A stretch of DNA of 46,922 nt from a virus: positions 1-46,922 of the IMG/VR virus record IMGVR_UViG_3300045006_000090. One strand, 5' to 3'. Of this stretch, positions 1-46,922 are shown piece after piece (the stretch's first letter is position 1; the number at the start of each line of letters is the position of its first letter). Below the pieces are notes generated by a model, which worked only from the letters and a program-made list of their open reading frames with translations, was not told the DNA's origin and did not search any database. A program made the translations under genes and the position numbers.

Positions 1-174
1 CCCGGCGCAAGGTCGCGGACACCTCGGACTGAGACAAACCCGTTGCTTCGGAAATTTCAAGGGTGGTCCACCCATTACGCCGCAATTCCAGAACGCGAGC
101 GGTAATGTCCAAAAGCCGTTGGTCTTCACCTGGGGCTGCCAGGGGGACCACCCCGACCACCTTCTGCCCGTCCT
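1..174. repeat. Left copy of 174-bp terminal overlap
   Basis: These 174 bases match 46749-46922 in the same orientation, with one difference: a at 128 and c at 46876. The difference falls in a third codon position (GGT versus GGG, both Gly) of the small-terminase gene on the minus strand. The match lets that gene read straight across the window ends, so the simplest reading is a circular or circularly permuted genome whose ends overlap in this window. A true direct terminal repeat is possible but would duplicate part of a coding region. Confidence 0.95.
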
Positions 175-337
175 GCCCCTCTTCGCGCCTTGACCGCATG
201 GGCGGAATCTTTGGAAGAACGGCGGGAACGTCGGCACCACCAACGGGAACACCCGCGCCGGGGTCCCCCAGGGCAAAACCTGGGGGCTGTCCATCATTCC
301 CTCCCCCACCTGGGGGTAAACCCTTCTTGCGCGCCAT
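1..337 (-). CDS. Terminase small subunit, N-terminal part (continues at 46748)
   Basis: This is the 5' part of the small terminase, which recognises phage DNA and recruits the large subunit. The gene runs off the left end and continues in the same frame at 46748 down to 46309, giving about 258 aa. The chosen ATG at 337 has GGAAGG about 8-10 nt upstream, and the protein starts MARKKGLPPGG. The first 60 residues are Gly/Pro-rich and probably disordered. They are followed by a helix-turn-helix, with GWTTLEISEATGLSQSEVS readable at the junction. It lies 24 nt downstream of the Cys-rich membrane protein gene and heads the packaging genes. The large terminase downstream supports the call. Confidence 0.8.
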   Translation of the reverse strand, partial: MARKKGLPPGGGGNDGQPPGFALGDPGAGVPVGGADVPAVLPKIPPMRSRREEGQDGQKVVGVVPLAAPGEDQRLLDITARVLELRRNGWTTLEISEATGLSQSEVSATLRR

Positions 338-361
338 CAACCGCAACCTTCCGTTGGTTTT

Positions 362-724
362 CTACCGGCAAACCGCCAGTACAACCACAGCGCAAACCCC
401 GATGAAAAGCAGGATGCCTCCAACCGGCACCTGCCCGGCCTCATGCTCGCAATCCTGCCCCCTGTAACACCGACCGTCGCACTCTTCCCCCTGGAATTGG
501 CACCGGGGATTTTCAACCCCCCACTTGCTTCCCTGAATGCGCTTCATATTTTCACCTGTCATGGTATCAGCCGGAAAACTGATAACCTGTCCGTTTTCCT
601 CCCAGGGACAAGGCATCCCGCGAAAGCACATCCCCGCGCATTTCTCCCCGGCAAACCGGCACCTCGGGTTTTTCTCCCCCCAGGTGCTTCCCCACGGGCT
701 TCCGTGCATCTTCATTTTCACCAT
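362..724 (-). CDS. Tandem Cys-motif protein with C-terminal membrane anchor
   Basis: Function not recognised. The protein (120 aa from ATG 724) holds two copies of one unit: NPRC-x6-C-x3-C-x5-C at about residues 19-36 and again about 80-97. Each copy follows a similar MK...GS.WG lead. It ends in a hydrophobic helix (VGGILLFIGVCAVVVLAVCR) that would anchor it in the inner membrane. An internal ATG at 547 is preceded by AGGTGAAAAT, so the second unit alone (61 aa) could also be made. The arrangement looks like a duplicated small gene fused in frame. The start is uncertain (724, 715 or 709); a promoter-like sequence at 753-781 argues against longer starts. It is the first gene of the leftward packaging run. 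Confidence 0.6.
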   Translation of the reverse strand: MVKMKMHGSPWGSTWGEKNPRCRFAGEKCAGMCFRGMPCPWEENGQVISFPADTMTGENMKRIQGSKWGVENPRCQFQGEECDGRCYRGQDCEHEAGQVPVGGILLFIGVCAVVVLAVCR

Positions 725-752
725 CAAAACCTGTTCCCGTTCCCGGACTTCA

Positions 753-781
753 ACCATAGACAACCCGGTTGTCATTGTCAA
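753..781 (-). promoter_or_regulatory. Predicted leftward sigma70-type promoter for packaging operon
   Basis: The minus strand reads TTGACA at 781-776, a 17-nt spacer, then TATGGT at 758-753. The -35 is perfect and the -10 matches TATAAT at four of six positions. The flank GTTGACAATGACAAC is shared with other gaps in this genome. Transcription would start near 746, just ahead of the Cys-motif gene and the small terminase. Confidence 0.55.
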
Positions 782-1531
782 CTTATTTCTTCCAGGTGTT
801 GTACCGGGGGAACAGGTGGCCAACCGGGGCACCACACCGGGCAGGGGCACCACCGGGGGGGGACACCTCGACGCGGGGACGCGGGCGCGCGGGGACGCAT
901 GGATGCGGCCGGGCGGATGTGAGCGGTAGCGGTTCCAACCGGAGAGAAGGGAGAGGGGAAGAGAGGGGGAGAAATTGTCAATGTGGTGATGTAGGACATT
1001 TCAACACCTTTGCTCATACCAGCAACTACCAGCAACATACAGCAAACATACAGCAAGGGTTTCCCGAGTGTTCTCATGGTCTTATCATGCCTTGCTGTAT
1101 GTTGCCAGTAGTTTTGCCATTCTATTACACACGTAAGATAAGGCACAACATTTCTACTATATGATTGTTTAATACTTTTCTAGGTATCTCCAAAATCAGC
1201 CGTGCGTTTAGAATAGAAAAACTACTGGCAACATACAGCAGCCATGTCTAATATATCGAAATCATTGAGAAAACCTTTGCTGTATGTTTGCTGTATGTTG
1301 CCAGTAGTTGCCAGATGGTGAAAGGTAGTCAAATGGTGTCCATCTGTAGTTTAATGTAGTATGGCATGACACATTTTGACAGCGAAGTGATAAGAAATTT
1401 TACACTTTTAAAAAGTTGCATGGAAATCTTACACCCACCCCCTAATCGTGTCAGAAAATGAACACTGTTGACTGTAAAAATACTATGCAAAATTGCGCAA
1501 TGCGCGATAACCACCTGTTTTGACAAAGAAA
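782..1531. other. 750-bp non-coding region with nested inverted repeats
   Basis: No convincing gene lies here. Bases 782-960 are very GC-rich and contain two copies of CGCGGGGACGC. Bases 1000-1531 are distinctly AT-rich compared with the rest of the genome and carry the symmetric repeat array described separately, plus a near-palindrome ACTTTTAAAAAGT around 1405. A plus-strand TTGACA-17-TTTACA around 1375-1403 resembles a promoter, but no rightward gene follows. The region separates the terminator of the two-HTH gene from the packaging promoter. It is the largest gap in the genome, and an origin of replication or control locus is the leading guess. Confidence 0.7.
1020..1313. repeat. Nested symmetric array of TTGCTGTATGTT repeats (candidate origin or control site)
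   Basis: Six copies of TTGCTGTATGTT or its near match are arranged as minus, minus, plus, minus, plus, plus. The outer arms, 1020-1056 and about 1277-1313, are inverted copies of each other with a few mismatches, and each has two tandem 12-mers. The inner arms, 1092-1113 and 1220-1240, are also inverted copies and extend into GCCAGTAGTT. Both pairs are centred near 1166, in an AT-rich stretch. Iteron-like repeats flanking an AT-rich centre are typical of replication origins, but operator arrays or recombination sites can look similar. Repeats are seen directly; the role is inferred. Confidence 0.85.
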
Positions 1532-1556
1532 AACCCACCCCGTATGGGGGTGGGTT
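1523..1556 (-). terminator. Rho-independent terminator after two-HTH gene
   Basis: The minus strand forms AACCCACCCC / GGGGTGGGTT (1556-1532), a 10-bp stem with a 5-nt loop, followed by TTTTCTTTG. It lies 24 nt downstream of the stop of the gene at 1580 and closes the 5376-1580 operon. Confidence 0.85.
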
Positions 1557-1579
1557 GTCGGATGATGTGCGACGGTCGG

Positions 1580-2884
1580 TTACAGGTTGTCAACCGGCAC
1601 GTTGGGGTTGGATTCGGTGCCGCCCGCCGCGACCCACGCATCGAAGACGTGACGCCACAGGGCACCCGACAAAATCTTCCCCACGACGGTACGATGGACC
1701 CCGTGCTTGGCCGCGATGGTGGTCATGGTCTGCTTGCGGTCTTCCTGCAAGATGGCCAGGGCCCCGCGCGGGGTCAACTTGTTCGCATGGGTAGCCTTGG
1801 CATTGGTCTTGGGGGACTCTTCGTTCGGCGCGTTCATGGTCTTGCCTTCTTTTCCCTTGCCCTTCTTGGGGCTGGGAGTGTTGCCGGAATGGGTGCGCTT
1901 GGGGGTCAGGTTGACCGCCTTGCCCTTCCGGGTGGTGGTGGAATGCTTGGACACCCCGGAAGGCTTGCGGGCTTCCTGGGGCGTTTCCGTGGTGATGGGG
2001 TGCAATTCTTGAAGGTTGCCGCCCGCAAGCAAGATGGGCTTGCGGGATTTGGTGGGCAGGGGGACCATCTTGCCGCCTACCGCGCGCAGTTCCAGGTTGA
2101 AAAGGGAACAATCCCGCCAACTCCCGTTGACCGGAAACAGCTTGAAGCCGTGCGCGATGGAAAGGGACCCGTGAAAGGCGGAAAAGACGGCATCGGACAG
2201 GGTGACAACCGCGACGTGTTCCGCATCAACCGGGACGGTCAACAGCGGAAAAGACTCCATGCCCGGAAGGTAGGTGGCATCGGTGTAGATGATGCGGTCC
2301 TGTTCCTGTTGGGTTCCGTCCCAATAGAAACGCCCGATGGTGGACAGTAGCAGCTTGGGGAAGTCGGGATGCGGCCGGAAATGCACCGGGTTGGTGAATT
2401 CCAGTTTGTTGGTTGCCTCATTCTTCGATAGGTGCCGGATGATTCCCGTCTGTAGGATGTTTTCATTCTTCCCGATGGTGGCGAAAGCGCCCGGATTCCC
2501 CTTGCCGTAAAGCAGGAAGTCCACCGAACACCCCAGGGCATCGGCAATGGCAATGATGGTGTCGGCGGATGGCGCGCGCCGGGCGGCAAGGATAAGAGAC
2601 AGGGCACAGGGGGAGATTCCGGCGGCAAGGGCAAGGTCGGCCTGCGATTTGATGTGCGTCAACGTTCCGGCACCACCATTGGCCGCTCCGGGGGTGGGAA
2701 TCCGCGCGACAAGGCGGGAAATGATCGCCGCCTTGATACGGTTGATGAAGCCAAGCGCCCATCCGGCCAGCTTCTCTTCCGTGGTCTTGTGATGCCCGCC
2801 TCCAACGCCCATGCCCGCTTTGCGCGCGCACGCTGTCTTGCCGGTCTTCCCGGTCTTCCGGTCGCTCTGTTTCCTGGGTTTCAT
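1580..2884 (-). CDS. DNA-binding protein with XRE-type HTH and C-terminal HTH-like domain
   Basis: The protein is 434 aa. An XRE/Cro-type helix-turn-helix occupies about residues 77-127 (QADLALAAGI then ADTIIAIADALGCSVDFLLYG). The middle, about 130-300, is unassigned. A Lys/Thr-rich linker follows (about 300-350), then a second HTH-like stretch near 375-410 (TTIAAKHGVHRTVVGKILSG). Two DNA-binding ends joined by a basic linker suggest a regulator or an initiator-like protein bridging sites. It is the last gene before the symmetric repeat region, which makes that array a candidate target. ATG 2884 is chosen for GGAAGGG 6-7 nt upstream. An internal ATG after the linker (MNAPNEES) has only a weak ribosome site. 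It is not a typical CI repressor because no peptidase domain is visible. Confidence 0.7.
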   Translation of the reverse strand: MKPRKQSDRKTGKTGKTACARKAGMGVGGGHHKTTEEKLAGWALGFINRIKAAIISRLVARIPTPGAANGGAGTLTHIKSQADLALAAGISPCALSLILAARRAPSADTIIAIADALGCSVDFLLYGKGNPGAFATIGKNENILQTGIIRHLSKNEATNKLEFTNPVHFRPHPDFPKLLLSTIGRFYWDGTQQEQDRIIYTDATYLPGMESFPLLTVPVDAEHVAVVTLSDAVFSAFHGSLSIAHGFKLFPVNGSWRDCSLFNLELRAVGGKMVPLPTKSRKPILLAGGNLQELHPITTETPQEARKPSGVSKHSTTTRKGKAVNLTPKRTHSGNTPSPKKGKGKEGKTMNAPNEESPKTNAKATHANKLTPRGALAILQEDRKQTMTTIAAKHGVHRTVVGKILSGALWRHVFDAWVAAGGTESNPNVPVDNL

Positions 2885-2942
2885 GGTCTTTCCCTTCCTT
2901 GGTTGGGGTGATGGGGATGGCAAATGCCGCCCCAATTGAAGA

Positions 2943-3170
2943 TCAAATGAAACGGTCCCGTGATGCTTCGTTCCAAGGTCTGTTGCAAGGCCAAATTAAC
3001 GATAGGCCAAGCGTGCAAACTGCAAACAAGACAAGCAAAAATCCGCCAATGGCCTGAATGTTTCTATCGTGATATTCTACAGCTATTTTTGCCCGTTCGA
3101 TTTCACATGCTATCGAAATGAGTTCAAGCCTTGTTCTTAGATCGCTGTGCCATCTGGCATGATCGGTCAT
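2943..3170 (-). CDS. Small single-pass membrane protein
   Basis: Unrecognised 75-aa protein. ATG 3170 is chosen because AAAGGAG sits 7 nt upstream; a longer frame upstream lacks such a site. The N-terminal half is amphipathic (LRTRLELISIACEIERAKIAVEY), and one hydrophobic segment, IGGFLLVLFAVCTLGLSLIW, lies near residues 44-63. The tail is short and basic. It belongs to the accessory operon between the zinc-finger-like gene and the two-HTH gene. Single-pass proteins of this size in phages can be host-takeover, superinfection or lysis factors, but nothing here decides between these. Confidence 0.65.
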   Translation of the reverse strand: MTDHARWHSDLRTRLELISIACEIERAKIAVEYHDRNIQAIGGFLLVLFAVCTLGLSLIWPCNRPWNEASRDRFI

Positions 3171-3267
3171 CGTCGTTCTCCTTTCCCGCTTTCCCCCTGG
3201 GATGGTGCGGGCCTGGGCGGCGGTATCGAGCCTGACGTTTCGTGTCATTATAGTCATACGCAAATTC

Positions 3268-3498
3268 CTATCGGTTAATTTTTTCCAATGGCAAAGACTT
3301 GTGTTTTGGACAGGCATGAACTGTAACGTGCATTCCCCTAATCCTTGCTGTCGGAATTCCAAAAAACTGCGTTTGGATTTGTGCCTCAATCTCTATCCAT
3401 CCAATAGGCAAGATTGGATTTTCGTCTCTATCATATTCGGTAATTACCTTTTTTGAACATAAGTCACAGCGCAATTCTACTTTCCGTGATGCTGCCAT
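3268..3498 (-). CDS. Small putative zinc-binding protein
   Basis: This is a 76-aa protein with an N-terminal C-x2-C (CDLCSKK, residues 11-14) and a C-terminal C-x2-H (ACPKHK, near 63-66). This spacing suits a single zinc site. The ribosome site AGGAGG lies 8 nt before ATG 3498. Local base composition is richer in A and T than in the structural genes, which suggests a different origin. Function is unknown. Its start is overlapped by 35 nt by the end of the short gene at 3464-3604. Confidence 0.65.
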   Translation of the reverse strand: MAASRKVELRCDLCSKKVITEYDRDENPILPIGWIEIEAQIQTQFFGIPTARIRGMHVTVHACPKHKSLPLEKINR

Positions 3499-3604
3499 TG
3501 TAATAGTCCTCCTGATATTGGTTATGGGTGAACCGCCCGGGAGTCACTTTCCCTCCAGCCGTTTGCGCGCCTCGATGGACGGGGACGGGGATTGATATTG
3601 TCAT
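3464..3604 (-). CDS. Short hypothetical protein, 46 aa
   Basis: A 46-codon frame starts at ATG 3604, with AAAGGA 8 nt upstream. The upstream gene stops four bases before this ATG, a coupling geometry common in this genome. The protein (MTISIPVPVHRGAQ...) has no recognised motif. It overlaps the start of the zinc-binding gene by 35 nt and its coding sequence contains that gene's ribosome site. It may be a real peptide or a leader that couples translation. Confidence 0.4.
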   Translation of the reverse strand: MTISIPVPVHRGAQTAGGKVTPGRFTHNQYQEDYYNGSITESRIAL

Positions 3605-3608
3605 GGCG

Positions 3609-4394
3609 TTATTCCTTTTTCTCATCAATTACTATGGTGGCAACGATGCCGGAAGCCGGGTTGGTTGTGATGGTGACATTCTTCATTTTGGCGTTGTGGG
3701 TGGCGATGGAAAGGTTTTCAACGGCAATCAACAGCCGCGCCATTTCCTGTGAACGGGTGATCTCGGGGTGTCCATCGGAATTGCCAGTCATCCATTCCCC
3801 AGGATTTTTCTCCCATTCCGTCCATGTCATTTTCCCGAAAAGACCCTTGCGGTTGAATTCCAGGTTACAAGCTTCCTGGTCGGCATGGGCGGCTTCGTCG
3901 CGGATGTACTCTTCCAGGGTGGCGGTCAAGACCTCAATTCGTTGGACTGAGGAGTTGAAGGCACCTATTTTGGTGGAAATGCGGTCCATGATTTCCCGCA
4001 TTTCATAGGCGTTTCCACTGGCCTTCATAATGCCAAGGCGGGAAACATTCGGACGGCAAGCAAGCCAAGAATGCCCCCCGATTGCCTCTTGACCGTTCCC
4101 CGTAAGCGCCTGTGAGAGAAATTCCGCCGAATCCTGGAAGGAACGAGAACAACTGGAAGCCAAAGCGGCGAAGACATCCTTGAAGGAATGCAATGCGGAA
4201 TCGGCACAGCCCGGCATGATGCGGAACAGGGAGAGAAGTTCATTCCCAATCCGGGCGGCTTCGGCTTCGGCAACGGCAATCTGAGACATCAACCACAGCC
4301 CAAGGCGGGTGGTCATGGTCTTCGCGGCCGATTCCTGGAAAGACTTAGGGGGGATGGCAGGGGGGACAGGGGGGACGGGGGATTGGGTGGTCAT
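3609..4394 (-). CDS. Hypothetical helical protein, 261 aa
   Basis: Not recognised. ATG 4394 is preferred over the ATG three codons earlier because AAGG then sits 9 nt upstream. The N terminus is Pro/Ser-rich (SPVPPVPPAIPP). The rest is predicted mainly helical, with coiled-coil-like stretches (ISTKIGAFNSSVQRIEVLTATLEEY) and a beta-rich end (VTITTNPASGIVATIVIDEKKE). No signal peptide or membrane segment is seen. It is part of the accessory operon after the methyltransferase-like gene. Confidence 0.6.
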   Translation of the reverse strand: MTTQSPVPPVPPAIPPKSFQESAAKTMTTRLGLWLMSQIAVAEAEAARIGNELLSLFRIMPGCADSALHSFKDVFAALASSCSRSFQDSAEFLSQALTGNGQEAIGGHSWLACRPNVSRLGIMKASGNAYEMREIMDRISTKIGAFNSSVQRIEVLTATLEEYIRDEAAHADQEACNLEFNRKGLFGKMTWTEWEKNPGEWMTGNSDGHPEITRSQEMARLLIAVENLSIATHNAKMKNVTITTNPASGIVATIVIDEKKE

Positions 4395-4444
4395 GGTTTG
4401 CATCCTTGGTTTTTGGTTTCGGTTGGTCCGGGTCCAGGTCCGGT

Positions 4445-4816
4445 CTATCGGCCGGGTGCTTTTCCGGTGAAAAGAAACCGGATGAAGTCCAAAGCCGGAT
4501 GTTTGGACTTCGGCTTTGCGGGAAGGTCTGTGATAGTTGACTCGACGTTGGTGTCAAGGGCTTGCATCCCCGCTATGAATCCGCGCGCCCGGCTTTCAAG
4601 CATGGCCACCATCAACGCGGTTGGCTTGTAGTCGGTCTTCATCACGATAACGAAGGTGGGGGGATGACTTGACCACTGTTCCAGGGAGAAGGCTGGCGGA
4701 TGGTCGGGGAAGAGGTCTTGGAAGCCCTTGGTAGCGCAAAAGACGTAGAGGTGGATGAATGCCCGCGCGGCAAGATGCCGCTCGGGGATACTGGAGACAA
4801 GGTTGGTGGTTTTCAC
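4445..4816 (-). CDS. Hypothetical protein coupled to methyltransferase
   Basis: An unrecognised 123-aa protein. The GTG at 4816 overlaps the TGA of the methyltransferase gene (GTGA), with AAAGGA 6-7 nt upstream; this decides the start over an ATG further upstream that lacks a ribosome site. Visible features are an aromatic-rich middle (FIHLYVFCATKGFQDLFPDHPPAF) and a basic C terminus. Tight coupling suggests it acts with the methyltransferase-like protein, for example as a partner or protective factor, but this is inference from position only. Confidence 0.55.
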   Translation of the reverse strand: MKTTNLVSSIPERHLAARAFIHLYVFCATKGFQDLFPDHPPAFSLEQWSSHPPTFVIVMKTDYKPTALMVAMLESRARGFIAGMQALDTNVESTITDLPAKPKSKHPALDFIRFLFTGKAPGR

Positions 4817-5376
4817 TTTGCTTTCCTTTCTGTTGACCATTGGGAAGCCATTGCCCATGCTATTCCCGCCAATGTTCTGGACCGATTCCGCCAGCGCTCA
4901 GGGGAGGGGATTTCATGGTGTACCCTTCCTTCTCTTCCATTGACAATTTCTGTGGGGACAAGCAATGGAAGATTTTTCAACCAAAGGCATGTTGCTTTTA
5001 CCTCTCCATGCCCAAATTGCCAGGGTTGTATTATTTGGTCGGGCTTGCGAATTTTCGTAGAAATAATGGAAACAGGATTTTCAAGCGCAATTTTTTTTAT
5101 TGGTGCATTCAGTAGAAGCCGCACAAAATCAAGCGCATCTTCCTGTTCCTTGCGCTTATTTTTAAACCATCTTGCCCCGGATGTTGCAAGATGCGTGCAA
5201 GGCGGATGACAGACCATCATGTCCCATCCGTCCAAAAGAACGTCCCTTACGTCCCCTTGGTAGTGCTTTCCCGGCCTTTCCGATGGTAAAAGATCGCAAG
5301 ACATGACATCGTTTCCGAATGCCAAAAAGGCATCCCTGAGAATTCCGCTAAACTCACATGCTACTAGAATTTTCAT
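4813..5376 (-). CDS. DNA cytosine-5 methyltransferase-like protein
   Basis: The 187-aa protein resembles short phage relatives of C5-cytosine methyltransferases. Residues 7-10 (CEFSG) take the place of motif I. HPPCTHLATSGA near 57-68 carries the PPC expected of the catalytic-Cys motif IV. ALENPVS near 98-104 fits the ENV motif VI. KATCLWLKNLP near 127-137 is typical of this short family. A canonical target-recognition domain is absent. It would methylate DNA using SAM, perhaps protecting phage DNA from host restriction. The middle has long A/T runs unlike its neighbours, a sign of separate acquisition. A promoter-like sequence at 5421-5449 precedes it; the ATG has only a weak ribosome site. 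Confidence 0.75.
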   Translation of the reverse strand: MKILVACEFSGILRDAFLAFGNDVMSCDLLPSERPGKHYQGDVRDVLLDGWDMMVCHPPCTHLATSGARWFKNKRKEQEDALDFVRLLLNAPIKKIALENPVSIISTKIRKPDQIIQPWQFGHGEVKATCLWLKNLPLLVPTEIVNGREGRVHHEIPSPERWRNRSRTLAGIAWAMASQWSTERKAK

Positions 5377-5420
5377 TGTTTAGGCACCAATGCTTTGACC
5401 GGACCATCCGGGCACCCCGA

Positions 5421-5449
5421 ACACTAGACCATCCGTTTTACTTTGTCAA
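5421..5449 (-). promoter_or_regulatory. Predicted leftward promoter for methyltransferase operon
   Basis: The minus strand reads TTGACA at 5449-5444, a 17-nt spacer and TAGTGT at 5426-5421. The flank GTTGACAAAGTAAAA matches the shared motif seen at 776, 8839, 17907 and 36199. It sits just after the lysis-operon terminator, where a new transcript would be expected to start. Confidence 0.55.
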
Positions 5450-5461
5450 CCTTTTCCGGTG

Positions 5462-5493
5462 AAAAAAAGAAGGGCACCCCAACCCGGATGCCC
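5462..5493 (-). terminator. Rho-independent terminator closing lysis operon
   Basis: The minus strand has GGGCATCC (5493-5486), a short loop and GGGTGCCC (5479-5472), an 8-bp stem with one G-U pair. It is followed by TTCTTTTTTT. It lies about 50 nt after the stop of the spanin-like gene at 5546. Confidence 0.85.
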
Positions 5494-5545
5494 CTCCCCG
5501 CCCGTCGCCAAGCCGCTCCAAAGAGAAGCGCGGGCATTCCGAGCG

Positions 5546-6124
5546 TTACCTTGACCCCCAATAGTATCCCAGCCCGACCCCAACGGGAATTAGCGCCACC
5601 AACGCGCCAATGACGCCCCAAGCCAGGGGGGACATTTCCGCCCGTGGTCTTGCCTGTTCCCGGATGGTCCGCACAAGCGCCTGGTTTTCCGTGTCCGCCT
5701 GTTCCAAGGCAGCTTCGCACCTGGGAAGGGTTGCCTTGGCTTCAATGCACGCCAGCATTGCCCGGCGGGTGACAAGAAATTCCCAGCCCTCCTGGGCATG
5801 GTCAAGCGGCGCTTGGATTGCCGCGCGACCGTCCCCGTCCCTTGCCTGCCTGCTTGGTTGCCGGTGTTCCTGCCCCTGGGATTGCCCCTGGTGGTCAACC
5901 TGGGGGTCCACGTTGCGCGGGATACTGTCACCTTCCCCCGGCTGTTCCTGCCCCTGTGGCACCTCCTGGGGCGCTTCCCGGTGCCCTTCCTGGGGCATCC
6001 CCTGGGATTGGTCGCGGGATTCCATCCGTTGCCGGGCGAAATGATCGGAAGGCGGAATTGAACAGTTCATTAAAGCGGTCAACCACATCCCTAGAAGGGC
6101 GGTTTTGAAGATCGCGGGTTTCAT
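5546..6124 (-). CDS. Spanin-like protein with possible lipobox and C-terminal membrane helix
   Basis: The 192-aa protein begins MKPAIFKTALLGMWLTALMNC, a short signal-like helix ending in a possible but imperfect lipobox (LMNC, Cys21). The middle is very Gln/Gly/Pro-rich (about 45-100). A helical, coiled-coil-like part (CEAALEQADTENQALVRTI) follows near 130-150, and the protein ends in a membrane segment (AWGVIGALVALIPVGVG). An N-terminal lipid anchor plus a C-terminal membrane helix is the layout of unimolecular spanins, which fuse inner and outer membranes at lysis. It overlaps the previous gene by 197 nt in another frame, as Rz1 does with Rz. ATG 6124 has AAAGGCC upstream. The assignment is from topology only; the asparagine before Cys21 is unusual. 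Confidence 0.5.
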   Translation of the reverse strand: MKPAIFKTALLGMWLTALMNCSIPPSDHFARQRMESRDQSQGMPQEGHREAPQEVPQGQEQPGEGDSIPRNVDPQVDHQGQSQGQEHRQPSRQARDGDGRAAIQAPLDHAQEGWEFLVTRRAMLACIEAKATLPRCEAALEQADTENQALVRTIREQARPRAEMSPLAWGVIGALVALIPVGVGLGYYWGSR

Positions 6125-6323
6125 CTTCTTTGGCCTTCTTTTCCGCTTTGTATGTTTTAGCGGGGTTGGTGGTAGTGATGATGACCGGCGCGGGTGCATC
6201 GGTGCAAGCCCGACCGGCAAGGAAGCCAAACAGGATAAGGATTGCCGCAATGCCAATCACAAGCACGGCACCCCAGGGGATGCGCGAATTCTCGGGAAAA
6301 AAGATGCCGTTGAATCCGGGCAT
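5928..6323 (-). CDS. Inner-membrane spanin-like (Rz-type) protein
   Basis: The 131-aa protein has a membrane helix near residues 15-36 (WGAVLVIGIAAILILFGFLAG) and a periplasm-facing tail. The tail carries charged, helical sequence (TYKAEKKAKEDETRDLQNR, then RDVVDRFNELFNSAF) and ends in Pro/Gly/Ala-rich repeats. This layout fits an inner-membrane spanin subunit. ATG 6323 follows GGGGGATTGAC and sits one base after the stop of the holin candidate. Its last 197 nt also encode the N terminus of the next gene in a different frame, the nested arrangement known for Rz/Rz1. Sequence identity to known spanins cannot be judged here. Confidence 0.55.
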   Translation of the reverse strand: MPGFNGIFFPENSRIPWGAVLVIGIAAILILFGFLAGRACTDAPAPVIITTTNPAKTYKAEKKAKEDETRDLQNRPSRDVVDRFNELFNSAFRSFRPATDGIPRPIPGDAPGRAPGSAPGGATGAGTAGGR

Positions 6324-6324
6324 G

Positions 6325-6639
6325 TCAATCCCCCTTCTGTTCCGCGTTGGGTTGTGGTGGTTGCGGCGGTTGCGCCAATACTGCCCCAGGTGGCACGATG
6401 TCCGAAACACCAAAGGAAGACCGGGCGCGGGTCCAGTGTTCCCCGACGTTCCCCGCCATGTAAAGCCCCAAGGATGCTGTCAGGATGTCGGCAAGGTTGT
6501 CCCCCGAAATCCATCCCAGGGCGCGGGCAAGCATGGCAATAACAGTCAAATAAATGAAGACCGACAGCTTGCGCCGCCCCTCTTGGGTGGCCGATGATAA
6601 CGCCTTCCCGACTGCTTTCTTGGACTTTTCAGCCGTCAT
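6325..6639 (-). CDS. Holin candidate
   Basis: The 104-aa protein has a basic, cytoplasm-like N terminus (MTAEKSKKAVGKALSS). Two hydrophobic stretches follow, near residues 25-45 (LSVFIYLTVIAMLARALGWI) and 50-65 (LADILTASLGLYMAG). The tail is Pro/Gln-rich and hydrophilic. Size, two membrane spans and position directly before spanin-like genes fit a holin, which forms inner-membrane holes to start lysis. ATG 6639 overlaps the preceding stop (ATGA), with GAGGTGAAAGA upstream. Because the only clear endolysin gene is far away in the tail cluster, the call rests on topology and context. Confidence 0.5.
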   Translation of the reverse strand: MTAEKSKKAVGKALSSATQEGRRKLSVFIYLTVIAMLARALGWISGDNLADILTASLGLYMAGNVGEHWTRARSSFGVSDIVPPGAVLAQPPQPPQPNAEQKGD

Positions 6640-6836
6640 TCTTTCACCTCTTCCCGCAACACATGGGCAGACCGGATTTTGACATCCCGCCCCGTGATGG
6701 TGTTGACTCCCTCCCAGCCCGCCCCGCCGGGGATGACCGCCAGTATCCGCACCGGGACAACCTTCTCCGAAATCTTGACAAGGTACAACCCGCCAAGGCG
6801 CACATCTTCGGCTTTGACTTTTCCGGTGTAATCCAT
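6636..6836 (-). CDS. Small hypothetical protein, 66 aa
   Basis: Function not recognised. The sequence is beta-rich (LGGLYLVKISEKVVPVRILAVIP, then GVNTITGRDVKIRS), as in small SH3-like or barrel folds. ATG 6836 is chosen because AAGGAG lies 8 nt upstream. An ATG two codons earlier (6842) overlaps the previous stop as TGATG and is the alternative. It is coupled to the holin candidate by an ATGA overlap and so belongs to the lysis operon. Confidence 0.55.
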   Translation of the reverse strand: MDYTGKVKAEDVRLGGLYLVKISEKVVPVRILAVIPGGAGWEGVNTITGRDVKIRSAHVLREEVKE

Positions 6837-6841
6837 CGGCA

Positions 6842-7246
6842 TCACTCCTTTGGTGCGTCCTTCTTGGGACCGGCTTTGATCGCATTTCCCGCCAAGCCCA
6901 CAACCACGCGATTCCAAAACCATTGGGCTTCTCTTATTTTGCGGGCTGCATAGACCACATCCGCGCGCCCCATGTCGTTTAAGGGTGATAGCTCATTGTA
7001 GATTCTGAACGCATCAACCTGTGCGCGGGAAAGGCTCGCATGAACCGCCCCTAGAGTGTCCCGTAAATCGGGGTCTTCCGGCACAAGTAAATCACAGGTG
7101 CAAAACCAGTCATCAAACGTCATGTCCATAACCGGCACACCACCGGGCCCGTTTTCAACAAAAGCGGGGATTGCACCATGAAGATGGACACCTGAAAGAA
7201 ACGCCAGATGATTGGCAGCCCTCTTGTTGTCAATACTTTTCCCCAT
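6842..7246 (-). CDS. Hypothetical protein, 134 aa
   Basis: Not recognised. It is a soluble-looking protein with an acidic middle (FDDWFCTCDLLVPEDPDLRD) and a helical C-terminal half (ADVVYAARKIREAQWFWNRVVVGLAG) whose end is moderately hydrophobic. ATG 7246 lies 17 nt inside the end of the upstream gene, with GAGAGGGGC ahead of it. It sits in the middle of the lysis operon, so a role in lysis control is possible but unsupported by motif. Confidence 0.5.
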   Translation of the reverse strand: MGKSIDNKRAANHLAFLSGVHLHGAIPAFVENGPGGVPVMDMTFDDWFCTCDLLVPEDPDLRDTLGAVHASLSRAQVDAFRIYNELSPLNDMGRADVVYAARKIREAQWFWNRVVVGLAGNAIKAGPKKDAPKE

Positions 7247-7814
7247 CCTGCCCCTCTCTTTCGTTTTTCTTTCCCCACTCCGCTTCCAGAGACACCAACA
7301 CAGCATCCCTTCCGGGAAGGTCTTTCTTTTTCAACGGCGGTTGCGGCTGCCCCGGCGTGTCCTTTCCCCCTTCTCTCGCTTCGGCCGTATCCCGTTCCGC
7401 GATGGCGCGGCATCGTTCTGCCTCTTGCTTCATGGCATCCGCCAGCGAACCGAGCGCGGGGGATATTGCCAGGGGGTCAACTTTTGGCTTCGGTTGACCC
7501 TGGGGAAGATGGTTGAAGTGCAAGTCATACTTCAACCATTTCTGCCCCGGCACCTTGGAACACGAAAAGGCAATATCAATGGGATGCACGCCGACCGCAC
7601 GCCCAAACCGTCTCACGGCGCGGATGAAAAACCGGATGGCAAGGGACATGAGCCGCGCCGCGATAAATTCATTCACCTTGCCGCGATAGAAGCGCCACAG
7701 GTAGAGCAGATTCCGAAGCCATCCTATGACCACTTCGGAAATGATGAAACGCGGGCGCGGGTCATTCTCTTTCGCCGCCCTTCTCTCTTCCTGCTTTTTG
7801 GTCATCTTCCCCAT
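7230..7814 (-). CDS. Hypothetical basic, membrane-associated protein
   Basis: Unrecognised 194-aa protein. The first 85 residues are basic and hydrophobic in alternation (RFIISEVVIGWLRNLLYLW, then RLMSLAIRFFIRAVRRFGRA), which suggests an amphipathic membrane-surface domain rather than clear spans. The C-terminal half is charged and Pro/Lys-rich (GKDTPGQPQPPLKKKD). ATG 7814 follows the previous stop by one base (TGACATG), with AGGAAGGG upstream. It is next to the RlpA fusion gene and may work with it at the membrane. Confidence 0.5.
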   Translation of the reverse strand: MGKMTKKQEERRAAKENDPRPRFIISEVVIGWLRNLLYLWRFYRGKVNEFIAARLMSLAIRFFIRAVRRFGRAVGVHPIDIAFSCSKVPGQKWLKYDLHFNHLPQGQPKPKVDPLAISPALGSLADAMKQEAERCRAIAERDTAEAREGGKDTPGQPQPPLKKKDLPGRDAVLVSLEAEWGKKNEREGQDGEKY

Positions 7815-7815
7815 G

Positions 7816-8790
7816 TCAATCCATCCCTTCCTCTTCGTTGGTTGGTACACCCTCGGGACAAAAAGAAACGACTACTTCAACCCGCGCGACACCGGCAACA
7901 TCCATGCCCAATAGCCTTGCGGCTTCGGCCGACAAGTCAATGATGCGGTCGGGATGCCTTCTCCAAACGTCACGCCCGCGCCATTGGGCGCGGCGGTACG
8001 GTCCACGGTCATTGATTCGGACGGCCACCGAAAGCCCGGTGTCAAGGTTGCGAACCAATGCCACCGACCCGAACGGGACGACGTGCATTGCGGCTGTAAG
8101 CGCCCGCGCGTTGAAGGTTTCGCCACTTGCCGTTTTCTCACCATCAAATCCATCCCCCTTGCCGTAAAAACTGGCATTGCCGGTGCCGTGAAAGACGACG
8201 GCGCAAGGGTCGGTTGCCGCACCCTCATGTTGACTGTTGTTTGCCAAATCAATAACAAGCGGGGACAGAATGGCGGATGGAAGGGACGCGGCCGGAAGGT
8301 TAATGGTGTGCCTTTCCCCCAGGTTGCCACGCAAGAGAAGTCCGCCCAAGACCAACAGATAGACGACCCCGAGACCAACGGGGATTCCCCAGGAAAGCCC
8401 GGCACCAAACGCGCGCAGCCGCGCGGCAAGCCATCCTCCAATGGACTGCCACAACTTCCGGCGCGTTTCCCCTTCTTTCTCTTGTTCCATTTCTTCCTGG
8501 AAAGTTGAAGGCGAGAAGATGGGCAGAGTCGGCAAGCATGGGGTCCCATAGGCCAGATCGTTGGCCATGCCTGCCCCGGCTTCCGTCACCACCCACCCGG
8601 CCGTTACATTGTCAATTTGCCTCCAATAGACAAGCGGCGGGACATGGCAATTCAGGCAAATAAGAGTATCCCGCACAAGCGCCGGTTGGACGGAAGACGC
8701 CCGTGCAATCCCTGTTTGACTGTAATTGCCAAGCCAAACCTTCTGCAAGACATCGGCCTCAATCCCTGAAAGTCCGTTGGTCTTTTCCAT
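7816..8790 (-). CDS. Winged-helix / transmembrane / RlpA-domain fusion
   Basis: The 324-aa protein appears to have three parts. Residues about 5-72 look like a winged helix-turn-helix (IEADVLQKVWLGNYSQTGIA to GWVVTEAGAG). Residues 133-154 form one membrane span (GLSWGIPVGLGVVYLLVLGG). Residues 204-309 are an RlpA-type double-psi beta barrel (NASFYGKGDGF, TASGETF, RINDRGPYR, IIDLSAEAARLLGM). RlpA proteins cleave bare glycan strands. Here the Asp of INDRGP (261) is present, but the usual TAAH is TAAMH, so the catalytic His may be lost or shifted. The topology puts the RlpA domain in the periplasm. It could be a lysis enzyme or a ToxR-like membrane sensor. First gene of the lysis operon. Confidence 0.75.
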   Translation of the reverse strand: MEKTNGLSGIEADVLQKVWLGNYSQTGIARASSVQPALVRDTLICLNCHVPPLVYWRQIDNVTAGWVVTEAGAGMANDLAYGTPCLPTLPIFSPSTFQEEMEQEKEGETRRKLWQSIGGWLAARLRAFGAGLSWGIPVGLGVVYLLVLGGLLLRGNLGERHTINLPAASLPSAILSPLVIDLANNSQHEGAATDPCAVVFHGTGNASFYGKGDGFDGEKTASGETFNARALTAAMHVVPFGSVALVRNLDTGLSVAVRINDRGPYRRAQWRGRDVWRRHPDRIIDLSAEAARLLGMDVAGVARVEVVVSFCPEGVPTNEEEGMD

Positions 8791-8815
8791 GTGGCACCCT
8801 ATCCCTTCCGTCGTT

Positions 8816-8844
8816 CATTTTCCATGCCTAGTTGTCTTTGTCAA
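8816..8844 (-). promoter_or_regulatory. Promoter-like motif before lysis operon
   Basis: The minus strand has GTTGACAAAGACAACT, with TTGACA at 8844-8839, inside the small inverted repeat TAGTTG...CAACTA. At 17-nt spacing the -10 would be AAAATG, which is poor. The motif matches better promoters elsewhere in this genome, so it may be a regulated or activator-dependent promoter, or an operator, for the operon starting at 8790. No terminator was seen between the primase gene and this site. Confidence 0.4.
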
Positions 8845-8871
8845 CTAATTTCCCGCGCCTTCTCTTCCCTG

Positions 8872-11800
8872 TCACCCCGTCCCGTCAACGTTTCCGCCGT
8901 AATTGTCAGGGTCTATCTCTTCCCATCCGCCACCCATTGACCGTTCTAATACCTCTTTCTCTCTCATTCTGATTGTTTCCAGGATGTGCCGTTCCTCTTC
9001 GGTCTGTGGTTCCTCTTTTTCGCGCCGCTCGGATTCCACCCGGACAAGGTGGAAGCACGACGTTGACGTATGCGGGTCAATGGACATCTTTACCTGTAAT
9101 CCATTGTAAATCTTATCCCGCGCCCCAATTAGCGCGTTGGCTAGGCGGATTTGCTGGGACCGCAACCCCTTGTCCCCCCGAATCGGTGCCATGATGGGTG
9201 GGTCCGAATGCTCACACAGGTTGTTTAGCTCAGCCGCTTTCATCGGTGCCGCCCTGTAGGTGTCCCACCACGCAAGCACAAGCCGCTTCCATTCGTTTCC
9301 TTCGGCATCGGACGCATCATACATGGCGCGGGTGTTCGCCAGAAATCCGGGGATGCCAGCTTCCCCCAGGATGCCACCCATGACCCGCGCCCAATCATCA
9401 AATGACCCCAGCCGGTGCCCCGACCGCTTGCCACCCTTGGCCACCCAATTTTGCACCAAGACAAGGCACGCCCAAATTGCTTCCCCGCGATGGTCGGAAA
9501 GCCAAGCCTCTAACGGGTCATGCTTGAAGGTGGCACGTTCCCAAGGTCTTTCTTCCTTGGCCAGTAGACGAATAGGAACGCAACGCCGCGCCATGTCTGG
9601 ACCAACGCGAATGTTGTTCGCTGTCACAATCCACGCGGCTTGGTTCCTGTAGGTGATTTGGGTTGACTGCCCAAGCAAGCGGTCGGTCCAGACCGTAGAA
9701 GTCAGCACGCTCGAAAGGCTGTCCGCGTTGACCGTGCGGGATTCCTTGGCGTTGTCAAAACAGATTACCCTCCGTCCCGTGCCTAATTCCGCCGTGATGC
9801 GCTTGCGGGTTTCATCCTCTGTCTGTGGCAGGGTTTGGGCGGGGACTTCGCGGCCGGTGCAAATCATCCCCGCCAGCTTGGCAATCAAGGATTTCCCGGA
9901 CCCCTGCTTGGACGCATCAATCAAATGAAGTGGGGTGCATCCATGAATGACCGACCGCACAAAGGGGAGAAGGAACAATGCCAGAGTGTGCGCGAAGTCG
10001 CTTGGACCGGCAAAGGGGAAGTCAACCAACAGATCATCACGGAAGAAAGAGATTGCCCTTGCGACATCTTCCGGGGTTGGGTCTTGCGGCACCGGGTCCA
10101 CCTTTACGCGGGGGTCAATGTCAATGAAGACTTCCTCTTCCGGCGTGTAACCGTATTGGTCCAACAGCTTTCCGGTTGACGCGAAGATGGGGGCACCAAC
10201 CACGGCATCAATCGGCGGCAACCTGCCATCCGGTATGGCAATCATGTCCCGCACGATTTCGCGCGGCGGATAGGCATTCTTACAAATGGCGTTTTCCGGT
10301 GAAACTTTAACAAAATCCGCGTGCCTAATCAATGCCCCAAACAGATGGGCGTCATCAAACCCGACCAAATGACTGTCGGTATCTCGGGTGCGCGGGCGAA
10401 TCCATACAGCTTCCCCGCCGCGCAAGAAAATCCACGGGGGGAAATTGGCCATGATTAGAGCCTCCCAGGAATCCGCGACAATAGCGCGCGGTTGCCGGTC
10501 GGCAATGTCCACCATCGGCTTTCTTCCGGGGAGAATGGGAAGACCACCCTTGACTCCAAACCTTGACCATTGCTGTTGTGCCGGTTGCGCCGATTGTGCC
10601 GGTGTCACTTCCTGGGGTGTGCCTCTTCTCTCCGATGGTGCCTCTTGCTCTCCCTTTCTATTCATTGCCGCAAGCAAATCATCAACCCCGCCTTCCAGGG
10701 GGCGCATGAACCGCGTTGGGCTGGGGTCCCAACCGTTAGACTTCGCCAAGTCATAAATCGTGGCAATCCCAACCCCGGACCCTTCAAAGCTTTTCCACTT
10801 CGCGGCCGTTTCCCCTTCCCTATATTTTTGTCCCTTTGCACTCCAAGCATCCCACAGGGCAAGACCGGATTCCGGTTCAAAGGATTGCAAGGCCATCCCC
10901 ACCCGCACCCAAATTTCATAAGTCACATCGGGGTTGATGTAGGTTAGGGCATCCTCAATTCTGTCGCATTGGGCTTGTGGTTCCAGGGTGGGGAGGCGGG
11001 ACACGCCCTCCCCATCCTGCTTGGAAAGACATGGCCTAAAGCCATCCGGGAATACATTTGGCATCAAATCAGGCGGGGTATCCTTTTCGGCCGCATCTTT
11101 CTTTTCCTCCCCCACGATTCTTGTCACAGCATCCGCCGTGATGACCGCGAATTCATCCGGCGTGTATTGTTCCAAATCCGCCAGAGAAGTACCCCGCCAA
11201 GGCTGGGACGGGTTGACCGCTTCCTTTCGTCTGTAAAACTCATTTGCCCCAGCGGGGGCACCGGACCACCACGGCAACCAAACCATGTTGCCGACCCGCT
11301 TTTCGGTATAGGTTAGGCTTGCCTGCTTGGGAAAGACCTCTATCCCCGCCCCCGTGGATGGGTCGGCGTGCTTTCCGCTTTGGGTGTAACCGTGTTCCGT
11401 GACAACGGCAAACAATAGCTTGCGAACTTGGCGCGCGGAAATCGGGTCCGCGAAGAAAAACCAGACATGCCACCCGAGACCACCCCCCGACTGTTCCAGG
11501 TAGCAGGGCAGGAATAGGGCAAGGGCGCGGTCCATCGTGTCTAGGGCACAAGCCAAGGGCGATTCCAACCCATCCTTATGGTTGTGCCCGTCAAAATCAA
11601 TGCAACCCCAGCGGGTCAAACCTTGGGGGTCGGGAAGATAGCTTCCCATCCGTGGGGCGGCAAGAAAGCTGTTGGTATTCCCGTTTCTTGTCTCAAAAAC
11701 AACCGTTGCCTGATAGCTCGGGCCGAAGACATGGGAACAGACCAAACCATCAAACCACTCACCACCATTGACCGGGCGGGTGCGCGGCTTCCCGTTTTTT

Positions 11801-11904
11801 TGGCCCACAAGTTGAACGGCAACAATGTCATTTCGGTTGAAAAAATAGCGTTTCAACAGCTTTATGCGGTGGTTTTTCCCGCCGTCATTGCTGGCATCCG
11901 TCAT
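8872..11904 (-). CDS. TOTE-type primase fused to PriCT-like and AAA+/SF3-like helicase domains
   Basis: The 1010-aa protein would make primers and unwind DNA at the phage fork. Residues 1-215 look like an archaeo-eukaryotic primase of the TOTE type: catalytic D-x-D at 103-105 (CIDFDGH), GGLGWHVW at 141-148 with the conserved His, and EVFPKQ at 189-194. Residues about 312-392 resemble a primase C-terminal domain. A Pro/Gln-rich linker follows. Residues 640-800 form an ATPase, with Walker A ASKQGSGKS (664-672), Walker B VICFDN (713-718), sensor TANN (761-764) and an RR pair at 773-774. ATG 11904 has GGAAGGAAC upstream. It ends the replication operon. No DNA polymerase gene is found in the window. 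Confidence 0.85.
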   Translation of the reverse strand: MTDASNDGGKNHRIKLLKRYFFNRNDIVAVQLVGQKNGKPRTRPVNGGEWFDGLVCSHVFGPSYQATVVFETRNGNTNSFLAAPRMGSYLPDPQGLTRWGCIDFDGHNHKDGLESPLACALDTMDRALALFLPCYLEQSGGGLGWHVWFFFADPISARQVRKLLFAVVTEHGYTQSGKHADPSTGAGIEVFPKQASLTYTEKRVGNMVWLPWWSGAPAGANEFYRRKEAVNPSQPWRGTSLADLEQYTPDEFAVITADAVTRIVGEEKKDAAEKDTPPDLMPNVFPDGFRPCLSKQDGEGVSRLPTLEPQAQCDRIEDALTYINPDVTYEIWVRVGMALQSFEPESGLALWDAWSAKGQKYREGETAAKWKSFEGSGVGIATIYDLAKSNGWDPSPTRFMRPLEGGVDDLLAAMNRKGEQEAPSERRGTPQEVTPAQSAQPAQQQWSRFGVKGGLPILPGRKPMVDIADRQPRAIVADSWEALIMANFPPWIFLRGGEAVWIRPRTRDTDSHLVGFDDAHLFGALIRHADFVKVSPENAICKNAYPPREIVRDMIAIPDGRLPPIDAVVGAPIFASTGKLLDQYGYTPEEEVFIDIDPRVKVDPVPQDPTPEDVARAISFFRDDLLVDFPFAGPSDFAHTLALFLLPFVRSVIHGCTPLHLIDASKQGSGKSLIAKLAGMICTGREVPAQTLPQTEDETRKRITAELGTGRRVICFDNAKESRTVNADSLSSVLTSTVWTDRLLGQSTQITYRNQAAWIVTANNIRVGPDMARRCVPIRLLAKEERPWERATFKHDPLEAWLSDHRGEAIWACLVLVQNWVAKGGKRSGHRLGSFDDWARVMGGILGEAGIPGFLANTRAMYDASDAEGNEWKRLVLAWWDTYRAAPMKAAELNNLCEHSDPPIMAPIRGDKGLRSQQIRLANALIGARDKIYNGLQVKMSIDPHTSTSCFHLVRVESERREKEEPQTEEERHILETIRMREKEVLERSMGGGWEEIDPDNYGGNVDGTG

Positions 11905-11951
11905 GGTGCAACCGTTCCTTCCGGCTTTTCGTTCCAAGAGGCGGAAAACGA

Positions 11952-14273
11952 TTATCCCTCTAACGCCAAACGCAACCAAGTTTTTCTGGCTTCTATGGTT
12001 GCGGTCCCCGCCGCTTTCCTAGCTGTCCATCCGTCACCGACCAACATCACGGCGCGCCGGGCGCGCGTTACAGCGGTATAGAGCAGGTTTCTTGACCAAA
12101 AGAAAGAGTGGTCTTTGTGGCAGATGACCACCACAAAAGGCCACTCGGACCCCTGCACCTGATGGACGGTTAGGCAATAGGCAAGTTCCAGGTGTTCCCA
12201 ATAGTCTTTTGATCGTTCTAGGGTCAATGGCCGTCCGTCAAAATTGCACTCGATTTCCCCGGCGGCTTCATCCACCCGCACCACAACGCCGGTCTGCCCA
12301 TTCATTAGGTCTAGGTTATAATCGTTCTTTCGATATATTACCTTGTCCCATCGGTAGAAGCGGCGCGGCGTTTTCTTTCTTTTTTCGCCGGGCTTGCCTG
12401 TCCCTTCCTCTTCCTGTGGCCTTGGAATTTCAACCCCACGGGCCGTTTGCGCCACCCATTGAAGATGCCTGTTGATGGCATTGACCCCCAGGGGTCCCTT
12501 GCGCAAGGGAGAAAGGACTTGCACGTCTCTAAATGGGTCTAACCCATATGGCTTCAAGCGGTCTTGAAAAAGTGAATCCAAAAAATCAAGCAGTTTTGAC
12601 CGTTCGGAAAGGTTGGTAAAGTTGTACCACGGCAAGAGGGGGGATAACTTTTCCCCCTCTCTCGGGCGTTTGGCATCCCCGGCTGTGGGATAGACGATGC
12701 CGGAAAGAATTGCGGTTGAATTGGTTTTCAATGTTCCGGCTTGGCGAACCACTTTCCCAAGATGGCACACCTTGACCGTTGACCGTCCAAGACCATCGGC
12801 CGCAACCAAATCTCGCAACACATTTCCGGGTCCGACCGGCGGTAATTGATGATGGTCCCCGACCATAATCAGGGTTGTGCGCGGATAGTCCATCCTTGCC
12901 AGCAATGCGGCGAACAGCGGGGAGTCAACCATTGATACTTCATCAATGATGATGGCATCGTAGGGAAGTGGTCTTTCTGCCTCAAACCCGCGCCCATTAT
13001 AGCCTAGAAGCCGGTGGACCGTTTGGGCACCATCTTCCCCCGTCATTTCCGCAAGTCGTCTTGCCGCTTTTCCGGTAGGGGCACACAGGCAAACTTGCTT
13101 GCCGTCTGCCTTCAATGCCCGCACGATTGCCGATACGGTGTAGGTCTTCCCTGTTCCTGCCCCTCCGGTTATCAGTACCATTGGGCAAGCAAGCGCCGCT
13201 TGCGCCGCCTGATATTGGTCGGTATTCAGGGATTCAGGAAGGCTTGCGGGCTGTCTCTCCGGTTCGTCTTCCTCTTCGGTTTCAACTTGCATGGTAAAAT
13301 TGTCAAACAGCAATTTTTCATGGTCTTGCAACCATGTCCGACCAATGGCATGGCATTCCCGCCCATCCTGTCCAAAGGGAATACAGGATATGCCCGTAAG
13401 CGCATCTTTAGGTGCCGCTAAAATCCTCTCCCTGATAAGCGTTACAAGTGAAAACGTATCAATCGCAAGCAGCTTGACCACTTCGTCGGTCAACTCTTCG
13501 GATTCAACCCAACAGCTTCCCGCCTGTTCCGCTACCTTCAAAGCGTGTATGATCGCGGCATCTATCCGGCGCGGGTCATCCCGTAAAACCCCCATTTTCA
13601 GCGCCACCAAATCCGAGCGCATGAATCCAAATCCATCCACCAAATCCATTATTGCATAGGGGTTTTCTTCCAGGATTCCTTTGACCCTGCCCCCCAGCGA
13701 TTTTATTAGGTTGACCGTCTGCCTGTAGGTAAGACCAAACCCGGATAGCCAAACGGCCATGCTGTTGAAAGTTGACCATGCCCGCCAGTTATCCCGGAAA
13801 GTTTCCGCCTCGACTTCTCCAAGCCCCGATGCGGCGCGTAATGAGGTAAGCCCCGTGGGACTGTCAAGCCAAGTTGTGAGGTCTTCCCCAGGTGGGATGG
13901 CGTTGACAATTTTCCTTGCCCGCGTGGGTCCGATGCCCTTGAAATCCGGGTTTGCCGAAAGCCACTCAGACAACCCGGATATTCCCGTCGGGATATGGAC
14001 TGTTTTACTCGTGGCCTTGAATTGCCACCCCCACCTGGGATCATTGACAAATGAACCAATCAGAGTGACGGTTTCACCCTCAAAAACCCTGCATGGTGCC
14101 GAAAATCGACTGTCCATGCCGCCGGTCTTAATGCTTGGAGCAAGCACCCCGGCGCTAAAGTTTTCGCCAGAATAGAAAACCCTCCGAACCGTCCCCGATA
14201 TGCTTTCCTCTTTTCCGCCTTCATCCTCCCCGGCCGGATGGTCCCATCCCGTTCCCTTCCTTGTCGCCTCCAT
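11952..14273 (-). CDS. RecD2-like SF1 DNA helicase
   Basis: The 773-aa protein resembles RecD2/TraA-type 5'-3' helicases. The N-terminal 330 residues match the RecD2 layout, with a helix-hairpin-helix region (FKGIGPTRARKIV at 111-123). Walker A is GGAGTGKT (370-377), motif II is DEVSM (444-448), a QLPPVGPGN segment follows near 480, and the C terminus has VHQVQGSEWPFVVV (motif V region) and YTAVTRARRAVMLVG (motif VI). It would unwind DNA in replication or recombination. ATG 14273 has GGAAGGGAAT 5 nt upstream and overlaps the ERCC4 gene by 53 nt. It belongs to the replication operon. Confidence 0.9.
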   Translation of the reverse strand: MEATRKGTGWDHPAGEDEGGKEESISGTVRRVFYSGENFSAGVLAPSIKTGGMDSRFSAPCRVFEGETVTLIGSFVNDPRWGWQFKATSKTVHIPTGISGLSEWLSANPDFKGIGPTRARKIVNAIPPGEDLTTWLDSPTGLTSLRAASGLGEVEAETFRDNWRAWSTFNSMAVWLSGFGLTYRQTVNLIKSLGGRVKGILEENPYAIMDLVDGFGFMRSDLVALKMGVLRDDPRRIDAAIIHALKVAEQAGSCWVESEELTDEVVKLLAIDTFSLVTLIRERILAAPKDALTGISCIPFGQDGRECHAIGRTWLQDHEKLLFDNFTMQVETEEEDEPERQPASLPESLNTDQYQAAQAALACPMVLITGGAGTGKTYTVSAIVRALKADGKQVCLCAPTGKAARRLAEMTGEDGAQTVHRLLGYNGRGFEAERPLPYDAIIIDEVSMVDSPLFAALLARMDYPRTTLIMVGDHHQLPPVGPGNVLRDLVAADGLGRSTVKVCHLGKVVRQAGTLKTNSTAILSGIVYPTAGDAKRPREGEKLSPLLPWYNFTNLSERSKLLDFLDSLFQDRLKPYGLDPFRDVQVLSPLRKGPLGVNAINRHLQWVAQTARGVEIPRPQEEEGTGKPGEKRKKTPRRFYRWDKVIYRKNDYNLDLMNGQTGVVVRVDEAAGEIECNFDGRPLTLERSKDYWEHLELAYCLTVHQVQGSEWPFVVVICHKDHSFFWSRNLLYTAVTRARRAVMLVGDGWTARKAAGTATIEARKTWLRLALEG

Positions 14274-14751
14274 TCGTATTCCCTTCCGGCGCGGAATCCC
14301 CTTCCGATTTCCGCGCATTCAGCCAAAACCGCTTCAATAGCGCGGCCGTCATCCAAGCCGCGCCCGGTCGGTTGCCGCAAAACAAGACAGGGATTCCAAA
14401 GTCAACCATGATGGCAACCGTTGACCCCAACACCGATTCCGTGCTTGCGTCCCCGTGGTATCGCTTGCCGAAGATGTCCACCAATGACCCTTCAACCACA
14501 ATCGCGGCATAACTCATTTCCTGTAAACGGCGCAATTCGGCAAAAAATCTCTCCCGTTCATGGATGATTGACCGGATAAAGTCGTCAAGTGACTTCCTTT
14601 CAATCGCAACCTGTGACTCATACCCTGCCAAACTGTAATCGCCGGATGCCAAGGTCCCCACTTCCGTTGAAATCCCGTACCCCGAGAAATCAAACGGGCG
14701 TTGCTCTCGCGTGTCAATCTTGATCACGCCTTCAAAAATGGGTTTGGGCAT
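14221..14751 (-). CDS. ERCC4/XPF-type nuclease
   Basis: The 176-aa protein has the ERCC4 nuclease signature: IDTREQRPFDF at residues 11-21, GDYSLAG near 37-43 and IERKSLDDFIRSI near 50-62. The acidic and Lys residues of the ERK-x3-D motif are all present. These enzymes cut branched DNA such as flaps or forks. It lacks a C-terminal helix-hairpin-helix, having instead a Gly/Asn-rich tail. ATG 14751 follows AAGGATAACC. Its position between the SSB-like and RecD2-like genes suggests it resolves recombination or replication intermediates. Confidence 0.85.
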   Translation of the reverse strand: MPKPIFEGVIKIDTREQRPFDFSGYGISTEVGTLASGDYSLAGYESQVAIERKSLDDFIRSIIHERERFFAELRRLQEMSYAAIVVEGSLVDIFGKRYHGDASTESVLGSTVAIMVDFGIPVLFCGNRPGAAWMTAALLKRFWLNARKSEGDSAPEGNTNGGDKEGNGMGPSGRGG

Positions 14752-14808
14752 CGGTTATCCTTGGCATCCGGCGGCTTGGTTTATGGCGTGCTTGTCCCCG
14801 TGGTGCGA

Positions 14809-15360
14809 CTAGAACGGGATACCGTCGTCATCATCCGGCGGGGCACCTTCCGGGGCACCTTCCGGCGCGCCATCCGGCGGGGGGGACCCGGCGGGTGCGG
14901 TGGCGGATTCCCCGCCGGTCTTGGGCGGGTTGGGGTCTTTGTAGTCCCGCAACCACTCATTCAAATAGATGTTGGGGAACTTCGGTTGGTCTGCGCGTTG
15001 CTTGACCGAAACGGACAGGATACGCCCGTTCAACGCGGGGATGCGGTCGGGGATGTCCCGCATGTTCTCCAGTTCCAGCCCGGCGCGGTAAAGGTCTTGC
15101 TTCAACCAACGCCTGTTGTCCTGTGACATGGTGCTGTTGGACCGGAACAGGATGCGCCCCTTATGTTCCCCCTCGACGATGGACAAGCGCCACTTGATAA
15201 TCGGCGTGCCATCCTTGGCGCTTGTGGCGATGGTGACGGAATCCACCCGCGCCACATATTCACCATCGGGAATGGAGGGGAATCGTTCGGTGTCAACCTT
15301 CTGTCCCTGCCATTCCGTGTCATGTTGCGCGAAAAACGCGCGATTGTCCCCGGTGGTCAT
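14809..15360 (-). CDS. SSB-like protein (DUF669 type) with SSB acidic tail
   Basis: The 183-aa protein resembles the DUF669 family of phage single-strand binding proteins: PDGEYVARVDSV, a short GTPIIKWRL strand, EGEHKGRILF, and LNGRILSVSVK. The tail is Pro/Gly/Ala-rich (about 145-175) and ends DDDDGIPF, nearly identical to the acidic tip through which bacterial SSB recruits partners. This strongly suggests it coats ssDNA and docks replication or repair enzymes. ATG 15360 overlaps the Sak4-like stop (ATGA), with AAAGGGG upstream. Neighbours are the Sak4-like ATPase and the ERCC4 nuclease. Confidence 0.85.
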   Translation of the reverse strand: MTTGDNRAFFAQHDTEWQGQKVDTERFPSIPDGEYVARVDSVTIATSAKDGTPIIKWRLSIVEGEHKGRILFRSNSTMSQDNRRWLKQDLYRAGLELENMRDIPDRIPALNGRILSVSVKQRADQPKFPNIYLNEWLRDYKDPNPPKTGGESATAPAGSPPPDGAPEGAPEGAPPDDDDGIPF

Positions 15361-16214
15361 GCTTCGGCCCCTTTCTCTTCGGTTGGTTGTTCGGTCGGTT
15401 GTTCCTTCGGCTGGGGTTGTTCTCCCAGGGGTTGCGCTTGCGGTAATTGCTCGGGCGCGGCATCCGTGACGCCATGTTGCCGCTTGGCTTGCACCTTTCG
15501 GATTGATTCCAGGATGGCGCTGTGCAGGCTGGCAAATGACAACGGCAACGGGTCGGAAAGCGGATACCGCGACCCCGCCATATAGACCGGATGGGGCTTG
15601 CTATGCAAGACGCGCCGGTCAAGCATTTTGCCCTTGGAATCGAATTCCGGCGTCTGTTCGCAGTAGAGAATGAAGTCCGCCAAGGCCAGCATCCGGGTTT
15701 GGTCTTCCTCATTCCCCGCCCGGAACGACGGGCACACTTTCCGCCCCACCTCATTCCCCGCCTTGTCGCGGAAAATCTTGGTTTCGGTGTGCGAAATGAA
15801 AACCAATCCCAAGGGCAAATCCGCCAGCTTCAACAGGGCACGGAAGAATTCCGCCCGAATCTTGGCGTGCCCAACGCCAAATTTGATGTCGGCTTCATGG
15901 TCAATGCCCAGCTTGGCGCAAACGTGGATGCGGCAAAGATCATAGAGCACATCGGCGGTATCTACGATGACGGTCTTGAAGCTGTGTGCGCCCGCCTTCA
16001 ATTCGGCGCAAGCGGTCAAGAATTCAACCCATGTGGCCAGAGGGGTAGATGCCACCTCAAGGGCACCCTGCCCCTGTTCCGCTGCCAGGAAGCACGCATC
16101 CGGGAAACGACTGGCAAGGGTCGTTTTGCCAATCTTCGGTCCCCCATAGATGAAGTAACGAAACAACGATGGGTCCGTTACCGGGGGGCGCTTTTCCAGA
16201 ACGAGAAAACCCAT
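15357..16214 (-). CDS. Sak4-like RecA-fold ATPase (ssDNA annealing/recombinase)
   Basis: The 285-aa protein has a RecA-like core, with Walker A GGPKIGKTT at residues 24-32 and a Walker B-like TVIVDTADVLYDL near 85-97. The order and spacing match phage AAA_24/Sak4 proteins, which promote single-strand annealing with a partner SSB; the partner is encoded immediately downstream. The C-terminal 50 residues are Gln/Pro-rich repeats (QPLGEQPQPKEQPTEQPTEE) and probably disordered. ATG 16214 has AAAGGAAAAG upstream. It is part of the recombination operon with the Fe-S nuclease before it. Confidence 0.85.
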   Translation of the reverse strand: MGFLVLEKRPPVTDPSLFRYFIYGGPKIGKTTLASRFPDACFLAAEQGQGALEVASTPLATWVEFLTACAELKAGAHSFKTVIVDTADVLYDLCRIHVCAKLGIDHEADIKFGVGHAKIRAEFFRALLKLADLPLGLVFISHTETKIFRDKAGNEVGRKVCPSFRAGNEEDQTRMLALADFILYCEQTPEFDSKGKMLDRRVLHSKPHPVYMAGSRYPLSDPLPLSFASLHSAILESIRKVQAKRQHGVTDAAPEQLPQAQPLGEQPQPKEQPTEQPTEEKGAEA

Positions 16215-16317
16215 GTCTCTTTTCCTTTCTTTTCAGGTGTCAATCATCCTCATTCGGTCCATGTCCGGTCCGGTCTGTGTCTTTGTCCGTTTGACGCCTT
16301 TCCCTTCCTTTCTACGG

Positions 16318-17574
16318 TCAAGCCGTGCCAATCCCTTCCTGCCCGTTGCCGTTCCCGGTTGATTCCGCATCCCCATCCATGCCAAGTTCCGGGTGCGCGT
16401 CTTCAACCACCTTGAAGCCAGATTCCATGATGGCCGGATTCTCCCCGCTGGCGCAAATTGCCCAATAGGGGCACTTCCCGCGATTCCGGCAAAATGCCGT
16501 GTTTTGATACCAACGGTTGTTCCGGTAAGCGTCAAGAGCCGCTTGGCACAACTCCCACAGTTCATGCCGCATCATCATCCGTTGCGCGCCCGTGATGGTG
16601 ACGGGATGGTCAATGATGATTTTTCGTTCCGCCTCGACGGTGTACCAATCGGCAAGCCGCGCCGCGTACTCTTCCAAGGTTTCCCCTTCCCCTTGCTTCG
16701 CGGATGATGGCTTGCCGGTCTTGGACCGGGCTTCAAGTGCCGCCTTGCGCATGGCGAATGCTTCCGGCGTTTCCGCTTCCTTGCGCTTCAACCTTGGCTT
16801 GGCAAGCACGTTGTAGGACACCACGTTGGATTCCCAGCCGAAGCAAAGGAGCATGGCGTCAAGGTAGATGACAACTTGATTGTCCATCCAAATCGCATCC
16901 AGATAGTCGGCATCCACGGCCGAAGCGGTCTTGTGCTCTATCAGGCAAGGGGAAGTATAGACCTCCCCGGTTTCCTGGTTGATGTCGCCATCATCCCGTA
17001 ACCCAATCCCATCCATCTTCCCCGCCAGAATGAACCGCTTTGACGGATGCCCGGAAAGTGGATTGATGATTTCATGCGCCCAAGGCACCTCGACGGCGCA
17101 AGCCGTGACAGGTGGGGGAGTCTCCCTGATTCGTTCCAGGAAGGCGGAAAGCCCAGCCCGAGCAACCATCAACTCTTGCGCTTGCGCCAGGTCCGCCCTG
17201 TCGGAATAGGATTTGTCCAAGGCGGAAAGCGCCGATTCGGTAGGTGACGGCTTCCCGGCATTGTAAGATTCCCCGCGCCTGTATCCCCGGAAGTAGGCTT
17301 CAAGCGCCGCATGGATGGCCGTACCAAAGGCAAGCGCCCCGGTGGTGGGGATGTCCGGGCGCAAGCGCCTAACGTAACGGTAGAAGAAAGCCCGGCGGCA
17401 ACACTTGAATAACCGCCATGCGCTTTGGGTGGTGATAATTCGGCCGTTCGCCAAAGCTTCAATGTCACGCCTTGACGCACCCTTGATTTCCGTTGTCAAT
17501 GTGAGCGGTGATGCGCCCGATTCCAGGGGCGCAATCCGCGCCCGTCCGCCACTTCCTTCCCAATGTTCCGTCAT
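16318..17574 (-). CDS. Fe-S PD-(D/E)XK nuclease, RecB/Cas4-like
   Basis: The 418-aa protein has the RecB-family nuclease core: GTAIHAALEAY near 84-94, GKMDGIG with Asp188, and LIEHKT with Glu213 and Lys215. One N-terminal Cys (58 or 59, FKCCRRAFFYRY) and three C-terminal Cys (362, 368 and 374, in FCRNRGKCPYWAIC) form the four-Cys pattern that binds an iron-sulphur cluster in Cas4/AddB nucleases. It would resect DNA ends to give ssDNA for the Sak4/SSB pair. GTGGTATGA couples it to the HTH gene, and AAGGAG sits 7 nt before ATG 17574. No CRISPR array or other cas gene is present, so this is a recombination nuclease rather than part of adaptive immunity. Confidence 0.85.
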   Translation of the reverse strand: MTEHWEGSGGRARIAPLESGASPLTLTTEIKGASRRDIEALANGRIITTQSAWRLFKCCRRAFFYRYVRRLRPDIPTTGALAFGTAIHAALEAYFRGYRRGESYNAGKPSPTESALSALDKSYSDRADLAQAQELMVARAGLSAFLERIRETPPPVTACAVEVPWAHEIINPLSGHPSKRFILAGKMDGIGLRDDGDINQETGEVYTSPCLIEHKTASAVDADYLDAIWMDNQVVIYLDAMLLCFGWESNVVSYNVLAKPRLKRKEAETPEAFAMRKAALEARSKTGKPSSAKQGEGETLEEYAARLADWYTVEAERKIIIDHPVTITGAQRMMMRHELWELCQAALDAYRNNRWYQNTAFCRNRGKCPYWAICASGENPAIMESGFKVVEDAHPELGMDGDAESTGNGNGQEGIGTA

Positions 17575-17855
17575 ACCACCACTCCTTGCGTTAATTTTTT
17601 GTCCGGTGGGTCGGATTGTAGCGCATCCTCGGGAACACCTAACACCTGGGACCACCATTCCAGGTTCGGCGCGGTCAACTCCAACCGATGATGGACGGCT
17701 TGGCGTGATATGTCTTCCCGCCTTGCCACATCGGAAAGCGAGCGAAGCCCCATGCACGCCATCCGAAGCCGCAAGTTTCTGTTGAAAATTTGTTGCGGCG
17801 TCATGGGGCGCACCCCCCGGACCATTGCCGCCCTGTCACTCTTCTTGGCCTTCAT
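17571..17855 (-). CDS. Small HTH DNA-binding protein
   Basis: The 94-aa protein carries a helix-turn-helix at about residues 35-60 (GLRSLSDVARREDISRQAVHHRLE), preceded by a basic arm. It would act as a Cro-like regulator of the divergent control region just upstream. It is the first gene of the replication operon and its stop overlaps the nuclease start (ATGA). ATG 17855 follows AAAGGATGGAACG. A 17-bp palindrome at 17936-17952 lies between the two divergent promoter-like sequences and is a natural operator candidate. Its target and sign of regulation are inferred. Confidence 0.7.
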   Translation of the reverse strand: MKAKKSDRAAMVRGVRPMTPQQIFNRNLRLRMACMGLRSLSDVARREDISRQAVHHRLELTAPNLEWWSQVLGVPEDALQSDPPDKKLTQGVVV

Positions 17856-17883
17856 CGTTCCATCCTTTCAAAAAATCAAAGCA

Positions 17884-17912
17884 AGCCTATCCCGCACGCT
17901 TTACATTGTCAA
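17884..17912 (-). promoter_or_regulatory. Predicted leftward promoter for replication operon
   Basis: The minus strand reads TTGACA at 17912-17907, a 17-nt spacer and TAGGCT at 17889-17884. The flank ATTGACAATGTAAA matches the genome's shared motif. The ribosome site AAAGGATGG and ATG 17855 follow shortly after. Confidence 0.55.
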
Positions 17913-17935
17913 TTTGTTTTTCTCGTTTTCTTCAA

Positions 17936-17952
17936 TGTCAAAAAACTTGACA
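17936..17952. promoter_or_regulatory. 17-bp palindrome, candidate operator
   Basis: TGTCAAAAAACTTGACA is an inverted repeat with 6-bp arms and a 5-nt centre. Its right arm is also the -35 hexamer of the rightward promoter-like sequence. Its position in a divergent promoter region, next to an HTH gene, suggests repressor or activator binding. Confidence 0.5.
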
Positions 17953-17975
17953 CCATCCGGCGTGACACCCACAAT
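17947..17975 (+). promoter_or_regulatory. Predicted rightward promoter for the lone plus-strand gene
   Basis: TTGACA (17947-17952), a 17-nt spacer and CACAAT (17970-17975; four of six matches) precede the rightward gene by about 100 nt. The -35 overlaps the candidate operator palindrome. Confidence 0.45.
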
Positions 17976-17980
17976 GATTT

Positions 17981-18026
17981 TGCGCCCATCCCTTCCGGGC
18001 GCACCGTTCCCCCCAACCGTGGGGGG
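17981..18026 (+). other. Two GC-rich hairpins in the rightward leader
   Basis: TGCGCCC (17981-17987) pairs with GGGCGCA (17997-18003), and CCCCCC (18009-18014) pairs with GGGGGG (18021-18026). Neither is followed by a clear U tract, so these look like leader structures rather than ordinary terminators. They lie in the predicted 5' UTR of the gene at 18081, which has no obvious ribosome site. Confidence 0.5.
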
Positions 18027-18080
18027 CGGGTGGCAGGGTAAGGGCTTTCCCTCGCTTCCCGCCCCTCACAACCCAAAACC

Positions 18081-18743
18081 ATGAAACTTGTTTTTTTAAT
18101 GGGGCTTTCCGGTAGGGAACAAAGCAAACAGGGAACAGCCGACCTTGTTTCGCGGCTTCGCACCCTAGATCAAGATGGAATCAGAATAGAAATCCCGACA
18201 CCGGAAGACGGGCACGGCCGCGCCTCGACGGTGGCGCTTCTTTCCCCGCTGTTTCCCAGGCTGCTTTCTCTACACCCATTCCCCCCGACTCGGGAACGCG
18301 GCTTTTACCTGATAGACCCACAGGGGGCTTGCCCGCTGGCAATTGTGCCGGTGCCCAACATCCAAGATGATGCAACCGCAATCGCGGTCACGTCAGCAAT
18401 CGAGTCTTGCCGCGACATCCCCAAGATTGTTGTCTGTGCGTCCCCCCTGGAACAACGCGCGGAAATGGTTGGGTTGCTATCTCGGGGGGCTGTGCTGGCC
18501 ATCCTGTGCCCCCAGGATGCCACAATAGACCATCCGGGCATGATTGATGGCGGGGTGATATTTCAAGGGCGGGAAAACCGCTCTGTGCCCCCCGTTATCT
18601 TTCTGCATGACATGACCCGCCCGGTTGATGGCGCTTTTCGCATTTTCTCTCTTCGATATTGGATGCAAGACGGCGGGGGCGGACTTCGCAATGGACGGCG
18701 CGCGGTTGGGTTCCGCGCGGGGTTTGATGCCATTCCGCTTTAG
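18081..18743 (+). CDS. Lone rightward gene of unknown function
   Basis: This is the only convincing plus-strand gene. The 220-aa product is not recognised. It shows alternating strand and helix stretches typical of an alpha/beta (Rossmann-like) fold (ERGFYLIDPQGACPLAIVPV, IPKIVVCASPLEQRAEMVGL, GAVLAILCPQDATI, VPPVIFLHDMT), with no signal peptide or membrane segment. No ribosome site precedes ATG 18081, so the start is uncertain or translation may be leaderless or controlled. It diverges from the replication operon and converges with the late operon, overlapping the last late gene by 4 nt. Such an isolated gene often has a separate regulatory or host-interaction role; this is inference. Confidence 0.65.
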   Translation: MKLVFLMGLSGREQSKQGTADLVSRLRTLDQDGIRIEIPTPEDGHGRASTVALLSPLFPRLLSLHPFPPTRERGFYLIDPQGACPLAIVPVPNIQDDATAIAVTSAIESCRDIPKIVVCASPLEQRAEMVGLLSRGAVLAILCPQDATIDHPGMIDGGVIFQGRENRSVPPVIFLHDMTRPVDGAFRIFSLRYWMQDGGGGLRNGRRAVGFRAGFDAIPL

Positions 18744-19216
18744 AGTTGTGACCCCTCCTCCTGTTCCGTCTTCCTGCCTAATCCGCGTCTTTCCGTCCCG
18801 TCCCAGGGGGCGGGGACCAGAATTCCCGCAACCTTCATTTCAAGATCATGGAGAGATTGCCAAGCCCGCCGGGCTTCCTCTCTGTGTTCCGATGCGGCAT
18901 CCTCACACACCCGGCGCGATTCGGCGCAATCGGACTTGGAAACAAGGTTTTCCGAGATAAAAAGCCGAAGCGCCGCAAAGCCAGATGCCATTTCCGCTTT
19001 CAGCTTGCCCAGGAATGACGCCGAAGCCCAAATGCCTACCGCGATGGCCGCAATAATGGCAATTGCCGTACCGATGGAAAGAGAAACGAAGGTATTGTCA
19101 ACACCAATGACCGGAGGGGGATTAGCGGCACCAATAGATTGGATGGCCTCGCGGATGGCAACCGCCAAATCCGCGCCCCCTTCTTTTGCAACATGAAACA
19201 GCATGTCTTCCCCCAT
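18740..19216 (-). CDS. Membrane protein after tail fibre, possible lysis-related
   Basis: The protein of about 158 aa has one strong membrane span near residues 46-68 (FVSLSIGTAIAIIAAIAVGIW), then a helical charged region (SKSDCAESRRVCEDAASEHREEARRAW) and a hydrophilic tail. The size and single-span-plus-coiled-coil form resemble small phage membrane proteins placed after tail fibres, including holin-like or XhlA-like proteins, but no family is certain. ATG 19216 was used; a GTG at 19222 overlaps the tail-fibre stop and is an alternative. It is the last gene of the leftward late operon. Confidence 0.55.
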   Translation of the reverse strand: MGEDMLFHVAKEGGADLAVAIREAIQSIGAANPPPVIGVDNTFVSLSIGTAIAIIAAIAVGIWASASFLGKLKAEMASGFAALRLFISENLVSKSDCAESRRVCEDAASEHREEARRAWQSLHDLEMKVAGILVPAPWDGTERRGLGRKTEQEEGSQL

Positions 19217-19221
19217 TGACA

Positions 19222-20496
19222 CTAGAAAACTTCGTTGATGTCAACCCGTCCGTCGGATAGCAAATCGGCGGCATCCGCCCCAGCCTTGCCAACAATGAAT
19301 AGGGCATCCCCGGTGTAAAGTGCTTCCACCATTGATCCGGCAACACAACCGGAAGTCACCCCGGCGGGAATCAGACACACCCGGCGGCTTGTTCCGGCAC
19401 TCCCGTTGACCACCACGTAATAAGTCACATCCCCCGTCACCGTTGACGCATCCAAAACCACCGACACGCGAAGACGCATCGGCCGGTCTGCCTCGATTCG
19501 CCAGTTGCACAGGTAACAATTCGCGGGGATGGGAAATTCCGCGTTGACTGTCCCCGTGACCGTGATTTCGGTATTCCCCGACCCGATGTTGTAGGATGCC
19601 GAAACGACGGTGTACCAAAGCGAATTGACGGCCGAATTTGTCACCTTGAAAAGTGATGCGGCGGGAAAACTCGCAACGTGATTTCCGTCTATTTCCACAA
19701 CGCCGGTTCCCATTGCCCCGGCCTGAAAAGCCGCGATGGCATGTGACGCCATGCCCTTTACCCTGTCGGTTCCAGGGTCATCAATGACTTTGTTTGCGAA
19801 TGAAATAACCCCATCCTCCCCGAGATTCAAATGGTTGGCTTCGGATGCCTCATATGATAGCAACACGGAAGGCGAAACAAAGCATTGCAACCAAGCACTA
19901 TCCGCCCAAGTGGCGGTCCCTGCCTCTTGCCGGTAGAACGTGACGCCGCTTTGGGTGCGACAAATTGCAAAAGCCTCTTCCCCCGCTTGCCGTTTCTCCC
20001 ATAGGTCGGTCGTTTCATTCCAAGTGGCATTGATGACATGCCAAACGCGCAAAGCCCCGGATGGTGCCCCAGGGTTATCAACCCACTCTTCGGCCGTGCG
20101 CGCGGAAAGCGCCGTGGGGTGCCCTTGCTGCTTGACTTGATGCCTGATTTCGGTTGCCGACTTGGTACGGTTGACTTTCTGATAGATGATTTCATGGAAG
20201 CCCGCACAGCTTCCACCATCGGCATCTACGGCCAAGTTGTCCGAGTGACCCCCCAGGAAGGCGGGGGCGATATTTTGCGCCAAGTAGCGAATCCACGCCC
20301 CCCAGCAAAACATAAAGTAATTGAACCAGTTCGACGGGGGATAGTCGGAAAGCGCCCATCCGTTGATTTTTTGGGTGGGTCCCGGTTCCAGGTAGCGGGT
20401 CGGGTCAACCGTCAACGCCGGGTTGGGGGACGTGTTATTCAGGGGGTCATACGCCCAATCGGGAAGCGGTTCGGTGGGGCGGGTGTTGTGCGCCAT
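19222..20496 (-). CDS. Tail fibre / receptor-binding protein
   Basis: The 424-aa protein has the typical fibre N terminus for attachment to the baseplate: INGWALSDYPPSNWFNYFMFCWGAWIRYL at about 44-71, close to the GW...P.NWFNY pattern of phage fibres. The middle (140-210) is rich in Trp and Tyr. Residues about 263-326 form a beta domain (GVVEIDGNHVASFPAASLFKV and on) similar to one in the sheath protein. The C-terminal half is beta-rich and likely binds the host surface. ATG 20496 has AGGTGAAAAT upstream. It follows the DUF2612-like baseplate gene, as expected. Confidence 0.75.
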   Translation of the reverse strand: MAHNTRPTEPLPDWAYDPLNNTSPNPALTVDPTRYLEPGPTQKINGWALSDYPPSNWFNYFMFCWGAWIRYLAQNIAPAFLGGHSDNLAVDADGGSCAGFHEIIYQKVNRTKSATEIRHQVKQQGHPTALSARTAEEWVDNPGAPSGALRVWHVINATWNETTDLWEKRQAGEEAFAICRTQSGVTFYRQEAGTATWADSAWLQCFVSPSVLLSYEASEANHLNLGEDGVISFANKVIDDPGTDRVKGMASHAIAAFQAGAMGTGVVEIDGNHVASFPAASLFKVTNSAVNSLWYTVVSASYNIGSGNTEITVTGTVNAEFPIPANCYLCNWRIEADRPMRLRVSVVLDASTVTGDVTYYVVVNGSAGTSRRVCLIPAGVTSGCVAGSMVEALYTGDALFIVGKAGADAADLLSDGRVDINEVF

Positions 20497-20522
20497 ATTT
20501 TCACCTGTCAATCACTCCCGGG

Positions 20523-21152
20523 TTATCCGGGGTCGTGCATGAAATCTCGTAAGTCGCAAGCCCATTGGGCGTGCGAATTGTCAAATCCGGTGGTTGTTTT
20601 CACCCCTGGGGCGGAATCGAAGGCAAAAATTTTGATGGGCAGGTAACATTTCCCTTCAACGATGCCTTCAAGCCCGACACCCGATGGTTGCAAATCGCGC
20701 ATCCATTCCTTGACCCGCGCGGCCATCGTGCTTGACATCCGGGAAGACCGCAAGAGAAGAAACTTGGACGCACCCGGATAGAGGGGAATATATCGAACCG
20801 TCCCTATGTCCCCGTCTAGTCCCGCGATTAGGTACAAAATTAGGGTCAATCGCCAAGGCTCTCCGGCGGAAATGTTGCCTTGAATCCTGCCTAGCAAAAG
20901 GGTCCGGTAATCATCGTCAACCAACCCACCACGCGGGCAGTTTAAGATGCGCCCATAATTATCAAGCTGTACCCCCACGGCAACGGCAAGATAATTTTCA
21001 GCTATGCACTCCCACGCGGTATCTTCGGCGGTCTGTGCCCCAATCAAGACAGAATTCAACAGGGACAGATAGCGAAGTTTTGTCCTGAACTTGTAAGGAA
21101 CAAGCGCCCTTGCCCGCGCCCCGTGGTCTGTGATGTGGTCAATCGTTGCCAT
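20523..21152 (-). CDS. Baseplate-to-fibre protein, DUF2612-like
   Basis: The 209-aa protein resembles DUF2612 phage proteins, with a LDNYGRILNCPRGGLVDDDYR stretch near 64-84 followed by RTLLLGRIQGNISAG. These occupy the gpI-like position between gpJ-like baseplate wedge and fibre. ATG 21152 is used; a GTG at 21161 immediately after the gpJ-like stop is possible. The order gpJ-like, DUF2612-like, fibre is standard for contractile tails. Confidence 0.75.
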   Translation of the reverse strand: MATIDHITDHGARARALVPYKFRTKLRYLSLLNSVLIGAQTAEDTAWECIAENYLAVAVGVQLDNYGRILNCPRGGLVDDDYRTLLLGRIQGNISAGEPWRLTLILYLIAGLDGDIGTVRYIPLYPGASKFLLLRSSRMSSTMAARVKEWMRDLQPSGVGLEGIVEGKCYLPIKIFAFDSAPGVKTTTGFDNSHAQWACDLRDFMHDPG

Positions 21153-21163
21153 CCGCCGCACCG

Positions 21164-22453
21164 TTAAGTTGCCACCACCGAAATTTCACCAACGATGATG
21201 GTTGCTACTTCCGAATTGGCAATGACAACGGAAGTAGAATCCGCCGGCCAAACCCCAATCGCGCCGCCGGAAACCTTTTTTACCTGAACCCTCAAGTCCA
21301 TGATGCCGGGGATGTCGCCAATCGCGCCATACATCGGCCCGACCAACACATCATCCCCAACCGATAGACCCGGAAGACTCCCCGCCACCGTCCCACCCTG
21401 GAAGTATTCCAACACTTTTGCCATTACCTGTGCGTTGCCATCCGCCGGATAGCTGGCGTTTTTGGTAAGCGTCACCTTGACCCGCATGGGGATTGCGGTT
21501 GCGTAATCAAACTTTACCGTCTGGACATAGCCTTGATCGTCTGTGATTTGGACTGTGACGCAAGCCCCGGTGCCCCATGACTCAATCCCGGAAGGCATCC
21601 TTTCCCAAATGGTGCGCCCCACCGATTCCTTGATTGCCGTTGTCAACGTGTTCGGCCAAACCACCACATGAAACGATTTCGGATTTTGCCCGGTAACACC
21701 ATCCACGGTCATCATCCGGTTGCTTATGACTTGGCACGCCTCGATTCCCGCGATTGCTTCAACCGCTGCCCTGATAGCCTGATCGCTTCCCGCCCCTGGG
21801 ACGGAAAGGCTATCTTGCCGACGTTGCCGCAAATCTTCGTCTAATTCAACGTCGGTCCCATGATACCACGCATCCACGGGAAACGGGTCCGGGGGACCCG
21901 GATTGTTTACAGATGTCCACCCGGCAACCGGATTGACGATGGTCGTTATTTGATCAAAGTCAACATCAATGTGTCCCGCAACCACGGCTTCGGCCAGAAC
22001 GTCAACCGACCCGCCCGCCCCGATGGTCCAAACCCCACCGGCCGGATTTGCCAGGATGTTGAAGACATCCCCTGTTGACGGCTTGCGCACCTGTCCGGGG
22101 GTCGGGTCCAAGTAGGTCGGAATGGTAGTCCCAACTGTGCCATAACAACGCACCGTCCCCGATGCCTTGGTTTTTCCTAGCCGCTCTACACCCACCAAAG
22201 AACAAAGATTTTCGAGTTGTGCCCCGGTTGCTTCATCGGGATTCAGGCTGTTGAAGACGGCAACCAGAAGGTCATAAATCAGGGACAGGGGGACGGAAAA
22301 AACGGTCATCAATTGGTAAAGGATGGAAGACGGGTCCGCTTGGATGTCAACCCCCATCCCCGTGGGATAGGGTGCCTTAATCAACGCCCGTTGGTCGTCT
22401 ATGATTTCCGGGAGTGTCGGGACTTCCAACCCGGTCGGTCCAAGCGGTGCCAT
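21164..22453 (-). CDS. Baseplate J-like wedge protein
   Basis: The 429-aa protein resembles the gpJ/gp47 baseplate wedge family: an N-terminal YPTGMGVDIQADPSSILYQL, LNPDEATGAQLENLCSLVGV near 70-89, and the DEDLRQRRQDSL stretch near 204-215 that is highly typical of the family. It forms the baseplate ring to which fibre adaptors attach. ATG 22453 follows AAGGACAGGGAAC. Its neighbours are the gp25-like and DUF2612-like genes. Confidence 0.9.
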   Translation of the reverse strand: MAPLGPTGLEVPTLPEIIDDQRALIKAPYPTGMGVDIQADPSSILYQLMTVFSVPLSLIYDLLVAVFNSLNPDEATGAQLENLCSLVGVERLGKTKASGTVRCYGTVGTTIPTYLDPTPGQVRKPSTGDVFNILANPAGGVWTIGAGGSVDVLAEAVVAGHIDVDFDQITTIVNPVAGWTSVNNPGPPDPFPVDAWYHGTDVELDEDLRQRRQDSLSVPGAGSDQAIRAAVEAIAGIEACQVISNRMMTVDGVTGQNPKSFHVVVWPNTLTTAIKESVGRTIWERMPSGIESWGTGACVTVQITDDQGYVQTVKFDYATAIPMRVKVTLTKNASYPADGNAQVMAKVLEYFQGGTVAGSLPGLSVGDDVLVGPMYGAIGDIPGIMDLRVQVKKVSGGAIGVWPADSTSVVIANSEVATIIVGEISVVAT

Positions 22454-22467
22454 GCTGTTCCCTGTCC

Positions 22468-22824
22468 TTACACCGTCAAGTCAAGGTTGCCAACCTGCCC
22501 ATTCTGCAACACGTAATGAAACACGATGGACCCGGTGCGCGTTTCTCCATCGGCTGTCACCAACACATTTTCAATCAACCGCACGCCCGGCACTTTTCGC
22601 AGGTAGGAAAGAAAAAACGCCTTGATTCCGAAGCCGGGGTCTTTCGTCTGGAAGAATGTGCGCCAAGGCACCCCAAAAGACGTGTCAAGAAACCACTCCC
22701 CCAGGTGAATCATGCACCGGATGAAAAGCATTTGGCGCACCACGGAACGGCCAGAGACAAGGGATAGTGTCGCGCCCGTGATGTCAAGGTCCCCATCGGT
22801 GCCCATCTTCAAGTCTGCCAGCAT
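22468..22824 (-). CDS. Baseplate gp25-like (gpW) protein
   Basis: The 118-aa protein resembles gp25/gpW-type baseplate proteins. It has LDITGATLSLVSGRSVVRQMLF in its first third and FLDTSFGVPWRTFFQTKDP near 45-63, with a C-terminal beta pair (GSIVFHYVLQNGQVGNLDLTV). These proteins bridge sheath and baseplate wedge. ATG 22824 follows GGAAGGAAGCG. Placement just before the gpJ-like gene is canonical. Confidence 0.8.
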   Translation of the reverse strand: MLADLKMGTDGDLDITGATLSLVSGRSVVRQMLFIRCMIHLGEWFLDTSFGVPWRTFFQTKDPGFGIKAFFLSYLRKVPGVRLIENVLVTADGETRTGSIVFHYVLQNGQVGNLDLTV

Positions 22825-22841
22825 CCGACGCTTCCTTCCTG

Positions 22842-23456
22842 TCACCCAAGAAATAGCACATCCGGGGAATCCAAGCCAACCTTTTTGCCACCCCAGTTTG
22901 ACAAGCCTTGCCGGAAGGTGTCCCACATCCAAGCCGGGCCGGGGTCGGACTTGATACCGGGCGACACCTCTTCATGTCCGATGATTCCGTCATCCCGGAT
23001 GGACGGAAACCGCCAGAGTAACCAAGCGCACAATTGCGCCACAGCTTCATATTGCCAGTTAGTGAAGCATTCCCAAGCGCCAAATCCGTTACGCTTGAAA
23101 AGCATTACTTGTCCCTGTGGCGTTACCTGATAGAAGCCCCCCTTCCCATCGGGTTGGTACATCTTCCCCGCCCTTGGCATCATGCCTCCCAGGTTGACAA
23201 TCTCTATTCCCACAGACCGGGTGTTTACCCCTTTGGCGTGCCAAGCGATATGGCGCGGCGGGACTTGGCAAACCAATTCCCCCGGCGCGCGCCCGATTAG
23301 ATAATGGACAGACAACCCTCTTGCGCCCAAGGCGGCAAGAGCATCCTGCAAAGTCGCGGTGGCCGTATAGTGCAAGACAATCCTGTCCGGCTTGCGTTCC
23401 TTGACCGTTGCCGTGAAATGCTGGGACAGGATTTCTTTGAATAAGTAACGCGGCAT
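22842..23456 (-). CDS. N-acetylmuramoyl-L-alanine amidase within baseplate cluster
   Basis: The 204-aa protein is an Amidase_2/PGRP-type zinc amidase, cleaving the amide between MurNAc and L-Ala. Visible zinc and active-site features are His29 in RIVLHYTAT, GIEIVN near 83-88, His161 in IIGHEEVSPG, and Asp171 in IKSDPGPAW. There is no signal peptide or cell-wall-binding repeat. It is the only clear peptidoglycan hydrolase with a complete active site here, so it may serve as endolysin. Its place between the spike and gp25-like genes suggests a baseplate-linked lysin used at entry as an alternative. ATG 23456 follows GGAAGGGGAGG. Confidence 0.85.
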   Translation of the reverse strand: MPRYLFKEILSQHFTATVKERKPDRIVLHYTATATLQDALAALGARGLSVHYLIGRAPGELVCQVPPRHIAWHAKGVNTRSVGIEIVNLGGMMPRAGKMYQPDGKGGFYQVTPQGQVMLFKRNGFGAWECFTNWQYEAVAQLCAWLLWRFPSIRDDGIIGHEEVSPGIKSDPGPAWMWDTFRQGLSNWGGKKVGLDSPDVLFLG

Positions 23457-23468
23457 GGCCTCCCCTTC

Positions 23469-24185
23469 CTATGGACGCATCCCGTCAATCTCTCCCTTGA
23501 TCGCTTCTAGGCTTATCTTTGCCGCCCCTGTGATTTCGCCTGTGATGGGGTCCACAAGTGGACCGGAAAGAAAGGCGGTCAACATGGCAACCAATCTGTC
23601 GCACAACTCGACGGACCCGGCGATGATTTCCACCTTGCCCCCCAGGGTCCGAAATTTTGCGGCCCCCACCCTGGAAGAAACGACAACGCCGGTTGATGTG
23701 ATTTCGATTCTCCCCTCCCCCACTTCCTGTTCCAGTACCATTTCCCCGGGCGTAATACTCGGCCATGTGACACCGTAGGGAAACACACCGGCAATCGCAA
23801 TCGCATCCGACAAGTCTAATTTCCGCTGCAATGCCGGGTCCACATCCCGCGCCCCGGTGTCCAACCATTCGTCAAGGCTTTTCTCCCCGAACAGCATCCA
23901 AACCAAATCCCCTTCCCGTAGGGGAAAAGTCATAGCAAACCCTCCCCCGGTCGGATAGCACACCGGAACATCAACAATGATGGGAAGTTTCGTCCCCGGT
24001 GCGCCTTCATTTGCATCATCAAACCGGGTGCGGATGATAGGTTGGACATCAACGGCCCGCCGCGCTTGATTGACCGCGACCACACTTCCCGGCATTCCGA
24101 AGTGACACCCCGCAAGACGCGCGGCAATCATTCCATCAATGACGGTTTGGAGGGTGTTGCTTTTAGGCTCGGGTGCCGTCGTCAT
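23469..24185 (-). CDS. Baseplate spike / gpV-like protein
   Basis: The 238-aa protein resembles the Gp138/gp45/gpV central spike family: GMPGSVVAVNQARRAVDVQPIIRTR near 30-55 is the diagnostic N-terminal OB-fold stretch, with PLREGDLVWMLFGEKSLDEW near 88-107. It caps the tail tube and punctures the outer membrane. The C-terminal third has a short repeat of beta strands and ends in a Gly/Asp/Ile-rich stretch. ATG 24185 overlaps the hub gene stop (ATGA), with GGAGTGG upstream. Confidence 0.8.
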   Translation of the reverse strand: MTTAPEPKSNTLQTVIDGMIAARLAGCHFGMPGSVVAVNQARRAVDVQPIIRTRFDDANEGAPGTKLPIIVDVPVCYPTGGGFAMTFPLREGDLVWMLFGEKSLDEWLDTGARDVDPALQRKLDLSDAIAIAGVFPYGVTWPSITPGEMVLEQEVGEGRIEITSTGVVVSSRVGAAKFRTLGGKVEIIAGSVELCDRLVAMLTAFLSGPLVDPITGEITGAAKISLEAIKGEIDGMRP

Positions 24186-24991
24186 GCCTGCCACTCCATC
24201 CCCTCAATCGTGGTGTAATAATTCTGCCCAAACGTGTCCCCGTCATGGGTGACTTTCTTTACAATGAAAAACCCGTTCGTTTCGGCGGATTGGATTTCCA
24301 CCTTGCGCCGGGGTCTGATTAGTCCATTCAACAGACAGGTTGCCGTGACGGTGCCATCCTCCATGCGTTCCGGGGACCCAACCAAACCGCTGTCGGGGGA
24401 CAGTATGAAGGCGGTCTCTGTGGTGGCCTTGCGATTTCGGGTGAAAACAATCTCTCCATCCTGAATGGTCCATCGGGCACCCGTCGTTTTGGCAATGGTG
24501 TCCAAAGTTTCCCTTGCCGGTCCCAGGGCGGAAAAACCGCGCAAGAATTGGATGTCGGGAAGGTCCACCGGCAACGCGGCAATGCCCAACCCCATACTTG
24601 CCGCGACATCCGCAAGAATGGTACGCGCCCCAACGGGTCCGCGCCAAGTCCTAGAGAGGCGTGCGGTCTGGTACACTATCCCGCCATCCGCAACGGTTAA
24701 TTCCGTCACAACATCAAGCCCGTCTTTCTTGTGGGATACCTTGCGAATATCCCCTTGAATGATGCACGGTTGGGGTGTGTCCCTGTAACCGGCAAACAGC
24801 CGGGCAAGCTGCCCCTTGACTATCCCCTCTCTACTTTCCTGGGACAGATTCCAAATCGAAATCGTTCCTTCATCGGGCGCGGGGTTGTCGTCTTTTTCCA
24901 CCTTAAAAGCCAGACGCAACCCGGACCAACTCTTCCCCGTTGACCCGGCATCCCCCACTTCAAGACGTGCTTCCCTTTCCCAAAAATCCAT
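24182..24991 (-). CDS. Baseplate hub protein (gp27/gpD-like)
   Basis: The 269-aa protein resembles short hub proteins that connect tube to spike: LRLAFKVEKDDNPAPDEGTISIWNL near 26-50, a barrel-like middle, and WTIQDGEIVFTRNR near 176-189 with KVEIQSAETNGFFIVKKV near the end. These follow the GpD/gp44 pattern. The start (ATG 24991) has only a weak ribosome site. It lies between the plug and spike genes, the expected order. Confidence 0.75.
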   Translation of the reverse strand: MDFWEREARLEVGDAGSTGKSWSGLRLAFKVEKDDNPAPDEGTISIWNLSQESREGIVKGQLARLFAGYRDTPQPCIIQGDIRKVSHKKDGLDVVTELTVADGGIVYQTARLSRTWRGPVGARTILADVAASMGLGIAALPVDLPDIQFLRGFSALGPARETLDTIAKTTGARWTIQDGEIVFTRNRKATTETAFILSPDSGLVGSPERMEDGTVTATCLLNGLIRPRRKVEIQSAETNGFFIVKKVTHDGDTFGQNYYTTIEGMEWQA

Positions 24992-25005
24992 CCCAACCCC
25001 ATATC

Positions 25006-25383
25006 CTACAGCACTTCAATGGAAATCACGTATTGGGGCAAGACCCCCTCCCTGATTTCCGTCTTTTCCGCTTCGGTAACGTACAACACCTTGAAGTCAA
25101 TCCCCAGGTTTTCCGCCGTCAAATCCTCTTCGGAATCGTTCATTCGCAACACGAGAAACAGCCCCGGCGGCATCCGGTCATCAACAGCCGACCGGAACAA
25201 CGGCCAATTGGGACGCAAAGCGCAGTTTTCCCGGATAATCTCCCCGTCCGTTGTGGCGATGGTTGCAAGCCAGGATGAAAGCCGGTCAGACCACCGAAAG
25301 CCCAATTGATAAGACACCCCCTCGAGCTGAATGGTTTCAACCCAATTCGCGCTTTTGTCGGCAAAGGTCGGAATGACTTGCAC
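25006..25383 (-). CDS. Baseplate plug-like protein
   Basis: The 125-aa protein resembles the small plug proteins of simple contractile tails (Pam3-like gp18): WVETIQLEGVSYQLGFRWSDR near 14-34 and GENCALRPNW-like sequence further on (IIRENCALRPNWPLF). It would sit inside the hub. Translation starts at GTG 25383, with AAAGGGG upstream. Its place between Dit-like and hub genes supports the call. Confidence 0.7.
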   Translation of the reverse strand: MQVIPTFADKSANWVETIQLEGVSYQLGFRWSDRLSSWLATIATTDGEIIRENCALRPNWPLFRSAVDDRMPPGLFLVLRMNDSEEDLTAENLGIDFKVLYVTEAEKTEIREGVLPQYVISIEVL

Positions 25384-25400
25384 TTGATTCCCCTTTCCGC

Positions 25401-25991
25401 CTAACCGAAGAGGTCAACCAAGACCGATGTTGCGCGGGCTTGTTCCGCCGGTTCCGCCGCTTGCGCCTGTTGTCTTCCCGCTTCGGCTTGTGGTTGCGCC
25501 GAATTCCGCACCACCGTTGCACGTTGTTCCCTGGGAATTTTCACCATTTCGGCCGAAGCAATCAGAATTTGCCGGAAAACAATGGTTGGCTCAATCCACG
25601 CGGGGGCACCCTCCCCCGCCGTATCTGAAATTGATTTTATTACCATGTTGTCATAGGTACGGCGCGGGGTGACGACTGAAACAATTTCCTTGTCATCCTT
25701 GATTCGGCGCAATTCCTCCCACGCCCGGAAGTCCCGGTCAATGTCCAATGATGCGTCCCCGGTAAACAGGGGGGTGTTGGAAATGACGCCCGTAATTGTC
25801 AACTCTATCGGGTCGGGTTGTAGATGGTCGGTGACAACTCCCCCCTCTTCAATGGGGTGGTCCGTCACAGACATAGATTCGGAATGATTTTCCGAGGTGG
25901 TGGCGTCAAGAGTGATTAGGGCAAATCCATCCGCATCCGTGATGGATGCCCCATTGGTGGCACGACCGCGAATGACCGCAATTTCAGTCAT
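25401..25991 (-). CDS. Dit-like tail protein
   Basis: The 196-aa protein resembles Dit-like N-terminal domains of contractile tails: DHPIEEGGVVTDHLQPDPIELTITGVIS near 43-70, then FRAWEELRRIKDDKEIVSVVTPRRTYDNMVI near 89-119. The C-terminal 40 residues are Gln/Ala-rich. Such proteins join the tape measure/tube end to the hub. ATG 25991 has AGGTAAAGC upstream and follows the tape measure stop by eight bases. Confidence 0.75.
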   Translation of the reverse strand: MTEIAVIRGRATNGASITDADGFALITLDATTSENHSESMSVTDHPIEEGGVVTDHLQPDPIELTITGVISNTPLFTGDASLDIDRDFRAWEELRRIKDDKEIVSVVTPRRTYDNMVIKSISDTAGEGAPAWIEPTIVFRQILIASAEMVKIPREQRATVVRNSAQPQAEAGRQQAQAAEPAEQARATSVLVDLFG

Positions 25992-25999
25992 TGCTTTAC

Positions 26000-27778
26000 C
26001 TATCCGGTTGACCCGGCGGTTGCGGCCGCAACCCGGTCAAGCGTTGGTTGCAACCCATCCGACACGCCTTGCCCGACCGCACGCCGCAATTGGTCGGGTC
26101 CCATGTTGGTTGACCCTTGCACATTCACATTGACCGCCCCGACATTGGCACTTGCCTGTGCCGCCCGCTGTTCCCGCTGCAACGCCATGTTGCGGGCAAT
26201 CTGTTCTACATTCGCCGTCCCCCCCACCCGTTGCGCCGCGCGTTGCGCGCGTTGCATGATGGTTTCCCGTTCCATTGCGGAAAGCCGGGCAAGAGCGCTT
26301 GCCCCTCTGCCTACATTTTTCTCGCTTTCGGTATCGGCCAACCCCAGGGCTTCCCCGATTTCTCTCACCGTGTTTTTGATGCCATTCAGAATGCCAACCG
26401 CCTTGTCCCAAAGCCAAGTCAGCTTGCCAAAAATCCAATCGAACACCCCGCCGAAAAACCCTTGAACCGCCCCGGCGGCATTGCCCAACCATTCCCATGC
26501 AGCAACAAACATCCCCCCAATCCACGCCCCGGCGGACACAATCCAATTGAACCATGCCACCATCACGGATGCCACCCAACCGAAAGCCGCGCGGATGCCT
26601 CGATAGACCCGACCAAAAAATCCGGTTGAATTTTTGATGCGGTCAAAGAATCGCTTCAACAGGCTTTCCCCGCCCGTCACCCATTGGTAAATGTCTTCTG
26701 CCAACAGCACCACGGCCGCGATGATGGCACCAATCGCTAGGGGGATGGCAAAAATTTTCACCTGTGCCCAAAGGGCTTTCATCCCCGCCCAATTGAAGGC
26801 AATCCCCAGGGTCCGCACAAGACCAATCAACGCCTTGAAGCCAGAAAAGATGCGCGCCCCAATCAAGACCAACAGCCCGACTTTTAGCAAGGCCATCACT
26901 CGACGGGTCCCGCCCATCAATTCAATCAGTTTTCCCAAGGCATCCATAACCGCCATCACGCCTTCAAACAGCCCCAGGAAAAGGCTTGCCAGGGTGCCCA
27001 AAACCGCCTCAATGTTTTGGCCTATGACTTGCCGGTTGGCCTTGAACCAAGCGGTTAGACGTTCTACCATCTTGGAGATTACCGGCATCACGGATGCGCC
27101 AATGGTGTTTTTGATTCCGGTCAATGCCGATTGCATGTCAAGCAAGCTGTCCTGGAATCGCTCGCCCGCTTTTAGGGTGGCATCATCCATGACAATCCCA
27201 AGGTCATTGGCGGATTGACGCATCCGGTCAAGCCCCGCGCGCCCCTCGTTCAGCATGGGTAACATTTCACGCCCGGACTTGCCCAACAGGGTCATTGACA
27301 AGGCCACCTTTTCCGGTCCCTCGGGCATTCGTTGAAACACATTCGCCAAGTCACCCAAGACCGAATCGGCATCCCGCAAGCTTCCATCCGCATTGACGAC
27401 GGAAACGCCAAGGCGCTTAAAGGTCGCGGCAACGTCACCCGTCCCGGCTTGCGCAGCAACCAAATTTTTGGACAGAATGCCAACCGCCCCACCTACCGCC
27501 TGAATGGTGGTCCCGCTTCGTTGCGCCGCGTAGCTTAATTCCTGGTAGGCACGGGTTGAAATCCCTATTTTCGACGCATTTTCTATGGTTTCATCCGCGA
27601 CCCGCGCGGTTGACCGCGCAATAGCAAACAGCCCAGCAGCAGCGGCGGCACCAACGGCACCAATCCCGATGATGGCGCGGCGAAGACCACCAATCGCCCC
27701 CTGAAAGCGGGTGACGGCGGATTGGTCCGCCTTGAAGGTGAATTTTGTTACCAGTTCCCGGACAACTTCCGTGCCCAT
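26000..27778 (-). CDS. Tail tape measure protein
   Basis: The 592-aa protein has the typical N terminus of tape measure proteins (TRFQGAIGGLRRAIIGIGAVGAAAAAGLF then RVADETIENASKIGISTRAYQEL) and several hydrophobic segments in the middle (residues about 230-420). The C terminus is helical with Ala/Gln-rich repeats. It sets tail length during assembly; at about 1.5 angstrom per residue this gives a tail near 85-90 nm. ATG 27778 has AGAGGTG upstream and follows the frameshift reading frame's stop by two bases. Its position after the chaperone frames is canonical. Confidence 0.9.
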   Translation of the reverse strand: MGTEVVRELVTKFTFKADQSAVTRFQGAIGGLRRAIIGIGAVGAAAAAGLFAIARSTARVADETIENASKIGISTRAYQELSYAAQRSGTTIQAVGGAVGILSKNLVAAQAGTGDVAATFKRLGVSVVNADGSLRDADSVLGDLANVFQRMPEGPEKVALSMTLLGKSGREMLPMLNEGRAGLDRMRQSANDLGIVMDDATLKAGERFQDSLLDMQSALTGIKNTIGASVMPVISKMVERLTAWFKANRQVIGQNIEAVLGTLASLFLGLFEGVMAVMDALGKLIELMGGTRRVMALLKVGLLVLIGARIFSGFKALIGLVRTLGIAFNWAGMKALWAQVKIFAIPLAIGAIIAAVVLLAEDIYQWVTGGESLLKRFFDRIKNSTGFFGRVYRGIRAAFGWVASVMVAWFNWIVSAGAWIGGMFVAAWEWLGNAAGAVQGFFGGVFDWIFGKLTWLWDKAVGILNGIKNTVREIGEALGLADTESEKNVGRGASALARLSAMERETIMQRAQRAAQRVGGTANVEQIARNMALQREQRAAQASANVGAVNVNVQGSTNMGPDQLRRAVGQGVSDGLQPTLDRVAAATAGSTG

Positions 27779-27780
27779 TG

Positions 27781-28041
27781 TCACCTCTTGCGGGTCATCT
27801 TGTCCCGCATGGCATCCAATTCTTTCCGGGCTTCCTCTTCCACCAAATCAACAAAATCGAGAAAGGTCAAAGCTTGGAACACGTCCCAGGTTGTCCAGTG
27901 GTTGTCTATCTCTTCCAGGGTGCCCAAGCCTGCCTTGATAATGACCCATGCCGCCCAATCTATCCCGCCGGATTTCTCAATCCGGGCAAGGGCGGTTTTT
28001 ACCCTTTGGGACCGTGCGCCACCGGCAACCCGACCTTCCCC
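27781..28041 (-). CDS. Tail assembly chaperone, -1 frameshift extension
   Basis: A frame of about 75 sense codons continues past the chaperone stop at 27999 to a TGA at 27781, with no usable start codon near its beginning. Its product (QRVKTALARIEKSGGIDWAAW to KELDAMRDKMTRKR) is helical and acidic, as in the T part of GT-type chaperones. A -1 slip from the chaperone frame would join them. The candidate slippery site is GGGGAAG at 28041-28035, in phase as G GGG AAG. It is less ideal than lambda's GGGAAAG, so the exact site is uncertain. Location immediately before the tape measure gene is the classic place. Confidence 0.7.
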   Translation of the reverse strand, partial: GEGRVAGGARSQRVKTALARIEKSGGIDWAAWVIIKAGLGTLEEIDNHWTTWDVFQALTFLDFVDLVEEEARKELDAMRDKMTRKR

Positions 28042-28556
28042 AGCATCCCGGATAAAGGGGCGGAAAGCGCCTTCCCAAAATTGTCCATGATAACATGCCC
28101 GGCGGCCGTGATGGCTTCCCCAATGTTGCCTTGATACGCTTGATCGAACACCTCTCGCACGGGTTGACCATCCCGAACCGCAAACTTGAAGATTTCATCC
28201 AACAGGCTGTCCGCCCCTTCGGCAATCAGTTCCCCGGCGAAGATGCCAAGTGCCGCGCCGATGCGGTCCAGGTGCATTCCGGCGGCAATCTCCAATCCGG
28301 CACCATTGCCCCCCGCCTCTTGTATCCCGCCGTCTTCCGTGCCTTCCTGGGGCTTCCCTTGCGATGGTTCCAGGGTGGACACGGCGCTTGCCAGCACGCC
28401 ACCCGCCTTGCCCAGCATCTTGGACAGCCGCGCCAAGAGGCGCAACCCTTCCCGCCCGCCGTGTAGGTGGTAGGCGTATTGGTGTTCCTTGCCGTCTTTG
28501 TCCGGGATTTGCCGGATGATTGGCACGCCCTTTGTCCCCGTTCCTTGCCCTTGCAT
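27999..28556 (-). CDS. Tail assembly chaperone (short form)
   Basis: The 185-aa protein is predicted to bind the tape measure and recruit tube subunits. It has HLHGGREGLRLLARLSKMLG near 30-49 and ends in FDQAYQGNIGEAITAAGHVIMDNFGKAL, a pattern common to tail chaperones of contractile phages. ATG 28556 follows GGAAGGGAACG. It lies between tube and tape measure, with a -1 frameshift extension downstream. The tube terminator at 28591-28625 is just ahead, so it may be made at lower level than the tube. Confidence 0.7.
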   Translation of the reverse strand: MQGQGTGTKGVPIIRQIPDKDGKEHQYAYHLHGGREGLRLLARLSKMLGKAGGVLASAVSTLEPSQGKPQEGTEDGGIQEAGGNGAGLEIAAGMHLDRIGAALGIFAGELIAEGADSLLDEIFKFAVRDGQPVREVFDQAYQGNIGEAITAAGHVIMDNFGKALSAPLSGMLGKVGLPVAHGPKG

Positions 28557-28590
28557 CGTTCCCTTCCTTCCTTCTCTGTTTGCCGTTCCT

Positions 28591-28625
28591 GCTAAAAGAA
28601 GACCGGCGGATGGTGCCGCCGGTCT
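28591..28625 (-). terminator. Rho-independent terminator after tube gene
   Basis: AGACCGGCGG (28625-28616 on the minus strand) pairs with CCGCCGGTCT (28609-28600) to form a 10-bp stem with a 6-nt loop, followed by TCTTTTAGC. It lies 49 nt after the tube stop and would make transcription beyond sheath and tube partial. Confidence 0.8.
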
Positions 28626-28673
28626 GGTTCCTCTTCCTGGGATGGTGGGGCACCCACGCGGGGACCCGCAATA

Positions 28674-29120
28674 CTAACCGGCGGGGGTCCCGATGATGGG
28701 GATGTTGACCCCTTCCAGGTTGGCGCACCTGATTTCATATTCCAACTCGGAGGGGTCGGTCCCAAAGGTCCGGTTGGGACGTTTCTTCATCCAAGAAGTC
28801 GGGCTGGCATGGGTGGTGCCGGAATTCAAGTCCACCAACGAAACCGGGAAGGCACCCTTGCCGGTCAATTGGTCCGACCGTAGAAGCCCCTCGATTGCCG
28901 TGATGGCGGGGGACGTTTGCATCAACTTGATTTTGATGGTGGCGCGGTTGTCCTGTAACTGTCCGCGCACCACCGAACCGCCCGCGCCGCATTTGTCGGT
29001 GAAAAGATCGGCGTCATATTCCACCGTCAAGGCGTCACCTTCCCCGAATCCCACCACGGGAACGCCCGCGATTGACAGCATGATGCGGCGGAAAGAATAG
29101 GTCCCGGTCAAAAGTTCCAT
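28674..29120 (-). CDS. Tail tube protein (DUF3277-like)
   Basis: The 148-aa protein resembles DUF3277-type tubes of contractile phages: YSFRRIMLSIAGVPVVGFGEGD, a Gly-rich VRGQLQDNRATIKIKLMQTSP stretch, and a conserved FGTDPSELEYEIRCAN near the end. The fold is a beta barrel that stacks to form the inner tube. ATG 29120 has GAAAGGC 8 nt upstream. It follows the sheath gene, with a hairpin between them. Confidence 0.8.
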   Translation of the reverse strand: MELLTGTYSFRRIMLSIAGVPVVGFGEGDALTVEYDADLFTDKCGAGGSVVRGQLQDNRATIKIKLMQTSPAITAIEGLLRSDQLTGKGAFPVSLVDLNSGTTHASPTSWMKKRPNRTFGTDPSELEYEIRCANLEGVNIPIIGTPAG

Positions 29121-29140
29121 TGGACAAGCCTTTCATCCAA

Positions 29141-29163
29141 GGGACCGGGGGGCACCCGGTCCC
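29141..29163 (-). other. Intergenic hairpin between sheath and tube
   Basis: GGGACCGGG and CCCGGTCCC form a 9-bp stem with a 5-nt loop. There is no U tract, so it is more likely an mRNA-stabilising or processing hairpin than a terminator. Confidence 0.6.
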
Positions 29164-29183
29164 GGTCAATCCGCGCCGATGCC

Positions 29184-30521
29184 TTAGCTTTCCGCCGGGG
29201 GTTGGAAGGATATGGAAACGTAACCCGTGATGTCCGCCTCTTCGATTGCGCCCGCCGGGCGACCGCCAAACTTGAAGCGGAAAATACGGTCGGCAATGTC
29301 GGCTTCCGGCGTGTCGGCATAGGAGTTATAAAAAACCCCCGTACCGCCTTCCTGATAATGCTTGATCGCTTCGCCGCGCTTCAAGACATTTTCCGCCAGA
29401 CCGGCAACCGCCGCAAAGCCGTTGTCGTCATAGGGATACTTCGTTCCGAGATTGGACATCCTAACGAATGCTTCGGCAATGGCTTCCTTGATTCGCGCCG
29501 AAGTCCAATCGGCCGTAATGAGCAGATCAATGAAGGTCCCACGCCCCAACTTCCCCTTGCCGGAACATGCCACCCCGTAAAACGTGGTGTAATAGTTCCC
29601 GTTTTTCCCGTCCATCTTGGACTGTTGGGTTGTGGTGTAGGTCTGTTCGGTTACGCCTGAAACCGTCGCATAGCTCCAGGTGGTCGCGGTCACGTCCGGG
29701 GAGTAGGCACAGCGATTGCACAACAGCCCCCATGCCAACGGTTCCGTGTCGGTCGGATGATACCAAATGGTTGACCGGAGAAGGGACCGGGCTTTGGCGC
29801 GCGCCATGCTTTCCGTACCGGGGGCGGAATAGCTCACGCCGGGACAATCGGCATGGGAAGTCTGCCCCACAAACAGCCGGTCATTGGCTTCTGCCCAAGC
29901 CGCCGCACTCGTGGCATCTGGCGAGCTGGCGCTTACGTTGTCGGTGTCCACCCAACCCGGTCCCAGGGTCAAGCCGTAGAAGTCCGAGTATTGCTCGAAA
30001 ATCTTGGCAAGCGCCGCATAGGGACTGGCGAAACTGGCACCCCACAAACCGACCGCAATTTTTTTGGGGTGTGGGCTTTGCGAGAATGCCGTATTGATGA
30101 AGGCGGCATCCGTGGTGTTGGCGAATTGGGCGGTATCCGCCGTCACTTCGGCCGCATCCCCATATTCCCGGTAAAGGTCCCCGCCGAAGGCGTTGCAAAT
30201 TCCGCCGTCAACCGTTGCGCTGGGGATGGTTTCGTGTACCACAATGTCGGTGTGGGTGATGTCAAGCGTTGCGCTGTGGACCGTATAGACTCCATCGTTG
30301 CCGGTGGAAGCATAGACCCGGAAAGAGGAGTCAACCGCGAAGTCCGCAACGTGGTCCCCGGCGACCGTGAAGGTCTTGGTTCCGGTAGACACACCCGTAA
30401 TCACGAAATCCGTGGTGCCGGTCTTCGGCTTGACCAACATCAACGGAATCCCAAATGACTGCTTGCCGACCGATGCCCCATCGAGGGACACCGTAACGGT
30501 CACGCGGGAATCAAACGACAT
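29184..30521 (-). CDS. Tail sheath protein (DUF3383-like)
   Basis: The 445-aa protein resembles DUF3383-type sheaths, identifying a contractile tail. N-terminal RVTVTVSLDGASVGKQSFGIPLMLV is followed by a domain at about 37-108 that looks inserted (KTFTVAGDHVADFAVDSSFRV). A similar domain occurs in the fibre. Typical C-terminal features are WTSARIKEAIAEAFVRMSNLG near 350 and ADITGYVSISFQP at the end. ATG 30521 has GGAAAGGAAG upstream. A predicted promoter lies 37-65 nt before it. Confidence 0.85.
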   Translation of the reverse strand: MSFDSRVTVTVSLDGASVGKQSFGIPLMLVKPKTGTTDFVITGVSTGTKTFTVAGDHVADFAVDSSFRVYASTGNDGVYTVHSATLDITHTDIVVHETIPSATVDGGICNAFGGDLYREYGDAAEVTADTAQFANTTDAAFINTAFSQSPHPKKIAVGLWGASFASPYAALAKIFEQYSDFYGLTLGPGWVDTDNVSASSPDATSAAAWAEANDRLFVGQTSHADCPGVSYSAPGTESMARAKARSLLRSTIWYHPTDTEPLAWGLLCNRCAYSPDVTATTWSYATVSGVTEQTYTTTQQSKMDGKNGNYYTTFYGVACSGKGKLGRGTFIDLLITADWTSARIKEAIAEAFVRMSNLGTKYPYDDNGFAAVAGLAENVLKRGEAIKHYQEGGTGVFYNSYADTPEADIADRIFRFKFGGRPAGAIEEADITGYVSISFQPPAES

Positions 30522-30557
30522 GGTTTTTCTTCCTTTCCGCTGTGCGGTCTGCTTTCA

Positions 30558-30586
30558 AATCTTGCACAAGTGCCGCCGTGTGTCAA
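30558..30586 (-). promoter_or_regulatory. Predicted promoter for sheath/tail genes
   Basis: The minus strand reads TTGACA at 30586-30581, a 17-nt spacer and AAGATT at 30563-30558, with TGC just before the -10 (extended -10 form). CTTGTGCA occurs twice in the gap and CTTGTGCATGACAAG has inverted ends, possible regulator sites. Confidence 0.45.
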
Positions 30587-30620
30587 TTTTCTTGTCATGC
30601 ACAAGCGCCACAAACCACCC

Positions 30621-31226
30621 CTATTCTTCCGGTGGTGGCAAGATGTCATCCGCCAATTCCGGCTTGCCATCATTGATGACCCACCCGAGGGTCGGAACAA
30701 CGGTTTTGATGATTTTGTGGGACCCGGTTTCCCGCACCTGGAACAAGAAAGAAAGGTCCACCCCCGACCGCTGCATGGTGTTGACACCTGAAACCGGGTC
30801 AACCCCGGACAGATCGCGGATGCCCCCCAGGGTTCCCACGATGGACACACCCGCATTGTAAAGCTGTGTCATCATGTCCGGGAATTGCCAGTGAATCACA
30901 ACCCGGTCCATGATTTCCCGGTGTGATGGACCGTTGGCTTGGATTGACGCGGTAGCCAAACGCCACCCTTCCAGGTACAATTCCATATCCCTTTCCCCGA
31001 ACGGTGCGCCGAAACGGACCATATCGCGCCCCACCAAAGCAGGGGGAAGCACCTTCAAGGTTAGATGCGGGATGGTCGGTCGTGGTCCGTCTTGGTCCGC
31101 ATAGATGATAGGCGGGGGGTCGGCTGGGGGAATGGCGAAAATCCGCACGGCAACCACAAGCCAATCATAAATCGCCCGCTCATAGGCGGTTGGGTTGTAA
31201 TTGGTTCGGACTTTGGTATCCGACAT
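30621..31226 (-). CDS. Tail terminator / neck protein
   Basis: The 201-aa protein resembles phage neck terminator proteins (gp12-like): AYERAIYDWLVVAVRI near 13-28 and IYADQDGPRPTIPHLTLKVL near 41-60, whose Asp-Gln-x-GPRP is characteristic. It would cap the tail and join it to the head. ATG 31226 has AAAGGTCGC about 8 nt upstream. It lies between neck proteins and the sheath, as in related phages. Confidence 0.75.
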   Translation of the reverse strand: MSDTKVRTNYNPTAYERAIYDWLVVAVRIFAIPPADPPPIIYADQDGPRPTIPHLTLKVLPPALVGRDMVRFGAPFGERDMELYLEGWRLATASIQANGPSHREIMDRVVIHWQFPDMMTQLYNAGVSIVGTLGGIRDLSGVDPVSGVNTMQRSGVDLSFLFQVRETGSHKIIKTVVPTLGWVINDGKPELADDILPPPEE

Positions 31227-31239
31227 GGCGCGCGACCTT

Positions 31240-31671
31240 TCAACTCGACGGGGGGACCGGCGGGGTGGGGTCCGCGTATTCACCACCCATCGGCGGCACA
31301 ACTCTTTTCAACAGATGCTTCCAGAATTTTCGACTGTAAAGAGTGCGGCATCGTTCCTTTGCCACAACTTCCAATTCCCCCGCCTCCAAATCCTCTTCGG
31401 CTTCCACCCCGGACAGGATGATGCGGTCTGATTTCAGCCCCGCTTGTTCCGCGATAGTCAGCGGCGAAGTGGAATAGAAGACCCACCCAACCCCGTCCGT
31501 TTGTTGACCGTTGGGAAGTGCCCGGATTTCGCGCGGACTCATGCGGCGCAATATCCCCCGAACCGTTACGGGGTCCACAACTCCGGTCCAAACACCGTTG
31601 ACCCACCCCGACCTTTCCGGGTCTTCGCGCCGCACGGTCCAAGACTTTTGCAACGCCGCAAACAGAGACAT
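31240..31671 (-). CDS. Neck or head-closure protein candidate
   Basis: The 143-aa protein has no motif I can name. It is a mixed alpha/beta protein (WVNGVWTGVVDPVTVRGILRRM, then GWVFYSTSPLTIAEQAGLKSDR) with a Pro-rich end. Its position between the gp10-like neck protein and the tail terminator is where head-closure (stopper) proteins lie. ATG 31671 follows AGGAAGG. Confidence 0.6.
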   Translation of the reverse strand: MSLFAALQKSWTVRREDPERSGWVNGVWTGVVDPVTVRGILRRMSPREIRALPNGQQTDGVGWVFYSTSPLTIAEQAGLKSDRIILSGVEAEEDLEAGELEVVAKERCRTLYSRKFWKHLLKRVVPPMGGEYADPTPPVPPSS

Positions 31672-31688
31672 TGCTTTTCCTTCCTTCC

Positions 31689-32156
31689 CTATTTCGCGCC
31701 ACCCGCGCCAACGCCAGAATGCACCTCAAAGGCAACCGAGTTTCGCATTGCACCTGTAAGGATAAGATGAAGTTCAGTAATCCGCAAGCGTAAGTCGGCT
31801 TGTACCATCATCCCTAATTCGGTCAAGAAACCATCCGCCGTGCGGCTTCCATCCTGAACTGCCCGAACCCCATCCGCGATGAAGCGGTTGTACTTTTCCC
31901 GGTTCAAGTCCAGAGTTGACCGCATCCACGCCTTTTCTTTGACCCTCCCCCCCTGGGACCCGAATTCATGCAAGGCGGCATATACGGCAACCGGCGTGCC
32001 TTCCCCACTGTTCGGCATGGCACCCTCAAAGATGCCAACCAAAACAAAGTCCCCGTCAAGTTTTCCGGTGTTTATTACCGCGCGCTTGAAATTCCTGTCC
32101 CCGAATTCCTCTACTGTCACCCCGACCCCAAACTTGGACCGGGAAACGGATGCCAT
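31689..32156 (-). CDS. Neck / tail-completion protein (HK97 gp10-like)
   Basis: The 155-aa protein resembles gp10-like tail-completion proteins. LVGIFEGAMP near 39-48 and AVYAALHEFGSQGGRVKEKAWMRSTL near 57-82 follow the ...HEFG...R.WMR pattern, and GAMRNSVAFEVHSG lies near the end. It would complete the neck. ATG 32156 follows the adaptor stop by one base, with a weak ribosome site; translation is probably coupled. Confidence 0.7.
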   Translation of the reverse strand: MASVSRSKFGVGVTVEEFGDRNFKRAVINTGKLDGDFVLVGIFEGAMPNSGEGTPVAVYAALHEFGSQGGRVKEKAWMRSTLDLNREKYNRFIADGVRAVQDGSRTADGFLTELGMMVQADLRLRITELHLILTGAMRNSVAFEVHSGVGAGGAK

Positions 32157-32157
32157 T

Positions 32158-32571
32158 TTACAGCCCCGGCAAGATGCGCCATTGACGGAAAGAACGGTAA
32201 AGGTCTTCCTTCAACAGTTCCCCGTCAAAATCGGTGGTCAAATCGCTTGAAGTTCCAACCCGCTCCGTTTTCGTGCCCATCACACGACGCATGTAGAGGT
32301 GACACGCATACCGGACCACCCCGACCACTACCGTTTGCGGCAATAGGATGGTGATGGGAGATTGTACGCCAAAAGTATTCTCTCGGGTGTAGTCCGCGAA
32401 GTCATTGTTGCAATAGGCATCCGCCCATGCCGCCGCTTCGCGCATTACCCCATCCGCCGCATCTTCCTGAATATCCGCCGCTTCCAACCCCAGGAATTCC
32501 GCGATGATACCGGAAATCTTGCCTTCAAATGCCTCTTCGATTCGGTCTTGAATCGCTGTCTTTTCCGCCAT
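32158..32571 (-). CDS. Head-tail adaptor protein
   Basis: The 137-aa protein resembles small helical head-tail connector adaptors: DGVMREAAAWADAYCNNDF near 40-58, TILLPQTVVVGVVRYACHLYMRR near 74-96. These bind the portal and pass DNA to the tail. ATG 32571 has AAAGGTG upstream. It follows the glycosyltransferase cassette and starts the neck genes. Confidence 0.7.
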   Translation of the reverse strand: MAEKTAIQDRIEEAFEGKISGIIAEFLGLEAADIQEDAADGVMREAAAWADAYCNNDFADYTRENTFGVQSPITILLPQTVVVGVVRYACHLYMRRVMGTKTERVGTSSDLTTDFDGELLKEDLYRSFRQWRILPGL

Positions 32572-32606
32572 CTTGGGACACCTTTCACCTGTGGCCGACC
32601 GGCGTG

Positions 32607-33752
32607 TTACGGCAATTTGCCCATGCGCTTTAAGCGCCCTTCAAGTTCAGCTTGCGCCATTGTCTCTTTTCGCGCAAGGGTCTTCCCATTTTGTAACATC
32701 AATGGTTTCGTTCGGCAAGTTTGCCGCATGACCGCGACCAACACCCCAAGTTGTTCCAGATTCAAGCCGACAAACCGCGCCGCGTTGGCCTTTGCCGCTT
32801 GGCATTGACGACGGTAATACTCGGGGTCGGAATCAAGCCGGGTGATGGCCTGTGCCCAGCCGTCCAATTCTTCGGCATTCACGGCATTGGGCGCAAACCC
32901 AACAGTATTACGGCAAAAGGCGGTGGATGGTCCAAGGCTTTCACGCAAGCTGTCAAGATCGCTGGCGACAACCGGAATACTGTTCCATTGCGCCTCGATT
33001 GCTGCCATTCCGAATGATTCAGCATGGGACGGCATCAACAGGATGCGTGTTCTGGCAAGCGCCGCCCGGATGTCCCCGTTGGGTATCGTTTCCACATTGG
33101 GCAAATTGACGGGCACCTGTTGACCATATCCGCCCTTGACCAACAGGAAGTCCTTTTCCGGCATCATCCGCGCCAAGGCTTCAAGCAGGAACACCCCCTT
33201 TTCCGCTATGGCGTTGACAAGTGTAATCCTCTCCCTGTTATGCTGTCTATTGATCGTTACCCGTTCAATATCAAGCGGCGGATACAGGATGGCATGATGC
33301 GGCATGGGGCGTAGGTCCGCATATAACAGAGAGTCTATACTGTTGAAAATAAAGAAGTCGGTCTTCTTTTTGCCAAGATCGGTTGCGCCGTGAATCCAAG
33401 ACCACGGACCATGACAGACAATCCCGACCGGAAGCCCCTTGACATCGGATGCTTCAATAACCCTGTCGCACCACTCAAATTGAACCAACACCACATCCGG
33501 CTTAAAATCGTCAAGGATTGGCGCAACCGGCCCCAGGTGATGCGGCACCCCCCGGTAACACTGAATGCCCTCTTCATCCACCACCTTTGCCAATACCCCA
33601 TCCCGCCGGGTTGCCGTGACGACTCCGATTTGATGACCCATCCGGGAAAGATGGCGCGCGAATCCGGCAACATAGGTTTCCCCGCCCGCCATCAATGGCA
33701 CATACCTTGGGGCAAACCACAAAATTTTCAACGGCTGTTCCTTGGCTTTCAT
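32607..33752 (-). CDS. Glycosyltransferase family 4 (GT-B)
   Basis: The 381-aa protein has the GT4 features: LKILWFAPRYVPLMAGGETYVAGFARHL at the N terminus with the Gly-Gly-x-Glu loop, a GT-B linker, and PSHAESFGMAAIEAQWNSIPVVASD, which contains the E-x7-E nucleotide-sugar motif. It would transfer a sugar from an NDP-donor. The C-terminal 45 residues are basic. The ATG overlaps the methyltransferase stop (ATGA). The acceptor is unknown: virion protein, DNA or host surface. It is the last gene of a cassette lying inside the structural genes. Confidence 0.85.
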   Translation of the reverse strand: MKAKEQPLKILWFAPRYVPLMAGGETYVAGFARHLSRMGHQIGVVTATRRDGVLAKVVDEEGIQCYRGVPHHLGPVAPILDDFKPDVVLVQFEWCDRVIEASDVKGLPVGIVCHGPWSWIHGATDLGKKKTDFFIFNSIDSLLYADLRPMPHHAILYPPLDIERVTINRQHNRERITLVNAIAEKGVFLLEALARMMPEKDFLLVKGGYGQQVPVNLPNVETIPNGDIRAALARTRILLMPSHAESFGMAAIEAQWNSIPVVASDLDSLRESLGPSTAFCRNTVGFAPNAVNAEELDGWAQAITRLDSDPEYYRRQCQAAKANAARFVGLNLEQLGVLVAVMRQTCRTKPLMLQNGKTLARKETMAQAELEGRLKRMGKLP

Positions 33753-35002
33753 TCCTTCCTCTTCTCTTGTTCCAATCTTTCCCGTTCCGCCTTCAAGCGC
33801 GCAGCTTCCCTACCCTCGACGGTGTAATACTTGCTCTGCCCGGTGATGCGGTCCAGTGTTTCGGCCTGCCAGTGATTCAGATAGGGGGCATTATCAAAGC
33901 CCCACCGGCCGGGCTGTAAACAATGAGTATCAATCGGCACCCTTTCCCGCACATTGTCGGGGACCACATCGTAAGGCAACCACCCTATACCACCAAACAG
34001 CCGAAGCAACCGGCAATACAAGGCACAACAATCATCCAACATGCCAGCTTGCCGCCCGAGGTCTTCCTGTATCATCCCCACGATGTTCCAGGGGTCCCCC
34101 GACTTATGCGCGCCCGTGGTCAAAAATGCCTTGACTACTCCCTCCCTGCCCAAAGCCTGCAAGACGGTCAAGTATTGGATGGGGCGAAACGTGTAATCCG
34201 CCTCGATTTTGCACCATTCCCCGGCAAGCCGTTCCCCCTCTGTGGCGCGGATGATGATGCGGGAAGCGGGTTGCACCCCAAGCCCTGCCAGGATGGAAAG
34301 GTCCACCGACTTGACGGGGGGAAGTTTGCGCCGGAAAAGATAGGTAAAATAACCCGGATAAGTGGCGGGAAACACCTTTTCAAGTGTAAAGAAACGCCCC
34401 ATTTCTTCCAGAAAGTCTTGCTCGGTATAGGGGGGCACCGTTTCCCGTTCCCAGGGGGACAATCTCCCCAAGGCGGCATCCGCTAGACCTTGAATGGTCA
34501 CGTTATCGGTCTTGTGATTTCGGTCGGTGAATCCGGTTTCAACCAAGCAACGGTCATGGGACACCATTGCCAGCTTTCGCACGAATCCCCAACCAAGCTG
34601 GGAATAGAACATCCGATGGACGCAACGCAAGGCCAATACCACGTCAAAGGATTGGTCAAGCGGTTCGGTGGCAAAGTCCGCCTGTAGGACTAGTGCGCCA
34701 GGGAACATGCCCCGGACCATCCGGGCGGAATTCGGGTCCAATTCGACCCCCACCACCCGCCGCGCGGCCTCCCAATATCCCAGGTGAAACCCCTTGCCCG
34801 TGCCAATGTCAAGCACGCTGTAGGGGTCCCATTCACGCATCCTGAATTCCAACTCATAGACCCCCACCCGTTCCGCCAGTAACCCGGATGGAATCATGGT
34901 CCGGGGGTCAAAGCTTGAAGCTTGGGGATAGCGGTTTTCATCCATGACCCACGCAAGAGCATCCGTTCCCGTTGCCTGCAATCCTTCAACGTCCGCCTTC
35001 AT
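33749..35002 (-). CDS. SAM-dependent methyltransferase with extra C-terminal domain
   Basis: The 417-aa protein has a class I SAM-binding motif (YSVLDIGTGKG, residues 61-71) with an acidic GVELDP near 85-90 and ADFATEPLDQSFDVVLALRC. The C-terminal half (about 210-400) is long, with aromatic motifs (WNIVGMIQEDLGRQAGMLDDC, then YLNHWQAETLDRITG), and may bind the acceptor. The acceptor is unknown. It is coupled to the GT4 gene and lies 10 nt from the GT2 gene; ATG 35002 has AGGTGAAAC upstream. Joint expression suggests glycan methylation, inferred only from the cassette. Confidence 0.8.
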   Translation of the reverse strand: MKADVEGLQATGTDALAWVMDENRYPQASSFDPRTMIPSGLLAERVGVYELEFRMREWDPYSVLDIGTGKGFHLGYWEAARRVVGVELDPNSARMVRGMFPGALVLQADFATEPLDQSFDVVLALRCVHRMFYSQLGWGFVRKLAMVSHDRCLVETGFTDRNHKTDNVTIQGLADAALGRLSPWERETVPPYTEQDFLEEMGRFFTLEKVFPATYPGYFTYLFRRKLPPVKSVDLSILAGLGVQPASRIIIRATEGERLAGEWCKIEADYTFRPIQYLTVLQALGREGVVKAFLTTGAHKSGDPWNIVGMIQEDLGRQAGMLDDCCALYCRLLRLFGGIGWLPYDVVPDNVRERVPIDTHCLQPGRWGFDNAPYLNHWQAETLDRITGQSKYYTVEGREAARLKAERERLEQEKRKE

Positions 35003-35012
35003 GTTTCACCTG

Positions 35013-35747
35013 TCAACCCAAAGCCGTCAACATCCCGGTGTGCAACCGATATTGAACCAGCACCTTGTCAAGCATTCGCGCCGAATCCGGCCCGAACCGT
35101 TCTAGGATACGCCGGTAGAAATCAAAATCCTCCCCAATTCGCATTCCGTTTTTCCCCAACCTGCCACCCCCTTTTTCCTGCCAATCCGGGTGATACAGCC
35201 CGGCTGCAAAGGCGGCTTCCCGCCGGTAGGCAACCGCCGTGGTGTGAAACCCAAGTTCCCGGTCTTGCCCCTGCCAGTGATAGCGTATTGGGAAACGATA
35301 AAGGCGAGCCTTCCCCTCTTCATCATAGATGATTTTCCCGTCTTCGTTGATGACCACGGCATCGGCCGAACACAGCATCAATGCCGAGTCCGCAACAAAG
35401 GCATCCGCCAATACGTCCAAACGGTTGGGATAGCTAATGTCGTCATCATCCGCTTGGGCGATGATGTCCCCGCGTGAAAGGCAGATGGACACGTTGCGTT
35501 TGTGGGTCAACGGTGCCCCAGGGGGGAGAACAGCAACCCGCACTCTGTCGGGTGCAAGGAAGTTTTCTTCTGCCCAAACCGCCATCCTTGCCGCAACCCA
35601 TGACTCACGGGAATCATCCACCACCACCAATTCCCAATCCACGCAAGCTTGGGCAAGCAGGGATGCCAGAGTGTCACGGATAAACCGTTGCCGGTCATGT
35701 GTCAGCATGACAATTGAAAATAACGGATGCCCGCGCGGATGGTCCAT
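35013..35747 (-). CDS. Glycosyltransferase family 2 (GT-A)
   Basis: The 244-aa protein shows the GT2 pattern: FSIVMLTHDRQRFIRDTLASLL, WELVVVDDS near 38-46, a DXD-like ADDDDIS at about 99-105, and GEDFDFYRRI near the C terminus, followed by VQYRLHTGML. It transfers sugars from NDP-donors with metal help. There is no membrane segment, so it acts in the cytoplasm. ATG 35747 overlaps the stop of the previous gene (TAATG). Cassette with GT4 and methyltransferases. Confidence 0.85.
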   Translation of the reverse strand: MDHPRGHPLFSIVMLTHDRQRFIRDTLASLLAQACVDWELVVVDDSRESWVAARMAVWAEENFLAPDRVRVAVLPPGAPLTHKRNVSICLSRGDIIAQADDDDISYPNRLDVLADAFVADSALMLCSADAVVINEDGKIIYDEEGKARLYRFPIRYHWQGQDRELGFHTTAVAYRREAAFAAGLYHPDWQEKGGGRLGKNGMRIGEDFDFYRRILERFGPDSARMLDKVLVQYRLHTGMLTALG

Positions 35748-36148
35748 TATTTCCCTCCTTTCTCTTCCGTGTTACCGCGACCATCCCCGCGACCAACCTC
35801 GTCATGCCTTGAACCTGGAAAAGCCATTGGGTGTTGCCTTCTCCATTGTTTTTCCGTTTCAAGGTCCATCTGCTTTCTTGCCTCTTCTATCTGCCTTTCT
35901 TGTTCGGCATTCCACCTTTCTTGCGCCGCTTCCCAAACTTGCGCTTTCCCCTCTTCAATCAACATTGCGGCGATGGGGGCGGGGACCCGCAAAACTTGTC
36001 CATGCACCACATTCCCGGACCCCGGCATTTTGAACGGCTTCAACACCCGCACCCGTTTCCACTGTGGGGCTTCTTTGTCCATTGTCGGGCCGGAAATCGG
36101 GATAATGCCCGGCCCGGTCCCTTCCCCTTTTCCCTTCTCTTGGTTCAT
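35747..36148 (-). CDS. Hypothetical coiled-coil protein of the cassette
   Basis: The 133-aa protein has a beta-like first half (WKRVRVLKPFKMPGSGNVVHGQVLRVP) and then a long Glu/Gln/Arg-rich coiled coil (VWEAAQERWNAEQERQIEEARKQMDLETEKQ, near 70-100), ending Gly/Arg-rich. No family recognised. The first part resembles small SH3-like domains that pair with a phage structural protein. A motif related to the genome's promoter sequence lies about 50 nt upstream. It could be an acceptor or scaffold for the glycosyltransferases. Confidence 0.6.
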   Translation of the reverse strand: MNQEKGKGEGTGPGIIPISGPTMDKEAPQWKRVRVLKPFKMPGSGNVVHGQVLRVPAPIAAMLIEEGKAQVWEAAQERWNAEQERQIEEARKQMDLETEKQWRRQHPMAFPGSRHDEVGRGDGRGNTEEKGGK

Positions 36149-36191
36149 TTTACGCCCGTCTGGTTTTTCGCTGCAACGCCCAACACCTTCC

Positions 36192-36204
36192 TTGTCATTG
36201 TCAA
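36192..36204 (-). promoter_or_regulatory. Shared TTGACAATGACAA motif before cassette gene
   Basis: The minus strand reads TTGACAATGACAA at 36204-36192. The same motif family precedes the operons at 724, 5376, 8790 and 17855. At 17-nt spacing the -10 would be GGGCGT, which is poor, so this is an operator- or activator-type candidate more than a proven promoter. Confidence 0.35.
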
Positions 36205-36239
36205 ATTACCCTCAGATGCCCCCCCTGTCAAGTCCGCCA

Positions 36240-36956
36240 TCAAAATCCCTTGCGGAACAACTTGACCACCTGCCCGGAATGCCCCATCGGCATTCCCGGC
36301 GTGTTGGGGTCTTCCTCAATTCCCCGTGAAACCAGAAATTCCAGGATTTCCCGCTCACTGTGATAGTCGAAAAACCAAAAGTCCTTGCGAAGTTTGGACA
36401 TCAATTCCGGTGTTTCCATGCCAACGATGCGGGCGAAGTGCAAGGAAAAGAAACCGCCATCCTTCAACACCCGTGCCACCGTTTCCAGATAGGCAAAGAA
36501 AAGGTCCCGGTGGAAATGCACGAAAACGTCAAAGCTGAAAACGAAATCCACCGAACCGTTTCCCAAAAATGGCAAGCGGCCATCCGGGCAGACCGCGAAC
36601 AGGATGCGCCCATCCCTGGGAAGACGTTCTCCGAATGCCGCCCGGATGGCATCCCCGCTCGCTTCCGTGCCATCAACCAAGATGGTCAACCCGTGCCCCC
36701 CTTGGGCTTCGGCACTCGGCCCCCTGTCCCACAAGAATTGCGACATGCGGCCACCACCGGACCCAATTTCCATGATGGTTTTGCCCGGACAGACGAACGG
36801 GTCAAGGAATCGTGCCCGCATGTCCACAAGATAGGGGGTGTCCGCTGGGGTCCACTCCCGTTCCCCCCAGGGACGCGCGAAGTCCCCGGCGGCAACATAT
36901 TTTTCCAGGTTGCGGACATTGATTTGCGCGTTGGTCTGCTTGCCCTGTTCGGCCAT
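36240..36956 (-). CDS. SAM-dependent methyltransferase
   Basis: The 238-aa protein has a class I SAM-binding motif TIMEIGSGGGR (60-70), an acidic LVDGTEAS near 92-99, and FVFSFDVFVHFHRDL, the post-I and motif IV-like region of a small-molecule or sugar methyltransferase. The C-terminal tail is mixed. It is next to the major capsid terminator and precedes the coiled-coil gene in reading order. GGAAAAAACAG lies just before ATG 36956. Substrate unknown. Confidence 0.8.
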   Translation of the reverse strand: MAEQGKQTNAQINVRNLEKYVAAGDFARPWGEREWTPADTPYLVDMRARFLDPFVCPGKTIMEIGSGGGRMSQFLWDRGPSAEAQGGHGLTILVDGTEASGDAIRAAFGERLPRDGRILFAVCPDGRLPFLGNGSVDFVFSFDVFVHFHRDLFFAYLETVARVLKDGGFFSLHFARIVGMETPELMSKLRKDFWFFDYHSEREILEFLVSRGIEEDPNTPGMPMGHSGQVVKLFRKGF

Positions 36957-36978
36957 CTGTTTTTTCCGTTCCTTGGGT

Positions 36979-37009
36979 GAAAAGAAAGCCCCCCGCGCGG
37001 CGGGGGGCT
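36979..37009 (-). terminator. Strong rho-independent terminator after major capsid gene
   Basis: AGCCCCCCGC and GCGGGGGGCT form a 10-bp stem with a 3-nt loop, followed on the minus strand by TTCTTTTC. It lies about 90 nt beyond the capsid stop and would keep capsid mRNA more abundant than the downstream cassette. Confidence 0.9.
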
Positions 37010-37096
37010 TCCGGTCTTGGCTTGCGTGCGTTGGGGTGGGTCCCAGGGCTTGCGCCCGCGCCGCACAAGTCCAAGGGCTGTGCTTGCTTGCGGCGC

Positions 37097-38578
37097 TTAC
37101 GAACCGCCCGTAGGCGCATGGTCCAGGGTGATGGCGCAGAACGACTCGGGGGACTTGATCGCCAGCGCAACCCGTTCCTCTGCCAAGATGGTCAGCATGT
37201 TGCGGGTGAAATTGTCCTCATGTTGGGTGGCCACCGACACGGTTCCCGCCTCGCGGTCCCACAGGGTACACCCCGCCATGAAGTCACCGACCAATACAGT
37301 ACCCTCGGAAATCGCGGTCGTTTCGAACACCGGCACCCGCCACAGCCGCCCGGTATCGCCACCATCGGCCACCGTCTTGACGATGAGATAATGCCCGTCT
37401 TCGCCCTTGGACAACTCGACGTCTTCCAGGTCCAACGGGTGCATCACAATCAGGTTAACCGGGCTGTTGGCCAGATTGGCCAGGGTGATTCCGCGCCGGA
37501 TGGCATCAACCTGCAAATCGCCCACCACGCCATCGGACCACTTGAAGGTCTTGATACTGGCATGGGTGAGGATACCCTGAATCGCCGGGGATACGTTGTT
37601 CCCGTAGAGGATTTGCCATTCCTCCGAAAGCGCCAAGCCATAGAGCAAATCGTCATCCACGTTGGCCCGAAGCTGTTCGATGTCGGCTAAGATTTCCTTG
37701 GGCAAGGTGATATGGTGCGCCAAGGTCCGCACGTCGGTTGACCGGGCTGCCAGGGCGATACGACTCGACGGTTTGATGTTGGTGGACGCGGTAAAATTGA
37801 AGACCTCGGACGTGACGGCCACACCGGAAGAGTGGGTCTTCGCCAGATTGCTTGACAGGGTGACGGTTCCCGTCGCGCCGTTGGTCCCGGTTTTCGTGAT
37901 GGTGGCGATGGTGCCGGTTTCGCGGTCGGTGGCGGAATCGGCGTCAATCGTCAACACCTGTCCGACCATCAACCCGTTGACATTGGTAAGCTTGACATTC
38001 TTCTGTCCGCTTGCCGCCGTATCGGTGGTGGTGGTCCACAGGTGGTTAAACCCGGTTCGTTCCACCCAATAGACCGTCGCGGCGGACACCGGGCGCACCG
38101 TCATAAAGTCCCGCAAGAAAGCCTTGCGCTTGGGCGTTTGGGCGAATTCCTGGATTCGCTCGCCGGAAATGGTGCCAAGCGCCGTGATGGAATCGGTGGT
38201 GATGCCGGAATCCGCCTTGCGCCGCATGGCCGCGAACATGGAACACTTGACGGCCAAGACCGCCCGTTCCCCGGACTCGACGCGGTTCTTCTGGATCGCG
38301 TCCAGTTCCACCACTTGCCGCCCCAGGGACTTGATTGCCGCACCCTTGCCGCCGGTCGGCACGCCCGCGCCCGCCGCGTTGGCCGCGTTGAAGCGCCCGT
38401 TCAGTTCTCCGAAGTCCTTGGCCAGCTTGTCCATGCGTTCGGCCGTTTCCCGTTCCTTGGCCGCACGGGTGGCCGCATCGGTGTTGGTGCTGGCTTTGAT
38501 ACCGTCGAATTCGGCGCGAAGCGTCTTGAATTCGGCAAGCATGGATTCCATCTTCGCCATCAATTCCTTGAGGTCCAT
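37097..38578 (-). CDS. Major capsid protein, HK97 fold, with inserted beta domain
   Basis: The 493-aa protein has an N-terminal helical region (about 1-100, MDLKELMAKMESMLAEF) like the HK97 delta/scaffold domain. The HK97 core follows: RDFMTVRPVSAATVYWVER, LADIEQLRANVDDDLLYG, AIQGILTHA, IVMHPLDLEDVELSKGEDGHY. Between about 195 and 257 lies an extra beta-rich stretch (VGQVLTID, ETGTIATITKTG, GTVTLSSNLAKTHSSGVAV) that standard capsids lack. It is likely surface exposed. ATG 38578 follows AGGACAGG. It is downstream of the prohead protease and has its own terminator. Confidence 0.9.
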   Translation of the reverse strand: MDLKELMAKMESMLAEFKTLRAEFDGIKASTNTDAATRAAKERETAERMDKLAKDFGELNGRFNAANAAGAGVPTGGKGAAIKSLGRQVVELDAIQKNRVESGERAVLAVKCSMFAAMRRKADSGITTDSITALGTISGERIQEFAQTPKRKAFLRDFMTVRPVSAATVYWVERTGFNHLWTTTTDTAASGQKNVKLTNVNGLMVGQVLTIDADSATDRETGTIATITKTGTNGATGTVTLSSNLAKTHSSGVAVTSEVFNFTASTNIKPSSRIALAARSTDVRTLAHHITLPKEILADIEQLRANVDDDLLYGLALSEEWQILYGNNVSPAIQGILTHASIKTFKWSDGVVGDLQVDAIRRGITLANLANSPVNLIVMHPLDLEDVELSKGEDGHYLIVKTVADGGDTGRLWRVPVFETTAISEGTVLVGDFMAGCTLWDREAGTVSVATQHEDNFTRNMLTILAEERVALAIKSPESFCAITLDHAPTGGS

Positions 38579-38608
38579 CGTTTCCTGTCCTTTCCTTTGG
38601 GTGGGTGG

Positions 38609-38630
38609 TTGGGTGCAACCCCGCACCCAA
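38609..38630. other. Hairpin between protease and capsid genes
   Basis: TTGGGTGC and GCACCCAA form an 8-bp stem with a 6-nt loop. No U tract follows. It sits in the capsid mRNA leader and may stabilise or process it. Confidence 0.5.
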
Positions 38631-38653
38631 ACCTTGATAGCTTCCAGGTGAAA

Positions 38654-39820
38654 CTAGAATCCGGCGTCTTTAAGCATCCGTTCCAAGCCGGAAAGCGCTT
38701 TGGCTTTTTCGGCGTCTTCCCCGTCCCCGTCCCCCTCCTCTTCCCGCTCCCCGCTGGCGATTACTTCCCCCAGCTTGGTATGGGCTTCGCGCAGCTTCGC
38801 CAGATTTTCCTTGCGCAACACCCGGCCCGCCTTGACCCGAAAACTCTTGCCGCAATGGGGACACGTCCCCTTGTCCCCATCCTTGCCCGCCTCTTCGGTT
38901 TGGGCGATGGCATCACGGTGCGCGGTCAAGTGCGCCAAGGCGGCTTCCCGCTGCTTGTCTTCCATGCCTTCCTGCTTGGGCACGGCGGAAATGGCGGACT
39001 CCAATTGTCCCTTGTCCACCGACTCGTTTTCATCCGCGCGGGACACGTTGCCGGTGTGATGCGGGAACAGCCGAAGGTTGCGCGGTTCGGTCTTCCCATC
39101 CGCATCCGCCTTGCCGCCGGGCATGATGTAGGCGAAGGCGGCATCGGGAAGCTTGTCAATCGCTTCCTGGGACCACTCGTCCGCGCCCGCGTCTTCCCCG
39201 CCATCATCCGGCTTCGCGTTTCCGTCTTCGGCCTTCCTGCCCGACCATTCCACCGGCACCCAAACCCCGCCCTTGTTCTCCCACGGCCAAGCCGCCTTGA
39301 CCCCCAGGATACGCGCGGCGGGATTCGCGGCAAAGGTTACGGGCGAAATCTCCCACAGGTTCAACTTGGACAGCACCACCACCGGCCGACCATCGGTAGT
39401 CAAAAGGGAGGGGTCTTCCTCCCAGCCCTTGACATCATAGCCAATGGACATGGTGTTGACCGCGCCATCGGCAATCAGTTCCAGGGCTTCATTGCCCCGG
39501 ATGGTGTTGGAAACCTTGGCCTCAAAGAACAGCCCGACTTCATCTTCTTTCAACTCGACGGGAATCCCGATGATTTCCTTGGGGTCATGTTGCCAAAGCA
39601 GCTTGATATTTCCTTTCCAGTCTTGGCCGGAAAGCTGTTCCGCGAAAGCGCCCTTGCGGATAACCTCCCCTTGAAGGTCCACATTGCCGAAAACGGCAGC
39701 ATGTCCCGTGATAACGCGCCCGCCCTTGTCCGCTTTACACCCGAACAACTGAAACGACTTGACCCGATGCCCCGAGAAATCGCGCGCCGGGTGCTTGCCG
39801 TCTTTGGTATTGGGTGCCAT
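38654..39820 (-). CDS. Prohead protease with long C-terminal extension
   Basis: The 388-aa protein has the HK97-type (S78) protease pattern: GHAAVFGNVDLQGEVIRKGAF near 39-59, a catalytic His in LLWQHDPKEIIG near 74-85 and a Ser in NTMSIGYDVKGW near 121-132. The second half holds a domain with RNLRLFPHHTG and AHLTAHRDAI near 247-310, a C-x2-C zinc-like motif (CPHCGKSF, near 323-330), and an acidic end (EREEEGDGDGEDAEKA). The extension is probably scaffold-like. ATG 39820 has GAAAGGG upstream. Confidence 0.85.
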   Translation of the reverse strand: MAPNTKDGKHPARDFSGHRVKSFQLFGCKADKGGRVITGHAAVFGNVDLQGEVIRKGAFAEQLSGQDWKGNIKLLWQHDPKEIIGIPVELKEDEVGLFFEAKVSNTIRGNEALELIADGAVNTMSIGYDVKGWEEDPSLLTTDGRPVVVLSKLNLWEISPVTFAANPAARILGVKAAWPWENKGGVWVPVEWSGRKAEDGNAKPDDGGEDAGADEWSQEAIDKLPDAAFAYIMPGGKADADGKTEPRNLRLFPHHTGNVSRADENESVDKGQLESAISAVPKQEGMEDKQREAALAHLTAHRDAIAQTEEAGKDGDKGTCPHCGKSFRVKAGRVLRKENLAKLREAHTKLGEVIASGEREEEGDGDGEDAEKAKALSGLERMLKDAGF

Positions 39821-39849
39821 CGGTATTCCCTTTCACCTGCAACGCAATC

Positions 39850-39879
39850 AGGTTAGGCGCAAACGCTCGCATGTGTCAA
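39850..39879 (-). promoter_or_regulatory. Predicted promoter before protease/capsid genes
   Basis: The minus strand reads TTGACA at 39879-39874, an 18-nt spacer and TAACCT at 39855-39850. It lies about 30 nt before the protease ATG and just after the head-morphogenesis gene. Confidence 0.4.
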
Positions 39880-39899
39880 GTTTTACTACATCCCGCATT

Positions 39900-41261
39900 T
39901 TAGGTGCCATCTTTTGAAACATGGAACAACGTGGTACATCGGCAATTCGGATGCAACGGCGGACAGTCAACGCCACTACCGCCCAAGTCATCCGTGAATT
40001 CTTCATCAACCCCGACCGTTTGACCATCCATCCCGCCGCAATAAGGGCAGACCAATTCATCCTCAGATGTCAACCACGTTTTCCGCGCGGTCCCTTGTTC
40101 GGGTGGCAGTATCCCGAGGTCCACAGCGGTTCGCACGGTTTCAAGCCCGGCCTGATTGAAGGCGGCTGTATATTCTGTCCGGGCAATCCGTTCCGCTCTA
40201 CGGCGCAAAAGGTAATTGGAATAACTCCCCGCCTTGCGGTCAATGACCGCCTGTGCTGTGCCGCTCGACGCAAGACCTTCTTGAAGCCGTACCACGGCAA
40301 GGGCTTCCCGGTCGGTTAGACCAATCGCATGGCGGATGTAACGGGCGCTTGCCAGGGGGTTGACCGGATTTTCAACCGTAAAGTGGTACAACATCTGCCC
40401 CAAGGCTTCGCTGTTGACGTTTCCCAGCATCCCGCGCAAGGCTTCGTTGCGCGCGGAAATCCACCGGGACAACCGCCTTGCGGTCTGCTCATAGGATATA
40501 ATGGTCCCGCTACCACTTCCCGCGCCACCACCCAAACCCGCCCCACCACCACCGGCCGTTACATTGGCGACACCATCCGCCGTGATTTTCTGCCCCGCCT
40601 TGCCGACCACCTCTTGCCCGGTCTTTACCCTTGCCGCGATATCATCAAGCACCCGATTGAATTTTTCCATCATTAAAGGCGGCAAGTCCCCGCTGGCAAT
40701 AGCGCGCGCCAATTCATCTTCCGGCACAGACCGTTTCAAGGCACGCCACATGGACAGGATTGCGGCAATCGTCTTCGGTTCCTGCCCTGTCAGGGCAGAC
40801 CGCAAAGCCACTTCTACAAGCCGGTTTGTTACCAGTTGTCCAACCGACCCCTGCATTTCCCCATCGGTCGGTTTGCGCTTCAACGCAATTTCAATGGTCC
40901 CGCCGCGTATTCCCCCCAACCATGCGCGGCAATTTGTAACATCCTTGCCCATTTCCCGGTTTACCACGCCCCAAGCCGCCTGAAAGGCAAGCTGTTCCCG
41001 CTGTTCCTTGGGCATCCCCTGATTGTTTTCCCAGGTAGCATTAAATACGGCCATCCACAGCCGTTGCAATCGCTCAGGCAAACGCCGCACGGAAGCGGGC
41101 AATTCGTCAAGATGCGTGTATGGTTTCTCCCAACCCGGCCCGGTCTTGAATTCTTCCCCCGGCGGATAGGTCGTCATCTTGACAATTGAAAACATGGCAT
41201 CCGGGACAGGATGCGGGCTTGCCTTCTCCCCGCCTTCCTTACAGATTATCCGCCCCTTCAT
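39900..41261 (-). CDS. Mu F-like minor head protein fused to ChaB-like domain
   Basis: The 453-aa protein has an N-terminal ChaB-like region (YTHLDELPASVRRLPERLQRL then AFQAAWGVVNREM, about 45-105). The C-terminal half follows the Mu F/SPP1 gp7 head morphogenesis pattern and ends with CPYCGGMDGQTV and PPLHPNCRC, the conserved Cys/His cluster. A Gly-rich linker (GGGGAGLGGGAGSGSG) separates them. It is a minor internal head protein near the portal. ATG 41261 was used; ATG 41195 is possible. It lies downstream of the portal, as is typical. Confidence 0.85.
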   Translation of the reverse strand: MKGRIICKEGGEKASPHPVPDAMFSIVKMTTYPPGEEFKTGPGWEKPYTHLDELPASVRRLPERLQRLWMAVFNATWENNQGMPKEQREQLAFQAAWGVVNREMGKDVTNCRAWLGGIRGGTIEIALKRKPTDGEMQGSVGQLVTNRLVEVALRSALTGQEPKTIAAILSMWRALKRSVPEDELARAIASGDLPPLMMEKFNRVLDDIAARVKTGQEVVGKAGQKITADGVANVTAGGGGAGLGGGAGSGSGTIISYEQTARRLSRWISARNEALRGMLGNVNSEALGQMLYHFTVENPVNPLASARYIRHAIGLTDREALAVVRLQEGLASSGTAQAVIDRKAGSYSNYLLRRRAERIARTEYTAAFNQAGLETVRTAVDLGILPPEQGTARKTWLTSEDELVCPYCGGMDGQTVGVDEEFTDDLGGSGVDCPPLHPNCRCTTLFHVSKDGT

Positions 41262-41270
41262 CGGTGGTGC

Positions 41271-42701
41271 CTACATTCGCGGGACACGCCCGCCGCGTCC
41301 CCGGCGCTGCCTCGACTTCGGCACCCCGCCTGCCCCCGTCCCGGACACCGGGGGGTTGCCGTCAACCGTGTTTCCGGGCACTCCCCCGGTCGGGGTCCCA
41401 GGGGAAGGGGCACCACCCGAAACGACAGACTCGGTATTGCCGCCCATTTCAAGCGCCACTTCCACCGGCATCAACGAAGGGTTGACCCATCCCGTATCCC
41501 CACCGGGCACATCGGGCACCCCCAGGAACAAGGCGCGGGAAGCCACATTGAAAGGCACGCCCATGTCATAGAGGGTCTTTGCCGTTGAAACCCTTCCTTG
41601 GGTAAAGTAGGAAAGCGCCTGAATTCCCGAGGTCTGATAGTCAACTACCAAGTCTTCCCCGAATTCCGACGCAAGCGATGTGGTCAAGGCATCGGCAATC
41701 AAGTCCGCAAGGGGAAGAATGGTATTAAGCCAGAAAAAGGCGTGCGCCTGTTCCATGTTGTTATAGGTGGATTGGTCCATGATGCCGACCACCTGGGGAG
41801 GCGTGCCGAAAATGGCACAAATCTCTTCGCGCGTCATGCGCCGACCTTGAATGAAATCCATGTCAATGGGTGAAATCGTGGTGGGGGTGTAGGTGACATC
41901 ATCCCCGATGATAAACGGCTTGCGCGCGTAATCCGCCCCCTGATGTTGTGCTGCCATCAACTCATTTGCCCGCGTCCATTGGTCATCATCAAGGGTGTGT
42001 TTGAAACTGAGAATGCCGTCCGACACAGCGCGGTTGTCCAAGGCGTTTTTGTTCCAGGTGACGGCTGAGATTTCCGTTTCAATTGTCAATCTTGCCGCAC
42101 GCATCGGGGAGAGACCCCAATACAGGTTGGACGGGTCCGCATGGCGAACATGAATAATATCTTCGGCCGGAAATTCCTTGTACTTTGACGCGGACTGATA
42201 TTGTGGCAACACCCGATAAACACTTATGAATTTTTCATCATCGGCAATCGGCGTGATGGTGTCCGGGTTGATTGGCCACAGCATCCCCACGGCTTTCTTG
42301 TCCGTTGTGCGGGACTTCAACAAAATGGCATTGCCCGCAAGGTCCAACTGCATGGCAAGCCGTTCCATGATTTCCTGGGAGGAAAGCCAGGGGCAGGGAT
42401 GCTTCAATAGGTAGGTCAACGGATGGTTAGGCAATTCAACCAAGGAATCATCGGGCATTCGTTGATAAGCCATCCACGGAAGAGAGCCGATAGCGCGCGC
42501 CTTGGCTTTGATGCAAGCATAAACCCACGTGCTTGCCGTCATGTCTTCCATGCCGTTGGTGATGCCCCAATCCCCACGATATACACCCGTCAATCCCGAC
42601 CCAACCATGTTGGCCTTGTCGGGCACAAACACATATTTCAACGCCCAAGACCTAAGAAGTTTCATTCCGGCCCGGCGCACCCTGCCCAAGATGGTTGCCA
42701 T
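41271..42701 (-). CDS. Portal protein (HK97 type)
   Basis: The 476-aa protein fits the HK97 portal family: STWVYACIKAKARAIGSLPW near 52-71, GNAILLKSRT near 122-131, AEDIIHVRHADPSNLYWGLSPM near 177-198, EEICAIFGTPPQVVGI and a helical wing. The C-terminal 60 residues are Gly/Pro-rich. It forms the dodecameric DNA channel. ATG 42701 has AAGGAAGG upstream. The gene follows the large terminase as expected. Confidence 0.9.
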   Translation of the reverse strand: MATILGRVRRAGMKLLRSWALKYVFVPDKANMVGSGLTGVYRGDWGITNGMEDMTASTWVYACIKAKARAIGSLPWMAYQRMPDDSLVELPNHPLTYLLKHPCPWLSSQEIMERLAMQLDLAGNAILLKSRTTDKKAVGMLWPINPDTITPIADDEKFISVYRVLPQYQSASKYKEFPAEDIIHVRHADPSNLYWGLSPMRAARLTIETEISAVTWNKNALDNRAVSDGILSFKHTLDDDQWTRANELMAAQHQGADYARKPFIIGDDVTYTPTTISPIDMDFIQGRRMTREEICAIFGTPPQVVGIMDQSTYNNMEQAHAFFWLNTILPLADLIADALTTSLASEFGEDLVVDYQTSGIQALSYFTQGRVSTAKTLYDMGVPFNVASRALFLGVPDVPGGDTGWVNPSLMPVEVALEMGGNTESVVSGGAPSPGTPTGGVPGNTVDGNPPVSGTGAGGVPKSRQRRGRGGRVPRM

Positions 42702-42786
42702 GTCGCAAGCCTTCCTTGATTGTGGGGCGAAAACCCCGACAACCGATGAAACCATGCAACCCCGCAAACTGTCAACATTTTGGACA

Positions 42787-44469
42787 TTACCAACGGCGCG
42801 GCGGGGGTGTCCCCCTCTTCCCACCCGTCGCAGGTGCCCTGGGATTTGGCACCGTCAACACTCCCCCAGGTAATGCCCCAACCGGGTTGCGCGCGCCACC
42901 ATCCACCACCACCACGGGGGGCGTTGCCGCACCACCTGGGGGCACCTCTCCCCCTCCCCCTGCATTCGCGGCATCAATCGCCCGTTGCCGTTCCTTCATG
43001 TAGTCGCCAAGCCGCCCCAGGTGCAACACGGATGGCCTTCCCGCGTTGGCATCAAACCATCGGAGAATCTGAGAGAAGGCGTCAACCCTATCCTTGGCTT
43101 CCTTGAATGGGAAGCCGCAAACTTCATCCAACCAATCCTTGACCCACGGGCACAGCGTTTCGGATGGCAGGATGACTTCGCCAGCTTCAACCCCAGGTGT
43201 TGCCGCGCGGGCGCGGGTGTACTTATCATTTCTTCCAGGGTCAACCGGCACCACTTCAACGCGGCATGACTTCAAGGTCTGCTCTAGCATATCAATGACA
43301 TCGGGACCACTGGCCTTGTTTTCAATCAAAACTTTCCTGATACTTGGCCACCGTTCGCACATTTCCAGGGTGGCGCGCAACATTTCCGTGAAAGTCATCT
43401 TGCGGCGGATTTCGTCAAGCAACCACTTCTCACGCCCGCGCCGCGCCCATACCTGCCCGGCGCACCATGATGAATGCGCCGTCTTGGACCCGTGGGAGAA
43501 GTCCCAGGTGCCGACCACTTCGGCCATTTCCGACAAGTCCGGGCGAACGTCGTAAAATCTGGAAAACCATATTCGGCGGAAAACGCCAAGGGTCCCCGAT
43601 TGTGGCCGCTGTTGGTACATCGTTTCAAAGACGCCAGTTCCCACCCCGCCATCGGGATTTTTCAGGGCATAGATTTCTTCGCGGCTGTGCAATTCCGGGC
43701 ACAGCACCTCCTCCTTGACCCTGCCCATCGGGTCCGGGGTGTCTTCATCCCATATCGCGGGGATGATGATATGTTCCCAATTTTCAGCCGCCTTCTCTTT
43801 AAGCAACCATCCGGTCAAGTCGTTTTCCGCCCATCGTGTCATTACCACCACAACGGATGCCCTAAGCTGCAAGCGGGGAACTAGCACTCGATTCCACCAT
43901 TCCCGCAATGCTGTTTGGTACGCCTCACTTTGGACATCCTCCCAACCTTTGTGCGGGTCGTCTATGATCGCAAGGTCGGCCGGTCGGCCAGTCACGGCAC
44001 CACCAACCCCGGCGGCTGCAAAGCTTCCGGCCCGAAATGTTGGTCCGCCCGGATGCACCACATCCCAATCATCCGCCCGGTCTTTGCCCTTGGACAGATG
44101 GAAACCCGCGACATCCGCACCGGCAAGCCGCACCTGCTCTCTTAACTTGTAGGTGTTCCGCGAAGCAATGGTTTCCTGATATCCGCAAATCAAGACCCGC
44201 TTGGATGGGTCCATTGACAGAAACCATCCGGGAAGGTACATGCCCAGCAATTCGGTCTTGCCGTGCTGGGGCGGCATGTTGACGATGATTCGCGCGCCAC
44301 CCTTGGCGATTGACGTTTGAATACGGTTCGCCAAATAGCGAAGATGGCGGTATCCCTTCCAGGTGCCCAGGGATAACCGCGAAGCATAAGCCGCAAGGTT
44401 GATGCGCCATGCGTCCGGGTCAATGATGGTTGGGTCAATCCCCATCCGTGGTGCATCTTCCGGCATCAT
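42787..44469 (-). CDS. Terminase large subunit
   Basis: The 560-aa protein is the packaging motor: Walker A-like MPPQHGKTE at 65-73, Walker B LAIIDDP at 166-172, a TRWAENDLTG coupling-type stretch near 211-220, and the nuclease core with Asp323 in TWDFSHGSKT. Further acidic residues of the RNase H fold appear near IENKASGPDVID. The last 60 residues are Gly/Pro-rich and unassigned. ATG 44469 overlaps the stop of the small Cys-rich gene (ATGA). Confidence 0.9.
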   Translation of the reverse strand: MMPEDAPRMGIDPTIIDPDAWRINLAAYASRLSLGTWKGYRHLRYLANRIQTSIAKGGARIIVNMPPQHGKTELLGMYLPGWFLSMDPSKRVLICGYQETIASRNTYKLREQVRLAGADVAGFHLSKGKDRADDWDVVHPGGPTFRAGSFAAAGVGGAVTGRPADLAIIDDPHKGWEDVQSEAYQTALREWWNRVLVPRLQLRASVVVVMTRWAENDLTGWLLKEKAAENWEHIIIPAIWDEDTPDPMGRVKEEVLCPELHSREEIYALKNPDGGVGTGVFETMYQQRPQSGTLGVFRRIWFSRFYDVRPDLSEMAEVVGTWDFSHGSKTAHSSWCAGQVWARRGREKWLLDEIRRKMTFTEMLRATLEMCERWPSIRKVLIENKASGPDVIDMLEQTLKSCRVEVVPVDPGRNDKYTRARAATPGVEAGEVILPSETLCPWVKDWLDEVCGFPFKEAKDRVDAFSQILRWFDANAGRPSVLHLGRLGDYMKERQRAIDAANAGGGGEVPPGGAATPPVVVVDGGARNPVGALPGGVLTVPNPRAPATGGKRGTPPPRRW

Positions 44470-44756
44470 TTCCCGCCATCCGGCTTCTTATGTTTTCCGC
44501 TGTAACCTTCAATCTCAATCTCTAGGGTCTTTCCGCTTCCGGTAAGCATACATCTCACCATGACGGCAACCCCGCCCTTCGTGTTTCCCCCACCATCCCC
44601 GGCGCAATATAACGCCCGAACAAGACATGGGACAGGCTTTCTCACTCCGCATGGGGCGAGAAAATGCGGATACGCATGGGCACAACGCGCCCGAGTGTCA
44701 CACCCAAATTGCTTGGCATGATCGCATTGCTTCTCTTGCAGGATGATTGTCGGCAT
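44466..44756 (-). CDS. Small Cys-rich protein between terminase genes
   Basis: The 96-aa protein has Cys at about residues 11, 19, 25, 36, 44 and 51, spaced C-x7-C-x5-C-x10-C-x7-C-x6-C, in a sequence of otherwise modest complexity (QCDHAKQFGCDTRARCAHA). The pattern suggests metal or iron-sulphur binding, or disulphides. The C-terminal 30 residues are beta-like and basic. ATG 44756 follows AGGGGTGG and it is coupled to the large terminase (ATGA). Function unknown; location suggests a link to packaging. Confidence 0.6.
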   Translation of the reverse strand: MPTIILQEKQCDHAKQFGCDTRARCAHAYPHFLAPCGVRKPVPCLVRALYCAGDGGGNTKGGVAVMVRCMLTGSGKTLEIEIEGYSGKHKKPDGGK

Positions 44757-44765
44757 TTTCCACCC

Positions 44766-45662
44766 CTACTTATCCGACTTCTCTCCCAAGGATTCCCATG
44801 ACAGGCAGCAAAAGCCTTCGGCATTTTCAGTTGTCACGATATTTACCCCCAGCTTGCCCCCCTTGGCATGGGGGCATTCCGGCTTTTCCAGATGGATGCA
44901 CCCTAGGCAGGTGCGCTTGACCGGCGTGTCCCCGCAAAACGGCGGGGAAGCCTTGACTTCATCCTTCCCGACTTGTACATCAACCGCGATTTCCGCCGCA
45001 AATGCCGGGCACGCGGAATGCTTTGGCGGGGTTTCCCGTTCGGATTTGGTCAACCACTTGCAAGTCCGATGGGACCGGCAATAGTGACAAGACCGCCCGG
45101 AAGCCGCCCCTTTGAATTCCGGCGGCATTTCAGCATTTCCGCCACTAGCACGCGGGAATTCAGCGTCAAAAATCGCATCCCGAGTGCCATCCGTGCGCGG
45201 CTTGAAAGCCCCGCAATCAATCCGCCGGAAAGCCTCCTCCCCACGATGGCCAGGGGGAAGCATGGCGCACATATCGCGGCTTTCGCAGTTATAACAGGAT
45301 TTAAGCTGTGCGTTTTTCCCGTTTGAAACGGCAAATGCCTCCAATTCCACCATCCGTTCCCAGGTTTTCCGCGCGGCGCTATGCTTGCTCAACTCTTCCA
45401 GGTTGAAGCCGTCGCACGCCGGGCAAAGCACAATGGCCTTGACCGTGACATCGGAAAGGACGGCCTGCCTCCCCTTCCCCTCGATTTCCTGAAATACCCC
45501 GCCACTTTCCCCGAGCGCATGGACTTCCAGGAACAACCACCCCCTGTTGACCAACACCTGTGCGGCCGTGTCTTCGGCACCATAGGGGGAACGGGCCGAC
45601 TCCTCCTTGCCGCACTTGTCACACTTGGCCGTCAAGACCATTTCAGTTTTACCCCTGCCCAT
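44766..45662 (-). CDS. Multi-Cys-cluster protein
   Basis: The 298-aa protein begins with a zinc-ribbon pair (C14-x2-C17 and C80-x2-C83). It then has three similar modules: C123-x2-C126-x5-C132-x17-C150, C192-x2-C195-x5-C201-x16-C218, and C252-x2-C255-x7-C263-x21-C285. Such repeated four-Cys units could each hold a zinc ion or iron-sulphur cluster. No catalytic motif is visible. It lies in the packaging operon. ATG 45662 has GGAAGGGG upstream. Function not recognised. Confidence 0.7.
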   Translation of the reverse strand: MGRGKTEMVLTAKCDKCGKEESARSPYGAEDTAAQVLVNRGWLFLEVHALGESGGVFQEIEGKGRQAVLSDVTVKAIVLCPACDGFNLEELSKHSAARKTWERMVELEAFAVSNGKNAQLKSCYNCESRDMCAMLPPGHRGEEAFRRIDCGAFKPRTDGTRDAIFDAEFPRASGGNAEMPPEFKGAASGRSCHYCRSHRTCKWLTKSERETPPKHSACPAFAAEIAVDVQVGKDEVKASPPFCGDTPVKRTCLGCIHLEKPECPHAKGGKLGVNIVTTENAEGFCCLSWESLGEKSDK

Positions 45663-45701
45663 TTTGTGCCCCTTCCTTTTTATCTGTCACGGTCTGCAAC
45701 A

Positions 45702-46022
45702 CTAGACTTCATGGCCTCCCCTTGGCGCACCAATAACCGGGTCCATTCTCACCACAAACACACCCCGTCGGTCCCCAATCCAATCCCCCGGCGCGGCGGT
45801 TGGCTTCATGCTGGCATTGACGGGATTAGGTTTACCAGCGGTGGGACTCTTGGGGTGTCCGTGGTCAAGTTGATGGTCAAGACTCGCGGATGTCTCAGCA
45901 TCGGATGGGACTAACAGCGGTTGCGACAAGGTGCGACTACCCTTGCCCTTGCCGCATTCCAAAAGCGGAGATTGCGGACCAACCCCCGCGCCGGGTTTAC
46001 CTGTGGCCTTCCTGCCCTTCAT
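45702..46022 (-). CDS. Hypothetical protein, 106 aa
   Basis: Unrecognised. It is basic and rich in Pro, Gly and Ser, with a helix-breaking composition (GKATGKPGAGVGPQ, TAGKPNPVNASMKP), so it is probably unstructured. The ATG overlaps the previous stop (ATGA), with GGGGATG upstream, which supports translation. It lies between the membrane-linked small protein and the multi-Cys protein in the packaging operon. Confidence 0.5.
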   Translation of the reverse strand: MKGRKATGKPGAGVGPQSPLLECGKGKGSRTLSQPLLVPSDAETSASLDHQLDHGHPKSPTAGKPNPVNASMKPTAAPGDWIGDRRGVFVVRMDPVIGAPRGGHEV

Positions 46023-46312
46023 TCAACATCCCCTTCCCCGTCGTTTTGACTGTAAAACGCACGGTCAACGGCAAGCGCCATAACAACGAAAGCCATCATT
46101 GAAACATCATACAGACATCGTTTTCTGCAATTTACCGAGACATGGGCGATGTAGGAAGACAGGGCGCGCAGCTTCCCCATAGTGCAAACGATCTTGCCAC
46201 GAATGAACCCCATAATTTCAACAGCAAATCTCGCGGCCTCTTCATCGGTAAAGCTGAACAGTTCCCCGCCAATCATCACGTAAAACAGGGATGACATCTT
46301 TTCCGCTGTCAT
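46019..46312 (-). CDS. Hypothetical protein with C-terminal hydrophobic segment
   Basis: The 97-aa protein is coupled to the small terminase: ATG 46312 overlaps its TGA. ATG 46297 has a GGAAAAG site and is the alternative start. The first half contains FSFTDEEAARFAVEIMGFIRGK, the second an MMAFVVMALAVDRAFY hydrophobic stretch near 73-88. No family recognised; position in the packaging operon between the terminase genes. Confidence 0.55.
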   Translation of the reverse strand: MTAEKMSSLFYVMIGGELFSFTDEEAARFAVEIMGFIRGKIVCTMGKLRALSSYIAHVSVNCRKRCLYDVSMMAFVVMALAVDRAFYSQNDGEGDVE

Positions 46313-46922
46313 TCCTTTGCCCCTTCCCCGTCTTTAGCTTTGACTAAACTTCCCTCTTCCCCATCCCCCTTCCCCTCCCCGCTTTGTGGCACCTCTTCCG
46401 ACTCCCCCGCCACCACTACCCCAGCCGGGTCCGGTGCCGCAATCATGGACAGCACATCCGCAATCCGTGGGTCGGCCGCAAGCCTGCCCAGCCGCACCCG
46501 CCAGTCAAGCTGAATGGGTCCACCATCCGGCCCGGTGTGCTGTGCGTTGATGACGACAGGTTGATAAAGCCCGAGCACCTTGGCGCGGTGTTCCAGGGCT
46601 TTGAGATAGGCACCCGCCGCATCAATCCTATCCGAAGTCTTAACCCCATTGTCTAGCACTTCGCCAAGACGGCGCAAAACCCCTTGGGTCTGCTCTACAT
46701 CCAACTTCCGTGCCTCCAAAGTGGGAAGCAAGACAAGGGCTTCAAGAGCCCGGCGCAAGGTCGCGGACACCTCGGACTGAGACAAACCCGTTGCTTCGGA
46801 AATTTCAAGGGTGGTCCACCCATTACGCCGCAATTCCAGAACGCGAGCGGTAATGTCCAAAAGCCGTTGGTCTTCCCCTGGGGCTGCCAGGGGGACCACC
46901 CCGACCACCTTCTGCCCGTCCT
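46309..46922 (-). CDS. Terminase small subunit, C-terminal part (continues from 337)
   Basis: This is the main body of the small terminase whose N-terminal 60 residues are encoded at 337-161. An HTH (GWTTLEISEATGLSQSEVSATLRRAL) recognises DNA. A helical region (LEARKLDVEQTQGVLRRLGEVLDNGVKTSDRIDAAGAYLKALEHR) forms the oligomer core. The last 60 residues are acidic and Gly-rich. The full protein is about 258 aa. The stop overlaps the next ATG (ATGA). Small terminases vary, so the call rests on HTH, size and the large terminase in the same operon. Confidence 0.8.
   Translation of the reverse strand, partial: DGQKVVGVVPLAAPGEDQRLLDITARVLELRRNGWTTLEISEATGLSQSEVSATLRRALEALVLLPTLEARKLDVEQTQGVLRRLGEVLDNGVKTSDRIDAAGAYLKALEHRAKVLGLYQPVVINAQHTGPDGGPIQLDWRVRLGRLAADPRIADVLSMIAAPDPAGVVVAGESEEVPQSGEGKGDGEEGSLVKAKDGEGAKE
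46749..46922. repeat. Right copy of 174-bp terminal overlap
   Basis: This copy matches 1-174 with one synonymous difference (c at 46876 versus a at 128). Unit length between copies is 46,748 bp. Confidence 0.95.

Follow-up and report, generated by a model that had tools for sequence, protein, structure and literature searches.

The five-gene cassette between the capsid and neck genes of this virus is likely to be a late virion glycosylation system, in which a GT2 and a GT4 glycosyltransferase would place glycans with O-methylated sugars on the C-termini of the phage's own major capsid protein (MCP) and, probably, of its tail sheath. The case is built on the genes and their intact catalytic motifs, on a recurrent linkage between the GT4 and the MCP, and on a covariation of linked glycosyltransferases with Ser/Thr-terminal MCPs and tail proteins. 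We infer from sequence comparison that the enzymes act on the MCP and sheath termini of the window (the whole 46,922-base stretch analysed here, a complete uncultured-virus record), and by analogy that the methyl groups go on the sugar.

The late genes lie on the minus strand in the order terminase, portal, MuF, protease, MCP, cassette, small head-tail gene and neck1, and then tail terminator, DUF3383 sheath, tube, chaperone, tape measure and baseplate, so that the cassette has the protease and MCP genes upstream and those for neck, tail terminator and sheath downstream. Within it the order is MT1, small protein, GT2, MT2, GT4. The features discussed below are:

37097–38626, minus strand: MCP (HK97/PF05065, 2.5e-35), ending ...DHAPTGGS, predicted acceptor
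36988–37012, minus strand: terminator-like hairpin with a T-run 3' of the MCP gene (−24.5 kcal/mol; a consensus match only)
36240–36956, minus strand: MT1, SAM-dependent methyltransferase of 238 aa (PF13649, 7e-8; PF08241, 4e-7)
35747–36148, minus strand: small protein of 133 aa, a phrog_2616-like core (2.7e-4) with a charged helical tail
35013–35747, minus strand: GT2 glycosyltransferase of 244 aa with DDDD and GED motifs (PF00535, 1e-12)
33749–35002, minus strand: MT2, with a SAM methyltransferase domain at about residues 60–130, in the N-terminal part only (PF08241, 1e-6)
32607–33752, minus strand: GT4 of the capsid-linked clade phrog_26352 (2.9e-39; PF00534, 1.5e-9)
32158–32571, minus strand: small head-tail protein 3' of the cassette, assigned to the connector position by location, with no family match in profile searches
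31689–32156, minus strand: neck1/tail completion protein (phrog_222, 8e-23)
29184–30521, minus strand: tail sheath (DUF3383; phrog_205, 1e-47) with the C-terminal extension ...QPPAES, second predicted acceptor

The two glycosyltransferases and two SAM methyltransferases of the preliminary description are thus present as open reading frames that span exactly the stretch it had marked out between MCP and neck. Catalytic motifs are intact in the GT2 (DD/DDDD/ED) and in the GT4 (E-x7-E, residues 245–253), as is motif I in both methyltransferases (EIGSGGG and DIGTGKG), and no cassette protein has a membrane segment (maximum KD19 1.52); the GT2 and GT4 are therefore predicted to be soluble, as are the enzymes of phage-encoded virion glycosylation systems. 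The closest named match of MT1 is a putative sugar O-methyltransferase (TIGR04371), weak and below cut-off. The region of MT2 beyond the SAM domain has no assigned family, and an AF2 model of MT2 made with no alignment reached a pLDDT of 34. Overlapping stops and starts, described for the cassette at large, hold for two of its four internal junctions, the small protein/GT2 (1 base) and MT2/GT4 (4 bases), and not for the other two. The gap from MCP to cassette is 140 bases and contains the hairpin, which probably attenuates cassette expression; this would fit enzymes needed in lower amounts than the capsid.

The small protein had been described as a coiled-coil protein lying among the cassette enzymes; we do not regard it as a speciality of the cassette. 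Its family, phrog_2616, also follows the MCP in Klebsiella phage ST147-VIM1phi7.2, which carries no glycosyltransferase matching the GT2 or GT4 Pfam models, and by this homology the small protein is a standard MCP-downstream gene and not cassette-specific. The possibility that it corresponds to the C-terminal extension of the GT4 in two related loci (L128 and L174) was considered and rejected.

The GT4 belongs to a clade that is found beside capsid genes in unrelated phages. Its closest relative among characterised genomes, a tandem GT4, is encoded between the capsid and major tail genes of Streptomyces phage TurkishDelight (gp20), and a search with an alignment of the window and TurkishDelight sequences brought up 80 contigs of uncultured viruses, which fall into 20 clusters. 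A PF05065 capsid was detected in 24 of the 28 relative records tested, a set partly ascertained by GT4 sequence; in all 24 of these unrelated contigs the GT4 gene shares the strand of the MCP gene and follows it, in 18 of them within about 320 bp. The window GT4 is placed likewise, on the MCP strand, downstream of that gene and 5' of the neck genes. Among bacterial-genome loci with an identifiable MCP, the GT4 is linked in 45/45 and the MCP is Ser/Thr-ended in 44; these prophages are mostly from Streptomyces, and the rest come from further Actinomycetota and, with one locus each, from records titled Bacteroidota, Pseudomonadota and Planctomycetota. Several actinobacterial prophages carry two GT4 genes, the first placed after the capsid gene and the other after the connector gene. 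Among isolates, the phrog_26352-type GT4 was found only in TurkishDelight, and in no mycobacteriophage. A set of 50 DUF3383-sheath phages (0 GT2, 0 GT4) was set aside as a base rate for the linkage, with a PF05065 capsid in only 3 of the 50.

The C-terminus of the MCP changes with the presence of a linked glycosyltransferase. GT-linked MCPs have tails such as TPSGS, NPSGS, APAGS, TTAAS, KYAS and AGTT, whereas GT-less MCPs of the same capsid family, up to about 66% identical, end in DDEDPEA or VKTP or in a fused extra domain. Related loci, whose genes were called as simple ORFs, have a Ser/Thr-ended MCP in 52 of 61 GT+ clusters against 0 of 11 GT− clusters (p = 5.6e-8), cluster counts being only partly independent. 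The contrast persists among loci collected solely through their MCP sequence (21/24 against 0/8, p = 1.6e-5), in these loci together with isolates (22/25 against 0/19, p = 2e-9), and, counted by locus, within one MCP family with members up to about 66% identical (45/45 against 0/33). Pfam models were run on 33 control records to verify that they are GT-less, and their sole glycosyltransferase match was a GT2 in Cantare, far from the capsid genes. The safer figure comes from phylogenetic contrasts on a capsid tree from which the final 15 MCP residues had been left out, which gave eight independent contrasts, 7.3 of them concordant and none discordant (p 0.008–0.016); with the two least certain rows (Psp6 and L328) removed, six remained (p 0.03–0.06). 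The nine exceptional GT+ clusters of the 61 are mostly from freshwater phages, and most have a Ser/Thr within three residues of the MCP end. An overlap of the MCP stop with the glycosyltransferase start, considered as a cause of the terminal serine, is ruled out in the window by the 140-base gap. On this basis the covariation names the Ser/Thr C-terminus of the MCP as the likely acceptor, although linkage and tails together could mark some other common trait.

The same pattern extends to the tail. Tail-tube proteins are Ser/Thr-ended in 53 of 56 GT+ clusters and in 3 of 7 GT− clusters (p = 0.002). Among connector, stopper, MuF and scaffold proteins, and in the GT4 itself, such ends occur at background frequency. 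Tail terminators of GT+ phages also end in serine (...HPVS), but with no GT− homologue for comparison they were given no weight. In a contractile phage it is the sheath and not the tube that is outermost. The window tube ends in PAG, and six residues, QPPAES, extend its sheath past the usual ITGTVSV end; a tail of this type is missing from 58 other sheath ends, and serine is the last residue in just two of 60 distinct ends, that of the window and that of its closest relative (L007, contig IMGVR_UViG_3300013130_000273, ...FTAS). A serine on the sheath and none on the tube would agree with enzymes that modify whichever termini are exposed.

The window MCP itself ends ...DHAPTGGS, while the MCPs of its nearest isolate relatives end APTP, FATA or GTFV, with no glycosyltransferase linked to them by Pfam models; on the tree it is nearest to the Ser-less Cantare, Gray and GMA6. 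In its AF2 model (pLDDT 64.5) the last five residues are disordered. Matches to MT1 and MT2 were absent from 50,697 phage records (tblastn), and single-sequence scans of viral contigs gave no relative for any of the GT4, MCP, sheath or MT2. Judged by these searches the window lineage is a near-singleton, and the covariation is drawn from other lineages.

The mechanism we propose would run as follows. The cassette would be expressed late, and the soluble GT2 and GT4, in either order, would assemble a short glycan on the main surface-exposed proteins of the phage itself. The most likely site is the flexible MCP C-terminus with its Ser/Thr (...APTGGS), and the sheath C-terminus (...QPPAES) is a probable second one. 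The two SAM methyltransferases would most likely O-methylate the added sugars, a step suggested by their very presence in the cassette; the methyl groups might instead go on protein. Released particles would then bear hundreds of small, partly methylated glycans, and the benefit may be protection against antibodies, adsorption decoys or proteases, or else stability.

Glycosylation might strike the virion elsewhere, in the MCP insertion at about residues 205–282 (the E-loop position), in neck proteins or in fibres, with the terminal serine incidental. The insertion is Thr/Ser-rich and missing from aligned relatives, and the neck genes come directly after the cassette; yet the insertion, unlike a C-terminal Ser/Thr, is not common to GT-linked MCPs, and connector and stopper ends break the rule, for which reasons we regard these sites as unlikely. 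Still less probable is that the genes are glycogen, small-molecule or other metabolic morons that settled 3' of the MCP as an insertion-tolerant spot. Morons in general are commonly located downstream of the MCP, and a terminator does follow the MCP gene of the window, but a moron offers no account of MCP and tail-tube C-termini that change with the presence of the gene.

The preliminary description had left phage DNA and the host surface open as acceptors beside a virion protein, and it is the virion protein that the capsid linkage of the GT4 clade and its covariation with MCP and tail termini favour. Phage glycosyltransferases that glycosylate modified bases against restriction are known (Pyle 2024, as cited in PMC12619734). 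Such enzymes would be expected to have partner genes for base hypermodification, whereas no hydroxymethylase, thymidylate-synthase-like or other gene of this kind was recognised among the genes scanned; the cassette also sits in the head-neck module, away from the replication genes, and with a GT4 clade that tracks MCP and tail termini we consider DNA hypermodification improbable. Alteration of host capsule or LPS, for superinfection exclusion or lysogenic conversion, seems hardly more plausible. The best matches of the GT2, low in score, are to exopolysaccharide enzymes such as WcaA, and an HTH/CI-like regulator at 1580–2935 leaves a temperate life open. Serotype conversion of the GtrABC type, however, relies on a membrane flippase and a bactoprenol glycosyltransferase, and the cassette has neither a membrane segment nor a match to either family, with no GtrA/GtrB-like partner found; genes in a late structural operon are wrongly placed to be expressed by a lysogen, and this reading leaves the covariation of the clade with capsid termini unexplained.

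Glycosylation of the exposed C-termini may also describe a wider, hitherto unrecognised class of phages, a generalisation that we favour by a narrow measure: a terminal Ser/Thr tag on the MCP and on the outermost tail protein (tube in siphophages, sheath in contractile phages) would be modified by a capsid-linked GT4, often accompanied by GT2, GT11, GT25 or methyltransferases, with tag and enzyme gained and lost together. If true, virion glycosylation would reach beyond the mycobacteriophages to phages of Streptomyces and other Actinomycetota and to many uncultured freshwater phages, and a linked glycosyltransferase with a Ser/Thr-ended capsid protein would be a sequence marker of sugar-coated particles. 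Phrog_26352, an "unknown function" family, would gain a re-annotation, phage clearance by antibodies, particle stability and adsorption would all be concerned, and the termini with their matching enzymes would be candidate small C-terminal glycosylation tags.

Comparable cassettes are known. The virion operon of cluster O mycobacteriophages encodes three glycosyltransferases along with an O-methyltransferase (PMC4351075), and these enzymes reportedly act on the capsid and the tail tube (PMC11600133 and PMC12363180, both citing Freeman 2023); PMC12619734, citing Freeman et al. 2023 (Cell Host Microbe), places mycobacteriophage glycans at the capsid and tail-tube C-termini, and PMC12363180, again citing Freeman 2023, states that glycosylation of the capsid requires Che8 gp110 and Corndog gp38. 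In the genomes, the MCP and tail tube end FNKTGS and YSDGS in Che8 and PLVGS and KGDS in Catdawg, so the rule also holds in phages with known glycosylated virions, or their near kin; in the window, likewise, the MCP (...TGGS) and the exposed tail protein (sheath, ...PAES) are both Ser-terminal, as in the Che8/Corndog type. Cluster O (Corndog gp35–38, Catdawg gp33–36) shares with the window an O-methyltransferase and several soluble glycosyltransferases inside the virion operon and, in Catdawg, a Ser-ended MCP; it differs in being a Mycobacterium siphovirus group, in having its cassette between portal and protease rather than between MCP and neck, and in including a GlcNAc-transferase family. 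Che8 gp108–110 (cluster F) also combine GT2 and methyltransferase activities, gp108 being a GT2 fused to a TylF-type O-methyltransferase, but these genes lie at the far right genome end and the third enzyme is a GT25. BLASTP between window and Che8 enzymes (E 0.007–8.8, short segments) gave no significant pairwise similarity and no detectable homology beyond the superfamily.

A further comparison is with the phrog_26352 relatives (uncultured phages, Streptomyces prophages, TurkishDelight gp20), in which the same GT4 family adjoins the MCP; they are mostly siphoviral with the GT4 alone or paired around the connector, whereas the window is contractile and adds a GT2 and two methyltransferases. 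Metagenomic freshwater phages (L128, and L199, L201, L207, L208 and L210, with GT25, an FkbM methyltransferase and GT11) have multi-enzyme glycosyl/methyl cassettes in the head module, mostly 3' of a Ser/Thr-ended MCP, with glycosyltransferase families other than those of the window. In the isolate Pseudomonas phage Psp6 the interval from MCP to connector holds a methyltransferase gene and a sialyltransferase-like one; the phage has no GT4 or GT2 by Pfam models, and its MCP (LPTAS) is the sole Ser-ended one among 12 fetched MCP relatives. Our best reading is that the window cassette works like the Che8/Corndog systems, as an analogue for which homology is not claimed. The preliminary description took methylated-glycan decoration of virions to be novel; with MT1 and MT2 the window instead follows the precedents of Che8 gp108 and Corndog gp35–38, where gp35 supplies the methyltransferase, and the novelty here lies in the set of enzymes, in their presence in a contractile phage and in the C-terminal rule.

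The window phage is a mosaic, in which a contractile DUF3383 sheath (29184-30521) is combined with a PF05065 capsid (37097-38626), a pairing found in only 3/50 of the sheath relatives. The nearest relative of its tail module is the phage contig L007 (IMGVR_UViG_3300013130_000273; sheath, 42%). Serine is also the last residue of the L007 sheath, and on this basis we predict a glycosyltransferase cassette upstream of the truncated end of that contig. Two further genes lie toward the ends of the window:

1580-2935, CI-like HTH gene, left end
46309-46908, RNase E-like PHROG match, near the terminase end

The window capsid carries, at the E-loop position (residues ≈205-282, window ≈37780-38014), a Thr/Ser-rich insertion of ≈80 residues that was not found in the aligned relatives. 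At the C-terminus, four capsids from loci without a glycosyltransferase (L237, L245, L250, and L255), which share a family with glycosyltransferase-linked capsids, have an extra extension of ≈80 residues replacing the serine tail, perhaps an alternative capsid decoration.

Among the actinobacterial prophages, L124, L139, L140, and L147 have the gene order MCP-GT4-connector-GT4, two GT4 genes being interleaved with the capsid and connector genes. The tail terminator in actinobacterial prophage loci (e.g., L140 and L276) has the conserved end HPVS, which may reflect either a third glycan acceptor or simple ancestry.

One protein family, without a match in Pfam or PHROG, recurs within the glycosyltransferase cassettes of three compared loci and is possibly an undescribed glycosyltransferase:

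L103, 7919-8704
L128, 5506-6246
L199, 11502-12287

A suitable isolate for testing is Pseudomonas phage Psp6 (L375), the capsid of which has the C-terminal end LPTAS, and which carries between capsid and connector:

4728-7345, phrog_4603 (sialyltransferase-like), phrog_6804, and a methyltransferase gene
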